From an uncultured Alphaproteobacteria bacterium (lineage in GTDB: Bacteria > Pseudomonadota > Alphaproteobacteria > RF32 > CAG-239), in NCBI GenBank assembly GCA_944393215.1, contig CALXZL010000009.1:1-49172 (forward strand): 49,172 nt of DNA, given 5' to 3'. How positions within the stretch are numbered: the first letter of the stretch is position 1; every line of letters begins with the position of its first letter. Of the stretch, positions 1 through 49,172 are shown in pieces. The position numbers and the translations under genes are program-made. The notes under the pieces were generated by a model that saw only the letters and a program-made list of their open reading frames with translations, was not told the DNA's origin and made no database searches.

Positions 1-127
1 TCACACGCCTCCAAAAATAATAAGAACTAAAGCCTATACTATCTATAATAAACCGTTTTTTTTTTTTGCAACCGAAAATTAAATATGGGCGTGAAAAAAA
101 TGATATAATCTGTTGTATTTAAAAGAA

Positions 128-152
128 AAGCCTTGCAGTTTGAGCAAGGCTT
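128..152 (-). terminator. Intrinsic terminator of the cysteine-rich protein gene
   Basis: A perfect 9-bp stem (AAGCCTTGC at 128-136 with GCAAGGCTT at 144-152) closes a 7-nt loop. On the minus strand it is followed by TTCTTTT. It lies 23 nt beyond the stop of the minus-strand gene ending at 175. Confidence 0.85.
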
Positions 153-174
153 AGATTTTGATAAATAAGAAAAA

Positions 175-1359
175 TTATAAATTATTAAGGCAACTGTTGG
201 CAACCTCTTTGCCGTCTTCTAAACAAAAGATATGATCACTATTCTGGACACAAGTTCCACAGAATGATCCTGAATATCCCCAGTTTCCTTTTCCGGAGCA
301 CTCACAGCGATATACTTTTGAACCGTCACGTTTAATGCAAGTGTCAGCAACCTTAATAACAGAGCCATGAACATTATCGTAACAGTTCGTAAGCCCTTTA
401 TCAGATAAACCTTGGAAAAATCCCATTTGGCATTGAGGCGATTTTCTTCTGCAAGTTAAAGTAGTTCCTCCTTTCCCATAAAATTGAGAACCATAAGCTC
501 CGTTACAATTTGAATTGTATGTGGAGGGACAATCACATTTTGTATATAGAGTGATACTATTGCCATATCCGTTGTTAAATTTGATATAGTCGCCGCCAAC
601 TTCATAAGCTGGATTTTCTGTACGGCAAGAATAGGTATCATATTTATAGGAAGTATCAACAGCACATTTGAAGGCAATTTCTTCACTGTAATTTTGGCAA
701 ATTAAGAAATTATTTTCATTACCGCAACGTTTAGCCACTTCATCAAGAAAAGCTTGAGAGCGCAATTTTCCTTGGAAGGAATAGGGATAAAGTTTAGGAT
801 TGCATTTACAATTTTCATAACGAACTTCTCCGTTATTTTCTTGACAATAAGAACGTTCATCAACAATCATTTCTGAATTGCCGCAACTGGCATCGGTTGT
901 ATATCTGAAATACTTGCAATTACACTCTGTTGCAGACATTTGCGAAGAAGCGTCAGTTTGGCAAAATTCACCAGCCAAAAGACGGTTAGAGTTGGCAAAA
1001 TAAGGAGAAACGGCACGATAAAGGCAAGAATCCGCATCATATTTAAATTTATCAGAGTTACAACTGCAATATTTGAATTTTGTTGAATCAGCAGGACACG
1101 GACCGGATAAAACACGAGGCGCTGCACAATTAGAAGATGTAAAAACATATTCTTGGCACACATTTTGTGAAGATAGTGAGCCATCATTTGGTCCGAAGTT
1201 AAATTCTTTTTCAACATAATCAGGCAAGAATACAGTTTCTGCCACTTGATAAGAAGCATCTGAAACAAATGAATTTTGCAATTCTAAAGAAAAAGCTGAA
1301 GCATCAGAAAAAGAAATGAAGGCAGATGCAAAAGCAAAAAAAGCTAAAAAATTTTTCAT
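175..1359 (-). CDS. Secreted cysteine-rich repeat protein of unknown function
   Basis: A 394-residue protein with a clear Sec signal peptide (MKNFLAFFAFASAFISFSDASA, cleavage near residue 22), so it is exported. The mature part has about 30 cysteines, an even number, arranged in recurring blocks of the form C-x-C-(6-8)-Y/F-x-Y-x(4-6)-C, for example CSCNSDKFKYDADSC and CNCKYFRYTTDASC, and later CKCNPKLYPY and CDCPSTYNSNC. The spacing suggests a string of small disulfide-bonded modules. There is no lipobox, hydrophobic anchor or barrel signature. I do not recognise the family. A secreted or surface-exposed adhesin-like or envelope role is only inferred from export and disulfide richness. The gene has its own terminator and lies downstream of the peptidase gene on the same strand, 121 bp away. 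Confidence 0.75.
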   Translation of the reverse strand: MKNFLAFFAFASAFISFSDASAFSLELQNSFVSDASYQVAETVFLPDYVEKEFNFGPNDGSLSSQNVCQEYVFTSSNCAAPRVLSGPCPADSTKFKYCSCNSDKFKYDADSCLYRAVSPYFANSNRLLAGEFCQTDASSQMSATECNCKYFRYTTDASCGNSEMIVDERSYCQENNGEVRYENCKCNPKLYPYSFQGKLRSQAFLDEVAKRCGNENNFLICQNYSEEIAFKCAVDTSYKYDTYSCRTENPAYEVGGDYIKFNNGYGNSITLYTKCDCPSTYNSNCNGAYGSQFYGKGGTTLTCRRKSPQCQMGFFQGLSDKGLTNCYDNVHGSVIKVADTCIKRDGSKVYRCECSGKGNWGYSGSFCGTCVQNSDHIFCLEDGKEVANSCLNNL

Positions 1360-1480
1360 ATCTTAAATCCAAATAAAAAACAATAATCAGTTTATACCTG
1401 ATTTTTTGCATAAAATCAATAACCTTAGCATGACAGTTTTGTGACATTTCTACAAAAAAGAGAAGGAAAAAGTAAAGACG

Positions 1481-2893
1481 TTATTTTTGAGCCAATTTGT
1501 CTTTTTCCTTCAAAGCAAACATTTTGCTGTAAGAAGATTTAATATCACTCACCATCAATTTGAACTTTTTAAGGTCTTTGCCAGCCAAATTATTTCCGGT
1601 AGCGGCTCTGATCGTTGTTGGATTAACACGTTTTCCGTTTCTGACAACTTCATAATGCAGATGAGGTCCTGTAGACAAGCCTGTTGAACCGACATACCCA
1701 ATAACTTGACCTTGTTTAACTCGTACGCCCGGACGAATACCCTTGGCAAATTTCCACATATGACCGTAGGCAGTAGAATATTCGGAATTATGGCGAATTT
1801 TGATATAATTGCCGTATCCGCCGTTATATTTAGCAACTTGAACAACACCATCGCCACCGGCAAAAATCTTAGTTCCTTTAGGAGCGGCATAATCAACGCC
1901 CCAGTGAATAATCCAGCGTTTTTTTATGGGATGTCTTCTTTTTCCGAAGGGAGAAGAAATGCGTGCATTTTGAAAAGCAAGAGGTTTGCGATGCAAAGTT
2001 TTCTTCATTGCCAACCCTTTTTCGGTATAATAATCGGTATTACCTTTAGCATCCGTATATCTGTAAAGAGCAACTTTTTCATTTCTTAATTGCAAACCGG
2101 CATATAAAATATCACCGTAAGAAGCAACTTTTCCGTCTTTAGTGATATTATTTTCAAAAATAATCTCAAACTTATCACCTTTACGCACATCTCTTCTAAA
2201 GTCGACGGAATAAGAGAATATTTTAATAAATTCTTGAACAATTTTGTTGGGAACCCCTTGGTTATTCATAGATTTTGAAAGAGAGCCGCTGATTGAACCG
2301 CTGGCACTGTTGACTTCGGTAATTAATTCTTCTTGATTGACAACGGTTTCATACTGTCCCTGATCATTTTTTTGGAGGCAATAACTTTTGATATTATTTT
2401 CGTGGATGATAATACTTTCAACGGAAGATAATTTATTAAGTTTATTATCAAAAATTCCGTTCACGACAATTTTCTGACCGATACGAATATCGGCAGGATC
2501 GTAAATTTTCTTAAATTTTTTATACAAATTATGGGCCTCATCATAACTGAGTCCCATAGAACCAAGAAGGGATATAAAATTATCTCCTTTTTTGACGATA
2601 AATTGGTGTTGTATATCTTTTTCGCGTTGATAACTATCAACCATATCATAAAGAGAGCGAATATTGAGGATTCTGTCAGTTGGATAAATAGAAGCCGTAT
2701 CTTCAATATTTTCGTTGATGGCATTTTCCAACATAAAATAATCAATTCGGTCTTGGTAAGAAACGGAAGCACTCACATTGGTATTGTTTGCCAGAGACAA
2801 AATAAAAGCAGAAGTCACGGCAAGAGCATACCCGAGGGTGATGACTCGATGTTTGTGTTTGGGTTTAAGATTATTAATAAATTTTAATACCAT
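1481..2893 (-). CDS. M23-family murein DD-endopeptidase (MepM-like)
   Basis: A 470-residue zinc metallopeptidase predicted to cleave peptide cross-links in peptidoglycan. An N-terminal membrane anchor spans about residues 17-35. Residues 95-145 resemble a LysM/OapA-type wall-binding module (QFIVKKGDNFISLL and DIRIGQKIVV). The C-terminal LytM domain has all metal and catalytic positions: H330 and D334 in HWGVD, H378 in AYGHM, and H411-x-H413 in GPHLHYE. This matches active M23 enzymes of the MepM type rather than degenerate EnvC or NlpD proteins. It belongs in the periplasm, tethered to the inner membrane. The first ATG (2893) is used because the basic stretch before the anchor fits a type II signal anchor. 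No operon partner is evident. Confidence 0.9.
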   Translation of the reverse strand: MVLKFINNLKPKHKHRVITLGYALAVTSAFILSLANNTNVSASVSYQDRIDYFMLENAINENIEDTASIYPTDRILNIRSLYDMVDSYQREKDIQHQFIVKKGDNFISLLGSMGLSYDEAHNLYKKFKKIYDPADIRIGQKIVVNGIFDNKLNKLSSVESIIIHENNIKSYCLQKNDQGQYETVVNQEELITEVNSASGSISGSLSKSMNNQGVPNKIVQEFIKIFSYSVDFRRDVRKGDKFEIIFENNITKDGKVASYGDILYAGLQLRNEKVALYRYTDAKGNTDYYTEKGLAMKKTLHRKPLAFQNARISSPFGKRRHPIKKRWIIHWGVDYAAPKGTKIFAGGDGVVQVAKYNGGYGNYIKIRHNSEYSTAYGHMWKFAKGIRPGVRVKQGQVIGYVGSTGLSTGPHLHYEVVRNGKRVNPTTIRAATGNNLAGKDLKKFKLMVSDIKSSYSKMFALKEKDKLAQK

Positions 2894-3144
2894 AAAAAAC
2901 CACGCTCAAAGTGAATATACAAAAGTTGGAATATACCAACGCTCCAAAATATAAAATCAAAATATTAAAATTCAAAACAAAATTAGTAATGAGTGTGCAT
3001 AACTAACAATGTTAACCAAAGATAACAAAAGAAATTTAAAATTTTGATAATAAAAATATCATATCATAATTTAGAAAAAACAGGAAGTTATAAATTTAGA
3101 AGAGCAAAGAGAAAGAAAAAAGAAGAAAAATTCAAAAAAAAGAC

Positions 3145-3173
3145 TTGCAATTATTATTATAGTTATGTATAAG
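3145..3173 (+). promoter_or_regulatory. Probable sigma-70 promoter of the tRNA-Asp gene
   Basis: TTGCAA at 3145-3150 and TATAAG at 3168-3173 are separated by 17 nt, ending 19 nt before the mature tRNA. The AT-rich stretch from 2894 to 3144 shows no coding potential on either strand. Confidence 0.5.
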
Positions 3174-3192
3174 ATACGACGTAACCCGCAAG

Positions 3193-3269
3193 GGGGGTGT
3201 AGCTCAGTTGGTTAGAGCGCCTGCCTGTCACGCAGGAGGTCGCGAGTTCGAGCCTCGTCACTCCCGCCA
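3193..3269 (+). tRNA. tRNA-Asp (anticodon GTC)
   Basis: A complete 77-nt cloverleaf. The acceptor stem GGGGGTG (3193-3199) pairs with CACTCCC (3259-3265) including one G-U pair. The D arm is AGCTCAGTTGGTTAGAGC. The anticodon stem CCTGC/GCAGG (3220-3224/3232-3236) holds the loop CTGTCAC with GTC at 3227-3229. The T arm is GCGAG-TTCGAGC-CTCGT. The discriminator is G (3266) and CCA is encoded (3267-3269). GTC reads Asp codons. A terminator follows at 3276. Confidence 0.97.
3249..3262 (+). repeat. attB-like 14-bp core inside tRNA-Asp
   Basis: CGAGCCTCGTCACT spans the end of the T loop, the T stem and the start of the 3' acceptor strand. An identical copy lies at 3509-3522. Identity segments in the 3' half of a tRNA are the classic target of tyrosine integrases, but no integrase is visible, so an attachment-site role is inference. 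Confidence 0.5.
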
Positions 3270-3275
3270 TTAAAG

Positions 3276-3298
3276 AACCGCCGAGAGGCGGTTTTTTT
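3276..3298 (+). terminator. Intrinsic terminator of tRNA-Asp
   Basis: A 7-bp stem AACCGCC/GGCGGTT (3276-3282/3287-3293) with a GAGA tetraloop is followed by a run of T. It starts 7 nt after the CCA end. Confidence 0.9.
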
Positions 3299-3601
3299 GT
3301 TTTTGTAGAGAGGCGAGAAGGAGCGACCTCGGTCGCGAGCTCGTGAAATAAAAAAATTCTTTTCTGCCGAACAAGGCACAAAAGATACGCCAAGAAGGAA
3401 GAGAGCATCATCTGGGCACAGCTATGGAGGCAGTCAAACCGATGCGGTCAAGCTGGCTCCAGCTTGCGACACGCAGTTAGCAAGCGCAAGCGCGCTTACT
3501 AAGTTAGACGAGCCTCGTCACTTTTGTATTTTATAAATTAAAATTCACTTATTAGAAAGTAAATAAAAAATCATTGCTTTTATTTAGAGTATAGATTACA
3601 C
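3299..3601. other. Non-coding junction between tRNA-Asp and the nuclease-transglycosylase-methyltransferase island
   Basis: No credible gene. It holds a small hairpin GCGACC/GGTCGC (3323-3336). It also holds a member of a dispersed repeat (GGCAGTCAAAC at 3429-3439, then a GCGGTCAAGCTGGCT-type segment at 3444-3466) that recurs at 26024-26061. An 11-bp inverted repeat follows at 3477-3487/3492-3502 (10 of 11 pairs, loop AAGC), and then the 14-bp tRNA-Asp copy at 3509-3522. The layout looks like an integration scar. Confidence 0.6.
3509..3522 (+). repeat. Second copy of the 14-bp tRNA-Asp 3' segment
   Basis: CGAGCCTCGTCACT is identical to 3249-3262 within the tRNA. It lies 80 bp before the island's first gene. 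Together the copies bracket a 246-bp non-coding segment. Confidence 0.55.
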
Positions 3602-4417
3602 ATGATCTATACTTTAACTTTAGAAGATACAGCTATGCTATACAAAGAATTAATTGAATTTGCTCGCCCTAGATTAGAAGATTTCTTTAAGAATGTTAAA
3701 ACTTTTGATAATCAGTTCAGGTATGATGATAGTTCTGAAAAATATTATAATTTTATGTATGCACAAAACAGCTATGATAATATTCGTACTGTAAAAGAAT
3801 TAAAATATGAAATTCCAGAATTACAAACTTTGTGTAAATCTTGTGGTAGTTTTTTTATGAAGCAAAGAAATAATAGTATTCCTAAATATGATATTATAAT
3901 GGGACAACAATTTGAAAATATATTAATTGACTTTTTACGATATAAATTTAAATTTAATGTAATACATGGGGATAAAAGTGATAAAAGATACCCTGATTGT
4001 ATGATATTAGGTAAAGATAAAGGAATTATTGCATATTTTGAAGTGAAATACCATGCTTCACCTTTTATTTGTGCTATAAATAAAATTAATCGTTATTGCT
4101 ATGAAGGTAGTGCAACATTAGATTATAAAAAAATAATAAAACAATTAGAAATAATTGAATCTGATATTGAAAGACCTGTATTTTATATTCATTGGATTGA
4201 TTATCCTTGTTTGAAAGGAATTTTTTTTGAGACATCAGAACAAATAAAAGATTATATCTATAATTCTGAAAATTTGTTTGAAAGAAAAGCAAGAGAAGGA
4301 GATGCTATGAAATCTCCAAAATCTATTTATTTGAAAAAAATATACTCTCCTCTCTTATATATGGGAAGCTTTGAAGAATTTATTAAGAAAATTCAACATT
4401 TAATAAAGGGAATATAA
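3602..4417 (+). CDS. PD-(D/E)XK family nuclease, probable restriction endonuclease
   Basis: A 271-residue protein with the core of the PD-(D/E)XK nuclease fold: a helix Glu (E105 in GQQFENILIDFL), then P131-D132 in RYPD, then E147-V148-K149 in YFEVKYH. The PD-to-EVK spacing and the following hydrophobic strand (RPVFYIHWID, about 191-200) are typical of type II restriction enzymes. A CKSCG motif (C78, C81) may bind zinc. It is the first gene of the island and shares the TAATG junction with the transglycosylase-like gene, so the two are translationally coupled. Two DNA methyltransferases follow, which supports restriction. Target specificity cannot be read. No good Shine-Dalgarno precedes 3602, so a start at 3635 (MLYKEL) is an alternative. 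The base composition is visibly more AT-rich than the flanking genes. Confidence 0.72.
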   Translation: MIYTLTLEDTAMLYKELIEFARPRLEDFFKNVKTFDNQFRYDDSSEKYYNFMYAQNSYDNIRTVKELKYEIPELQTLCKSCGSFFMKQRNNSIPKYDIIMGQQFENILIDFLRYKFKFNVIHGDKSDKRYPDCMILGKDKGIIAYFEVKYHASPFICAINKINRYCYEGSATLDYKKIIKQLEIIESDIERPVFYIHWIDYPCLKGIFFETSEQIKDYIYNSENLFERKAREGDAMKSPKSIYLKKIYSPLLYMGSFEEFIKKIQHLIKGI

Positions 4418-5814
4418 TGAAAAACATAACCATACACAATAAAACATTACCTATTCCTTCTTTTTTTCAAGTCTTGAATTATGGTGGAGGTGCAGGTGAT
4501 AAGACCAGAGAACTTGTCTATGCATATCTATCAGAAAATATACCAGCTTTATTGAATTATTACTATATTAATAATGAATATACTCATGTATTTCAAAGTC
4601 CTTATTTTAATAATATACTATCATTTAATACAATTGGCGATGCACTAAATTATGTTAAGCAACAGATAATTACAAAGGATGGCAGCTTTTATAAGAAAGT
4701 TGATATTCAACCCTGTGATTTTAATAAAAAGGTTATTCTTTTAGACACAGGCTCCAGTAATATTGTAAAATATGTAGCAAAAGAATGCAATTACAATATA
4801 GAAAAGTTTAAAACTAAAATAGTGGAGCATGCTATTAATTATTATAATTTTGCTAATAGATTAAAATTTGATATGGTTGTAGCTTTTGATTTAGGAGGAA
4901 AATATACCTTCAAAGATAATGAGGCTAATAACCTTAACCTTCAGACTTTTTATACTCAGTTAAATAATGCAGAAATAAACCATTTGTTACTTAAGGAAAC
5001 AATAAAATATTTAAAACATAATCAAAAATTTTATCCTTATGTATTAGCAACAGTTCACGGTGATACCCCCAGTAATTATGAAATCTATACAAAAGAAATA
5101 TTAAAACTTGAAAATATTTTTGAATATAATTTTTTTGGTTTTGCTTTAGGAGGCATAGCTAGTTCAAAAAACATAGATTCTTCTTGGTATGATGGAATAG
5201 AGTTTTCTAAAAATAAAAAAGTCAAAGATGCAACTCTGCCAGCTCGGGCAATAAGTATTGTTCATAATATTGTTGGAAATAGGTATATTCACGCTTTAGG
5301 GTGTGGTGGTTATCCTAATATACCTTTAAATTACTATTGTGGAGCAAGTTCTTTTGATGCGGCATCTCCAGCAAGACGAGTTGGTGACGGAAATATACTA
5401 TCAACAAAATATATTTTTTCTCCCAAAATAGAAATACCTCCTCATGCTAAATTTAGTAAATATTTTGTAGGAGGTTACAATTCAGATAACAGTCCGAGAG
5501 AGGAAAATTTTGACTATATTCCATTATTGGATGTCGATAATAATTTAACTTTATGCGGATGTACTGCGTGCAATCAAATTAAGAGTATTTCTGATTTAAA
5601 GACATTGTACTCACTGCAAGCAAATAACGCAGAGGCTTTTTACTATGCAAGACAACTTATGAACATACATGCGATTAGCCAACATAGAAAATTATGCCAA
5701 ATTATTTCTTTATATAACTCAATGAAAGATTTTTATAATAGTAATCCCAATGAGCTTAATTATGCTTTATTGTCAATATATAATCAAATAATGAGCAAAA
5801 AAGATATTTGTTGA
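4417..5814 (+). CDS. tRNA-guanine transglycosylase-like protein, candidate DpdA-type DNA transglycosylase
   Basis: A 465-residue protein that is divergent but carries the TGT landmarks in order. LLDTGSSN (109-115, D110) matches the family DSGGFQ acid/base aspartate. DMVVAFD (152-158, D158) matches the MAFD substrate pocket. FALGGIA (242-248) matches the AIGGL base-binding loop. LGCGGYP (294-300) matches the LGVG strand. SSFDAASPARR (311-321, D314) matches FDCV-PTR with the nucleophilic aspartate. CGCTAC (C380, C382, C385) plus H418 matches the zinc site. TGT enzymes swap guanine for a 7-deazaguanine. DpdA relatives do this in DNA. Because the gene is coupled to a restriction-type nuclease (TAATG overlap) and precedes two DNA methyltransferases, DNA rather than tRNA is the likelier substrate. 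Housekeeping Tgt proteins are about 370-380 residues and much closer to consensus. The C-terminal 40 residues are family-unlike. The substrate base is unknown. Confidence 0.72.
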   Translation: MKNITIHNKTLPIPSFFQVLNYGGGAGDKTRELVYAYLSENIPALLNYYYINNEYTHVFQSPYFNNILSFNTIGDALNYVKQQIITKDGSFYKKVDIQPCDFNKKVILLDTGSSNIVKYVAKECNYNIEKFKTKIVEHAINYYNFANRLKFDMVVAFDLGGKYTFKDNEANNLNLQTFYTQLNNAEINHLLLKETIKYLKHNQKFYPYVLATVHGDTPSNYEIYTKEILKLENIFEYNFFGFALGGIASSKNIDSSWYDGIEFSKNKKVKDATLPARAISIVHNIVGNRYIHALGCGGYPNIPLNYYCGASSFDAASPARRVGDGNILSTKYIFSPKIEIPPHAKFSKYFVGGYNSDNSPREENFDYIPLLDVDNNLTLCGCTACNQIKSISDLKTLYSLQANNAEAFYYARQLMNIHAISQHRKLCQIISLYNSMKDFYNSNPNELNYALLSIYNQIMSKKDIC

Positions 5815-5834
5815 AATTGTATAATTATTTTCAC

Positions 5835-5863
5835 TTGACCCTTTGGATTTTTTTTAATATTAT
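5835..5863 (+). promoter_or_regulatory. Probable internal promoter for the two methyltransferase genes
   Basis: TTGACC (5835-5840) and TATTAT (5858-5863) are separated by 17 nt in the 85-bp gap before the first methyltransferase. A promoter here would allow methylation to be expressed independently of the nuclease, as many restriction systems require. Confidence 0.5.
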
Positions 5864-5899
5864 AAATTGTTATTGAGAAAAAATTAATTTGAGGTTTCT

Positions 5900-6673
5900 A
5901 TGAAAACAGATGTTATTTATTGTAAATCTAGCGAATTCATGACAGAAATAGAAGATGAATCTGTAGACTTAGTTGTTACTTCACCACCATATAATATTGG
6001 GATACAATACGGAAACAAAACAGCCAAAGGAACTGTAGTGGCAAGTAAATCAATAAAATACCGAGATAATTTGCCTGAAGATGAATATAGGAATTTGTTG
6101 AAAACAGTTTTTTCTGAATGTAAACGTGTGCTAAAAAAAGATGGTTCTATATGGGTGAATATAAAAAATAGGTATATGAATGAATGTATAATAACACCCT
6201 TTTGGATAGAAGATTATTTTAAAGATATGTATTTAAAAAATTTAATAATATGGAATTTTGATTGGGGTGGTTCAACAAATCGTAGATTTTCGCCAAGGTA
6301 TGAATTTATATTTTGGTATACAAAGTCTAAAGATAAATATAATTTTGATTTAGATGCCGTTAAAATACCTGCATTAAATTACAGACCAGACAGATATAAA
6401 TCACAGTTAAAGAATCCTAGTGATGTATGGAAAATACCAATGATTTCAGGTAATTTCTTGGAACGTACAGGACATCCAGCACAATTTCCTGAAAAATTAA
6501 TTGATAGAATAGTAAAAGCGGGAGCTAAACCTGGAAGCATAATTTTAGATCCTTTTATGGGGAGCGGTACTACGGCTGCTGTTGCTAAGAAAAACGGTTG
6601 CAAATTTATTGGTTATGAAATAGAAGAAATTTATGTTGATATGGCAAATAAAAGATTACGAGGTATAAGTTGA
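5900..6673 (+). CDS. Beta-class DNA methyltransferase (SPPY type), first of a pair
   Basis: A 257-residue S-adenosylmethionine-dependent amino-methyltransferase. Catalytic motif IV TSPPYN is near the N terminus (about 27-32). The SAM-binding motif DPFMGSGTT and FIGYEIEE are near the C terminus (about 217-240), preceded by the GHPAQFPEKLI segment. Motif IV before motif I defines the beta arrangement. TSPPY occurs mainly in N4-cytosine enzymes but also in some N6-adenine ones, so the modified base is uncertain. A GAGGT ribosome site sits 5 nt before the ATG. It overlaps the next methyltransferase. Paired small methyltransferases usually protect the two strands of an asymmetric restriction site. 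Confidence 0.88.
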   Translation: MKTDVIYCKSSEFMTEIEDESVDLVVTSPPYNIGIQYGNKTAKGTVVASKSIKYRDNLPEDEYRNLLKTVFSECKRVLKKDGSIWVNIKNRYMNECIITPFWIEDYFKDMYLKNLIIWNFDWGGSTNRRFSPRYEFIFWYTKSKDKYNFDLDAVKIPALNYRPDRYKSQLKNPSDVWKIPMISGNFLERTGHPAQFPEKLIDRIVKAGAKPGSIILDPFMGSGTTAAVAKKNGCKFIGYEIEEIYVDMANKRLRGIS

Positions 6674-7455
6674 TAATAGATGATAGCTTACATATTGAAT
6701 TTGGTGATTGTCGAATACTTCTAAAGAACATTATGACGAGTAGTATTACGACTATTATTACTTCACCTCCATATAATATAGGTAAAAAATATGGCAAATA
6801 TAGAGATAATATAGATCTTGATGATTGGATAAAATTAATTGAAGATGTTGCCGAGGAAGCTTTTAGAGTATTAAAGCCTAATGGTAGTTTCTTCCTTAAT
6901 TTATCCCCCATACCATATGGAAAATATAAGGAAATTTTACCTTTACCATACCTAGGTTATGATATCCTACACAAAAAAGGATTTAAAATTAGAAACATAA
7001 TCACTTGGACATTTAACAATATGCAAAACTGTGTTAATAGGCTCTCAGGACGATATGAAAATATTATATGGGCAGTAAAAAATTTGGAAGATTATATTTT
7101 CAATTTAGACGCAGTCCGAATTCCATATATAACGCAAAATGATAAAAGGTTAGAAGGAGGTAAAGGTCGTAATCCAACAGATGTTTGGTATTTTAATAGA
7201 GTAAATAATATGACAAAAATGTCATTAGGATTAAAACATCCAACAATATATCCTATTGAAATGATTGAGCGTATTATCAAAATGTCTTCAAATAACAATG
7301 ATGTGATTCTAGATCCTTTTTTAGGAAGTGGAACAACAGCTGTTGCAGCATTAAAACTGGGACGAAAAGCTATTGGATTTGAGCTCGATTCTTCTTATGA
7401 AACAGAAATCAAAAAAAGATTACTAAATGAAGGTTATCAAAAGCAACAATTTTAA
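6670..7455 (+). CDS. Beta-class DNA methyltransferase (SPPY type), second of a pair
   Basis: A 261-residue homologue of the preceding gene with the same order: TSPPYNIGKKYG near the N terminus, a KHPTIYPIEMIERII segment, then DPFLGSGTTAV and AIGFELD at the C terminus. The start is TTG at 6670, overlapping the upstream TGA by 2 nt, with GAGGT at 6660-6664 giving a 5-nt spacing. No better in-frame ATG lies nearby, and an ATG at 6679 is out of frame. Translation is coupled to the first methyltransferase. The two proteins share motifs but differ in the central target-recognition region, consistent with each recognising one strand of an asymmetric site. The island ends at the strong terminator 26 nt downstream. 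Confidence 0.88.
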   Translation: MIIDDSLHIEFGDCRILLKNIMTSSITTIITSPPYNIGKKYGKYRDNIDLDDWIKLIEDVAEEAFRVLKPNGSFFLNLSPIPYGKYKEILPLPYLGYDILHKKGFKIRNIITWTFNNMQNCVNRLSGRYENIIWAVKNLEDYIFNLDAVRIPYITQNDKRLEGGKGRNPTDVWYFNRVNNMTKMSLGLKHPTIYPIEMIERIIKMSSNNNDVILDPFLGSGTTAVAALKLGRKAIGFELDSSYETEIKKRLLNEGYQKQQF

Positions 7456-7480
7456 ATGTCTTAAAATAGATTTTTATAAT

Positions 7481-7516
7481 AAAAGCTCCGAGAAGAATGT
7501 TCTTCTCGGAGCTTTT
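7481..7516. terminator. Bidirectional intrinsic terminator between the island and the autotransporter
   Basis: A perfect 16-bp stem (7481-7496/7501-7516) with an ATGT tetraloop, rich in A on the left and T on the right. It can end both the methyltransferase transcript (+) and the autotransporter transcript (-). Confidence 0.92.
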
Positions 7517-7533
7517 TACAGGAGATTTAAAAA

Positions 7534-10269
7534 CTAAAATTTATATTTAGCATTTAACAAACCTGTGTGGTCTTGATAATCTTGACGGAATTTACCTTCA
7601 TAAGCTGCAGAAATCTCGACATTATCATTAAGATCAGCAGTTAATCCGGCACCGAATTCCATACCGAAACGATCCAAGGCATCGCCTTCAACCGTATAAG
7701 CCGTACCATTTGCTAAAGTAACGACAGAATTGGTATCATCGTTCATTATATCGTAAGTTGCAGCAATTCTGGCTTCAGGTTTAAGATTGATACCATTGTC
7801 AAGTGTCCAGGTTTTGCTTACTTTTGCACCGATAACACCGGTCAAAATATCACTGTCGCTGCTGGAAACACTTTGGTCAGCGGAATCAGTGTATCCGTCT
7901 TGGCTGATATGAACGTAACGCAAACCAACCTCAGGGGTAAGACCGAAATGTTTCATTTTGATATCATATCCGGTCATAGCTTGCAAACCAAAGGTTTCAG
8001 CGTCATAATCAGCTTTAACATTAATACCGGAAACATTTTTGTCTTCGGAATAATCAGACCAACCATAAGAAGCAATGGCATTAACATACCAGTTGCTGGG
8101 TTTATATTCACCATAGATAAATGCAGTATGGGTATCAACATCGGTGCTTCTCTTAAAGCCGTCAATATCTGTTTTGGTATAAGCATATCCCAAACCGACT
8201 TTGGTATTGTCGTTAATATATTTTTCAGCCCCCATTGCAACGCCGTTTGTATCAGCATCAAACCCCTTAGCTTTGGCGGTATCATCCAATTCGGAGTGGT
8301 TGAACAAACCTTGAACCCAAAGGGCTGCACGTTCGAAAATATTATCACCTGAAGACATACCTTCACCGCCGGTAGAAACGGTTCCTCCGGTTAAACGCGT
8401 TCCGACAGCGCCGAAAACTTGGTTTGCAGTTTGTGTTTGTGTATGTTGAACCATTGGCGCTGTTTCGGGAGCAACAGCGGTTAATGCGTCCACATAAGCC
8501 TTTTTATCATTTTGAGACAAATCATTTAATTTAGAAGCAACACTCTGAGCAGTTTCGCTGGCAGAAGTATTATCCTTCATAGCATCCCAAGCTTCAGCTG
8601 TAGAGGCATTATTTGAAGTGCCTCCTGTATTGTCAACAACGTCAGAGGCTGTATTTTCATAAGTAACTTTAAAGTTTTTACCATCTTCGGAAGTAACAGT
8701 ATAACGGTTATTTGAAATTTCTTTGGTGAAATTATCGGTAACGTTTCCTTTGAATAATTCAAAACTTTCAGAATCTCCGATTTCCATTTGTTTGGTAATA
8801 TTCAATGCCAATTTTGAACCGCTCATACCATTGATTGTATTAGCTTGCAAAGATCCGTTAGAATTTTCACCGATTTCAAGTTTAAGAGTAGAACCGGAAT
8901 TAAATGTGGCATCCCCGTCGATAACGGCATTGTTCAAACCAATATTCATCACGCCGCCGTCGGTCAGATTAACATCACCGGTTACTTGAGCGCTGTTTGA
9001 ATTAAAGTTAAGAGTACCGTTACCGTCCAAATTGGTATCTAAGGTTCCATCAATATTTAATATAGCGGCAGAGCCGAGTATAGCGGTCGTTTCAAGCTTA
9101 TCATTTCCGCCATAGATACCTAAAGTTGAGCCCTCGGTAATATTAATGGTACCACCGTTGAGATTAACGTTTCCGCTGCTTGAAAGTTCAGCTTGTTGAC
9201 TATTAACATTTATGGTACCGGAATTTATATTTAAATCATATATATCATCATCAGGAGCATAATCTGCAATATTATTAATGATGGTTTCCGTGCCATTCAT
9301 ATTAATGGTAGCATTGTCAATGTTTAATTCTTTGCGGGCATATAAACCGGTTCCGGAGCTGTAAGTGCCATTATCTGTCAAGGTAATTTCGCCGCCGGAA
9401 ATATTGATGTTACCCTTCCAAGCAGACATTTCTCCGTTGGTTAGCTTAACGGTTCCGCCGCTGATGTTCAAATTTTCAAAACCTTCGGCATTAACATTGG
9501 TATGAATAAATGTTCCGCCTTTGATATTAAAGTCTTTTACTCCTAATGTACCGTTAAAAGAACTCCCCTCATGTTGATCTTTAACCTCAGATATTTGACC
9601 GCCCTCTAAGGTTACATTACCGTTTTGAGCCATAACTTCGGGAGCGGTTAATGTACCGTCCTTAATTGTAATATTACCATTTTGCGAAATTAGAGAGCTA
9701 CTTGTAAAATTGTGATTTCCGCCATTGATGATAATATCTCCGTCAGCAGAAATATACGAGTTTGTTAAGTTAGATTCTCCGCCTTCTAAAGTCAGAGCGC
9801 CGTCTGCCGATATACCATGATTATCAGGATCTTGAGAAGAAGAATTGATTGTCAGATTTGTATTTGTAATTGAAATATTTCCGTTTGCCTCCAAGTCGGA
9901 ATCTTGCATGTCTACGGTAGCACCCTCGATAATCATATTGGAATTATTTGCTAATTCATCGGAATCATTTCCGGCTTCCAAAACACTACCGTTTGAAAGG
10001 TTTAGGTTTCCGTTAATTACAATATCATTATTAGCAGTATCTTTTTCGATTGTTTTAATATCCGAGTTGGAAATATTTAATGTTCCGTCCGTTCCGACTT
10101 GGATCGTTTTGTAATAATATAAGTCTTGGTCAGAAAGAGTTTGTTCGTCATTAATGACAAAATCCTTATCCGGTTCTCCAACCCAAGACTGAGCAAATGC
10201 ATCTGTTGTGCAAACAACAGCAACCAATGCAGTTGAGATTAAAAGTTTATTTTTCATACGATCTAACAT
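7534..10269 (-). CDS. Autotransporter adhesin (beta-helix passenger, C-terminal barrel)
   Basis: A 911-residue type Va secretion protein. The signal peptide is MKNKLLISTALVAVVCTTDAFA after a four-residue N-terminal extension. Residues about 40-500 are short Asn/Gly/Thr-rich repeats such as INGNLNLSNGS and LNISGGTVKL, which is the pattern of a right-handed beta-helix passenger. A helical linker (about 560-630, SQNDKKAYVDALTAVAPE) leads to a barrel of about 260 residues ending in KYKF with the C-terminal aromatic. The passenger should reach the cell surface. No protease triad is evident, so adhesion is the inferred role. Start: the ATG at 10269 lies directly after AAGG, while the ATG at 10257 has the AAGGA 11-12 nt upstream and begins exactly at the signal peptide. 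Either is possible. The gene lies directly behind a structured RNA leader and terminator. Confidence 0.9.
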   Translation of the reverse strand: MLDRMKNKLLISTALVAVVCTTDAFAQSWVGEPDKDFVINDEQTLSDQDLYYYKTIQVGTDGTLNISNSDIKTIEKDTANNDIVINGNLNLSNGSVLEAGNDSDELANNSNMIIEGATVDMQDSDLEANGNISITNTNLTINSSSQDPDNHGISADGALTLEGGESNLTNSYISADGDIIINGGNHNFTSSSLISQNGNITIKDGTLTAPEVMAQNGNVTLEGGQISEVKDQHEGSSFNGTLGVKDFNIKGGTFIHTNVNAEGFENLNISGGTVKLTNGEMSAWKGNINISGGEITLTDNGTYSSGTGLYARKELNIDNATINMNGTETIINNIADYAPDDDIYDLNINSGTINVNSQQAELSSSGNVNLNGGTINITEGSTLGIYGGNDKLETTAILGSAAILNIDGTLDTNLDGNGTLNFNSNSAQVTGDVNLTDGGVMNIGLNNAVIDGDATFNSGSTLKLEIGENSNGSLQANTINGMSGSKLALNITKQMEIGDSESFELFKGNVTDNFTKEISNNRYTVTSEDGKNFKVTYENTASDVVDNTGGTSNNASTAEAWDAMKDNTSASETAQSVASKLNDLSQNDKKAYVDALTAVAPETAPMVQHTQTQTANQVFGAVGTRLTGGTVSTGGEGMSSGDNIFERAALWVQGLFNHSELDDTAKAKGFDADTNGVAMGAEKYINDNTKVGLGYAYTKTDIDGFKRSTDVDTHTAFIYGEYKPSNWYVNAIASYGWSDYSEDKNVSGINVKADYDAETFGLQAMTGYDIKMKHFGLTPEVGLRYVHISQDGYTDSADQSVSSSDSDILTGVIGAKVSKTWTLDNGINLKPEARIAATYDIMNDDTNSVVTLANGTAYTVEGDALDRFGMEFGAGLTADLNDNVEISAAYEGKFRQDYQDHTGLLNAKYKF

Positions 10270-10290
10270 CCTTTTTATAACCAGTTAAAG

Positions 10291-10313
10291 AAAAAACCGC
10301 TCAAAAGAGGCGG
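10291..10313 (-). terminator. Conditional-looking terminator in the autotransporter leader
   Basis: On the minus strand, CCGCCTC-TTTT-GAGCGG (one bulged C) is followed by six T. It lies only 21 nt (or 33 nt) before the autotransporter start, leaving no room for a promoter downstream. Its first two C residues (10312-10313) also belong to the last strand of the upstream RNA pseudoknot. Confidence 0.75.
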
Positions 10314-10460
10314 GCGGATGTTCGAAAACCGTATACGTCCAGACGGCTCGGCTTATTTGGCTGAGCCTTATTCACCGACATCCGTCCCAAAATCAGAAGT
10401 CGGCACAAATTTTAAAGTCATGTGCACATGACCAAACGTATAAAGGGTTTTCGACGCCCT
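10291..10460 (-). ncRNA. Structured leader RNA, copy 1 (riboswitch-like, family not recognised)
   Basis: A minus-strand RNA of about 170 nt. The 5' arm starting AGGGCGUCGAAAACCC (10460 downward) pairs with GGUUUUCGA at 10322-10330, extended by AUACGU/ACGUAU (10434-10439 region with 10332-10338). GGGACGGAUGU (10378-10388) pairs with ACAUCCG-CCC (10312-10321). The order a-b-a'-b' gives a pseudoknot. Inner hairpins are a palindromic GUCAUGUGCACAUGAC (10417-10432) and GGCUC/GAGCC (10345-10367). The terminator follows. A second copy lies at 45256-45447 with compensatory changes. A TAGAAT -10-like box lies just upstream on the minus strand. The family is unknown to me, and the ligand, if any, is unknown. 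Confidence 0.75.
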
Positions 10461-10580
10461 AAGCAAAATTCTATTCAAAAACAACATACAAAAGAAAGAG
10501 GTTTTAATCAAGTGAATTTTAAGAAAAATACTCTGGAAATTAGAAAATATATTGTTATAGTTATTGCGGGGAGAATAAGC

Positions 10581-11330
10581 ATGTTCAAAATATTAGTTCT
10601 TTCACTGTTGTTGGCGGGATGCCAAAGTATAACGATTCCATCTGACTATGTCTATAAAGAAATCCAAACGCGCAATTTTGATATAGCCTCATGGCAAAAA
10701 ATAAGCAATCCGAGCGACGTGTATAAAATATATATCGAAGGCGACGGCTATGCTTTTAATGCCTACGGACAGCCGACACAAGATCCCACGCCGAAAGGAA
10801 CATTAATGCGAGAGTTAGCATTTGGAGATAAAAGCCCGAACGTAATTTATTTGGCACGTCCCTGTCAATATGTTAAGAGTCCGATTTGTACTCAAAGACA
10901 TTGGACCACGGCACGTTTTGCCCCCGAGGTGATAAATTCCGAATATGAGGCAATAAAACAGATAGTAGGTGATTCTCCTATAATTCTGATAGGTTTTTCC
11001 GGCGGAGCGCAAATTGCCGGACTTGTAGCTTCGGCAAAAAACGGGTTAAACGTCAAAAAAATCATAACCATTGCCGGAAATTTAGATCATGAAAGTTGGA
11101 CACAATATCAAAAGCTCCCGTCTTTAAATGAGTCTATGAATTTGGCAGATTATCGGATGCGGTTTGATAAAATTCCGCAAATTCATTATGTCGGAACAAA
11201 TGATAAGGTAATTCCGCCGATATTAGCAAAAAATTTTATTGGGAATAAGGCTCGGATAATAATGGTGCAAGGGGCAACTCATAACAGCGGTTGGGAAACG
11301 ATTTATGATAATATCCGTAATGAAAAATAA
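10581..11330 (+). CDS. Lipoprotein with alpha/beta-hydrolase fold
   Basis: A 249-residue protein. The ATG at 10581 is preferred over an upstream in-frame ATG at 10422 because it has GGGGAG upstream, begins a lipoprotein signal peptide (MFKILVLSLLLAGCQS, lipobox LAGC), and leaves the opposite-strand RNA element free. The nucleophile elbow GFSGGA is near residue 140. An aspartate in GTNDKVIPP and a histidine in GATHNSGW near the C terminus complete a plausible Ser-Asp-His triad. A cysteine pair in RPCQYVKSPICTQ may form a disulfide. It is predicted to be an envelope-anchored esterase or peptidase-like hydrolase of unknown substrate. It is divergent from the autotransporter. Confidence 0.8.
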   Translation: MFKILVLSLLLAGCQSITIPSDYVYKEIQTRNFDIASWQKISNPSDVYKIYIEGDGYAFNAYGQPTQDPTPKGTLMRELAFGDKSPNVIYLARPCQYVKSPICTQRHWTTARFAPEVINSEYEAIKQIVGDSPIILIGFSGGAQIAGLVASAKNGLNVKKIITIAGNLDHESWTQYQKLPSLNESMNLADYRMRFDKIPQIHYVGTNDKVIPPILAKNFIGNKARIIMVQGATHNSGWETIYDNIRNEK

Positions 11331-11333
11331 AAA

Positions 11334-11357
11334 AAAGGCAGTTTTTTTACTGCCTTT
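11334..11357. terminator. Bidirectional intrinsic terminator
   Basis: AAAGGCAGT/ACTGCCTTT (11334-11342/11349-11357) lies between convergent genes, 4 nt after the hydrolase stop. A-rich and T-rich flanks suit both directions. Confidence 0.85.
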
Positions 11358-11374
11358 GGTTTATAAAGAAGAGT

Positions 11375-11992
11375 TTATAAGAGGTGGATTGTGTGATTGA
11401 TATAAGTCACTTTTCTTGTTTCATTAATCAAACATTGTAAAACGTATTTGTCATCATCATTGAATTTTTCCAAGGTAATCTTTATTGTATCTCCTGTTTC
11501 CACAGCCAATAGATCCGGAAGAAATTTTGGCGGGAGAGAGCAAGCAACAAAACTATCTTGTGGAGCTTCAATCAAACAATAATATTTATTCTGAAACAGC
11601 GTTTGTCCACCGTCAAAAGTATACATCATCGGAATCAAAAAGAACCTTTCGATATTCAAGCTAAAACTGAAATAAAACCACCCGGCATCATTTTTTTGAA
11701 CCTCACCTAAGTCCGCATAATTTCGTGACAAATTCTGACAAGAAATAACGCCCATAACATCAGATTGGTCATATACGGGAGATAAGCGCAACATCAAAAT
11801 ATCATTTTGCTTTGCCATAAGAAAAGTTGATGCATCTATATATCTGACGACACAAGAAAAAAGCTTATTATCCGTAGTCAGAATATGACACATGAACGGA
11901 TAATCTTTATGAGCAACATAAAGAAGATGAAGCTTCAAAATCTGAAGTTTAACCTCATATAAACTACCTGTTTTAATAAAAGTCATTTCCAT
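11375..11992 (-). CDS. Hypothetical protein, 205 residues
   Basis: I do not recognise this protein. It has no signal peptide or clear membrane segment. The sequence alternates hydrophobic and polar residues in beta-strand-like stretches (SLYEVKLQILKLHLL, NKYYCLIEAP, GDTIKITLEKF, KYVLQCLINE), and the C-terminal third (about 150-205) could be a small beta-barrel. Cysteines are scattered (positions 35, 47, 85 and others) without a metal pattern. It is probably cytosolic. It converges on the lipoprotein hydrolase and shares its terminator. An alternative start is Met3. Confidence 0.6.
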   Translation of the reverse strand: MEMTFIKTGSLYEVKLQILKLHLLYVAHKDYPFMCHILTTDNKLFSCVVRYIDASTFLMAKQNDILMLRLSPVYDQSDVMGVISCQNLSRNYADLGEVQKNDAGWFYFSFSLNIERFFLIPMMYTFDGGQTLFQNKYYCLIEAPQDSFVACSLPPKFLPDLLAVETGDTIKITLEKFNDDDKYVLQCLINETRKVTYINHTIHLL

Positions 11993-12144
11993 AAAATAAT
12001 AAGTTTAAGGATTAATAATAGCATTTATGAAAGATGAATAAAATAATAATAGATAAAAGTCAAGAAAATGAAAAAAGTAGCAAATTTTTATTTATTTTCG
12101 AAAAAAGATGGGTAATATAAACAAAACGCTAAGGGGAAAAGAAG

Positions 12145-12798
12145 ATGATAGAAATTGTATTAGATGAAAATAAAGAAAATGAATTTTTAAATCGGGCAAG
12201 ACCGGTTTATCAAATAAGCAATTTCCAAGGGGAGGATCTTAAGCACTATCGCGCCGAAGCCAAAAAATTAATTGCTCAATACAAAGAAGAAGAAATAGTT
12301 ATTGTCCGAAACAGTGTCGTCAATTTTTCCTTAAACAAATTTGCCTTGGCTTTGTTCATAGAATCATGCTTATGCGAAAATAATATTGAATGTGTGGTTT
12401 TAAAGGTTGAAGATTCTCAAAAAGCAACGCAAGCATATAAACCATATGTTGCGCTTTGCATTGCTCTCAAATTTGTGATGAGATTATGCCATGAACCGGC
12501 GCCGGTTATATATAAAGAAATATCAGATACCGGATATCTGGGGCTGTCTGTTAACCAAAATTATGCCGACCAAACCATTACGCTAAGTTGGAACGGTAAG
12601 AAAAAAATGGCGGATATGCAGGGTAAAACGCCGGAAGAAGCTCTGATAATTATCGGCATATTGAAAACCTTCTCTTTGGCAAAGCTGGACTATGCCATAC
12701 ATGCAAAAATTAAAATGGATTCGCAAAAACAAAACATCAATCAGGAAAAAGTTATATCTGAGGTTTGTCGTTATGCGCTTCCGCATTTACCTTTTTGA
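12145..12798 (+). CDS. Hypothetical protein, 217 residues
   Basis: Unrecognised soluble protein. A good ribosome site (AAGGGGAAAAG) precedes the ATG at 12145. It opens with an acidic helix (ENKENEFLNRARPVYQ), then EEEIVIVRNSVVNFSLNKFALALFIESCL, which reads like a strand followed by a helix, and a mid-region NQNYADQTITLSWNGKKK. There is no signal peptide. Its 3' end overlaps the 3' end of the convergent gene at 12787 by 12 bp, an unusual tail-to-tail overlap with no room for a terminator between the two. Confidence 0.65.
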   Translation: MIEIVLDENKENEFLNRARPVYQISNFQGEDLKHYRAEAKKLIAQYKEEEIVIVRNSVVNFSLNKFALALFIESCLCENNIECVVLKVEDSQKATQAYKPYVALCIALKFVMRLCHEPAPVIYKEISDTGYLGLSVNQNYADQTITLSWNGKKKMADMQGKTPEEALIIIGILKTFSLAKLDYAIHAKIKMDSQKQNINQEKVISEVCRYALPHLPF

Positions 12799-14097
12799 TT
12801 TTTCTTTAGCCCAAGCCAAAGAAACCTTGTTAAGAAGAGTTTCGGTAAAAACTCTGAGCGGGCTGGAAAGAAGCAAAGGAGAAAGATCCTGCGGCTCCAT
12901 ATTCATATGGGTTGCCAAATTGACAAATTCATCCCAGTCTATGGCATATTTAGGACACAACAATTTATATAAATTATGACAATCATAACGAAGAGACGGA
13001 GAAACATAAAGCCCGGTTCGACTTATGGCAGTCGGAATAGCGGCATTTGTCGTTTCGCAAGCGGCATAACTATCAAGAGTATGAACGACCAACGTGTTGT
13101 CAAAACCTAAAATACCGGGATATATGTTACCGAGTTTTTGTTGGATTTTGAATTCATTTTCAAATTTTCCGAAATATAATCTCCAATTTTGTGGTGTTTT
13201 TTCATCCTCAAAAGCAGCAATTTTTTTACAGTTATAAAACAAAATTTTAGGCTGCGTTAAAGATTGCTCAAACAAAAAATCGGAAACATTACTCGGCGTA
13301 CGAAAACCGTTCACAAAAGCAACGGCATAATCATGTTTTACCAAACGTAGGGCATCGGAAAATATTTTTTGAGCATAATCCAAATCAAATACAATTTCCG
13401 AACCATCCACACGCCCGCCAAGACAGAAAACCACTTTTTTAGGGGTATTGATAAATGTTTGTAATTTTTGTAAATGAGGTTTTAAATCAACATCTTGAGC
13501 TGTTTCGGCAAGTTTAAGTTTAAGCTCATTAAATTTTTCGGTAACTTTTTTTCTGGAAAAGTTATTAATGGTTCCGAGCGTGATGAGAACTTTTTTACGT
13601 AATTTTTTCTTTTGCAAAAGACGGATTCGAGAGCTAAGAGTTAAAACATGTTTCGGAACATTAATCAAATCAACATACTTATAATTATGCAGTCGACTGG
13701 TCAGAACCGCAGTAAAAATAAAGCCAAGGTCATGTGCGGCATAATATTCCTTAATAGCGCGGCACAACATATCCACATTTTCACCGGCGTTTGCGCTTTC
13801 GCTTAAATTATAAACCGTCAAAAAAATTCTGGGAACAAAATTGATATGAGCAAAATAATGATCCAACATTTTAAAAATGACATTTTTAAAAGCGGAATAA
13901 TCTTTGTAAAGAGAAAAATGTAAAGCGTTTTTCACTTCGGAATAATGATTAATCCCTTCGGGTAAAACGAATGCCGTTTCCAAAGATTGTTCGGAGCCGG
14001 TTAACTCTGCCAAAGCATTTAAAGCTCCCAAAATCTGATTTCGGGAACCGACATCGGCAATGGCTAAAGAAAAAGCATATATTTTGTTATAATTCAT
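12787..14097 (-). CDS. Hypothetical protein, 436 residues, possibly ELM1/glycosyltransferase-like
   Basis: A large soluble protein without signal peptide. The middle has strand-helix alternation of a two-domain Rossmann-type fold: KKVLITLGTINNFSRKK (about 183-199), KKVVFCLGGRVDGSE (about 235-249), YAVAFVNGFRTPSN and ILFYNCKKIAAFEDE. Such a layout, with a nucleotide-sugar style glycine turn (LGGRVDGS), is reminiscent of ELM1 or GT-B-like proteins, but no diagnostic motif is present. AGGA lies 8 nt before the ATG. It is transcribed alone, divergent from the small gene at 14227 and convergent with the gene at 12145. Function cannot be assigned. Confidence 0.65.
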   Translation of the reverse strand: MNYNKIYAFSLAIADVGSRNQILGALNALAELTGSEQSLETAFVLPEGINHYSEVKNALHFSLYKDYSAFKNVIFKMLDHYFAHINFVPRIFLTVYNLSESANAGENVDMLCRAIKEYYAAHDLGFIFTAVLTSRLHNYKYVDLINVPKHVLTLSSRIRLLQKKKLRKKVLITLGTINNFSRKKVTEKFNELKLKLAETAQDVDLKPHLQKLQTFINTPKKVVFCLGGRVDGSEIVFDLDYAQKIFSDALRLVKHDYAVAFVNGFRTPSNVSDFLFEQSLTQPKILFYNCKKIAAFEDEKTPQNWRLYFGKFENEFKIQQKLGNIYPGILGFDNTLVVHTLDSYAACETTNAAIPTAISRTGLYVSPSLRYDCHNLYKLLCPKYAIDWDEFVNLATHMNMEPQDLSPLLLSSPLRVFTETLLNKVSLAWAKEKSKR

Positions 14098-14226
14098 TTT
14101 GTTATCCTTAAAATAATATAGAATATAAAATGTTTATTGTTAAATAAGCGTAAAACAAGCCCTTAAAGTTATTGCTAATTTGTTTTAGGAGATTATACTG
14201 AAGGAAAAGATTTTTAAGGAGCAACA

Positions 14227-14616
14227 ATGATAGATTTCAGCAAACAACTTTCGGTCATAGCCAAATTAAAATCATTGGTAAAGATTCCCAAAAGATTCCG
14301 TCGTCACGGAGAAGAAAACCAAATTTCGGAATCAATTGCTAAAAAGATTCAAAAAAGTTCATATGAGCAAACACATAGACCGCAAGATACCAGATATACG
14401 CCACCGTATAAAGAAATTGCCGAGCAGCTTCAGGTCAACAATGATCAAATTTTCCGAGCCGCGGTATTCAATTTAAGCAACATAGCCATAAACAGAAAAC
14501 AATATACCGCAGCCATATTGAGCATATTGGAAAAATCTTTGGAAAATAAAATCAGAACAAAAGAACAGCTGGATTATGTTCGTGGCAAAATCATCCAAAT
14601 TAAACAATCTCAATAA
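14227..14616 (+). CDS. Hypothetical protein, 129 residues
   Basis: A small basic protein with a good AAGGAG ribosome site. Residues 1-45 are Lys/Arg-rich (VKIPKRFRRHGEE). Residues 65-125 look fully helical (PPYKEIAEQLQVNNDQIFRAAVFNLSNIA and KSLENKIRTKEQLDYVRGKI). EIAEQLQVNNDQIFRA resembles a helix-turn-helix-like segment, so nucleic-acid binding is possible but unproven. No known family is recognised. Confidence 0.55.
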   Translation: MIDFSKQLSVIAKLKSLVKIPKRFRRHGEENQISESIAKKIQKSSYEQTHRPQDTRYTPPYKEIAEQLQVNNDQIFRAAVFNLSNIAINRKQYTAAILSILEKSLENKIRTKEQLDYVRGKIIQIKQSQ

Positions 14617-14643
14617 AAAAGAGGTATCCGGCAAAGATACCTC
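14614..14643 (-). terminator. Intrinsic terminator downstream of tadA
   Basis: GAGGTATC/GATACCTC (14621-14628/14636-14643) is followed on the minus strand by TTTTTT. It lies about 100 nt beyond the tadA stop. The 14644-14744 stretch between shows no gene. Confidence 0.75.
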
Positions 14644-14744
14644 TCGAGGCGTGTTATGTCTGTGTCACGTTCTGTGCCTTTAGACAATAGCATGAATTCG
14701 GGATTGGCACAATATGAAATTGGTATATAAAACCAAAGCATAGT

Positions 14745-15209
14745 TTAGCTTTTGTTTTTGCGCTTGTTTTGAAAAAAAGTTTTTAAGAGCGCGGAAGCCT
14801 CTTCTTCTAATATTCCGGATTCCACCAAAGGTTTATGGTGGCAAGTCGGCGCATCGTAAAAACGCACTCCGTTAAGGACGGCACCGCCTTTAACATCTTG
14901 AGCAGCATAGTAGAGATGAGCGATTCGCATAAATGAAATAGCGGCAGCACACATGGTACAAGGCTCCAAAGTAACGTAAATATCCATATCGCGCAATCTG
15001 TTTTGTCCGAGTTTTTCGGCAGCCCGTCGCAAAGCCAAAATTTCGGCATGAGCGAGAGCATCGGTTGAATGCTCTGTTTGATTATGGGCTTGCGCCAAAA
15101 TTTCGCCGGTTTTAGGATTCACGACAACGGCGCCGATAGGCACTTCATCAAGAAAAGCCGCGTGTTTTGCTTGTTCCAGAGCCTGTTGCATATAAAAAAA
15201 TTTATCCAT
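14745..15209 (-). CDS. tadA: tRNA-specific adenosine deaminase TadA
   Basis: A 154-residue zinc deaminase that converts the wobble adenosine 34 of tRNA-Arg(ACG) to inosine. Zinc and catalytic residues are present: H54-A-E56 in LAHAEILAL, and P83-C84-x-x-C87 in LEPCTMC. Length and motif spacing match bacterial TadA, and PIGAVVV (24-30) is the usual first strand. The broader deaminase family includes nucleoside and guanine deaminases, but the EPCTMCAAAIS segment and the adjacency to rRNA/tRNA modification genes favour TadA. It is divergent from rluB with only 75 bp between the starts. Confidence 0.93.
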   Translation of the reverse strand: MDKFFYMQQALEQAKHAAFLDEVPIGAVVVNPKTGEILAQAHNQTEHSTDALAHAEILALRRAAEKLGQNRLRDMDIYVTLEPCTMCAAAISFMRIAHLYYAAQDVKGGAVLNGVRFYDAPTCHHKPLVESGILEEEASALLKTFFQNKRKNKS

Positions 15210-15284
15210 GACATTTGCCGCTTGTTGAAAAAAAATGTTTTCTATATTAATATAACGAGCAAAATAAAAAAGAAAGAAAATTTT

Positions 15285-16007
15285 ATGAGTGAGAGATTAG
15301 CAAAATTCATTGCCAGAAGCGGAATCTGTTCCCGCCGGGCGGCAGAAGAACTTATTCTGCAAAAACGTGTTACGGTCAACGGAGAAATAATATCCTCTCC
15401 GGCATTTAATGTTGAGGGGAGTGAAAAGATTCTGCTTGACGGAGAGAAATTACCCCAAATTGAGACAACCAGAGTCTGGATATATTATAAGCCGGTCGGT
15501 TTGGTTACAACCCATAAAGATGAAAAAAATCGTCCGACGGTTTTTGAACATCTTCCGGAAGGCTTGCCTCGGGTTATTTCCGTCGGTCGACTGGATTTAA
15601 ATTCGGAAGGCTTACTCTTGCTGACCAATAATGGCGAACTTTCTCGCAAATTAGAGTTGCCGTCCAACGGTTGGGCGCGGCGCTATAAAGTACGCGTGCA
15701 TGGAAAAATCGATGAAGCCAAATTAGCCGACTTAAAACAAGGCACGGAAGTGGACGGAATACAATATGGTTCAATCAAAGCGGAAATAATCACCGTAAAA
15801 GGAAGCAATGCATGGCTGCAAATCACGTTGACCGAAGGCAAAAATCGTGAAATCAGAAAAGTGATGAAATCACTGGGACTGGAAGTCAACCGTCTGATTC
15901 GCTTATCATATGGACCGTTCCAGCTGGGAAATTTGCAGCCCGGAGAAGCTAAAGAAGTCCCGCAAAAAGTTTTAAAAGAACAACTGGGAGCAAAATTTGT
16001 CGGATGA
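15285..16007 (+). CDS. rluB: 23S rRNA pseudouridine synthase, RluB-type
   Basis: A 240-residue RsuA/RluB-family pseudouridine synthase. The N-terminal S4 RNA-binding domain (MSERLAKFIARSGICSRRAA, then VTVNGE) is followed by the catalytic domain with D104 in SVGRLDLNSEGLLLL and the C-terminal NREIRKVMKSLGLEVNRL segment. The ATG at 15285 is chosen because it starts the S4 domain. A longer in-frame reading to 15069 runs antisense through tadA and is not credible. The family also contains RsuA, RluE and RluF. RluB is the best fit by length and by the S4 domain, but specificity for U2605 is inferred. It overlaps rsmD by 4 nt (ATGA), so the two are co-translated. Confidence 0.88.
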   Translation: MSERLAKFIARSGICSRRAAEELILQKRVTVNGEIISSPAFNVEGSEKILLDGEKLPQIETTRVWIYYKPVGLVTTHKDEKNRPTVFEHLPEGLPRVISVGRLDLNSEGLLLLTNNGELSRKLELPSNGWARRYKVRVHGKIDEAKLADLKQGTEVDGIQYGSIKAEIITVKGSNAWLQITLTEGKNREIRKVMKSLGLEVNRLIRLSYGPFQLGNLQPGEAKEVPQKVLKEQLGAKFVG

Positions 16008-16549
16008 GAATCATAGCCGGAAAATATCGTGGAAAAACACTCTTATCACCTCGTTCGGAGCATGTTCGCCCGACATCTGACCGAGCCCGCGAAGCCATTT
16101 TTAATATTTTATATTCAAAATTAGAACAAACTTTTGCCGAAATAACACTATTAGATGTTTTTGCCGGGACGGGAGCTTTTGCACTGGAAGCTATATCACG
16201 CGGAATAAAATCGGTGATGATGATAGATATAGATACCCGCGATTTACAAAAAAACGTAGCTCTGTTTCCTCAAGAAAAAAACAAGATTCATATTATAAAA
16301 TCAGATGCCACGAATATGCGTCAGGCAACGGAGCAATATGATGTTGTTTTTATGGATGCGCCGTATAATCAAGGATTGAGTGAAAAAGCGCTGGCTGGTC
16401 TCGCAGCTCAAAACTGGTTAAAACCTAATGCTTTATGTATTGTAGAACTTGAAAAAAATGAAAACATTGAAATTCCTCAACAATTTATGTTGACAGATAA
16501 ACGTTATTACGGACTGGCACAGGTCTTATTTTTGCGTTATCAGGGTTAA
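16004..16549 (+). CDS. rsmD: 16S rRNA (guanine966-N2)-methyltransferase RsmD
   Basis: A 181-residue SAM-dependent methyltransferase that modifies G966 of 16S rRNA during 30S assembly. MRIIAGKYRGKTL and RPTSDRAREAIFNIL at the N terminus are RsmD signatures. The SAM site DVFAGTGAF is at 51-59, and the catalytic DAPY motif is at 118-121. Length is typical. Its start overlaps the rluB stop (ATGA), forming a two-gene rRNA-modification operon. Its stop overlaps the 3' end of the opposite-strand gene by 4 bp. Confidence 0.94.
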   Translation: MRIIAGKYRGKTLLSPRSEHVRPTSDRAREAIFNILYSKLEQTFAEITLLDVFAGTGAFALEAISRGIKSVMMIDIDTRDLQKNVALFPQEKNKIHIIKSDATNMRQATEQYDVVFMDAPYNQGLSEKALAGLAAQNWLKPNALCIVELEKNENIEIPQQFMLTDKRYYGLAQVLFLRYQG

Positions 16550-17625
16550 TTAAATTTTTTTACTGCAATTTTTTCAATCAGCAAAGCATCATCGCGTACG
16601 GAAATCGGCGTAGAAACCGTAAGATATTGATCATTTTCATCTTGTTTATAAGATTTTCCCGAGAGCAAAATCTTGGCAACAAAAACACCTTTACTGTCAA
16701 GCCAATTTTTATGTTCCAAGTCATCAATCAAAACAGATAGAGCTTTAGAAGTGGTATTAAGTTGTAAAATCGGCTTAAAGTTTTCATTAAGATATAAATT
16801 ACCTTTACCAACCAAAAGTAAAGGAGACCAGCTGAGATTAAAATCTTTAATTTCCCAATGCCCGTCTTTTGAAAGCCACTCACGCAAATCGGAGCGTAAA
16901 TTGTTGGTAAAATTGATTTTCCCGATAATTTCACTATTCAGATAAATCCGACGAATATCCTGAGAAAGAGGATAATTGAGCAGTCCGTTCAGCTTAATAT
17001 CGGAAATTTCAAAAGCTAATTTAAAAGAAGGAGCAGGTTGCTCTAAAGATGTTGATGAAATCTGATTTCCGAGAACAATCACTTGTTTGATATCGGCAAT
17101 ATCGGCAACGGAAATATTAAATAATTTAAATGATAACAAGTGAATTTCACCGTTATCATCAATATTTAAAATAAATTCCTGATTGGCAAGTTCAATCTTA
17201 TGCACGCCGTTAGGCAAAGTCAAAAATTGTTTTCCGATTAATTCAAATTGTAATTTTTGACTGCGAAGGATGCTGTTATCAAAACGTATGGTCTCACAAT
17301 TCCAAGAAGTTTTGGAAAATTTATTATAGAGTTTTAGATTATTAATTTCGCCCAAAGGAAAAAGCGGAAAGGCATGAAAAGAAACATTATCATAGGCAAT
17401 ATCCCAGCCAAATTGGTTAAGCGCCTGTATGGAATAAGCCATTTGTTTTTTTATGTGAGAAATAAGAACCTGCCTTTGCAAAAAAGCATGAGTAAATAAG
17501 AGCGAAATAAAAAATACGGCAACAAAAGAGAAAACGCCCCATTTCCAAAAAGAAGGAGATTTGAGATCTTTCTCTTCGGGGAAATTGTCGGCAAAATCAA
17601 TATTGTTGGATGTATTTTCCTTCAC
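16546..17625 (-). CDS. Membrane-anchored DUF2125-like protein
   Basis: A 359-residue protein read from a GTG at 17625, which has AAAGGA 9 nt upstream and starts 4 nt after the plsC stop. Extending to an ATG at 17685 would run into plsC. One N-terminal membrane helix (FWKWGVFSFVAVFFISLLF) precedes a long beta-rich periplasmic domain (FGWDIAYDNVSFHAFPLFPLGEINNLKLY, and repeated LNSEIIGKINF-type strands). The WDI-Y-V-F-P-LPL pattern resembles the alphaproteobacterial DUF2125 and AsmA-like envelope proteins. Cotranscription with plsC, the ydcF-like gene and ftsEX suggests an envelope role. The family assignment is tentative. Confidence 0.7.
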   Translation of the reverse strand: MKENTSNNIDFADNFPEEKDLKSPSFWKWGVFSFVAVFFISLLFTHAFLQRQVLISHIKKQMAYSIQALNQFGWDIAYDNVSFHAFPLFPLGEINNLKLYNKFSKTSWNCETIRFDNSILRSQKLQFELIGKQFLTLPNGVHKIELANQEFILNIDDNGEIHLLSFKLFNISVADIADIKQVIVLGNQISSTSLEQPAPSFKLAFEISDIKLNGLLNYPLSQDIRRIYLNSEIIGKINFTNNLRSDLREWLSKDGHWEIKDFNLSWSPLLLVGKGNLYLNENFKPILQLNTTSKALSVLIDDLEHKNWLDSKGVFVAKILLSGKSYKQDENDQYLTVSTPISVRDDALLIEKIAVKKFN

Positions 17626-17629
17626 GATA

Positions 17630-18391
17630 TTAATCCTTTTGAGCTTGTTCCAATAACATTTTGGCATGAGGATAATGTGCGGCACTTTCTTGATTTAATT
17701 CGGCACATTTTGTTTCGATTCGATTTTTTAATTCTGCCATAAATTCTTTTTTATCCAGTCCCAAGGGCAAAGGAGGTAAAAATTCGATGATAATTTTTCC
17801 GGGATACCTGAGAAAAGAATTTTTAGCCCAGAAAAGCCCGGTATTAAGAGCAACCGGAACAACCGGCACGTTTAGGTTTTGATATAAGAAAACCAATCCC
17901 GGTTTATATTCGGTTGTTTTGCCGGGTTTTGTTCTGGTTCCTTCTGGAAAGATGATAATCGGTCTGCCGCGAGCGATTCGATCTTTAGCATCAAGAAGCA
18001 ATTTTTTCAAAGTGGCACCGCCGGCGGCACGATTAACGGCAATCATTCCGTACAGATGCTGAGCCCAGCCGAACAAGGGAACATAAGTCAGTTCTTTTTT
18101 CAAAATAAAAACAGCTTTGGTAATGTAAGAAGAAAGACAATAAGTCTCAAGAGCGGACTGGTGTTTTGCGGCATAAATAACGCCTTCTTGTTTAATATAC
18201 TCTTTGCCGCGGATTTCAATGGATATACCGCAAATTTTTAAATAAGAGCAACAAAGCGGCATCCAAAATTTATTCCAAAAGGGCATGGTCGCTTTGCGGC
18301 TGAATAAGCCGACAATTGTTCCCACAATGCATCCGCAAGCCAAAGTTAAATAAAACAAAAAATTAAAAATCAAAGAACGAATATACAACAT
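17630..18391 (-). CDS. plsC: 1-acyl-sn-glycerol-3-phosphate acyltransferase PlsC
   Basis: A 253-residue inner-membrane acyltransferase that makes phosphatidic acid from lysophosphatidic acid. N-terminal hydrophobic helices (about 5-30) come first. The catalytic box is AAKHQSALETY (H77 with E82 in place of the usual Asp of HX4D, a substitution common in this branch). The phosphate-binding motif FPEGTRTKPG is near 144-153, and the third block is VPVVPVALNTG. It lies in the ftsE-ftsX-ydcF-plsC run on the minus strand, 5 nt after the upstream gene. The C-terminal SAAHYPHAKMLLEQAQ is a helical tail. Confidence 0.92.
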   Translation of the reverse strand: MLYIRSLIFNFLFYLTLACGCIVGTIVGLFSRKATMPFWNKFWMPLCCSYLKICGISIEIRGKEYIKQEGVIYAAKHQSALETYCLSSYITKAVFILKKELTYVPLFGWAQHLYGMIAVNRAAGGATLKKLLLDAKDRIARGRPIIIFPEGTRTKPGKTTEYKPGLVFLYQNLNVPVVPVALNTGLFWAKNSFLRYPGKIIIEFLPPLPLGLDKKEFMAELKNRIETKCAELNQESAAHYPHAKMLLEQAQKD

Positions 18392-18396
18392 AAGAT

Positions 18397-18969
18397 TTAT
18401 CCTTGAATATTGAGTCGGCGCATCAGCCAGACATAAAGAAATTTATTATATTCAGAAGCAATCAAACAAAAACTTCTGTTTTTGAGCCACCATTTTTTAG
18501 CCACATTTTCAGAAAAGACCGGATGAGGAACAATAACCAGATCGGCATTTTGAAATTGGAATTCCTGCATACTGCGAGGGAGATGGTAGTTTGAAGTAAC
18601 AAGTCTGATGGAAGAAATTCTGTTTTTCTTAAGCCAAGCTTGTGTTTCAATGGCATTTTCAATGGTGTTGGTAGATTTTTTATCCATGAGGATTGGTTTT
18701 TGCGGCAACGGAATATTTTGCAAATCGGAAATATCTTGCAAAGAAGTATTTTTTTCCACACCGGAAATAAAAAGTTTATCGGCAAGACCGTTGTTAAGGA
18801 GTTTAACGGCTTCTCCGATTCGGTTTCTGCCGCCGGTAAGAACGACAATCGCTTGCGTGTGGGTTGAGGTATCAATTTTATAATGATTAATATGATAAGC
18901 AAAAAAACAAAAGCCGATAAGCCAAGCCGCAAAAACAAAAATGATACCAAATACAAACAATTTTTTCAT
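18397..18969 (-). CDS. DUF218 (YdcF/SanA/ElyC-type) envelope protein
   Basis: A 190-residue protein with one N-terminal membrane helix (LFVFGIIFVFAAWLIGFCFFAY). A DUF218 domain follows: IVVLTGGRNRIGEAVKLLNNGLADKLFISGV (about 41-70), then NTIENAIETQAWLKK and IRLVTSNYHLPRSM. The conserved TGG-R-EA, NT-EN and S-YH-PR patterns are typical. SanA and ElyC relatives affect peptidoglycan and outer-membrane integrity. The exact reaction is not established. The gene sits between ftsX (7 nt) and plsC (5 nt) and is almost certainly cotranscribed with them. Confidence 0.85.
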   Translation of the reverse strand: MKKLFVFGIIFVFAAWLIGFCFFAYHINHYKIDTSTHTQAIVVLTGGRNRIGEAVKLLNNGLADKLFISGVEKNTSLQDISDLQNIPLPQKPILMDKKSTNTIENAIETQAWLKKNRISSIRLVTSNYHLPRSMQEFQFQNADLVIVPHPVFSENVAKKWWLKNRSFCLIASEYNKFLYVWLMRRLNIQG

Positions 18970-18976
18970 CAGGAAC

Positions 18977-19894
18977 CTACATCAATTTTTGTAAAGTTTG
19001 TTTAACGGTATAATAAGCCGTCAGCATGGCAATAACGGAAGCAAAGGCTGGCAAGGCAATAATGGCGGACCAATCCAAAACGGAAAGTTTTGCCTCGCTG
19101 ATAATTCCGCCTTCGATTTGGTGCGCTAAAGAAGCAATTCCAAAAATTGTCGGTATGGCAATAATCAAGCCGATTAAACCGCCTTGCAAAGCAAGTATGG
19201 CAGATTGTTTGGCATATTGTTGTGCCACATAAGTATCTTTAGCCCCCATAAGGTGCAAAATTTCAATAGTATATTTGTGCAAACCAAGGCTGGTTTGAGT
19301 TGTATAAAATATGGCGCCGGAAGTAATCATGATCACGAGAGCCAAAATGCTCAAAGCTAAAATTTTAATTCCGTCTGCAAACTGAATAAGTTTATTGAGC
19401 CAGAGCTTATGATTATCAACCGAGGCCATAGGGGTAGCTTGCGCCAATTTATAGGCAAGATCCATAAAATCGACATCGGCACCGGTTTTAAGTTTCACAT
19501 CGATGATGCGCGGCACGGGCAAATCTTGAATTTCGATTCCATCTCCGAGCCAAGGCTGAATAAGTTGTTCGAGTTGTTTATCGGTAAGAGGTTCTGCTTT
19601 TTCAACAAAATCAAGATTGCGAAGAATATCTAAAGCTTTGTTTTGGTGAGCCAAAGTTTCGGCAACGGCTTTGTCGGGGTTAATGTTTGTAGAAGGCATA
19701 ATCTGCACGGTAAGAGAGCCTAAAATACTATTATTCCAGTTTTCCAACATGGTATTAATGGAAAGTACCCCGGAAAGAGTTACGGCAAAGAGAAAAACGG
19801 CAATACCGACCATAATTTGCAAAAACAAGCTGGTACTGCTGTTTTTGAGAGGCAATTCTTCGTGTCTGGCAATAAAAACAGGTTGTTTAGGCAT
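18977..19894 (-). CDS. ftsX: Cell division protein FtsX
   Basis: A 305-residue permease-like subunit of the FtsEX complex, which couples ATP hydrolysis to activation of septal murein hydrolases. A first membrane helix (FLQIMVGIAVFLFAVTL, about 26-42) is followed by an extracytoplasmic domain and three C-terminal helices (ILALSILALVIMITSGAIF, LALQGGLIGLIIAIPTIFGI, SAIIALPAFASVIAMLTAYY). ILHLMGAKDTYVAQQ is a conserved cytosolic loop of the family. It overlaps the end of ftsE by 8 nt, giving translational coupling. Confidence 0.93.
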   Translation of the reverse strand: MPKQPVFIARHEELPLKNSSTSLFLQIMVGIAVFLFAVTLSGVLSINTMLENWNNSILGSLTVQIMPSTNINPDKAVAETLAHQNKALDILRNLDFVEKAEPLTDKQLEQLIQPWLGDGIEIQDLPVPRIIDVKLKTGADVDFMDLAYKLAQATPMASVDNHKLWLNKLIQFADGIKILALSILALVIMITSGAIFYTTQTSLGLHKYTIEILHLMGAKDTYVAQQYAKQSAILALQGGLIGLIIAIPTIFGIASLAHQIEGGIISEAKLSVLDWSAIIALPAFASVIAMLTAYYTVKQTLQKLM

Positions 19895-20612
19895 GGCGCA
19901 CTCCTAAAAGAGAAGAATTTGTCGGAGCAAAAACCTTCAAGCCATGATTTTGCAAATGCAAGCGGGGATAAGCAAAATCGGTAATAAGTTTTTCGCTGTG
20001 AGTTGCAATCACAACGGTTGTCCCGAGTTTATTAAGTTCGACAAAGAGTTTCATCAATTTTGGAGCGATATCGTTATCAACGTTGCCGGTCGGTTCATCA
20101 GCGAGCAAAAGTTCGGGGCGGTTAATAACGGCTCTGGCAATGGCAACGCGTTGTTTTTCGCCGCCGGACAATGTTGCCGGAGTAGATTGGATAGATCGAT
20201 CAAGTTCAACCCATTGCAAAAGCTCCATAACACGTTTACGCACTTCATGTTCATCCATACCGCAAACGCGAAGAGGCAGAGCCACGTTATCAAAAGCAGA
20301 AAGATGATCAATAAGGCGGAAGTCTTGAAAAACGACGCCGATTTTACGTCTGAGCATAGCTAAAGAGTCGCGATTGGCAAAATTCACATTTTGCCCAAAG
20401 ACGGAGACGGAGCCTCGGCTAGGTTTCTGAGCCAGATACATCATACTGAGCAGAGAGGTTTTTCCGGCGCCGCTACGTCCGGTAAGAAAATGGAAGGAAC
20501 CTTTGCGCAGAGATAATTTGACATCGCTTAAAATTTCCGGACCTTGCCCGTAGCGGATTCCCACATTGTGCATTTCGATAATGGCGGAAGATTTGTTAGT
20601 TTCATTAAGCAA
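19887..20612 (-). CDS. ftsE: Cell division ATP-binding protein FtsE
   Basis: A 241-residue ABC ATPase. Walker A is GRSGAGKT (45-52), the Q-loop is VVFQDFRL (93-100), the signature is LSGGEKQR (148-155), Walker B is LLLADEPTGN (168-177), and the H-loop is VIATHSEKL. YLAQKPSRGSVSVFGQNV and the FRLIDHLSAFDNVALPL segment are FtsE-typical. With FtsX it forms the FtsEX complex at the septum. It is the first gene of the minus-strand envelope operon running to 16546. About 20 extra N-terminal residues precede the usual start at IIEMHNVGIRYG. Confidence 0.95.
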   Translation of the reverse strand: MLNETNKSSAIIEMHNVGIRYGQGPEILSDVKLSLRKGSFHFLTGRSGAGKTSLLSMMYLAQKPSRGSVSVFGQNVNFANRDSLAMLRRKIGVVFQDFRLIDHLSAFDNVALPLRVCGMDEHEVRKRVMELLQWVELDRSIQSTPATLSGGEKQRVAIARAVINRPELLLADEPTGNVDNDIAPKLMKLFVELNKLGTTVVIATHSEKLITDFAYPRLHLQNHGLKVFAPTNSSLLGVRHA

Positions 20613-20755
20613 TTTTAAAGGCTCCTGAAAAAAATAAAATATGCCCTATCATAAGATATGATAAAGAATAGGTCTACCAAAATATTTCACTTAATAAAAT
20701 GTTTTTTTTCTTTTCTAAAATAAAAAATATGCCTATATTGCGAGAAGAGGTGAAA

Positions 20756-21697
20756 ATGCTGATTTATTGTCCAAAATGTAAAACCGGTTATGAAATTGAT
20801 GCATCTGTTGTTCCAGAACAGGGGCGTCGTTTACGTTGCGCCGTATGTCAAAAAGTGTTCAAATGTATGCCGGAAGATTTGATAGAAGGTTCAAAATTAA
20901 GAGCCGCTGAATTTACGGAAGAAGAAAAGAAGCATTTGGATGAAAAAGGACAATTACAGGAAGAGCCCCAAATTAAAGATTCGGAAGAGAACCAAGTTAC
21001 CCCGGAAAAGTCTGAAGATAACATAACAGAAGATAAGGAAGCAGATTCGCCGGAAAAAGCGGAAGATTGGGAAGAAGAAGTTGCCGCAACACAAAAGACA
21101 TTGGATGAGCTGGCATCAGACAATCAATATGTCAAAGATATATTTCAACGTTTGTCCGTAGAAACGGAAAATTTATTTCAAATAGATCAGGAACACCCCA
21201 AACGCAAATACATTTTTGGAATAAGAAAAATGTTGGGAATAGTCAATCCGAAGAATTTACAATATTATTTATACGGATTACTGATTTTTCTGGGATTGAT
21301 TTTATATTATATGCGTTATGAAGTAGTTCGCTCATTTCCGTCCACGGCGCAAGTATATGAAGCGTTAGGAATAGAGGCGGTTGTTCCAGGAGAAGGATTA
21401 GAGTTTCAAAATGTGGTTCGCCGAGAATTTGAAGATGACTATGTTCCGAAGTTGGAAATTAAAGGTTTTATCGCAAACAAGACGGATATAAATATGGATA
21501 TCCCTAAAATAAAGATAGAGCTTTTGGATAAAAACGGAAAGGTAATTCAATCAGAAAATTTCGATTCGATTATTCCTTTGGTTACGGCAAAAGCCAAAAT
21601 ACCGTTTAGTCATATAATATCGCGTCCGTCACCTTTAAGTAAATATGTGTATTTAACATTTATCAATCTCCCACCGGAAGAGGCAAAGAAAAAATAA
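20756..21697 (+). CDS. Zinc-ribbon (MJ0042-type) membrane protein with DUF3426-like tail
   Basis: A 313-residue protein starting at ATG 20756, which has GAGGTG upstream. An in-frame ATG at 20699 lacks a ribosome site. Residues 5-31 form the finger-like zinc ribbon (C5, C8, C28, C31 in CPKCKTGYEID and GRRLRCAVCQKVF). A very acidic linker (about 60-135, many Glu/Asp) leads to one membrane helix (YYLYGLLIFLGLILYYM). The C-terminal domain (about 215-313) resembles DUF3426, with LEIKGFIANKTDINMDIPKIKIELLDKNG strands. Such proteins are common next to ftsEX in Alphaproteobacteria. The function is unknown. Confidence 0.85.
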   Translation: MLIYCPKCKTGYEIDASVVPEQGRRLRCAVCQKVFKCMPEDLIEGSKLRAAEFTEEEKKHLDEKGQLQEEPQIKDSEENQVTPEKSEDNITEDKEADSPEKAEDWEEEVAATQKTLDELASDNQYVKDIFQRLSVETENLFQIDQEHPKRKYIFGIRKMLGIVNPKNLQYYLYGLLIFLGLILYYMRYEVVRSFPSTAQVYEALGIEAVVPGEGLEFQNVVRREFEDDYVPKLEIKGFIANKTDINMDIPKIKIELLDKNGKVIQSENFDSIIPLVTAKAKIPFSHIISRPSPLSKYVYLTFINLPPEEAKKK

Positions 21698-21701
21698 GAT
21701 G

Positions 21702-21732
21702 AAGCTCCGTAAAAAGAACGGAGCTTTTTTTT
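21702..21732 (+). terminator. Intrinsic terminator
   Basis: AAGCTCCGT/ACGGAGCTT (21702-21710/21718-21726) is followed by a T run, directly after the zinc-ribbon gene. It isolates the flagellar operon. Confidence 0.9.
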
Positions 21733-21756
21733 ATAAAAATCATAAAATATTTTTTT

Positions 21757-21772
21757 TGGCACGCTTTTTGCA
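21757..21772 (+). promoter_or_regulatory. Sigma-54 promoter of the flgF operon
   Basis: TGGCACG (21757-21763), CTTT, then TTGCA (21768-21772) matches the -24/-12 consensus TGGCACG-N4-TTGC exactly, 50 nt before the flgF ATG. Flagellar rod and ring operons of Caulobacter are also sigma-54 dependent, so RpoN plus an activator of the FlbD type is the likely control. Confidence 0.9.
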
Positions 21773-21822
21773 TAAGATATGGCAAATGATTTTAATTATC
21801 CAAAACTATTGGGGAGAATATA

Positions 21823-22575
21823 ATGGATAATACAAAATATGTAGCGTTATCACGCCAAATGGCATTATGGAAACAAATGGATGTTGTTTCTAATAATATG
21901 GCAAATATGAATACATCGGGTTATAAGCAGGATGAAGCGGTTTTTGCCTCATATCTGCACCAATCGGATGAAAATGTCAAAGTAAAGGGATTAGCCGCAA
22001 AACCCTTATATTTCACGCAAGATTACGGAACATACGGCAATTTCAGCGAGGGAATGTTGGCTGAAACGGGTAATACTTTAGACGTTGCCATAAAAGGGGA
22101 TGCATTTTTTGCAATTCAAACAGAAGGCGGAGAAAGATATACAAGAAAAGGCAATTTCACCTTAAATTCGGACGGGATGTTGGTTACCTCGGAAGGAGAT
22201 CCGGTTTTATCGGAAGCCAATGAGCCGTTTTTCATTGCGCCGGGAGAAAAAGAAATCAGCATTACGGAAAGTGGTGAAATATATACTGAAAATGGCTTAA
22301 TCGGTAAGATGAAGATAGTCAGTTTTGCCGATAATCAGAAATTATTAAAAGTCGCCAATACCATGTTTGAAAACGTTGAGGGAAATTCCATGGTTATAGG
22401 TGAAGACAATATTCGAGTAATGCAAGGAAAATTAGAGAAATCAAATGTAAATTCAATCGAAGAAATGACCAAATTGGTTAACCTGCAACGTTCATATGAA
22501 TATGTCCAACAAATGATAGACGAAGAACATGATCGTCTCTCCAACACCATAAGTGCATATACACAAATGATATAA
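21823..22575 (+). CDS. flgF: Flagellar basal-body rod protein FlgF
   Basis: A 250-residue proximal rod protein exported by the flagellar type III apparatus. The N-terminal rod motif is MVVSNNMANMNTSGYKQDEA-like (MDVVSNNMANMNTSGYK, about 20-36). The central part is GNTLDVAIKGDAFFAIQTEGGERYTRKGNF, and the C-terminal helix SIEEMTKLVNLQRSYEYVQQMI matches the rod/hook family. It is shorter than FlgG, lacks the FlgG-specific centre, and precedes flgG. It is the first gene after the sigma-54 promoter. GGGGAG lies upstream of the ATG. Confidence 0.93.
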   Translation: MDNTKYVALSRQMALWKQMDVVSNNMANMNTSGYKQDEAVFASYLHQSDENVKVKGLAAKPLYFTQDYGTYGNFSEGMLAETGNTLDVAIKGDAFFAIQTEGGERYTRKGNFTLNSDGMLVTSEGDPVLSEANEPFFIAPGEKEISITESGEIYTENGLIGKMKIVSFADNQKLLKVANTMFENVEGNSMVIGEDNIRVMQGKLEKSNVNSIEEMTKLVNLQRSYEYVQQMIDEEHDRLSNTISAYTQMI

Positions 22576-22590
22576 TAAGGGAATAAAAAG

Positions 22591-23379
22591 ATGAGATCAT
22601 TAAATATAGGTGCCACCGGCATGTTAGCCCAACAAACCAACGTTGATGTAATATCCAACAACATTGCCAATATGAACACCACCGCATACACAAAACGTCG
22701 AGCCGAATTCAATGATTTAATATATCAAAATTATATCAGACCGGGAGCACAATCAACGGCAGGACAAACCATTGTTCCGGCAGGGGTACAATTAGGAACG
22801 GGCGTAAGAACGGCAGCCGTATACAGAATAACGGACGGCAGCGGCGTTACCAAAACGGACGGCTCATTAGATTTGGCAATCCAAGGCAGGGGTTATTTTC
22901 AAATTGAGCTTCCGGAAGGAAAGGGTATAGGTTATACCAGAGACGGAGCATTTCAGAAAAACGGAGACGGTGTCATTGTCACTCACGACGGTTATATTGT
23001 TCAGCCGGAAATCACCATTCCTGATGATGCGGTAGAGGTATATGTCAACACCTCGGGAGAAGTTTGGGTAAAACAAGACGGAGAAACAGATGAAGTCAAT
23101 GTTGGTCAATTAGAGTTGGCAACATTTGTAAATGAAGCCGGATTGGAAGCCATTGGAAACAATCTGTTTACGGAAACGGAGGCATCAGGAGCCCCGGTAT
23201 TGGATAATCCGGATGCGGAAGGGTTTGGATCAATATTGCAAGGCTATTTGGAAACATCCAACGTAAATGCGGTATCAGAAATAACAGAATTGGTATCAGC
23301 TCAGAGAGCTTATGAAATGAACTCAAAAATAATTCAAACATCAGATGAAATGTTAAGTACCATTAACCAAATGAAATAA
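22591..23379 (+). CDS. flgG: Flagellar distal rod protein FlgG
   Basis: A 262-residue protein. The N terminus (MRSLNIGATGMLAQQTNVDVISNNIAN, written here in part) carries the FlgG pattern and is followed by TAYTKRRAEFNDLIYQN. The central GSLDLAIQGRGYFQIELP and the C-terminal SNVNAVSEITELVSAQRAYEMNSK are diagnostic. It builds the distal rod through the peptidoglycan. It lies 15 nt after flgF and is followed 14 nt later by flgA, which implies one operon. Length matches the family (260-262). Confidence 0.95.
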   Translation: MRSLNIGATGMLAQQTNVDVISNNIANMNTTAYTKRRAEFNDLIYQNYIRPGAQSTAGQTIVPAGVQLGTGVRTAAVYRITDGSGVTKTDGSLDLAIQGRGYFQIELPEGKGIGYTRDGAFQKNGDGVIVTHDGYIVQPEITIPDDAVEVYVNTSGEVWVKQDGETDEVNVGQLELATFVNEAGLEAIGNNLFTETEASGAPVLDNPDAEGFGSILQGYLETSNVNAVSEITELVSAQRAYEMNSKIIQTSDEMLSTINQMK

Positions 23380-23393
23380 GCAGGGTAGGTATA

Positions 23394-24101
23394 ATGTTTA
23401 AATTTTTTCTGTTCACATGTTTATCCATATTGAGCTTAGGAATAGATTCTGTTTTGGCGGCGGTCAATGTCAGTACGGAAGAAGTTGAAGACGCCATAAA
23501 AAAAGAGTTTTCCGAACAAGGATTGGAAGACGAGATAGAATTGGAAATATATGGAGGACAGAGCAGTTTTAATTTTCCGGAAGCAAATCAAGCCAAGATT
23601 ATGGTAAGCAATTTGAAATATGATGAGACTCAAAATAAGTTTACGATAAATGTGGAAATTTTTGCCGACGGAAAATCATCCGCCAAAGATTCGTTGATAG
23701 GAAAATATTATCTTATGGAAGAAGTTTTTGTTCCGGCAGAAAATTTGGATAAAGGTCAGATAATACAAGAGCAAAATTTAAAGAAAATAAAGTTGCGCAG
23801 CAGCCGGATAAAATCGGCATATATAACGGAAAAAGAAAAGCTGATAGGCAAAGAAGTCAAGAGAGCATTAAAAATCGGAAAACTAATCAGCAGCAAAGAG
23901 ATAGGTATGCCGCTGGCAGTACATAAAAATGATAAGGTAAATTTAATATATAAAACCGAACGGATGCAAATTATTGCCAAAGGCATAGCGCAAGAAGACG
24001 GCTCCAAAGGAGAAAAAATAGAAGTTGAGAACAGCCAGAGTCGAAAGAAGGTATACGGAACGGTCGTCTCTTCGGACACAATCGAAGTAGAGAACCAATA
24101 G
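23394..24101 (+). CDS. flgA: Flagellar P-ring assembly chaperone FlgA
   Basis: A 235-residue periplasmic protein with a signal peptide (MFKFFLFTCLSILSLGIDSVLA). The SAF-type domain in the C-terminal half has VFVPAENLDKGQIIQEQNL (about 112-130), then GKEVKRALKIGKLISSKEIGMP and the KNDKVNLIYKTERMQIIAKGIAQEDG segment typical of FlgA. It assists P-ring (FlgI) assembly around the rod. It sits between flgG and flgH, and flgI is not in the window. Confidence 0.9.
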   Translation: MFKFFLFTCLSILSLGIDSVLAAVNVSTEEVEDAIKKEFSEQGLEDEIELEIYGGQSSFNFPEANQAKIMVSNLKYDETQNKFTINVEIFADGKSSAKDSLIGKYYLMEEVFVPAENLDKGQIIQEQNLKKIKLRSSRIKSAYITEKEKLIGKEVKRALKIGKLISSKEIGMPLAVHKNDKVNLIYKTERMQIIAKGIAQEDGSKGEKIEVENSQSRKKVYGTVVSSDTIEVENQ

Positions 24102-24112
24102 GAGAGCAGGTT

Positions 24113-24868
24113 ATGAATAAACAAATAATGAAAAGTACAATGGTATTACTGATGGCGACTTCGCTTTCCGGATGTGCCGGTATGTGGGACAGACTAACAT
24201 CTGTCGGAGCAGAACCGAAGTTGACGGAAATAGAAAATCCGGTAGAAGCAGAAAATTATAAACCGGTTTCGATGCCGATGCCGGAAACAAAACCGCAAAA
24301 GCAATATGCAAATTCATTATGGGTACAAGGTTCGACCGGCTTTTTCAAAGATCAGAGAGCGTCAAAAGTCGGAGATATATTAACGGTTAATATTGTAGCC
24401 AAAGATACGGCATTAATGGAAAATGAAATGGAACAGAACCGAGACAATAACTCCGATACGTTAGGAATAGGGGCTTTGGCAGGTTTTGAAAGAAATGTCA
24501 GCACGGTTTTGCCGTCAGGTAATGAGATGGATGCCTTAATAGATGTTTCATCCAACCGCGAAATAGCAGCCGACGGCAAAGTAGACCGCCAAGAAAAAAT
24601 AGATGTGACAATGGCAGCCGTAGTAACTCAAGTTTTGCCGAACGGCAATTTAGTCATAGAAGGCACACAAGAGATTCGCGTAAGCTATGAATTAAGAAGA
24701 CTAACGGTCAGAGGAATAATTCGTCGTGCGGATATCAGCTCCAACAACACCATCCAATCAGATAAGATAGCGGAATTAAGAGTATCATATGGCGGCAAGG
24801 GGGTTGTATCGGATGTACAACAACCAAGATATGGTCGACAATTTTTAGATATTTTGAGCCCGTTCTAG
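24113..24868 (+). CDS. flgH: Flagellar L-ring lipoprotein FlgH
   Basis: A 251-residue outer-membrane lipoprotein that forms the L ring. The lipobox is LSGC with C21. SLWVQGSTGFFKDQRASKVGDILTVNI (part, from about 66) and the C-terminal VRGIIRRADISSNNTIQSDKIAELRVSYGG segment are FlgH signatures. It ends the visible flgFGAH operon. A 239-bp gap with hairpins follows before the FlaF-like gene. Confidence 0.95.
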   Translation: MNKQIMKSTMVLLMATSLSGCAGMWDRLTSVGAEPKLTEIENPVEAENYKPVSMPMPETKPQKQYANSLWVQGSTGFFKDQRASKVGDILTVNIVAKDTALMENEMEQNRDNNSDTLGIGALAGFERNVSTVLPSGNEMDALIDVSSNREIAADGKVDRQEKIDVTMAAVVTQVLPNGNLVIEGTQEIRVSYELRRLTVRGIIRRADISSNNTIQSDKIAELRVSYGGKGVVSDVQQPRYGRQFLDILSPF

Positions 24869-25042
24869 AAAGTTTTGTTCAAAGTTCGTTATTATTCCCT
24901 AGGCGAATTTTGAGGCAAAAGAATTATTATGTTCCCAAAAGCGAGAAAAAATCTCCCCATTTTTTCTCAAAAATTTAGAACATTTTAAGTTTATTGATAT
25001 ATTCCCTATAAATGAATGAGAAATGTTCTGATTCTTCCCAAA

Positions 25043-25068
25043 GGTCTGCCGCCTTTTGACGGCAGACC
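25043..25068 (+). other. Strong 5' leader hairpin upstream of the FlaF-like gene
   Basis: GGTCTGCCG/CGGCAGACC (25043-25051/25060-25068) is a perfect 9-bp GC-rich stem with an 8-nt loop and no T run, 40 nt before the ATG. A second AT-rich 10-bp inverted repeat lies at 24943-24968. The 24869-25107 gap otherwise shows no gene. The hairpins may affect mRNA stability or translation. This is inference. Confidence 0.45.
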
Positions 25069-25107
25069 GCAAGGAAAAAGATAATATAATAAAAGAAGGA
25101 AGTAAAA

Positions 25108-25785
25108 ATGAATACAACCACAAATCAAATTGATGCAGCGGAAAAAGAAGCTGTTGTGTTGAACAGTTTTGCCAATGCTTTATTAAAGGCTGCCGAGAGT
25201 AATAATCAGCATGAAAAATTATTGGCAATAGACCACAATTTGAAACTCTGGGTTGAGATAGAAACATCGCTCAAAAGCGCAAAGAATTTGCTTCCCGAAG
25301 AAGTAAAGAAAAATTTATTCAAATTGGCAGATTTTGTAAAATATATGACCATGAGTAAAGGTATTAACATGAGCAAAGAAGATTTTAAGAATCTCGCCAA
25401 TATCAACAACCAAATATCATTGGGAATTCAAGAATCAGTAAAAAACAATTTAGCAGCGGAAGAAGCCTTTTCATTGTTGAAATGTGCCATGGATTTATCT
25501 CGCGCCAAAGAAAAATCTAATGCCGGAGAATTAGCTAAAGCACTGGATAACAATATGCAATTATGGGTATATATAAAGACATTGGCAAATTCAAAGAAAG
25601 CAAAAATTCCGGAAGAAATCAAAGGCAATTTGATAAAATTGGCAGACTATGTATCGCAGAAAACGATTGAAGTCGGAAAAAACATAGACAATATCAATGT
25701 TAAAGCCTTAGACAGTATGATAGATACCAATTTACAAATCAGTGAAGGCTTGATGAGCAAGCAAATGTTGAGTTTGAAAAAATAA
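25108..25785 (+). CDS. Tandem-duplicated FlaF-like flagellar protein
   Basis: A 225-residue soluble protein built of two FlaF-like units about 105 residues apart. Unit 1 has LAIDHNLKLWVEIETSL (39-55) and LPEEVKKNLFKLADFVKYMT (62-81). Unit 2 has LAKALDNNMQLWVYIKTL (142-159) and IPEEIKGNLIKLADYVSQKT (167-186). Each ends in an NLQIS/NNQIS helix. The N-LW and LPEE-LA-FV spacing is that of FlaF, which in Caulobacter works with FlbT to control flagellin synthesis and secretion. FlaF is normally about 120 residues and single, so this is an internal duplication. AAGGAAG is the ribosome site. It has its own terminator and follows the flgFGAH operon. Confidence 0.7.
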   Translation: MNTTTNQIDAAEKEAVVLNSFANALLKAAESNNQHEKLLAIDHNLKLWVEIETSLKSAKNLLPEEVKKNLFKLADFVKYMTMSKGINMSKEDFKNLANINNQISLGIQESVKNNLAAEEAFSLLKCAMDLSRAKEKSNAGELAKALDNNMQLWVYIKTLANSKKAKIPEEIKGNLIKLADYVSQKTIEVGKNIDNINVKALDSMIDTNLQISEGLMSKQMLSLKK

Positions 25786-25795
25786 GACAAACCAG

Positions 25796-25825
25796 AAAAA
25801 AGCTCCGGATAACGGAGCTTTTTTT
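25796..25825 (+). terminator. Intrinsic terminator of the FlaF-like gene
   Basis: AGCTCCG/CGGAGCT (25801-25807/25813-25819) with A-rich 5' and T-rich 3' flanks. Confidence 0.9.
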
Positions 25826-26338
25826 GTATAAAAACAACAGAAATAGAAAAAGAACAAGGCATTAACTCTCCACCAATGACAGAGACAGCATCGCGTTTTC
25901 TAGCCCCGATTGGTACGGCAATCAATTAGGGCGATCAAGCTGACTTTTGTTTTTTATCTACACGAGGCACATATGCTCCGCCTGGAACAGAGAGAGCATC
26001 GCGGTCACAAGGCACCGCCAGACAGGCAGTCAAACTTTTGCGGTCAAGCTGGCTCAGCTTGTGGGGTTAAGCTGCCCTTTGTTAGAATAGAGCACAAACT
26101 TGCCGCCAAGAATGGTGATTGTTCTCGCCTCTTTATCTCGGCAATCAGTTGTTGCGATCGAACGCGTTTTTTTGTCTGAGCAAGGTACATATGCTATGCC
26201 AATACGCAAATAGCAACGCGGTCCACAAGGTGCTGTTTTCTCGGCAGTTAACTGATGGGGTTAAGCTGCCCTTTGTTAGAATAGAGCACAAACTTGCCGC
26301 CAAGAATGGTGATTGTTCTCGCCTCTTTATCTCGGCAA
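25826..26338. repeat. Intergenic repeat field (degenerate and perfect copies)
   Basis: No gene. At least five related units share the core CGGCA(A/G)TCA...GCG(A/G)TCAAGC. Positions are 25916-25944, 26024-26054, 26139-26166, 26242-26271 and 26333-26360. Several are preceded by an AGCATCGCG or AGCAACGCG segment. A further member lies beyond tRNA-Asp at 3428-3466. Open frames crossing this region are compositional and have no ribosome sites. Confidence 0.8.
26062..26166. repeat. 105-bp perfect direct repeat, copy 1
   Basis: Starts TGGGGTTAAGCTGCCC and ends GCGATCGAACGCG. Identical over all 105 bases to 26256-26360. The offset is 194 bp. Confidence 0.95.
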
Positions 26339-26360
26339 TCAGTTGTTGCGATCGAACGCG
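26256..26360. repeat. 105-bp perfect direct repeat, copy 2, overlapping the 3' end of argS
   Basis: Identical to 26062-26166. Its last 22 bases encode the argS C-terminal residues and stop codon (26339-26360). The adjacent CGAACGC/GCGTTCG forms a short palindrome. Confidence 0.95.
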
Positions 26361-28102
26361 CTGCGTTCGCGTTTGAGCATAACTTCGGGAGCTTCAATGC
26401 CGAGGAGATAGAGCAGTTGCACCAAAATATCTCTGACCAGACGCGACATTTTGAGACGAGAGGAGGCGAGCTCAGCAGATTCGGCGTTCATAATGGAAGA
26501 AGCATTATAGAAGGTGCTGAATGTTTGTGCCAAGGTGTAGACATAATCGGAAATAATGCTCGGTTCATGCTCGATATGGGCACGCATAATTGTATTGCTG
26601 AGTTGAGAAATTTTGAGCGCCAAATCTTTTTCTTCGCGATTGGAAATAATGATATTTCCTTCTTTAATTCCGGCGGCATTAGCCTTACGGATAATGGAGT
26701 TAATGCGAGCAACGGCATATTGAATATAAGGACCGGTTTTGCCTTCAAATTTGGCAAAATCTTCGAGTTCAAAAATATAACCCGAGGCAATATTGTTTTT
26801 GAGGTCTTGGAACTTGATGGCCGCCATGGCAATTTGGGTGACCATTTTCTCAATTTCTTTTTCGCCATAACCCTCAACTTCGTTGGGCAAAGGAAGCGAT
26901 TCGCGAACCTTGTCTTTAGAAAGTTTAATAAGGTCTTCGAGGTTCATCACACCGCCGTCACGCGTTTTGAAGGGTTTGCCGTCGGCACCGTTAACCGTGC
27001 CGAAGCCGATATGCAAAAATTTGACATTCGGTGCGAGGTTGAGTTTTTCGGCAACTTCAAAAACCTGCTCAAAGTGCAAGGATTGGCGTTTATCGACAAC
27101 ATAAATAATTTCATCGGCGTGGAGATCATCATAACGCATTTTAATGGTAGCAATATCGGTGAGCTGATAGCCGAAACCGCCGTCACTTTTAACGAGAATA
27201 ACGGGAGGACGTTGGCTTTTAGTTTCATCGAGGCGGATGATTGTGGCACCGTCATCAACTTCGGAAATACCGCGTTCTTGAGCAATTTTAACTACTTCTT
27301 TGCAAGTTTCGTGGGCATCACTTTCGCCGAGCCAAAGGTCAAAATGAGCCTCGAGTTCGGCATAGTTTTTCTTCACGTCTTCAACCGAAACTTTACGCAA
27401 GTGCTGCCATGCTTTGTAAAATTCGGGATCTTTGTCTTGAATTTTGGTGGTAATCAAACGAGCTTGCTCTTTAGCAGATTCATCTTCTTTGCAGCGAATA
27501 TTGGCTTGTTTGTAGAAAGCGGAAATTTGTTTGATATCATAAGTTTCAACTTTTGAAAGATTGCCGTCTTGGCGGATAATTTCTGACAAGATCATGCCCA
27601 TGGGGGTTCCCCAGTCGCCGAAGTGAACATCGGAGATCGTTTCATTACCGACAAAGTTTTCGATTCTCCGGATTGATTCGCCGACCACGGCAGAACGGAG
27701 GTGACCAACGTGCAGAGCTTTGGCAACGTTTGGACCGCCAAAGTCCATCACCACGCGATTCGGTTTTTCAACTTTGGCGCAACCGAAGTTTTTATCAGCG
27801 GCAATGGCATCAATATTGTGAGCAAGGAAGGTGTCGGCTAAAGAAAGGTTGATAAAGCCCGGACCATCAATGGAAATTTTGGCAAAATCGGCATCTTTTT
27901 CAAGCTCGGCAACAATTTTTGCGGCAATTTCGCGCGGATTTTTGCGTTCCGATTTTGCCAGAGCCAAAGCACCGTTGCATTGAAAATCGCTCAAATCCGG
28001 ACGGTCTGAAACCTTAACAACAGCAAATTTTGCATCCAAATTGAGTGTTTGAAAAACATGAGCCAATTTCTGATTAATTAAATATTCCAAAGACAAATTC
28101 AT
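26339..28102 (-). CDS. argS: Arginyl-tRNA synthetase
   Basis: A 587-residue class I synthetase that charges tRNA-Arg. The start ATG at 28102 has AGGAAA 6 nt upstream, and a TTG two codons earlier is not needed. The N-terminal Add-1 domain is followed by the HIGH-type motif in GGPNVAKALHVGHLRS (H131-V-G-H134 from this start). FGTVNGADGKPFKTRDGG is the ArgS replacement for KMSKS. The anticodon-binding DALR domain ends the protein. ArgS normally ends close to GIEAPERM. Here GIEAPEVM is followed by 12 extra residues (LKRERSAFDRNN) partly encoded by the 105-bp repeat. The enzyme should still be functional. Confidence 0.96.
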   Translation of the reverse strand: MNLSLEYLINQKLAHVFQTLNLDAKFAVVKVSDRPDLSDFQCNGALALAKSERKNPREIAAKIVAELEKDADFAKISIDGPGFINLSLADTFLAHNIDAIAADKNFGCAKVEKPNRVVMDFGGPNVAKALHVGHLRSAVVGESIRRIENFVGNETISDVHFGDWGTPMGMILSEIIRQDGNLSKVETYDIKQISAFYKQANIRCKEDESAKEQARLITTKIQDKDPEFYKAWQHLRKVSVEDVKKNYAELEAHFDLWLGESDAHETCKEVVKIAQERGISEVDDGATIIRLDETKSQRPPVILVKSDGGFGYQLTDIATIKMRYDDLHADEIIYVVDKRQSLHFEQVFEVAEKLNLAPNVKFLHIGFGTVNGADGKPFKTRDGGVMNLEDLIKLSKDKVRESLPLPNEVEGYGEKEIEKMVTQIAMAAIKFQDLKNNIASGYIFELEDFAKFEGKTGPYIQYAVARINSIIRKANAAGIKEGNIIISNREEKDLALKISQLSNTIMRAHIEHEPSIISDYVYTLAQTFSTFYNASSIMNAESAELASSRLKMSRLVRDILVQLLYLLGIEAPEVMLKRERSAFDRNN

Positions 28103-28171
28103 AACCAATTTCCTATACTTAAAACGAGTTTCGGCATAATTTATAAAATAAATTGATGAAATACAACAAAA

Positions 28172-28543
28172 TTATTTCATTTCATCCATGATAGGGATAT
28201 TAACAACTTTTTCTTTTTTTGGCGCAACCCCGGCACATCTAAAGTAAAAATGATTGGGAATAAAGATGCGACAGGTAAAAGATGTTTGTTTTTCCGGCAC
28301 GGCGTAAGATCCGGTTTTGTGTTTGATACACTCTTGATTAGCCAAAGCAAGAACATCTGCATAGGGCGTTGTCAGAGCATTATAACAAATTGCGGGACGA
28401 TCGGGAGTTGATTCTCCGACATATAAACTTTCTTGCGTTTGGGCACCGGCTTCGCGGCGACGGTCAACAAAAGGAGCAGTAAAGGAACAGGCATTGACAA
28501 ATAAGGTCAAAAGCAAAACGGATAAAAAAAATCTGCTGGACAA
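28172..28543 (-). CDS. Small lipoprotein of unknown function
   Basis: A 123-residue protein if started at the TTG at 28543, which has GGAG 9 nt upstream and begins a lipoprotein signal peptide (SSRFFLSVLLLTLFVNAC). Upstream in-frame starts lack a ribosome site and would put unrelated hydrophobic sequence before it. The lipobox is VNAC, followed by SFTAPFVDRRREAG. The mature part has cysteines in AICYNAL, NQECIKH, FTCRIF and FRCAGV, probably two disulfides. The family is unknown and an envelope location is inferred. It is divergent from the gene at 28604, 60 bp away. Confidence 0.6.
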   Translation of the reverse strand: MSSRFFLSVLLLTLFVNACSFTAPFVDRRREAGAQTQESLYVGESTPDRPAICYNALTTPYADVLALANQECIKHKTGSYAVPEKQTSFTCRIFIPNHFYFRCAGVAPKKEKVVNIPIMDEMK

Positions 28544-28603
28544 ATCATAAAACTCCACTAAATTACATACAGTTAAAGTTATATATAAACGAAGAAGATT
28601 AAA

Positions 28604-29206
28604 ATGAAAAGTGAAAATAAATATATTGGTGATGAAGGTTTTAAAAAACTTCTCGAACATTATAATTGTGAAACGCCGTTAGATATAATAAAGATGCGTT
28701 TTGCCGGAGCAATATGTTCGCCTAATTTGGAATTGCGTCCGTCAGATGTCATTTCTTCATTTTGGCAACAAGGACAAGAGCCGAGGTTGCAGACCAAAGA
28801 AGAGGCAGACTTATTTTTCAAATTTTTCATGGGATTATGGGATGAAATTTTTGAAAGAGTTAAAGAAAACAAAATTGAGTTACCTTTTGTAAAAAAAGAA
28901 AAAGATAATTTGGCAGCATATTGTGAAGCCCGATATCACCAAATAGAGTGGGGCTATGTCGAAGGTTTTTGGGGCGGCAAGCAAGATTTGAAAATTCCGG
29001 CATATTTGGCGGAAGTAATAGATTCGCTCAGTGATTTAGCGGGAGTTTATGCCACATTAGAAAAGAAATTAACCAATCGCAGTGATTCGGATGAAGTTTC
29101 AAAATCATTAGAGCATACGGATAAAATGGCAGAAAGAGCAATAGCTTTTATCATCGAAAATTCGGTTTTGCCGAGAATAGAAGGTATTGCTCGCGTTGTG
29201 AATTAA
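28604..29206 (+). CDS. Hypothetical protein, 200 residues
   Basis: An unrecognised soluble, mainly helical protein. The N terminus (YIGDEGFKKLLEHYNCETPLDIIKMRFAGAI, in part) and the middle (LFFKFFMGLWDEIFERVKENKIELPF) are amphipathic helices. A W/Y/G-rich turn (QIEWGYVEGFWGGKQDLKIP) and a helical C terminus (KMAERAIAFIIENSVLPRIEG) follow. The tryptophan-rich segment may be the conserved core of its family. No catalytic motif is visible. The leader has no strong ribosome site. It is probably a single-gene unit before the nitroreductase. Confidence 0.65.
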   Translation: MKSENKYIGDEGFKKLLEHYNCETPLDIIKMRFAGAICSPNLELRPSDVISSFWQQGQEPRLQTKEEADLFFKFFMGLWDEIFERVKENKIELPFVKKEKDNLAAYCEARYHQIEWGYVEGFWGGKQDLKIPAYLAEVIDSLSDLAGVYATLEKKLTNRSDSDEVSKSLEHTDKMAERAIAFIIENSVLPRIEGIARVVN

Positions 29207-29269
29207 CTAAAGATTAGAATTTATCAAATAAAAATAAAACGTTACACAAACACATTAAGGAGAAATCTG

Positions 29270-29800
29270 ATGGATTTGATGGAAGGGTTGTTAACTCGTC
29301 GTTCGGTACGCAAGTTTGATACCTCAAAACAAATTTCTAAAGAAACCATAAAAGAGTTGATAAAAGCGGCACAATATGCCCCGTCTGCACACAATACCCA
29401 GCCATGGGAATTTTTGGTTGTTGAAAATCCGGAAGTTTTAAAACAATTTCGGCATATGCAACGCTCGGCATTGTTTGCAGAATCTGCCACTGCCGTGATT
29501 TTGGTTTGCGGAAATACGGATAAATCCTTCAGCCGCGAAAAAGAAGGCTGGAGCTATGTGGATATTGATTGCTCGGCAGCCACCGAGAATTTGCTCCTTG
29601 CGGCTCATGCATTAGGTTTGGGTGGATGTTGGTGCGGAGCCTCACCGATGACCGGTCCGATAGCAAGTTTGAAGGAATATTTCAAATTACCGGAAAATAT
29701 CAAGCCGTTTTCGATAGTCGTTTTAGGATATCCGGCAGAAGAGCCGAAGCAGCCGGAGAACAGGTATAACGAAAATGCCATCCACTGGGAAAAATGGTAA
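29270..29800 (+). CDS. Nitroreductase-family FMN oxidoreductase
   Basis: A 176-residue flavoprotein. The FMN-binding N terminus is LTRRSVRKFD (9-18), followed by APSAHNTQPWEF (37-48). The central loop ATENLLLAAHALGLGGCWCGA and the C-terminal VVLGYPAEEPKQPENR are standard for the family, which reduces nitro compounds, quinones or related substrates with NAD(P)H. AGGAG lies 7 nt before the ATG. It is small for the family (about 170-220). The physiological substrate is unknown. Confidence 0.88.
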   Translation: MDLMEGLLTRRSVRKFDTSKQISKETIKELIKAAQYAPSAHNTQPWEFLVVENPEVLKQFRHMQRSALFAESATAVILVCGNTDKSFSREKEGWSYVDIDCSAATENLLLAAHALGLGGCWCGASPMTGPIASLKEYFKLPENIKPFSIVVLGYPAEEPKQPENRYNENAIHWEKW

Positions 29801-29803
29801 ATA

Positions 29804-29837
29804 AAAAAGCGGGGTTTGTTAAAACCTCGCTTTTTTA
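29804..29837. terminator. Bidirectional intrinsic terminator
   Basis: AAAAAGCGGGGTTT pairs with AAACCTCGCTTTTTT around a GTTA loop (one mismatch). It serves the nitroreductase and the convergent gene at 29857. Confidence 0.85.
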
Positions 29838-29856
29838 TTGTTAGAAGAAGAACGGA

Positions 29857-30234
29857 TTAGAGTTCTTCCAAGAACAAAAGTTCAAATTTTTCGCCGAGCT
29901 GCTCCCCTTTGATAAAGAAATAGTTGAACTTTTCTTCACCTTGGAACTTGTAAACACAGATCTTGGTATCTTTGCCGTAATCATCTTTATAAATGGTTTC
30001 AGCATTGTCGAAAGCAGCCTGCGTAGCCGAGCTCCACTCCTTGCGGGGATGGTCATAGAGATAGCATCTGTGCTCTTTGCTGACAGTCTCGGAAATCTTT
30101 GTCAAAGCATATTTCAGCATATTGGCAAAGACCTTTTTCACATGAAGATTGTGCTCGCATTTTTTCACGTAAGAAATAACGTCTAAAGGTGAGAAGCCTT
30201 CGCACTTAGTCACCAGTAAAGTAAAATTTTTCAT
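29857..30234 (-). CDS. Hypothetical protein, 125 residues
   Basis: An unrecognised small soluble protein. The N terminus (MKNFTLLVTKCEGFSPLDVI) looks like a strand and helix. A basic helical middle (KKVFANMLKYALTKISETV) leads to DDYGKDTKICVYKF and KFNYFFIKGEQLGEKFELLFLEEL strands. The alternation resembles a small alpha/beta domain. No motif supports a function. It converges with the nitroreductase on a shared terminator. Confidence 0.6.
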   Translation of the reverse strand: MKNFTLLVTKCEGFSPLDVISYVKKCEHNLHVKKVFANMLKYALTKISETVSKEHRCYLYDHPRKEWSSATQAAFDNAETIYKDDYGKDTKICVYKFQGEEKFNYFFIKGEQLGEKFELLFLEEL

Positions 30235-30381
30235 AATTAAACAAATTTTAGTTAATGTATCGAGTTAATAATTTGCGCACACTAATAAAAGTTACAGTCT
30301 CTTCCTTAGCATAAATAGACAAAAAATCAAGCGTTTTTTGTGAAAAAAATTGAATAAATTGTCAATGACAGAAGATTTGAC

Positions 30382-30409
30382 TTGAAAAAAAAAGAATAAA
30401 TGCTACATT
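30382..30409 (+). promoter_or_regulatory. Probable sigma-70 promoter of gap-pgk
   Basis: TTGAAA (30382-30387) and TACATT (30404-30409) with a 16-nt spacer, 71 nt before the gap start. The leader ends with an AAGGAAGG ribosome site. The rest of the 30235-30479 gap shows no gene. Confidence 0.5.
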
Positions 30410-30464
30410 ATCGACGATAAAATTTAGATAAAAGCTCGTGCGGGGCAGTCCGCATAATAGATAA

Positions 30465-31487
<1,023 letters not shown>

Positions 31488-31494
31488 TGTATAG

Positions 31495-31567
31495 AAAATC
31501 CCCGCTCTTCCGAGGAGAAAATGCATGCTGCATTTTTCGTAAACTCGGGGCGGGGATTTTGCTTTTT
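31495..31567 (+). terminator. Long nested hairpin between gap and pgk (attenuating terminator)
   Basis: The outer stem AAAATCCCCGC/GCGGGGATTTT (31495-31505/31550-31560) encloses CCGAG/CTCGG and AAAATGCA/TGCATTTT (about 31518-31537). TTTTTT follows. It probably ends or attenuates gap transcription before pgk, 17 nt from the pgk start. Confidence 0.8.
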
Positions 31568-31583
31568 TAATAGGAAAAATTAA

Positions 31584-32795
31584 ATGACCGAATATAAAAC
31601 AATTAAAGATTTGGGTGATTTGAACGGTAAAGTCGTTATGCTTCGTGCAGACTTGAACGTTCCTGTTGATGAAAATTTGAAAGTTACCAATACCGCCCGT
31701 ATAGACCGTACGGTTCCAACCATCAAATTGTTGATGGAAAAAGGTGCCAAAGTTGTTGTCATCTCTCACTTTGGTCGTCCGGAAGGCAAAGGCGATATGC
31801 GCAACTCTTTGAGCCATATCGTTGCCGATTTGGAAAAATCTTTGGGCAAACATGTTGTTTTTGTTGATGACTGCATTGGTGAAAAAGTTGAACAAGCTGT
31901 TAAAAACATGAAACAAGATGAAGTTTTGTTGCTTGAAAACCTCCGCTTCTATAATGAAGAGAAAAAAGGTGACGAAGCTTTTGCCAAAGAGTTGGTTAAA
32001 GTTGCCGATGCTTATGTATCTGACGCTTTCTCAACCGCTCACCGTGCTCATGCTTCTATGGTTGCCGCTGCTAAAGAAAAGCCGGCTGCTTTTGGCTTGT
32101 TGATGGAAGAAGAAGTTAATGCTTTGTCTAAAGGTTTGAACAATCCGGAACGTCCGTTAATGGCGATTGTCGGCGGTTCAAAAGTTTCTACCAAATTGGA
32201 TTTATTGAACAACTTGGTAAAGAAGGTAGATAAATTGGTCATCTCCGGCGGTATGGCTCATACCTTTATGAAAGCCAGCGGCGTTGATACCGTTAATGAA
32301 GCAAACTCTCTGGTTCAAATGGATATGATTGAAACCGCCAAAGAAATTATGGCAACAGCCAAAGCCAACGGTTGCGAAATCATTTTGCCTCTTGATGTTG
32401 TTGTTTCCAAAGAGTTCAAAGCTGAGGCTGAACACAAAACCGTTGATTTGGAACATATTCCTGCTGAAGGTTGGATTTTGATGGATGTCGGCGCAAAGAC
32501 CATTGCCTCGATCAATGCCAAATTGGATGAATGCAAAACTTTAGTTTGGAACGGACCTTTGGGTGTGTTTGAGTTGAAACCGTTTGATACCGCAACCAAC
32601 GAAGTTGCGGCTCATGCGGCGGACTTAACCCAAGCCGGTAAGTTGTTAACCGTTGCCGGTGGCGGCGATACAGTTTCTGCACTGGCTAATGCCGGAGTTG
32701 AAAAGAAATTCAGCTACATTTCAACCGCGGGCGGTGCCTTCTTAGAGTGGATGGAAGGTAAAGAGCTTCCCGGTGTAGTTGTTTTGAAAAAATAA
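31584..32795 (+). CDS. pgk: Phosphoglycerate kinase
   Basis: A 403-residue glycolytic kinase that transfers phosphate from 1,3-bisphosphoglycerate to ADP. RADLNVPVD (21-29) and the substrate loop SHFGRPEG are at the N terminus. LLLENLRFYNEE is central. The nucleotide-domain motifs are AIVGGSKVSTKLDLL, LVWNGPLGVFE and the hinge TVAGGGDTVSAL. Length is typical. It lies downstream of gap across a long hairpin, the usual gap-pgk order. Read-through from gap is likely since no strong separate promoter is visible. Confidence 0.97.
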   Translation: MTEYKTIKDLGDLNGKVVMLRADLNVPVDENLKVTNTARIDRTVPTIKLLMEKGAKVVVISHFGRPEGKGDMRNSLSHIVADLEKSLGKHVVFVDDCIGEKVEQAVKNMKQDEVLLLENLRFYNEEKKGDEAFAKELVKVADAYVSDAFSTAHRAHASMVAAAKEKPAAFGLLMEEEVNALSKGLNNPERPLMAIVGGSKVSTKLDLLNNLVKKVDKLVISGGMAHTFMKASGVDTVNEANSLVQMDMIETAKEIMATAKANGCEIILPLDVVVSKEFKAEAEHKTVDLEHIPAEGWILMDVGAKTIASINAKLDECKTLVWNGPLGVFELKPFDTATNEVAAHAADLTQAGKLLTVAGGGDTVSALANAGVEKKFSYISTAGGAFLEWMEGKELPGVVVLKK

Positions 32796-32808
32796 ACAAG
32801 CTTAAAAT

Positions 32809-32836
32809 AAAGCCCGCCTTTTGGTGGGCTTTGTTG
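32809..32836 (+). terminator. Intrinsic terminator of pgk
   Basis: AAAGCCCGCC/GGTGGGCTTT (32809-32818/32823-32832, one G-U pair) followed by a T-rich tract. Confidence 0.85.
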
Positions 32837-32855
32837 TTTTAATAAAGGAAAAAAG

Positions 32856-33263
32856 ATGAAGGTAAATAATGAATTAGACCAAGACGGATGTTTGGATATA
32901 GAATTGATTGAGAACAGCGTTGCCTGGCAAAAAGAAAAGGGTGGAGACAATATCCTTTTGCAATATATAAACGGCGGCGAAAATATGCGTATAGTTGAGC
33001 GTTTTTCGGAAGATGTGGATATTACGGAAACACATCACTGGGGAAAAAGTTTAGTCGTAAAATTAAGCGACGGCAATTTTCAAAGTTATTTCCAGGATAA
33101 AATGGGAAACTATAGACTGATAAAAGACTTGGGCAATAATAATGCACGTGACGATCACGGTCCTATAAAAAATGGACAAAAAGAAAGTGAAGAAACGAAA
33201 AAATATAAGAAAATCGTTGATGCTTCTATAGTTTTAATGCAAAGGCGAAATAGAATATACTGA
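32856..33263 (+). CDS. Hypothetical protein, 135 residues
   Basis: An unrecognised soluble acidic protein. AAAGGAAAAAAG lies before the ATG. The middle (ENMRIVERFSEDVDITETHHWGKSLVVKLSDGNFQSYF, in part) reads as a set of beta strands. The C-terminal half (NGQKESEETKKYKKIVDASIVLMQRR) is charged and helical. There is no signal peptide. It lies directly upstream of the 595-residue unknown protein on the same strand (81-bp gap), so the two may be related in function. The gap between them contains no clear terminator. Confidence 0.6.
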   Translation: MKVNNELDQDGCLDIELIENSVAWQKEKGGDNILLQYINGGENMRIVERFSEDVDITETHHWGKSLVVKLSDGNFQSYFQDKMGNYRLIKDLGNNNARDDHGPIKNGQKESEETKKYKKIVDASIVLMQRRNRIY

Positions 33264-33344
33264 TTTTTTTGTCAAAAAACATATTGTCTTTATTTAAAAA
33301 TATGCTATGATAAAGATAAATAATAAAATTAACGAGGTTCACTC

Positions 33345-35132
33345 ATGGCATATAATGGCAATAAATTTTTATTTACACATGTTGTAGCAGATAAACCGAT
33401 TTCTCCTGACGAGCCGGAAGCCGTATTAACACCGGAAGAAGAAATGCAAACATTGGAAGAGCGTTTGCAAGAATATTCCGAAGGTTGGAATCCTGATTTT
33501 CAGTTAAGCTATGAAAAAACACAAGAAAACGGGAAAGACGGTTATAATATCCATTTGCCGTATGGGGTTGATTTTCGTATTGAACACGGAAACATCACTT
33601 TTAGTAAATTTGGCTTAAGCAAAGATGAATTGAAAAATGTTTATACCTATTTGTCTCAATTAGGTATATCCGGCTTAAGTTTTGATCCCAATGAAAGAGA
33701 TGAAGCCTTTAAGCAGGCTGCCCACGCTGCCGAACAAGAATTAAAAAATGAGGACGGTTTGTATGAAATGGGCATAGGAAGTGCGGGCGCAGAAGAACCG
33801 TCAATGCCGACTCCCGCAAATAATAATACGCCGATGCCAAGGATAGATACAACCGGCTTGAGTGAAGAAGATGCCTTAAATGCACGTCGCGAAATGGCAA
33901 AGCGTTTAAGAAACAATGTCGGATATACAATTCCCAAAGAAAGCCCGAAGAAGGAGGAAGTTCACCCTAATATATCCGATATAGAAAACTATATTTCTAC
34001 TCATGTTAAGGTAACGCATAAAGATCAGTCAAATAACTATCGCAAAATAGCAATCGGCAACGGTTATAAATTAATGTGGTATAAAGATGCCGATCAAAAA
34101 CGTGAAGGTCCTAAAGCTGATAAAACCGGCAAAGTTACACCGAACTTTGACGCCGGTTTAAGAGCACAGATTGTTCAAAGAAACGGTAAACCTCGCTTAT
34201 CATTATCAATATTAACACCAAAATACGGAGATGCCGCGGATTGGGTTTTTGATGAAGCAATGAATTTGGCGGCAGAGTGTAAATCAACACATGTACGTTT
34301 TATGGCAACAGCAGCTTTCAAAGGTAAATTCTTAGCTGCCTGTGGTAAAAAAATGATGGTTCCGACCGGCGTTAAGATTAAAGAAAAAGAATTTAATGTA
34401 ATTATGAAAGCCGCAAAAGAAAATAATGATGATCCGGCAAAACGAGCAGCATTTTATAAAAGATTTGCAGAGCAGCTGGAAGATGATTTAATCCGAAGCG
34501 GCGATAATTCCAATCCGGATCATCCTTATAACCGAATGATCAAAAATCTGCAAATTCAGATTGCGGTTGAAGGCGGAGAAGAAAGATTTAAGCGTTTTAA
34601 TAACTTCTATGAAAAGAACATCCAAGGCAAAGCCATATTGGATAAAAATAATAAGCCGATTGATACCTTTAAGGTTAAAGATAAAAAAGAGCAACCTAAT
34701 GCTGCCAAAGAACTGGCAATGGGAAGAACTTATGTTGATTTGCTGTCGCAATATCTTGATAATCCGAATATGAAAAATATGAGTGATGAACAGTTAATGA
34801 AAAAATATTTGGAATTATATAACAAGAATTTATACTTGGCGCACAACAGCCTAAAAGAAAAACTGGATGGATTAACAGCCATGAAGGAAATAAAAGAAGC
34901 CATAAATTCTGAGTATCAGTTGGTTCAAAGAAATATCAATGCCATCCAAGCTAAAGTCAATTTTGAAGGCTTTGATAAAATTATGACTCCGAAAATGGAT
35001 AAATATACCAGTTATAACATTGCTGAAGCTGAAATAAATATGGCAAAAAGGTTAGGATTAGGCAAGAATAGTGTCAGGGCAGAAAAAAGGACTATTCCTC
35101 TTAATCGAAATATGTATGAAGAACGTGCATAA
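33345..35132 (+). CDS. Hypothetical large hydrophilic protein, 595 residues
   Basis: I cannot assign a family. The protein has no signal peptide or membrane helix. It has an acidic Glu-rich N terminus (DEPEAVLTPEEEMQTLEERL), a proline-rich linker (about 150-175, SMPTPANNNTPMPR), a mixed alpha/beta domain (about 205-345) and a long helical C-terminal half. The stretch AADWVFDEAMNLAAECKSTHVRF followed by FKGKFLAACGKKMMVPTG (about 300-350) resembles the LPD7-type domains attached to relaxases and large polyvalent proteins, which is a weak resemblance. No catalytic motif is evident. The ribosome site is weak and the strong bidirectional terminator follows. Confidence 0.7.
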   Translation: MAYNGNKFLFTHVVADKPISPDEPEAVLTPEEEMQTLEERLQEYSEGWNPDFQLSYEKTQENGKDGYNIHLPYGVDFRIEHGNITFSKFGLSKDELKNVYTYLSQLGISGLSFDPNERDEAFKQAAHAAEQELKNEDGLYEMGIGSAGAEEPSMPTPANNNTPMPRIDTTGLSEEDALNARREMAKRLRNNVGYTIPKESPKKEEVHPNISDIENYISTHVKVTHKDQSNNYRKIAIGNGYKLMWYKDADQKREGPKADKTGKVTPNFDAGLRAQIVQRNGKPRLSLSILTPKYGDAADWVFDEAMNLAAECKSTHVRFMATAAFKGKFLAACGKKMMVPTGVKIKEKEFNVIMKAAKENNDDPAKRAAFYKRFAEQLEDDLIRSGDNSNPDHPYNRMIKNLQIQIAVEGGEERFKRFNNFYEKNIQGKAILDKNNKPIDTFKVKDKKEQPNAAKELAMGRTYVDLLSQYLDNPNMKNMSDEQLMKKYLELYNKNLYLAHNSLKEKLDGLTAMKEIKEAINSEYQLVQRNINAIQAKVNFEGFDKIMTPKMDKYTSYNIAEAEINMAKRLGLGKNSVRAEKRTIPLNRNMYEERA

Positions 35133-35143
35133 GATAAAGAAAT

Positions 35144-35172
35144 AAAAAAAGCTCTCAAGGAGAGCTTTTTTT
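35144..35172. terminator. Bidirectional intrinsic terminator
   Basis: A perfect 13-bp stem AAAAAAAGCTCTC/GAGAGCTTTTTTT with loop AAG, between the convergent 595-residue gene and glgP. Confidence 0.92.
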
Positions 35173-35192
35173 ATTTACCAGACTAATAAGTT

Positions 35193-37670
35193 TTAACAAG
35201 GTTTGATGTGCCAAATGTTTTTAGCATATTCTTCAACGGCACGGTCGCTTGTAAAGTAACCCATATGAGCCACGTTGATAATAGCTTTTTTTGCCCATTT
35301 CTTTTTGTCTTGGAAATCAGATTCGGCTTTTTTGATAGTCTCATCAAAAGAGGGAAGATCTGCCAATACAAAGAAGTAGTCGCGATTAACCAATTCTTCA
35401 AAAATAGGCTTAAACAAGAGCAAATAATCTTTTTCGCAGAACATATTAGAATTAACAGCATTCAAAATACGTTTAATATAGTTATTGTTATCATAAATAC
35501 TGCGAGGATTATAAGTAGCTCTTTGAGACTGAATTTCTTCTTCCGTCAAACCGAAAAGATAGAAATTTTCATCTCCGACATTTTGACGTATTTCAATATT
35601 AGCGCCATCGAGAGTACCGATAGTCAAAGCGCCGTTAAGAGCAAATTTCATATTACCGGTACCGCTCGCTTCAAAACCTGCAGTGGAGGATTGTACGCTC
35701 AAATCTGCGGCAGGCATTAAAGATTCGGCAAGAGAAACTTTATAATCGGGAATAAAGACAACTTTAATCATATCTTTAACTTGCGGATCTTTATTAATAA
35801 CATCAGCAACATTATTAATAAGCTTAATAATCAATTTTGCAAAGTTATAAGACGGAGCCGCTTTCCCTGCAAAGATATAAGTTTTGGCATGTTTGGGTTT
35901 ATAATTATCTTTAATGATAGCCAGATATTCTCCGATAACTTGCAAAATAGTCATGAGCTGACGTTTATATTCATGAATACGTTTGGCATGAACAATGAAC
36001 ATACTTTCCGGATTAACCATAACGCCGGTTGTTCTAAAGATAATTTTAGTCAGTTTTTCCTTATTGGCTTTTTTGATTTCAGAAAACTTAGTAACAAATT
36101 TTGCATCATCGACATAGTCTTGTAATTGTTGCAAATCGGAAAGATGGGTAACCCAGTTGAGACCGATTTTAGAAGTTATAAGATCTGCCAAGGCGGTGTT
36201 GGCATGCAACAACCAGCGTCGAGGAGTAATACCGTTTGTGACATTACAAAATTTTTCGGGCCAGAGTTCATAGAACTCGGGAACGAGTTTTGTCTTAATC
36301 AAATTAGAGTGAATTTGAGCCACACCGTTGACGGAGAATGAACCGACAATGGAAAGGTTTGCCATACGAATAATTTGATTATTACCTTCTCCGGACACAA
36401 TGGAAACTTTAGCCAATTTTTCAGAATTATCACCAAATTTCTCACGAGCAAATTCCATAAAACGACGGTTAATTTCGTAAATGATTTGCAAGTGTCTGGG
36501 TAAGAGTTCTTGGAAAATGCGAGCAGGCCACGTTTCCAAAGCTTCGGGAAGAAGAGTATGGTTGGTATAAGCGAAAGTTCTTGTAACAATATCCCAAGCC
36601 GTATCCCACTCTTGACCGTGAATATCAACGAGCAAACGCATCATTTCGGCAATGGCAATGGCGGGGTGAGTATCATTAAGCTGTATACAAACCATATCAG
36701 GGAGTTGTTGAAAGTCATTACTCTTTTCCAAGAAGCGACGGATAATATCCTGCATAGCGCAAGAAACAAAGAAATATTGCTGAGTCAGACGCAACTTCTT
36801 GCCTGATTCGACGGCATCGGAAGGATAAAGCACTTTAGAAATGGTTTCGGTTGCGATTTTATCTTTAACGGCATCGATGTAGCCACCTTCGTTGAAGATA
36901 TTGATATCAAGTTCATCGTCGGTTTTAGCGGAGAACAAACGCAAATAGTTAACGGATTTGCCGTCATATCCGACAATCGGAAAATCATACGGCACACCGT
37001 AAATATATTTAGTATTCATCCAAATAAAGTTTTTATGTCCAGTTCCGTCATCAATGACTTCAACATCACCGTAAATTGGGATTTTGACGGTTCGGTCTGG
37101 ACGCGAAAATTGCCAAGGAGAGTCTTCGCCGAGCCAGCTGTCCGCTTGTTCAATCTGATAACCGTTTTCAAATTTTTGCTTAAACAGACCGAATTGATAG
37201 TTGATTCCATATCCAAATCCGGGAATTCCGAGAGATGCCATCGAGTCAAGGTAGCAAGCTGCCAACCGTCCCAAACCTCCGTTTCCGAGAGCGGGATCGT
37301 ATTCGGTATCAAAAATTTCTTGTAGGCTGAAATCGGGCATACCGTCAATTTTAATATCTTGAAGAATATGGTATAAGCCCAAGTTATGCAGATTATTTTC
37401 CAAAGAACGTCCGATAAGATATTCAACTGAAAGATAATAGATTCTTTTAGTATTAACCTTATTATAGCGAGCCATGGTTTCATACATTTTATCCATGGCA
37501 AATTCTCTGACAGCCAAAGCAATGGCGTTCAGAGCTTCATCCTTATTGATTTCGCTGGTTCTTTTGCCGATAAAATATTTGATATAATGTTCAATAGAAA
37601 GTTTTAAACGGGCTTTGTCAATTTCGTTAATGATAACAGAATTACTTTTTGTCAATTTCATTTCCTCCAT
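35193..37670 (-). CDS. glgP: Glycogen/maltodextrin phosphorylase
   Basis: An 825-residue GT35 enzyme that releases glucose-1-phosphate from alpha-1,4-glucans. The family N terminus is YYLSVEYLIGRSLENNL (about 72-88), followed by ALGNGGLGRLAACYLDS. The PLP-binding block is EASGTGNMKFALNGALT with the lysine. FIPDYKVSLAESLMPAADLS and TLDGANIEI are also standard. Length is typical (about 800-830). The start is ATG 37670. A GGAGG overlaps the first codons and could instead serve the ATG at 37661. It links glycogen or maltodextrin storage to the glycolytic genes nearby. Convergent with the gene upstream in the window and divergent from the TolC-like gene. Confidence 0.96.
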   Translation of the reverse strand: MEEMKLTKSNSVIINEIDKARLKLSIEHYIKYFIGKRTSEINKDEALNAIALAVREFAMDKMYETMARYNKVNTKRIYYLSVEYLIGRSLENNLHNLGLYHILQDIKIDGMPDFSLQEIFDTEYDPALGNGGLGRLAACYLDSMASLGIPGFGYGINYQFGLFKQKFENGYQIEQADSWLGEDSPWQFSRPDRTVKIPIYGDVEVIDDGTGHKNFIWMNTKYIYGVPYDFPIVGYDGKSVNYLRLFSAKTDDELDINIFNEGGYIDAVKDKIATETISKVLYPSDAVESGKKLRLTQQYFFVSCAMQDIIRRFLEKSNDFQQLPDMVCIQLNDTHPAIAIAEMMRLLVDIHGQEWDTAWDIVTRTFAYTNHTLLPEALETWPARIFQELLPRHLQIIYEINRRFMEFAREKFGDNSEKLAKVSIVSGEGNNQIIRMANLSIVGSFSVNGVAQIHSNLIKTKLVPEFYELWPEKFCNVTNGITPRRWLLHANTALADLITSKIGLNWVTHLSDLQQLQDYVDDAKFVTKFSEIKKANKEKLTKIIFRTTGVMVNPESMFIVHAKRIHEYKRQLMTILQVIGEYLAIIKDNYKPKHAKTYIFAGKAAPSYNFAKLIIKLINNVADVINKDPQVKDMIKVVFIPDYKVSLAESLMPAADLSVQSSTAGFEASGTGNMKFALNGALTIGTLDGANIEIRQNVGDENFYLFGLTEEEIQSQRATYNPRSIYDNNNYIKRILNAVNSNMFCEKDYLLLFKPIFEELVNRDYFFVLADLPSFDETIKKAESDFQDKKKWAKKAIINVAHMGYFTSDRAVEEYAKNIWHIKPC

Positions 37671-37852
37671 GGCTTACATACTGACTTATCCAAGTTATAG
37701 AAAAAAATGTTTGAAATATAGTTAATATTGATAAAACATTTGACGTAAAACATCGTTAAATAGTTATATATTTTTTAATAAATCCGTTGCAAAATTATGA
37801 TAATAACATATAATCAAAACAATTTTGAGATGAAAATTCAGAGGTAAAATTA

Positions 37853-39229
37853 ATGAAAAAAACGTTTGTGGCAGGATTGTTGGCAGCAAGTTTTCTTTCA
37901 ACACCGGCGTCAGCAGAAACAATATTTGAGGCATTAAGCGAAACATATAAATCAAATCCGACTTTGCAGGCACAGAGAGCCTATTTGCGTTCAATTGATG
38001 AAAACGTTGCAATAGCTCGTTCGGGATATCGTCCAAGTATAGCTTTAACGGCAGGCTATAGTCAGTCAAACGGTTCTACGGAAAATCCGGGCGGAGATCC
38101 AACCGCGGATGATGCCGATACGGACGGATCCACAACCAGCTATGGAGCAACATTGTCACAGCCGATATTTAACGGATTCCAAACCGTAAATGCTGTCAAA
38201 AAAGCCGATAGCTCGGTAAAGGCGGAACAGAATAATTTATACAGTGTTGAACAGAACGTATTTTTGGATGCGGCTACGGCATATATGGATGTTCTGCAAA
38301 ATCAGGCAATCGTAAAATTACAGAAAAATAATGAAAAATTATTAAAAAAACGTCTGGATGAAACAATTCAAAGATTCAATGTCGGAGAAGTGACCAGAAC
38401 CGATGTCTCGCAAGCCAGAGCGCGTCATGCTCAAGCCGTGTCGGATCGCATCTCATCTGAAGGAACTCTGGCAGCTTCTAAAGCCGTATATAAAGAAGTG
38501 ATCGGTTCGGAACCGCAAGATTTGACCGAGCCGAAAGATATTTCGGATATGTTGCCGAAAACAATGGATGAGGCTATGCAATATGCCATGGAAAATAATT
38601 ATACCATTAGCCAGGCAAAACACTCGTTTGATGCCGCCACTTATAACGTTGCCTATAATACGGGGGCTCTCTTGCCGTCCGTATCGTTAGACGCTTCGGT
38701 GATGAACGTTGAAAATGATATGGATGCCAATCAGGCAAAAATTAAAAATGATAGTGTTGAGGTTGGTGTCAATATGACGGTTCCTTTGTATGAAGCCGGC
38801 AAAAATCGCGCCGAGATTCGTCAAAGCAAATATTTGAAGTGGCAGTCTCAGGAAAAATTACTTGAAGCAGAACGTTCGGTAAAATCTTTGGTGTCGAGCG
38901 CATGGGAATATATGGTGTCAAACGATTCTAAAATCAAATCCATTAAAGAACAAGTTAAAGCCAATGAAATTGCACTGGACGGTGTTCAAAAAGAAGAGGC
39001 ATTGGGAAACCGCACCATTTTGGATGTTTTGGATGCATATCAAGAATTGCTGAACTCCAACGTTGAAGAAGTAAAAGCCAGAAGAAACTACTATGTTTCA
39101 AGTTTGAACCTTCTTTTGGCAATGGGAAAATTAACAGCCTCGAATTTGAATTTGGATGTTGAAATTTATGATGCCGATAAATATTATCAAGATACCAAAG
39201 GAAAATGGTTGTCAATATCAGTTGATTAA
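37853..39229 (+). CDS. tolC: TolC-family outer-membrane efflux/secretion protein
   Basis: A 458-residue outer-membrane channel subunit for type I secretion or drug efflux. The signal peptide is MKKTFVAGLLAASFLSTPASA. Two OEP repeats are visible: IFEALSETYKSNPTLQAQRAYLR with SYGATLSQPIFNGF in the first half, and TMDEAMQYAMENNYTISQAKHSFDAA with VGVNMTVPLYEAGKNRAEIRQ in the second. The helices between are long coiled-coil barrel helices. RTILDVLDAYQELLNS is the conserved C-terminal signature. No inner-membrane partner lies next to it, so it may serve several systems. It could be named TolC or a type I secretion outer-membrane protein. Confidence 0.9.
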   Translation: MKKTFVAGLLAASFLSTPASAETIFEALSETYKSNPTLQAQRAYLRSIDENVAIARSGYRPSIALTAGYSQSNGSTENPGGDPTADDADTDGSTTSYGATLSQPIFNGFQTVNAVKKADSSVKAEQNNLYSVEQNVFLDAATAYMDVLQNQAIVKLQKNNEKLLKKRLDETIQRFNVGEVTRTDVSQARARHAQAVSDRISSEGTLAASKAVYKEVIGSEPQDLTEPKDISDMLPKTMDEAMQYAMENNYTISQAKHSFDAATYNVAYNTGALLPSVSLDASVMNVENDMDANQAKIKNDSVEVGVNMTVPLYEAGKNRAEIRQSKYLKWQSQEKLLEAERSVKSLVSSAWEYMVSNDSKIKSIKEQVKANEIALDGVQKEEALGNRTILDVLDAYQELLNSNVEEVKARRNYYVSSLNLLLAMGKLTASNLNLDVEIYDADKYYQDTKGKWLSISVD

Positions 39230-39286
39230 TAAAAAAAACTTGATAATCTATAAGACAGGTAAAATTTTTAATATTGGTGGAAAATA

Positions 39287-40438
39287 ATGACTCCGGAAGA
39301 ACAGCAGAGCGAAATGTCAATGGAAGATATCTTATCTTCTATTAAAGATATTCTTGAAGGTGATGCAGAAAATCAACAACAGAAAAAAGAAGAAAATATT
39401 GTTGAAGTAATGCCTGAAAACAATAACAATCAAGCAGAAGCAGAACCCGAAGATGATGTCTTTGACTTATCCAAATCCATGATTATAGAAGAAGAACCTG
39501 TTGCTGCAGAAAATAATGAAGAAGCAGAAAATATAACCCCGAATTTGGAAACAGCAGTATCAGTACAGGCAGATTCTTTAATACCGGAAGAAAAAGCCGT
39601 TCCAGAGATGGCGGAGGAAAATGTTGCTTCTGAAGTTAGTCTACCTGAAGATGATTTATCTTTGAATATAGATGATATTTTGCAATCAGCCTCGGAAGTC
39701 ATGACAACCGAACTTCCTGATCTTGAAGAAGAAAAAATATCGGAACCTGAAGTTTTAAAAGCAGAAGAAGAAGATATCTCTCTTCCAGATTTTTCAGACA
39801 TAGACATTACCTCCGAACCAATCTTGGATGAAGAAAATGAACATGTAACGATGCCAATTTCCGAGCCGGTTCAAGTAATTGAAGAAGAACAAGAAACAAT
39901 ACAAGAAAATATCGAGTTGCCGAAAATTGCAGATGCAGAGTATAGCATAGCAGAACCGCAAGAAGACCTGTCTCAGGCACATACGGAGATTCCTGCTGCC
40001 ATAGATGAAGATCCCCAAGATATATCAATACCCATGGAACAAACAGAAATATCGGCAACAGAAGAAATAAGTGACAAAGAAGAAAATAAATCCGGTGTAG
40101 ATGTTTCGGCAGATATTATCAACAATTTTGCCAAGATGTTTGCCGAAAAAGCGCAAGAAGAGAAGGAAGAGGTATCTAAGGCGGCCATTTTGCCCGCAAA
40201 TGTTTCAGAAATGGGGAACGGTAACAAAACAATAGAGCAGGTTGTCGAACAAGTTATTCAAGGTATTATTTCTGCTTCTGTAAATGCGGAAATGACTAAA
40301 AATGTAGATATAGTAGCTTATGCACAAAAAGAGATTCGTGAACAAACACAAGCCTGGTTAGAAGCAAATTTACCAGCAGTTGTTGAAGCTGCCGTTCAAA
40401 AAGAAATAGAACGAGTGATGGCAAAGGTCGGCAAATAG
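39287..40438 (+). CDS. popZ: Cell-pole organiser PopZ (DUF2497)
   Basis: A 383-residue protein with the PopZ layout. The short N-terminal helix MEDILSSIKDILEG (about 11-24) binds client proteins. A long, very acidic linker (about 25-285, rich in Glu, Asp, Pro and Ile) follows. The C-terminal oligomerisation helices are FAKMFAEKAQEEKEE, then EQVVEQVIQGIISASVNAEM and QAWLEANLPAVVEAAVQKEIERV. In Caulobacter PopZ (177 residues) organises a condensate at the pole that anchors the centromere and signalling proteins. The linker here is much longer. valS follows, which is the typical alphaproteobacterial arrangement and supports the call. Confidence 0.9.
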   Translation: MTPEEQQSEMSMEDILSSIKDILEGDAENQQQKKEENIVEVMPENNNNQAEAEPEDDVFDLSKSMIIEEEPVAAENNEEAENITPNLETAVSVQADSLIPEEKAVPEMAEENVASEVSLPEDDLSLNIDDILQSASEVMTTELPDLEEEKISEPEVLKAEEEDISLPDFSDIDITSEPILDEENEHVTMPISEPVQVIEEEQETIQENIELPKIADAEYSIAEPQEDLSQAHTEIPAAIDEDPQDISIPMEQTEISATEEISDKEENKSGVDVSADIINNFAKMFAEKAQEEKEEVSKAAILPANVSEMGNGNKTIEQVVEQVIQGIISASVNAEMTKNVDIVAYAQKEIREQTQAWLEANLPAVVEAAVQKEIERVMAKVGK

Positions 40439-40569
40439 CTTGACCTGATAGTGTGCCGACCTGCATTTGTTGCCCCCAAACGGAATAAAATCTGTTGAGG
40501 GCATTTTGCGGTTTATAAAGCCCGAATTTGAACAAGTTTTTTTAATTACAGATAAAATGGAAAAAATAG

Positions 40570-43215
40570 ATGTTAGAAAAAAATTATAATCCGAAAGATT
40601 TTGAAGAAAAAATATATGCCGATTGGGAAAATAGCGGCGATTTTAAGCCGGACATGCGTTCTTCATCCGAGGCATTTTCAATAGTAATTCCGCCGCCAAA
40701 TGTTACCGGCGTTTTGCATATGGGACATGCGTTGGATGACACGTTGCAAGATATTCTGATTCGTTATAACCGCATGCTTGGCAAAAAAGTTTTGTGGCAA
40801 CCGGGGACCGACCATGCCGGTATTGCCACCCAAATGGTTGTTGAGAGAAACTTAGCCAAAGAAGGAATTTCTCGTCATGATTTAGGTAGAGAAAAGTTTA
40901 TCGAAACCGTTTGGAAGTGGAGAGAACACTCCGGCGGTACCATTTGTCGCCAGTTGCGCCGTTTGGGAGCATCTTGCGACTGGAGCCGCGAACGCTTTAC
41001 CATGGATGAAGGTTTGAGCCGTGCCGTTCGCAAAATTTTTGTTCACATGTATAAAGACGGTTTGATTTTCAAAGCCAAAAAACTGGTTAACTGGGATTCC
41101 AAATTGCAAACCGCCGTTTCCGATTTGGAAGTTGTTCAAAAAGAAACCGTCGGCAAAATGTATTACTATCGCTATCCGATTGAAGGAGAAGAGGGGCGGT
41201 ATATTCAAATTGCCACCACACGTCCGGAAACCATGTTTGGTGATACGGCAGTAGCCGTTTCCAAAGACAATGAAAAATTGAAACATTTGATAGGCAAGAA
41301 TTGCATTTTGCCGATTGTAAACCGTGTGATTCCGATTATTGCCGATGAACATGCCGATCCGGAAAAAGGAACCGGTGCGGTAAAAATAACACCAGCACAC
41401 GATTTTAATGACTTTGAGGTTGGTAAACGTCATAACTTGCCGATGATAAATATTTTGAATTTAGATGCCACTTTGAACGAAAATACCCCGTTTGAAGGCA
41501 TGACCACCATGGAAGCGCGAGAAAAGACGATTGAAAAATTGACCGAGCTCGGCTTGATGGATAAGATTGAAGATCACCCGATGGTTATTCCTTACGGAGA
41601 CAGAACCGGTGTCATTATTGAACCGTTGATGACGGATCAATGGTTTGCCGATGCCCCGACCATGGCAAAAGAGGCGATTCGTGCGGTTGAAGCAGGCGAG
41701 ATGGAATTTGTTCCCAAATCTTATGAAAAGACCTATTTTGAGTGGATGAGAAATATCCAACCCTGGTGTATTTCCCGTCAACTTTGGTGGGGACACCAAA
41801 TGCCGATTTGGTACGGACCGGACGGACACATTTTCTGTGAAGAAAATGAAGAAGAAGCACAGGCAGAAGCTGATAAATTCTATGGCAAGAAGGAAACATT
41901 AACCCGGGAAACAGACGTTTTGGATACGTGGTTCTCCTCTGGTTTATGGGCATTTTCAACCTTAGGCTGGCCAGACAAGAGCGAGTTTTTAGATACATTT
42001 TATCCGACTTCGGTTTTGGTAACAGGCTTTGATATCATCTTCTTCTGGCTTGCGCGTATGATGATGATGAGTATGTATGCCATGAAACGCGTTCCGTTCA
42101 AAAAAGCCTATATCCACGGTTTGGTTCGCGATGAAAAAGGTCAGAAAATGTCAAAATCCAAAGGCAACACCGTTGATCCGATGGAAACCATTGAAAAATA
42201 TGGTGCCGATGCTTTACGTTTCTTTATGGCTGCCATGGAAACACAAGGTCGCGATGTAAACTTGAGTGAAGCCCGTATCGCAGGTTATCGTAACTTTGCC
42301 ACCAAATTGTGGAATGCCGCCCGTTTTGGTGAAATGAACGAGTGTAATTTGGTTAGAGAATTTGATGAAACCAAAGTTACCTATGCCGTCAATAAATGGA
42401 TTGTCGCCAAAGCCAAACAAGCGACCAAAGATGTAACGGAAAACTTAAACGCCTTCCGTTTTTCAGATTCGGCAAATGCGGTTTACCAATTTGTTTGGGG
42501 TTCTTTCTGCGATTGGTACATTGAGATGATTAAGCCGATTTTGTTTGGTTCAGATGAGGCGGCAAAAAAAGAAACCAGAGCCACCTTTGCTTGGGTATTG
42601 GATAGAATTTTAGTTATCTTGCATCCGTTTATACCGTTTATAACGACCGAGTTGTGGAATAATAACTATGATATGCACGGCATCAAGCTCATACATGCCG
42701 CCTGGCCTAAAGCAGAAGCGATTGATGAAAATGCCTTAAACGACATTGACTGGACAATCGATTTGATTACGGCTGTTCGTTCGCTGCGCGCCTCAATGAA
42801 TTTGCCGGCAGGTGCAAAGTTAACGGTATATTTGAAAGATGCCAATGCCAAATCGGCGGAAAACTTACAAACCTTCAATCATATCATTTGCTCTTTGGCT
42901 CGTTTGGAAAAATTAGAAACTTTTGCCAATGATGCCGAAATCAGCAAAGATATGGTTCAAAGCGTATTCAAAGAGGCAACAATTTTATTGCCGTTGAAAG
43001 GTATTGTTGATTTTGCTGCGGAGAGAGAACGCTTGAATAAAGAATTGGCAAGTTTGAACAAAAACTTGGAAGGCTACGCTAAGAAATTGAGCAATCCGAG
43101 CTTTGTTGAAAGAGCACCGGCAGCGGTTGTAGAAGAAGAAAAACGCCGTCAGGCAGAGGCCTTGGAAAACAAAGCCAAGGTTGAAGAAGCTCTGGCAAGA
43201 ATAGCCAATTTCTAA
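40570..43215 (+). CDS. valS: Valyl-tRNA synthetase
   Basis: An 881-residue class I synthetase that charges tRNA-Val. The HIGH motif is in PPPNVTGVLHMGHAL (about 38-52), the editing domain includes TTRPETMFGDTAVAV, and the KMSKSKGNTVDP motif is near residue 520. WCISRQLWWGHQMPIWYGPDG is a family block. The C-terminal coiled coil (about 815-880, ERLNKELASLNKNLEGYAKKL) is the tRNA-binding arm. Length is typical. It follows popZ by 131 bp. Confidence 0.97.
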   Translation: MLEKNYNPKDFEEKIYADWENSGDFKPDMRSSSEAFSIVIPPPNVTGVLHMGHALDDTLQDILIRYNRMLGKKVLWQPGTDHAGIATQMVVERNLAKEGISRHDLGREKFIETVWKWREHSGGTICRQLRRLGASCDWSRERFTMDEGLSRAVRKIFVHMYKDGLIFKAKKLVNWDSKLQTAVSDLEVVQKETVGKMYYYRYPIEGEEGRYIQIATTRPETMFGDTAVAVSKDNEKLKHLIGKNCILPIVNRVIPIIADEHADPEKGTGAVKITPAHDFNDFEVGKRHNLPMINILNLDATLNENTPFEGMTTMEAREKTIEKLTELGLMDKIEDHPMVIPYGDRTGVIIEPLMTDQWFADAPTMAKEAIRAVEAGEMEFVPKSYEKTYFEWMRNIQPWCISRQLWWGHQMPIWYGPDGHIFCEENEEEAQAEADKFYGKKETLTRETDVLDTWFSSGLWAFSTLGWPDKSEFLDTFYPTSVLVTGFDIIFFWLARMMMMSMYAMKRVPFKKAYIHGLVRDEKGQKMSKSKGNTVDPMETIEKYGADALRFFMAAMETQGRDVNLSEARIAGYRNFATKLWNAARFGEMNECNLVREFDETKVTYAVNKWIVAKAKQATKDVTENLNAFRFSDSANAVYQFVWGSFCDWYIEMIKPILFGSDEAAKKETRATFAWVLDRILVILHPFIPFITTELWNNNYDMHGIKLIHAAWPKAEAIDENALNDIDWTIDLITAVRSLRASMNLPAGAKLTVYLKDANAKSAENLQTFNHIICSLARLEKLETFANDAEISKDMVQSVFKEATILLPLKGIVDFAAERERLNKELASLNKNLEGYAKKLSNPSFVERAPAAVVEEEKRRQAEALENKAKVEEALARIANF

Positions 43216-43230
43216 GACATCATAAAAACT

Positions 43231-43262
43231 AAAAAAAAGGCACCTGTTGAGGTGCCTTTTTT
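43231..43262. terminator. Bidirectional intrinsic terminator
   Basis: AAAAGGCACCT/AGGTGCCTTTT (43235-43245/43250-43260) lies between valS and the convergent pyruvyltransferase-like gene, whose stop codon begins at the T run. Confidence 0.92.
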
Positions 43263-44208
43263 AGAATAATGAGTTCCAAAAAGAACCAATATCCTGATAA
43301 GCCTTTTCTGCAAAATCAGAGCTGTTTTTTTGCCATTGATTAAGGAGCGTTTCTGATGCACAGCAATAAGCCTGTAGAGCCTGCAGAGGTGTTTCAAAAA
43401 CAAAATCTGAATCCAAATGCGCATCATAGAACATAGATTTTATTTTCCATGTATTTGATTCGATGGCAAACGTTGGAATCTTAAGCATTAAAGACATACA
43501 ACAAGCGTGAAAACGTCCGGAAATTAAAGATTTGTAAGGAAGAAGCTGTTCAGCATTGTCCAGATGCAAAAAATGAAGATGATGCATCAGAAGTGCCGGA
43601 AAATAACGCCAATTTCTTTTTTGCTTTTGCCAATGTTTGTGATACATAAAAAATAAATCACAATTTTGCTTTTTTGCAATTTTAATGAGCTCCGACGTAA
43701 TGTCTTTTTTCACACTATCTATAATCGCTAAATTTTTATGAGGATGATAGTCTAAATTTTTTAATTCCGGTAGAGAATAAAAAGATAAATCAGGTATATT
43801 GAAAGCATTTTTGCATCCGTCTTTAACAGCTTCTTGAAAGGAAAAAGTTTCTCGAAAAGAACAAACATCAAAAACAGATAAATATCTTTTATTAGCGGGG
43901 TTATTTTGCCAAACGGCATTAACCAAAAACACTTTTTTCTTGAGTTCTTTGGCAAGTAATGCTTTTTGAAGCCATACTTCACCGGCATCATCATGAAGAG
44001 TTCCTTCTCCGTTCAAAATAACAATATCGGCTGCCGATATTTGATTACAAAATTCGGTTTTATCAAAATTTTCGGAACCGTTTTTATCATATAAACAGAT
44101 TTTGCAATTTTTGTTAAGGCACAAAGAGGTTATGTTTTGAATAACGTGTAAACAACCCCAGTGACCTTTATCTCGAGTGGTATCATTTAGGAGAGCAGCT
44201 TTGAGCAT
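43261..44208 (-). CDS. Polysaccharide pyruvyltransferase-family protein
   Basis: A 315-residue GT-B-like protein. It opens MLKAALLNDTTRDKGHWGCLHVIQN (in part), with the family's N-terminal nucleotide loop. IVILNGEGTLHDD (about 68-80) matches the conserved NGEGT-H of polysaccharide pyruvyl transferases, and VFLVNAVWQNNP is the following strand. The helical FSFQEAVKDGCKNAFNIPDLSFY (in part) and the C-terminal YKSLISGRFHACCMSLMLKIPTFAIES (in part) give the family SGR-H pattern. It probably adds ketal pyruvate to a surface polysaccharide. Gene spacing of 2 nt to the sialyltransferase-like gene shows cotranscription. Confidence 0.82.
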   Translation of the reverse strand: MLKAALLNDTTRDKGHWGCLHVIQNITSLCLNKNCKICLYDKNGSENFDKTEFCNQISAADIVILNGEGTLHDDAGEVWLQKALLAKELKKKVFLVNAVWQNNPANKRYLSVFDVCSFRETFSFQEAVKDGCKNAFNIPDLSFYSLPELKNLDYHPHKNLAIIDSVKKDITSELIKIAKKQNCDLFFMYHKHWQKQKRNWRYFPALLMHHLHFLHLDNAEQLLPYKSLISGRFHACCMSLMLKIPTFAIESNTWKIKSMFYDAHLDSDFVFETPLQALQAYCCASETLLNQWQKNSSDFAEKAYQDIGSFWNSLF

Positions 44209-44210
44209 AT

Positions 44211-45221
44211 TTATTCCTTAAACAACTTTTGCAAGACAGCATTTTCAAGTTCAAAATTATGATGCCCGTTTTTTTGAAATTTTTTGATAACACGGTCAGA
44301 CCTCTTTTGAAAATAGTGGTCATAATAGTTGGAAGAATTTTCCAAAAAAGAAAAACCGAAAATATTTTTGCGAGAGATAGAGCAGATATTTTTTAAATGG
44401 AAAAGAGCAGATAAGCCGGAAGACGGATAAACAATGCCATACTGTTTAAGGTCTTTTTTGTAATCTGCACCAATATAAGAAATGGGAAGTCCGGTTTTTA
44501 AATTAAGCCAAATATATTCAAGACATTGAGAATCTAATTTTGTATGCAATAAATCGACATTATAGAGAATATAATCCATTTTTTTGAGTTCTTCGGGCGG
44601 ACGATTAACAATATCTTTAGCCTGACAACAAACCCAAAGGTTTGTTTTGGAGCCATAGTCTTTTTCAAAATTTTGCGTACGAAAATTATTGAAACGAACC
44701 ACGACATCGGCGGCGTCAATATCTTTGCCCTTATTTTTATCAATGAGATTAGGAGAGTTTCCGACGATAGCTATGGTTTTATTTTTAAGAAATTTATTGA
44801 GAGAGTTATTGAGGCGATTTTGTTCTAAAATATTCCAGATATGAGCAACTTTTTTGATATTTTCATTAAAATGTCCGAGTTCACAAGCCATATTTGCCGC
44901 CAAAGGATAAGAGGCAATGCACTCCAGTCCGAATTTTTGAATATAATCAAGCAGATATTTCTGAGCTTCTTGCGATTTATTATTTTCAATCAAAGTTGAA
45001 ATAAAGACTAAAAAAACTTCTTTATTTTCTTCTTTTTGGGCGGCAGAAGATTTAAGTGCAGGGCGCAATTTTTCTTCCAAAAGAACGGGGTTAAAATCAG
45101 TTTGCCAAGCCGTAAATAAATCGCTGAAACAATCATCAATTTTGATTTTATATTTGATTTTGATGCCGCAAAAAGAAATAATAATTTTGTTATCTTGTCT
45201 TGTTTTACTAAAAAGTTTCAT
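44211..45221 (-). CDS. GT29-like sialyltransferase-family protein
   Basis: A 336-residue glycosyltransferase candidate. The N-terminal IIISFCGIKIKYKIKI segment is common in surface-glycan transferases. After a helical domain (about 60-145) the GT29 motifs appear: AIVGNSPNL (about 151-159), DIDAADVVVRFNNFRT (about 167-182), then DYGSKTNLWV, a YPSSGLSALFHL block like motif S (about 267-278), and the YYDHYF histidine near 308 like motif VS. GT29 enzymes transfer sialic acid from CMP-sialic acid. In bacteria this family is uncommon, and the acceptor is unknown. GAGGGA lies before the ATG. Its leader contains the second copy of the structured RNA and terminator. Confidence 0.78.
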   Translation of the reverse strand: MKLFSKTRQDNKIIISFCGIKIKYKIKIDDCFSDLFTAWQTDFNPVLLEEKLRPALKSSAAQKEENKEVFLVFISTLIENNKSQEAQKYLLDYIQKFGLECIASYPLAANMACELGHFNENIKKVAHIWNILEQNRLNNSLNKFLKNKTIAIVGNSPNLIDKNKGKDIDAADVVVRFNNFRTQNFEKDYGSKTNLWVCCQAKDIVNRPPEELKKMDYILYNVDLLHTKLDSQCLEYIWLNLKTGLPISYIGADYKKDLKQYGIVYPSSGLSALFHLKNICSISRKNIFGFSFLENSSNYYDHYFQKRSDRVIKKFQKNGHHNFELENAVLQKLFKE

Positions 45222-45255
45222 TTTCTCACATCCCTCTTTATAAATTTAAGAATAT

Positions 45256-45288
45256 AAAAATCCCACTTTTCTGATAAAGAAAGGTGGG
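45256..45288 (-). terminator. Conditional-looking terminator in the sialyltransferase-like leader
   Basis: On the minus strand CCCACCTTTC pairs with GAAAAGTGGG (one mismatch), followed by ATTTTT. It ends 35 nt before the start codon. The three leading C residues (45286-45288) are shared with the last strand of the upstream pseudoknot. Confidence 0.8.
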
Positions 45289-45447
45289 CGGATGTTCGAA
45301 AACCGTAAATGAAACTATAATCGGCTCGGCTTATTTAGCTTAAAGCCTTATTCACCGACATCCGCCCAAAGGCAGAAATCGGCACTAATTTTTAAGGTCG
45401 TATGCACCAATAACGACCAGTTTCATTTAAAGGGTTTTCGACGCCCT
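45256..45447 (-). ncRNA. Structured leader RNA, copy 2 (riboswitch-like, family not recognised)
   Basis: A minus-strand RNA of about 190 nt collinear with copy 1 (10291-10460). The same 5' end AGGGCGUCGAAAACCC is followed by a different arm, AAAUGAAACU at 45419-45428, that still pairs with AGUUUCAUUU at 45307-45316. In copy 1 the equivalent arm is AUACGU. Both sides therefore changed together. GGGCGGAUGU (45358-45367) pairs perfectly with ACAUCCGCCC (45286-45295), giving the a-b-a'-b' pseudoknot order. Conserved single-stranded-looking blocks are GUGCCGA, GGUGAAUAAGGCU and AAAUAAGCCGAGCCG. A hairpin CGGATA/TATCCG (45448-45461) lies at the likely transcript start. Confidence 0.78.
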
Positions 45448-45467
45448 CGGATAACTATCCGTAAAAC

Positions 45468-45495
45468 ATCATAAAGATTTTTAAGCTGAATACAA
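45468..45495 (-). promoter_or_regulatory. Probable promoter of leader RNA copy 2
   Basis: Minus-strand TTGTAT (45490-45495) and TATGAT (45468-45473) with a 16-nt spacer. The predicted transcript would start just before the 5' hairpin of the element, supporting minus-strand transcription. Confidence 0.55.
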
Positions 45496-45553
45496 TAAAA
45501 AAAACTTTTTCAGATGAATATTTTGTGTTAAACTTTATTTCAAGGGAAGAAAA

Positions 45554-46207
45554 ATGAAGCTAGATTATAAGAAAATACAACAATACAATCAGATGTTTGT
45601 GCGCTGGAAGGAAGAGCTTTTTCCTAAGCAAGAATATGCGCACCGGAATGAGTGTTGTTTTGCCTTTGCACATATGCTGGCAAAAAAAGCCAAAGAAGAG
45701 GGGATGATACCGACCAAAATCTGGTGTATGAAATCAAAAGACAAAGATTGGGTGGAAACACGTTTTCCTGCCGATAACGAACAAGGTTATGAAACCAGAA
45801 AATGGGAAGGTTACCATGTGGCAATGGCAATAGATTTGCCAATATATCAAGCCACAACAAAAACGGAAAGATTAATATTTGATCCGGTGGTGTTTAATGA
45901 GGTTGTCCGAGAAAAGGATTGGATAACAGCATTGAACACATCAGAAGAATATGTGGCATATTCAGGCTGTAAGTTTGGAAAAGAAGGCTTAACAGATGAA
46001 AGTTTTTACGGCGGCAGCGGTTATTGGCTGGATAAAAACCCGAAAATAGATTTAGATAAGCATGCTCAGATACATTTGAAGCAGATAGATACCGGAACAC
46101 CCAAGCAAAAATTGTTGAATTCTCCCTTAAGCATTTTAGCTCGAAGAGAAATACGACAAAGTCTATCACCAAATTCATTAAGACAAGCAAAAGGCCCTGA
46201 ATACTAG
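45554..46207 (+). CDS. Protein-glutaminase-like deamidase candidate
   Basis: A 217-residue protein with no signal peptide. Its layout resembles protein-glutaminase and related Cys-His-Asp deamidase domains. A cysteine starts a helix (C34-C35 in NECCFAFAHMLAKKA). A strand PTKIWCM follows. H88 lies in EGYHVAMAIDL, and D110 lies in LIFDPVVFNEVV, with a Trp 13 residues later (KDWITAL). The HVA...(F/I)DP spacing of 22 is close to the family. Such enzymes deamidate glutamine side chains. Several are effectors or processing enzymes. Substrate and export are unknown. The C terminus (Gln/Ser/Arg-rich) is divergent. GGGAAG lies before the ATG. Confidence 0.6.
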   Translation: MKLDYKKIQQYNQMFVRWKEELFPKQEYAHRNECCFAFAHMLAKKAKEEGMIPTKIWCMKSKDKDWVETRFPADNEQGYETRKWEGYHVAMAIDLPIYQATTKTERLIFDPVVFNEVVREKDWITALNTSEEYVAYSGCKFGKEGLTDESFYGGSGYWLDKNPKIDLDKHAQIHLKQIDTGTPKQKLLNSPLSILARREIRQSLSPNSLRQAKGPEY

Positions 46208-46220
46208 ATTCAGAGCCTTT
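46190..46220. terminator. Bidirectional hairpin between convergent genes
   Basis: AAAGGCCCTGAAT/ATTCAGAGCCTTT (46190-46202/46208-46220, 12 of 13 pairs) encloses a loop containing the TAG stop of the glutaminase-like gene. Confidence 0.75.
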
Positions 46221-46223
46221 AAT

Positions 46224-46934
46224 TTAATTTTTATTAAAAGAGCGCAGATGCAAAATCTGATAATAAATCAGGGTGATGATTCGGCTGCACTCAATAAAAG
46301 GAGCCAAAGCAAATAAGCTTAGGTAAAAAAAGATAACAAATTTATTTTGGGTGTGTTTTTCCGAAGAATTAACAACTTCCGCAATAATCTGCTCTTTTTT
46401 TGAATAAATAAATGTCAAATGAAGCAATCCGAGCAACATAAACATTACATAGATTGGTTCATAACAAAAAATTGTTCCTGTGCTGAATACCATAAGAGCA
46501 TAAATCAAAAATGTCGGAATAAAAATAAAAGCGACAATTTTCAAAAACAAGCTCGCCGATATTTTATTTTTAAACATGGAGCCAAGAAAAAGTCCGATGA
46601 CAAATTCCGAAACAATTAAAGCACATGCCCATAAGCAACATTTAATTCCGTATATGTAAAAAAAGATTGAAAAGAAAATTCCGCCTGAGAGCGAAATAAG
46701 CATAAATCCCCAAATTTTTTGGCTAATACATTTCGGACAAAACAAAATCCACCCCAGAAACAACAACCCTAAAACAGACGCTTTGATAGAGAACAAAAAG
46801 TCAACCTCAAATAGGTTGGGAAGGAAATGATAGATGATCCATCCGCATCCGACTGAGGATAAAAACATGACAAAACTCTCAAGAATGATCAATCCCAAAA
46901 TCGGGAAGGAACTTTTTTTACTAATAATTTCCAT
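46224..46934 (-). CDS. Polytopic membrane protein of unknown function
   Basis: A 236-residue protein with about six or seven hydrophobic segments, for example PILGLIILESFVMFLSSVGCGWIIY, ASVLGLLFLGWILF, ISLSGGIFFSIFFYIYGI and FLKIVAFIFIPTFLIYALMV. The C-terminal part includes FVIFFYLSLFALAPFIECSRII. CPKC (about 68-71) is in a loop. No transporter or enzyme signature is visible. It converges on the glutaminase-like gene and stands alone. The membrane location is clear, but the function is not. Confidence 0.7.
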   Translation of the reverse strand: MEIISKKSSFPILGLIILESFVMFLSSVGCGWIIYHFLPNLFEVDFLFSIKASVLGLLFLGWILFCPKCISQKIWGFMLISLSGGIFFSIFFYIYGIKCCLWACALIVSEFVIGLFLGSMFKNKISASLFLKIVAFIFIPTFLIYALMVFSTGTIFCYEPIYVMFMLLGLLHLTFIYSKKEQIIAEVVNSSEKHTQNKFVIFFYLSLFALAPFIECSRIITLIYYQILHLRSFNKN

Positions 46935-47002
46935 ATGTCTAAAGTTAAAAATTATAATTTAATTGAAGAAAACATAGCAAAATTTTGTCTAAAAAGCAAT
47001 AA

Positions 47003-47033
47003 AAAAAGTTGTTTCGTTAAGAAACAACTTTTT
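47003..47033 (-). terminator. Intrinsic terminator containing the stop codon of the next gene
   Basis: AAAAAGTTGTTTC/GAAACAACTTTTT (47003-47015/47021-47033), a perfect 13-bp stem. The TAA of the minus-strand gene (47017-47019) sits in the loop. Confidence 0.85.
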
Positions 47034-47751
47034 GAGAAGAATTAAGTGACGCAGCTTGAGATGAGGTGCTTAAAGATTTTACCTTTGAAAGGATTCTAAC
47101 CGCTTCCGGATAGAAAAACATGCCGATAAAATTTCCAAACATGTCAAAACACCAATCATCAGTCATTTTTTTGATATCTGCCGAAGTCAATCCGTTTTGC
47201 AGCATCTTATCCATTTTGGAAAGTTCCACGGCGTTAAAGAGCATAAATAAAAGGCAAAACACGCCCGAAAAAATATAAAAGCCGTTTATGTTAAAGAGCA
47301 ACAAAACAAAACCAAGTATCACAGCCAATGCAATTACAGGGATGACCATGAGCTGAATTTTAAATTGGGACAATTTCCACGGCAGCAGATTAAACAAAGC
47401 TGAAATCACAAATAAAATGACGGCACCAAACAAAAAAAGAAAAAATTTTGCAGGTTCCAGAGCAAGCAGAATCCAAAAGAGGATAATACCGGTTGCGGCA
47501 GTATAAGATAAACGAAACAAGAGCTGTTTTTTGAATTTATCTTTATACAATATCACAAAAAACAAGGAAAAAGACGTTAATAAAGACGTCAAATAAAAGA
47601 AGGCAAAATCGTGTAAGATATTATGTAACAGAGCATAAAGAGAACACGCCAAAGCCAGAGCTGCAGCAATCCATTTCCACGATTTTACAAAAGTTCGCAA
47701 CAAAATATTCCTTCTTTGCTGTGCCGATAACCAAAAGTAATAATTTTCCAT
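47017..47751 (-). CDS. Polytopic membrane protein of unknown function
   Basis: A 244-residue protein if started at the ATG at 47751 (MENYYFWLSAQQRRNILL). A TTG 45 nt upstream is an alternative. A basic N-terminal segment is followed by about six membrane helices (WIAAALALACSLYALL, FFYLTSLLTSFSLFFVILY, AATGIILFWILLAL, FFLFLFGAVILFVISALF, VIPVIALAVILGFVLLLF and GFYIFSGVFCLLFMLF). The C terminus is Ser-rich. The cytosolic tail (MDKMLQNGLTSADIKKMTDDWCFDMFG, in part) could be a regulatory helix. No family is recognised. It may be related in type to the preceding membrane protein but is not similar in sequence. Confidence 0.7.
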   Translation of the reverse strand: MENYYFWLSAQQRRNILLRTFVKSWKWIAAALALACSLYALLHNILHDFAFFYLTSLLTSFSLFFVILYKDKFKKQLLFRLSYTAATGIILFWILLALEPAKFFLFLFGAVILFVISALFNLLPWKLSQFKIQLMVIPVIALAVILGFVLLLFNINGFYIFSGVFCLLFMLFNAVELSKMDKMLQNGLTSADIKKMTDDWCFDMFGNFIGMFFYPEAVRILSKVKSLSTSSQAASLNSSQKVVS

Positions 47752-47820
47752 AACTTTAAAATTAATTATAAATAATGCATGAGGAAATATAAACAAAAGA
47801 GAAAAAAAAGCAAGAAAAAA

Positions 47821-47847
47821 ACAGGGTAGAAAGATCTACCCTGTTTT
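47821..47847. terminator. Terminator of eno
   Basis: ACAGGGTAGA/TCTACCCTGT (47821-47830/47835-47844) with T-rich flanks on both strands. It lies 26 nt beyond the eno stop on the minus strand. Confidence 0.88.
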
Positions 47848-47872
47848 TAGGAGTTGAAATCGAAATGAAAAA

Positions 47873-49159
<1,287 letters not shown>

Positions 49160-49172
49160 CTAATAAATTATA

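Follow-up and report, generated by a model that had tools for sequence, protein, structure and literature searches.

Two related stretches on the minus strand of a 49,172-nt piece of DNA from an uncultured alphaproteobacterium (below, the window) raise the question of what kind of RNA they encode and on what it acts. A sequence-only reading had placed them at 10291..10460 and 45256..45447, and had taken them for two copies of a structured RNA of no known family, with compensatory base changes and conserved loops resembling a binding core. Both lie where they had been placed, and both are real structured RNAs of a little-understood family. What that reading missed is that each element is the leader of an open reading frame (ORF) on the same strand, and is partly complementary to the ribosome-binding site (RBS) of that ORF. 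We regard it as probable that both copies are antisense leaders of the sRNA-Xcc1 kind, each complete in itself, which work like the phage C4/IsrK RNA and represent a domesticated module controlling the downstream gene.

Anatomy and covariation of the leader

The element begins at its 5' end with a hairpin of the form GGG-loop-CCC, whose loop (a1) pairs with a strand a' about 115 nt further on; by its geometry this arrangement would be an H-type pseudoknot. Next come a strand b1, the partner of b', a small hairpin, and the core. In the core a stem, P1, encloses a first hairpin, which in many copies carries a symmetric AAUAA internal loop, and a second hairpin with b' in its loop, followed by the single-stranded a'. 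An RCC motif stands directly 3' of P1; in the window's family a hairpin and a T-run follow, and then the RBS of the same-strand ORF. The features are listed below, with scores for the Rfam family sRNA-Xcc1 (RF02221) and for R1, a covariance model whose 63 alphaproteobacterial source cores comprise 48 from the window's family and 15 from the other families in its class.

10291..10460, minus: copy 1, whole element from a1 hairpin to terminator T-run; leader of the autotransporter gene 7534-10257
10304-10387, minus: copy 1, match to RF02221 (35.1 bits, E 1.4e-4)
10444..10460, minus: copy 1, a1 hairpin AGGGCGTCGAAAACCCT; its loop pairs with a' at 10322-10330, a predicted H-type pseudoknot
10446-10454, minus: copy 1, a1 loop TCGAAAACC; partner a' at 10322-10330
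10436..10442, minus: copy 1, b1 TATACGT; pairs with b' at 10332-10338, the variable helix of the sequence-only reading
10308..10387, minus: copy 1, predicted antisense core, sRNA-Xcc1-like (R1 75.4 bits)
10379-10387 with 10312-10320, minus: copy 1, P1 stem; encloses the internal-loop hairpin and the b' loop hairpin, with a' single-stranded
10309..10311, minus: copy 1, RCC (GCC) beside P1, a possible RNase P signature
10291..10313, minus: copy 1, terminator-like hairpin with T6; its 5' arm overlaps the end of P1
10265..10271, minus: copy 1, putative target a2, the Shine-Dalgarno region GGATGTT; 7 bp with AACATCC of the core
10255-10257, minus: copy 1, likely start codon ATG (the ORF list starts at 10269)
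45256..45447, minus: copy 2, whole element; leader of the GT29 gene 44211-45221 (RF02221 34.6 bits)
45431..45447, minus: copy 2, a1 hairpin; loop partner a' at 45296-45304
45419..45428, minus: copy 2, b1 AAATGAAACT; partner b' at 45307-45316
45282..45367, minus: copy 2, predicted antisense core (R1 78.3 bits; fold -31.0 kcal/mol, z -3.87)
45359-45367 with 45286-45294, minus: copy 2, P1 stem
45256..45288, minus: copy 2, terminator-like hairpin with T5 (fold z -2.77)
45228..45233, minus: copy 2, putative target a2, the Shine-Dalgarno region GGATGT; 6 bp with ACATCC
45214..45223, minus: copy 2, putative target b2 AAATGAAACT across the ATG; exact repeat of b1 (10/10), 10 bp with b'
7534..10257, minus: autotransporter gene behind copy 1 (Pfam PF03797, E 1.1e-55)
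44211..45221, minus: GT29 family glycosyltransferase gene behind copy 2 (Pfam PF00777, E 2.5e-23)

The stretch 10304-10387 of copy 1 folds with -26.1 kcal/mol (z -1.53). The ATG at 10257 has, by eye, a better-spaced Shine-Dalgarno sequence than the ORF listed from 10269. The GT29 (sialyltransferase family) gene is followed by a polysaccharide pyruvyl transferase gene (43261-44208, minus), and in another genome of the genus (L039) the same RNA precedes a similar-looking ORF equal in length to the GT29 ORF. Divergent from copy 2 is an ORF with a glutaminase domain (45554-46207, plus; PF18626, E 2.5e-11).

In the genome to which the window belongs (1.72 Mb on 27 contigs), blastn with copy 1 as query recovered copy 2 at 78% identity and five copies in all, namely copies 1 and 2 and three more; the model R1 finds 8. 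One copy, at C1:225377, starts with GTTAGGGC, which prompted a comparison with integron attC sites; this candidate was rejected, the window copies being by eye devoid of that start.

The compensatory change that had first drawn attention to the pair can be read directly, copy 1 having the arms AUACGU/ACGUAU and copy 2 the arms AAAUGAAACU/AGUUUCAUUU. Further covarying homologues, which that reading had wanted sought, are at hand in 47 full-length relatives of the window type and in 63 cores, which carry the structure and show covariation far beyond chance. When the first 63 columns of the alignment of the 47 relatives were scanned against the last ~50, the two proposed long-range helices ranked highest. 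The variable helix (b1/b') has two-sided changes in all eight of its pairs, with 85.6% of cells paired. The UCGAAAACC/GGUUUUCGA pair is identical in both window copies, as had been stated, but the invariance does not extend to the family: four of the seven pairs of this helix show two-sided changes, with 98.2% of cells paired. The covariation score of the whole structure is 0.242 as against 0.096 in shuffles, none of 500 shuffles reaching the observed value, and slid partners also stay below it. Four of five covariation measures exceed the shuffles; the fifth, which counts further pair types, gives 38 against 37.9, with 304 of 500 shuffles as high. Among the 63 cores, which span several subtypes, 14 of 16 pairs have two-sided changes, and the paired fraction of cells is 92.5% (70.7% in shuffles).

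Relationship to sRNA-Xcc1 and phyletic distribution

At the Rfam gathering threshold, tRNA is the sole RNA match in the whole window. The check proposed in the sequence-only reading, a search with Infernal against Rfam and with a new model, gave no above-cut-off match for the element, but it did uncover a full-length match to RF02221 below the cut-off. In all five copies found by blastn the match spans positions 1-87 of 87, with scores of 32.0-37.7 bits, and none of the five reaches the gathering score of 53 bits. Over 54 related genomes RF02221 has matches in 33 at E<=1 and none above its cut-off. Across the phylum R1 matched 37 of 398 genomes and RF02221 62 of 398, the window's own genome included in both counts, 39 of the latter with an above-cut-off match. 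Several of the places found by the two models coincide (e.g. G140:C285:2627, G379:C1:3162257, G335:C33:20551 and G448:C1:2841741), and R1 reciprocally recognises loci above the RF02221 cut-off, such as the first two of these. The window copies accordingly fall within a wide family, and the Rfam entry represents a narrow, 3'-terminal portion of it. The tie to sRNA-Xcc1 is real but below threshold: the statement that no known family matches is not supported, and the reading as an unknown family is half right.

The window copies share with sRNA-Xcc1 the core with P1, two hairpins and single-stranded a', in addition to the full-length match and the reciprocal hits; they differ in scoring below 53 bits and in that the described family consists of the 3' half alone. 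The sRNA-Xcc1 loci studied here also have the a1/b1 half, a pseudoknot and an RBS target, none of which is in the Rfam model. A 2011 article by Chen reportedly calls sRNA-Xcc1 trans-acting in its title. The RNA was reported as an 88-nt species in Xanthomonas campestris by RACE, with many predicted trans targets, and the available part of that account mentions none of the a1/b1 half, the pseudoknot and the RBS target (PMC2996969). Judged from the Rfam model, the 5' end of the 88-nt RNA would be the start of P1. In Xanthomonas integron cassettes sRNA-Xcc1 lies upstream of symE, for which the accessible text of a 2025 paper speaks of a divergent regulatory mechanism and does not name it (PMC12444791). 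In the library searched, the terms 'sRNA-Xcc1' and 'C4 antisense' occur together in PMC12189769 alone, as separate table entries in the part available.

In the order of the window, R1 has matches at E<=0.001 in 151 of 154 genomes, and six of these genomes have 30 matches, as many as there were candidates scored. The exact window-type pattern occurs in at least 103 stretches of named GTDB genomes and has no match in viral contigs, where the phage-type pattern occurs in at least 120 stretches. By these pattern matches, the window type looks chromosomal and domesticated and the other type phage-borne. In phage collections copy 1 matches a single entry, a fecal scaffold of unverified status whose ORF behind the match has 890 aa. 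Among the 80 window-type records listed, titles give Alphaproteobacteria, Azospirillum sp. (including CAG:239), Rhodospirillales/Rhodospirillaceae and unspecified proteobacteria, and many name colon, cecum, rectum or rumen; from these titles we infer that this is a gut order. One of the 80 records (L239) is a metagenome-assembled genome titled Lentisphaeria, an occurrence that would reflect mis-binning or transfer.

Three sets of loci were compared. For the relatives, 94 of 103 matches were taken (L001-L004 and L006-L095), leaving out six with E of 0.308 or higher and three stronger ones (G051:C48, G051:C77 and G002:C17:112). One of the 94 (L035) was dropped as a match by eye devoid of the element, and the remaining 93 give 86 distinct cores, 71 from the window's family, the other 15 coming from different families within the class. 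The phylum set comprises the best R1 and RF02221 loci (L097-L154), 58 loci of which 52 are distinct by sequence; of 51 with enough flank, 49 remain once places fetched twice are removed. The independent viral set, from IMG/VR, starts from 80 loci listed of at least 120, with 41 distinct ones having all parts and 38 having an ORF.

The genes behind the RNA differ among these sets. Of the 38 downstream ORFs of the viral set, 34 carry a domain of antirepressor type (P22_AR, KilA-N, AntA, Rha, ORF6N or Bro-N); the other four are without a family. In phage Aaphi23 the element immediately precedes ant, which is annotated as the antirepressor gene and has ATCGAAA..AACAAACAGGAG at its RBS. The element is also present in Vibrio phage VPBES, where it is annotated as sRNA-Xcc1. 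In the phylum set, with 43 of 51 ORFs scanned against Pfam (eight short or duplicate ones left out), we found Bro-N (5), SymE (4), Rha (3), HTH_38 (2) and single cases of P22_AR, KilA-N, TraM and Rap1a; many ORFs have no Pfam family, and several PHROG antirepressor families also match. Among the relatives (80 of 82 ORFs scanned, some clipped at the ends of the fetched stretches) the domains are Bundlin (7), PilS (5), HTH_3 (4), autotransporter (3), outer-membrane barrels (3), GT29 (2) and, once each, EcoRI methylase, Mrr and Rha; many other ORFs are small and by eye lipoprotein-like in their signal sequence. An ORF of at least 30 aa within reach is absent at 4/86 relatives and 1/52 phylum loci. 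A type III toxin-antitoxin layout (RNA pseudoknot, terminator, gene) was considered and rejected, with no such toxin among the 25 commonest downstream Pfam families. At three phylum loci (L102, L138 and L140) a short ORF by eye overlaps or abuts the start of the Bro-N-like ORF behind the RNA, an arrangement presumably resembling the icd-ant coupling of phage P1.

Complementarity to the downstream ribosome-binding site

In many loci above the RF02221 cut-off the downstream RBS by eye repeats a1 and b1 in order, with few bases between them, and can in this way pair with the a' and b' strands of its own locus. To measure this complementarity we took the best two collinear Watson-Crick runs between the core and the 95 nt after P1, and compared the pairing of each core with its own locus and with other loci. 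In all sets the own locus scores higher: 12.04 against 9.45 in the phylum set (n=52), 12.0 against 9.43 without the twice-fetched places (n=49), 11.56 against 10.17 in the relatives (n=86), 11.66 against 10.36 in the window's family alone (n=71), and 13.12 against 9.05 in the viral set (n=41). None of 10,000 permutations reached the own-locus value in the phylum set, the relatives, the window's family or the viral set. In the viral set a score of 12 is reached by 36 of 41 own loci and by 7.9% of mismatched pairs, and the own partner is at least as good as every other in 28 of 41. Two regions further downstream served as decoys for the relatives, the phylum set and the window's family. Their scores lie close to the mean of mismatched pairs. 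Permutations equalled or exceeded the two decoy values in 4,286 and 322 of 5,000 runs (relatives), 662 and 300 of 5,000 (phylum set), and 8,538 and 1,863 of 10,000 (window's family). A slight rise is thus seen for the second decoy in the relatives and the phylum set, far below the RBS region.

This two-run count replaced duplex energies of the whole core, by which the mean of the own pairs was better than all 10,000 permutations, with the own locus being the best partner in just 3/52 of the phylum set and 6/86 of the relatives; such energies apparently add distant loops, so that the own locus is rarely the best. An early Shine-Dalgarno test gave 6.04 for own as against 4.86 for shuffled pairs, a first look in which some start codons were wrong.

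Among the relatives, pairing with the RBS falls to the boundary of a' and P1, which is an anti-Shine-Dalgarno sequence. The word GGATGT follows 35 of 45 RNAs of the CATCC type, being absent at the other 10, and none of the 38 that belong to three other types; GGAAGT is found with the CTTCC type alone, after 6 of 9 RNAs. The GCTCC and ACTCC types are less clean, with their own words after 10/16 and 8/13 RNAs and the word of the other after 4 and 6, and three RNAs of the relatives fit no type. The complementarity in the window is short, with 7 bp in copy 1 and 6 + 10 bp in copy 2. As part of the anti-Shine-Dalgarno sequence lies inside P1, this stem would have to open for the pairing, unlike in C4.

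The signals flanking the core differ between the sets. A terminator-like hairpin with a T-run follows P1 in 76/86 relatives (3 when shuffled) and 68/71 of the window's family, as compared to 3/52 of the phylum set. Between b1 and the core such a terminator is found in 8/86 relatives (2 shuffled), 7/71 of the window's family and 36/52 of the phylum set (3 shuffled). The terminator fold of copy 1 is not above shuffles (z -0.15), and scans around both copies for consensus promoters and terminators had no hit on the appropriate strand; the terminator assignment rests on folds and family-wide counts. The motif RCY after P1 occurs in 83/86 relatives and in all 71 of the window's family, and RCC in 71/86 relatives (1/86 in the control); a G is at +1 in 81/86 relatives, and RCY is weaker in the phylum set (22/52). 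These counts use the P1 ends given by the model hits; with ends recomputed by the longest helix the motif is seen in 23/86 relatives and 5/52 of the phylum set, the shifted frame having hidden the RCC motif.

Several individual loci depart from the common layout. In one copy of the own genome (L167:200-850) the ORF starts more than 150 nt after P1, and the sequence between the two by eye resembles stretches near L166 and L081; it is perhaps inserted DNA that has cut the link between RNA and target. Another own-genome copy (L166:2600-2966) has a good RBS target, GGAGTTGAAA, with an ORF behind it that is by eye short or broken, which suggests a remnant. In L048 (G051:C24) a perfect target-like word, CCAGAAGTT, follows the terminator, and the ORF has just 33 aa.

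Probable antisense control in the manner of C4 RNA, and its alternatives

The C4 antisense RNA belongs to phages P1 and P7. Its layout, as seen in 10 C4 loci and in the models C4 (RF01695), c4-a1b1 (RF03163) and isrK (RF01394), is that of our elements: an a1 hairpin, b1, the core, and a2/b2 at the RBS. The C4 core likewise has P1, two hairpins and an a' strand, with CC after P1. In our elements, too, the a'/b' strands have complements on both sides, a1/b1 upstream and a2/b2 at the RBS; in the window a2 is short and overlaps P1. With the RF01695 model nothing is found in the own genome, and at E<=0.1 neither five own-genome loci nor 14 sRNA-Xcc1-type loci match; R1 in turn has no hit at E<=1 in the 10 C4 loci. 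Since the models are blind to each other in the loci tried, we say that the RNA works like C4, not that it is a C4. Differences from C4/IsrK are that the relatives mostly lack the terminator before the core, which in C4/IsrK yields a short a1b1 RNA (8/86, as against 36/52 in the phylum set), and have one after it, and that they pair with the Shine-Dalgarno sequence through part of P1. C4 RNA is reported to be a substrate of RNase P, with the cut at the P1 5' end, after which its a' and b' loops pair with target mRNAs and partly occlude the RBS (PMC5320573); its target is given as an antirepressor (PMC12197685). For IsrK it is described that the read-through mRNA is inactive from internal pairing and that a short 5' RNA activates it in trans (PMC4825925). 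The 'Group 1' C4-like sRNAs of Acinetobacter baumannii are comparable in that a phage antisense fold has multiplied in the chromosome and is proposed to be co-opted. They differ in being of the C4 family and in that, in the available text, bacterial targets are proposed and none is named (PMC5320573), whereas most copies studied here have a gene directly downstream with a matching RBS.

The fold, the covariation, the locus-specific complementarity, the distribution and the gene context are read from the sequences themselves; transcription, processing, repression and the direction of the switch are what we infer from them, as follows. The transcript would start just upstream of the a1 hairpin, and the leader would fold into a1/b1 and then a core of ~80 nt with P1, two hairpins, the b' loop and the single-stranded a'. 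RNase P probably cuts at the first G of P1, by analogy with C4 and judging from the sequence signature, and would thereby release the core. The a' and b' strands would alternate between two partners, namely the upstream a1/b1 and the RBS of the following gene. When on the RBS, they would block translation of the downstream gene; when on a1/b1, the antisense would be occupied and the gene freed. In the window's order, given the intrinsic-type terminator right after P1, the full-length mRNA would need read-through. In the phage version the target would usually be an antirepressor-type gene and sometimes SymE. In the window's order the module looks domesticated and multiplied, its target apparently having moved onto the Shine-Dalgarno sequence, and it would control surface and other host genes.

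On the sequence evidence, the function is most likely antisense control of the downstream gene and not that of a ligand riboswitch. A binding core in the riboswitch sense, as the conserved loops had suggested, is not supported; the two long-range strands are partners of each other and of the downstream RBS. We consider it quite improbable that the three-way junction with its symmetric AAUAA loop binds a metabolite, with P1 versus the pairing of Shine-Dalgarno and anti-Shine-Dalgarno as the expression platform. The letters of the internal loop are indeed conserved across many subtypes, the P1 strand and the Shine-Dalgarno sequence compete for one anti-Shine-Dalgarno, and the downstream genes are a broad set. 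Yet b1/b', and in phages also b2, vary by locus and keep their complementarity to the local RBS, a property for which a riboswitch has no need; the viral targets are phage antirepressors (34/38), pointing to an immunity RNA; and the family match is to an 88-nt RNA seen as such in X. campestris (PMC2996969).

Two other ways of acting have to be weighed against control at the RBS. The phage P4 CI RNA, with seqA and seqC, is likewise an antisense with complementary sequences upstream and downstream, and is called a structural relative of IsrK (PMC4825925); it differs in acting by transcription termination, and is likened to our elements here by description. If the leader acted in this manner, pairing would set the terminator after P1 and so control read-through, with RBS pairing secondary, for which the high terminator counts in the relatives and the window's family and the overlap of the terminator's 5' arm with P1 can be cited. 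This is nevertheless unlikely, since the phylum set is nearly devoid of that terminator yet has the stronger RBS pairing, and the Shine-Dalgarno word falls within the locus-specific complementarity. That the core is a free trans-acting sRNA with its main targets elsewhere, as the sRNA-Xcc1 papers assume, and that the neighbouring gene is incidental, appears highly improbable: complementarity to the own locus exceeds that to the RBS regions of other loci in three sets, and in two decoy-tested sets the excess is confined to the RBS region. What speaks for such action in trans are the many predicted trans targets of the 88-nt RNA (PMC2996969) and the CATCC anti-Shine-Dalgarno sequence common to paralogues in one genome, which would make cross-talk possible.

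Under the preferred reading of antisense control, phages appear to use the family to silence one gene by pairing with its RBS. An order of gut bacteria seems to have taken over this phage device and multiplied it in front of its own genes, including surface-protein genes, apparently a case of a phage RNA for antirepressor control being domesticated on a large scale. It would give sRNA-Xcc1, reported in 2010 and here seen in at least 120 viral stretches, a candidate target and mechanism in the adjoining RBS and, if true, explain its position upstream of symE in Xanthomonas integron cassettes; the specificity being encoded in sequence, the predicted regulator-target pairs are directly testable. 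As a more speculative extension, which we think possible without favouring it, this order of small-genome gut Alphaproteobacteria might have turned a phage immunity device into a post-transcriptional network. In such a network a genome would hold up to tens of paralogous leaders, every one of them matched to a single surface or regulatory gene, with cross-talk via the shared anti-Shine-Dalgarno sequence. Together they would determine which autotransporters, pilins and glycans are produced, and sRNA-Xcc1 would be the processed core of a two-target device.

The AAUAA/AAUAA internal loop at 10352-10374 and its equivalents are conserved in many copies and have no role in the antisense model; as a guess, the loop might bind a protein such as Hfq. 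Finally, one genome of the phylum search (G181) has 27 matches to C4 (RF01695), a possible parallel expansion of the other antisense family.
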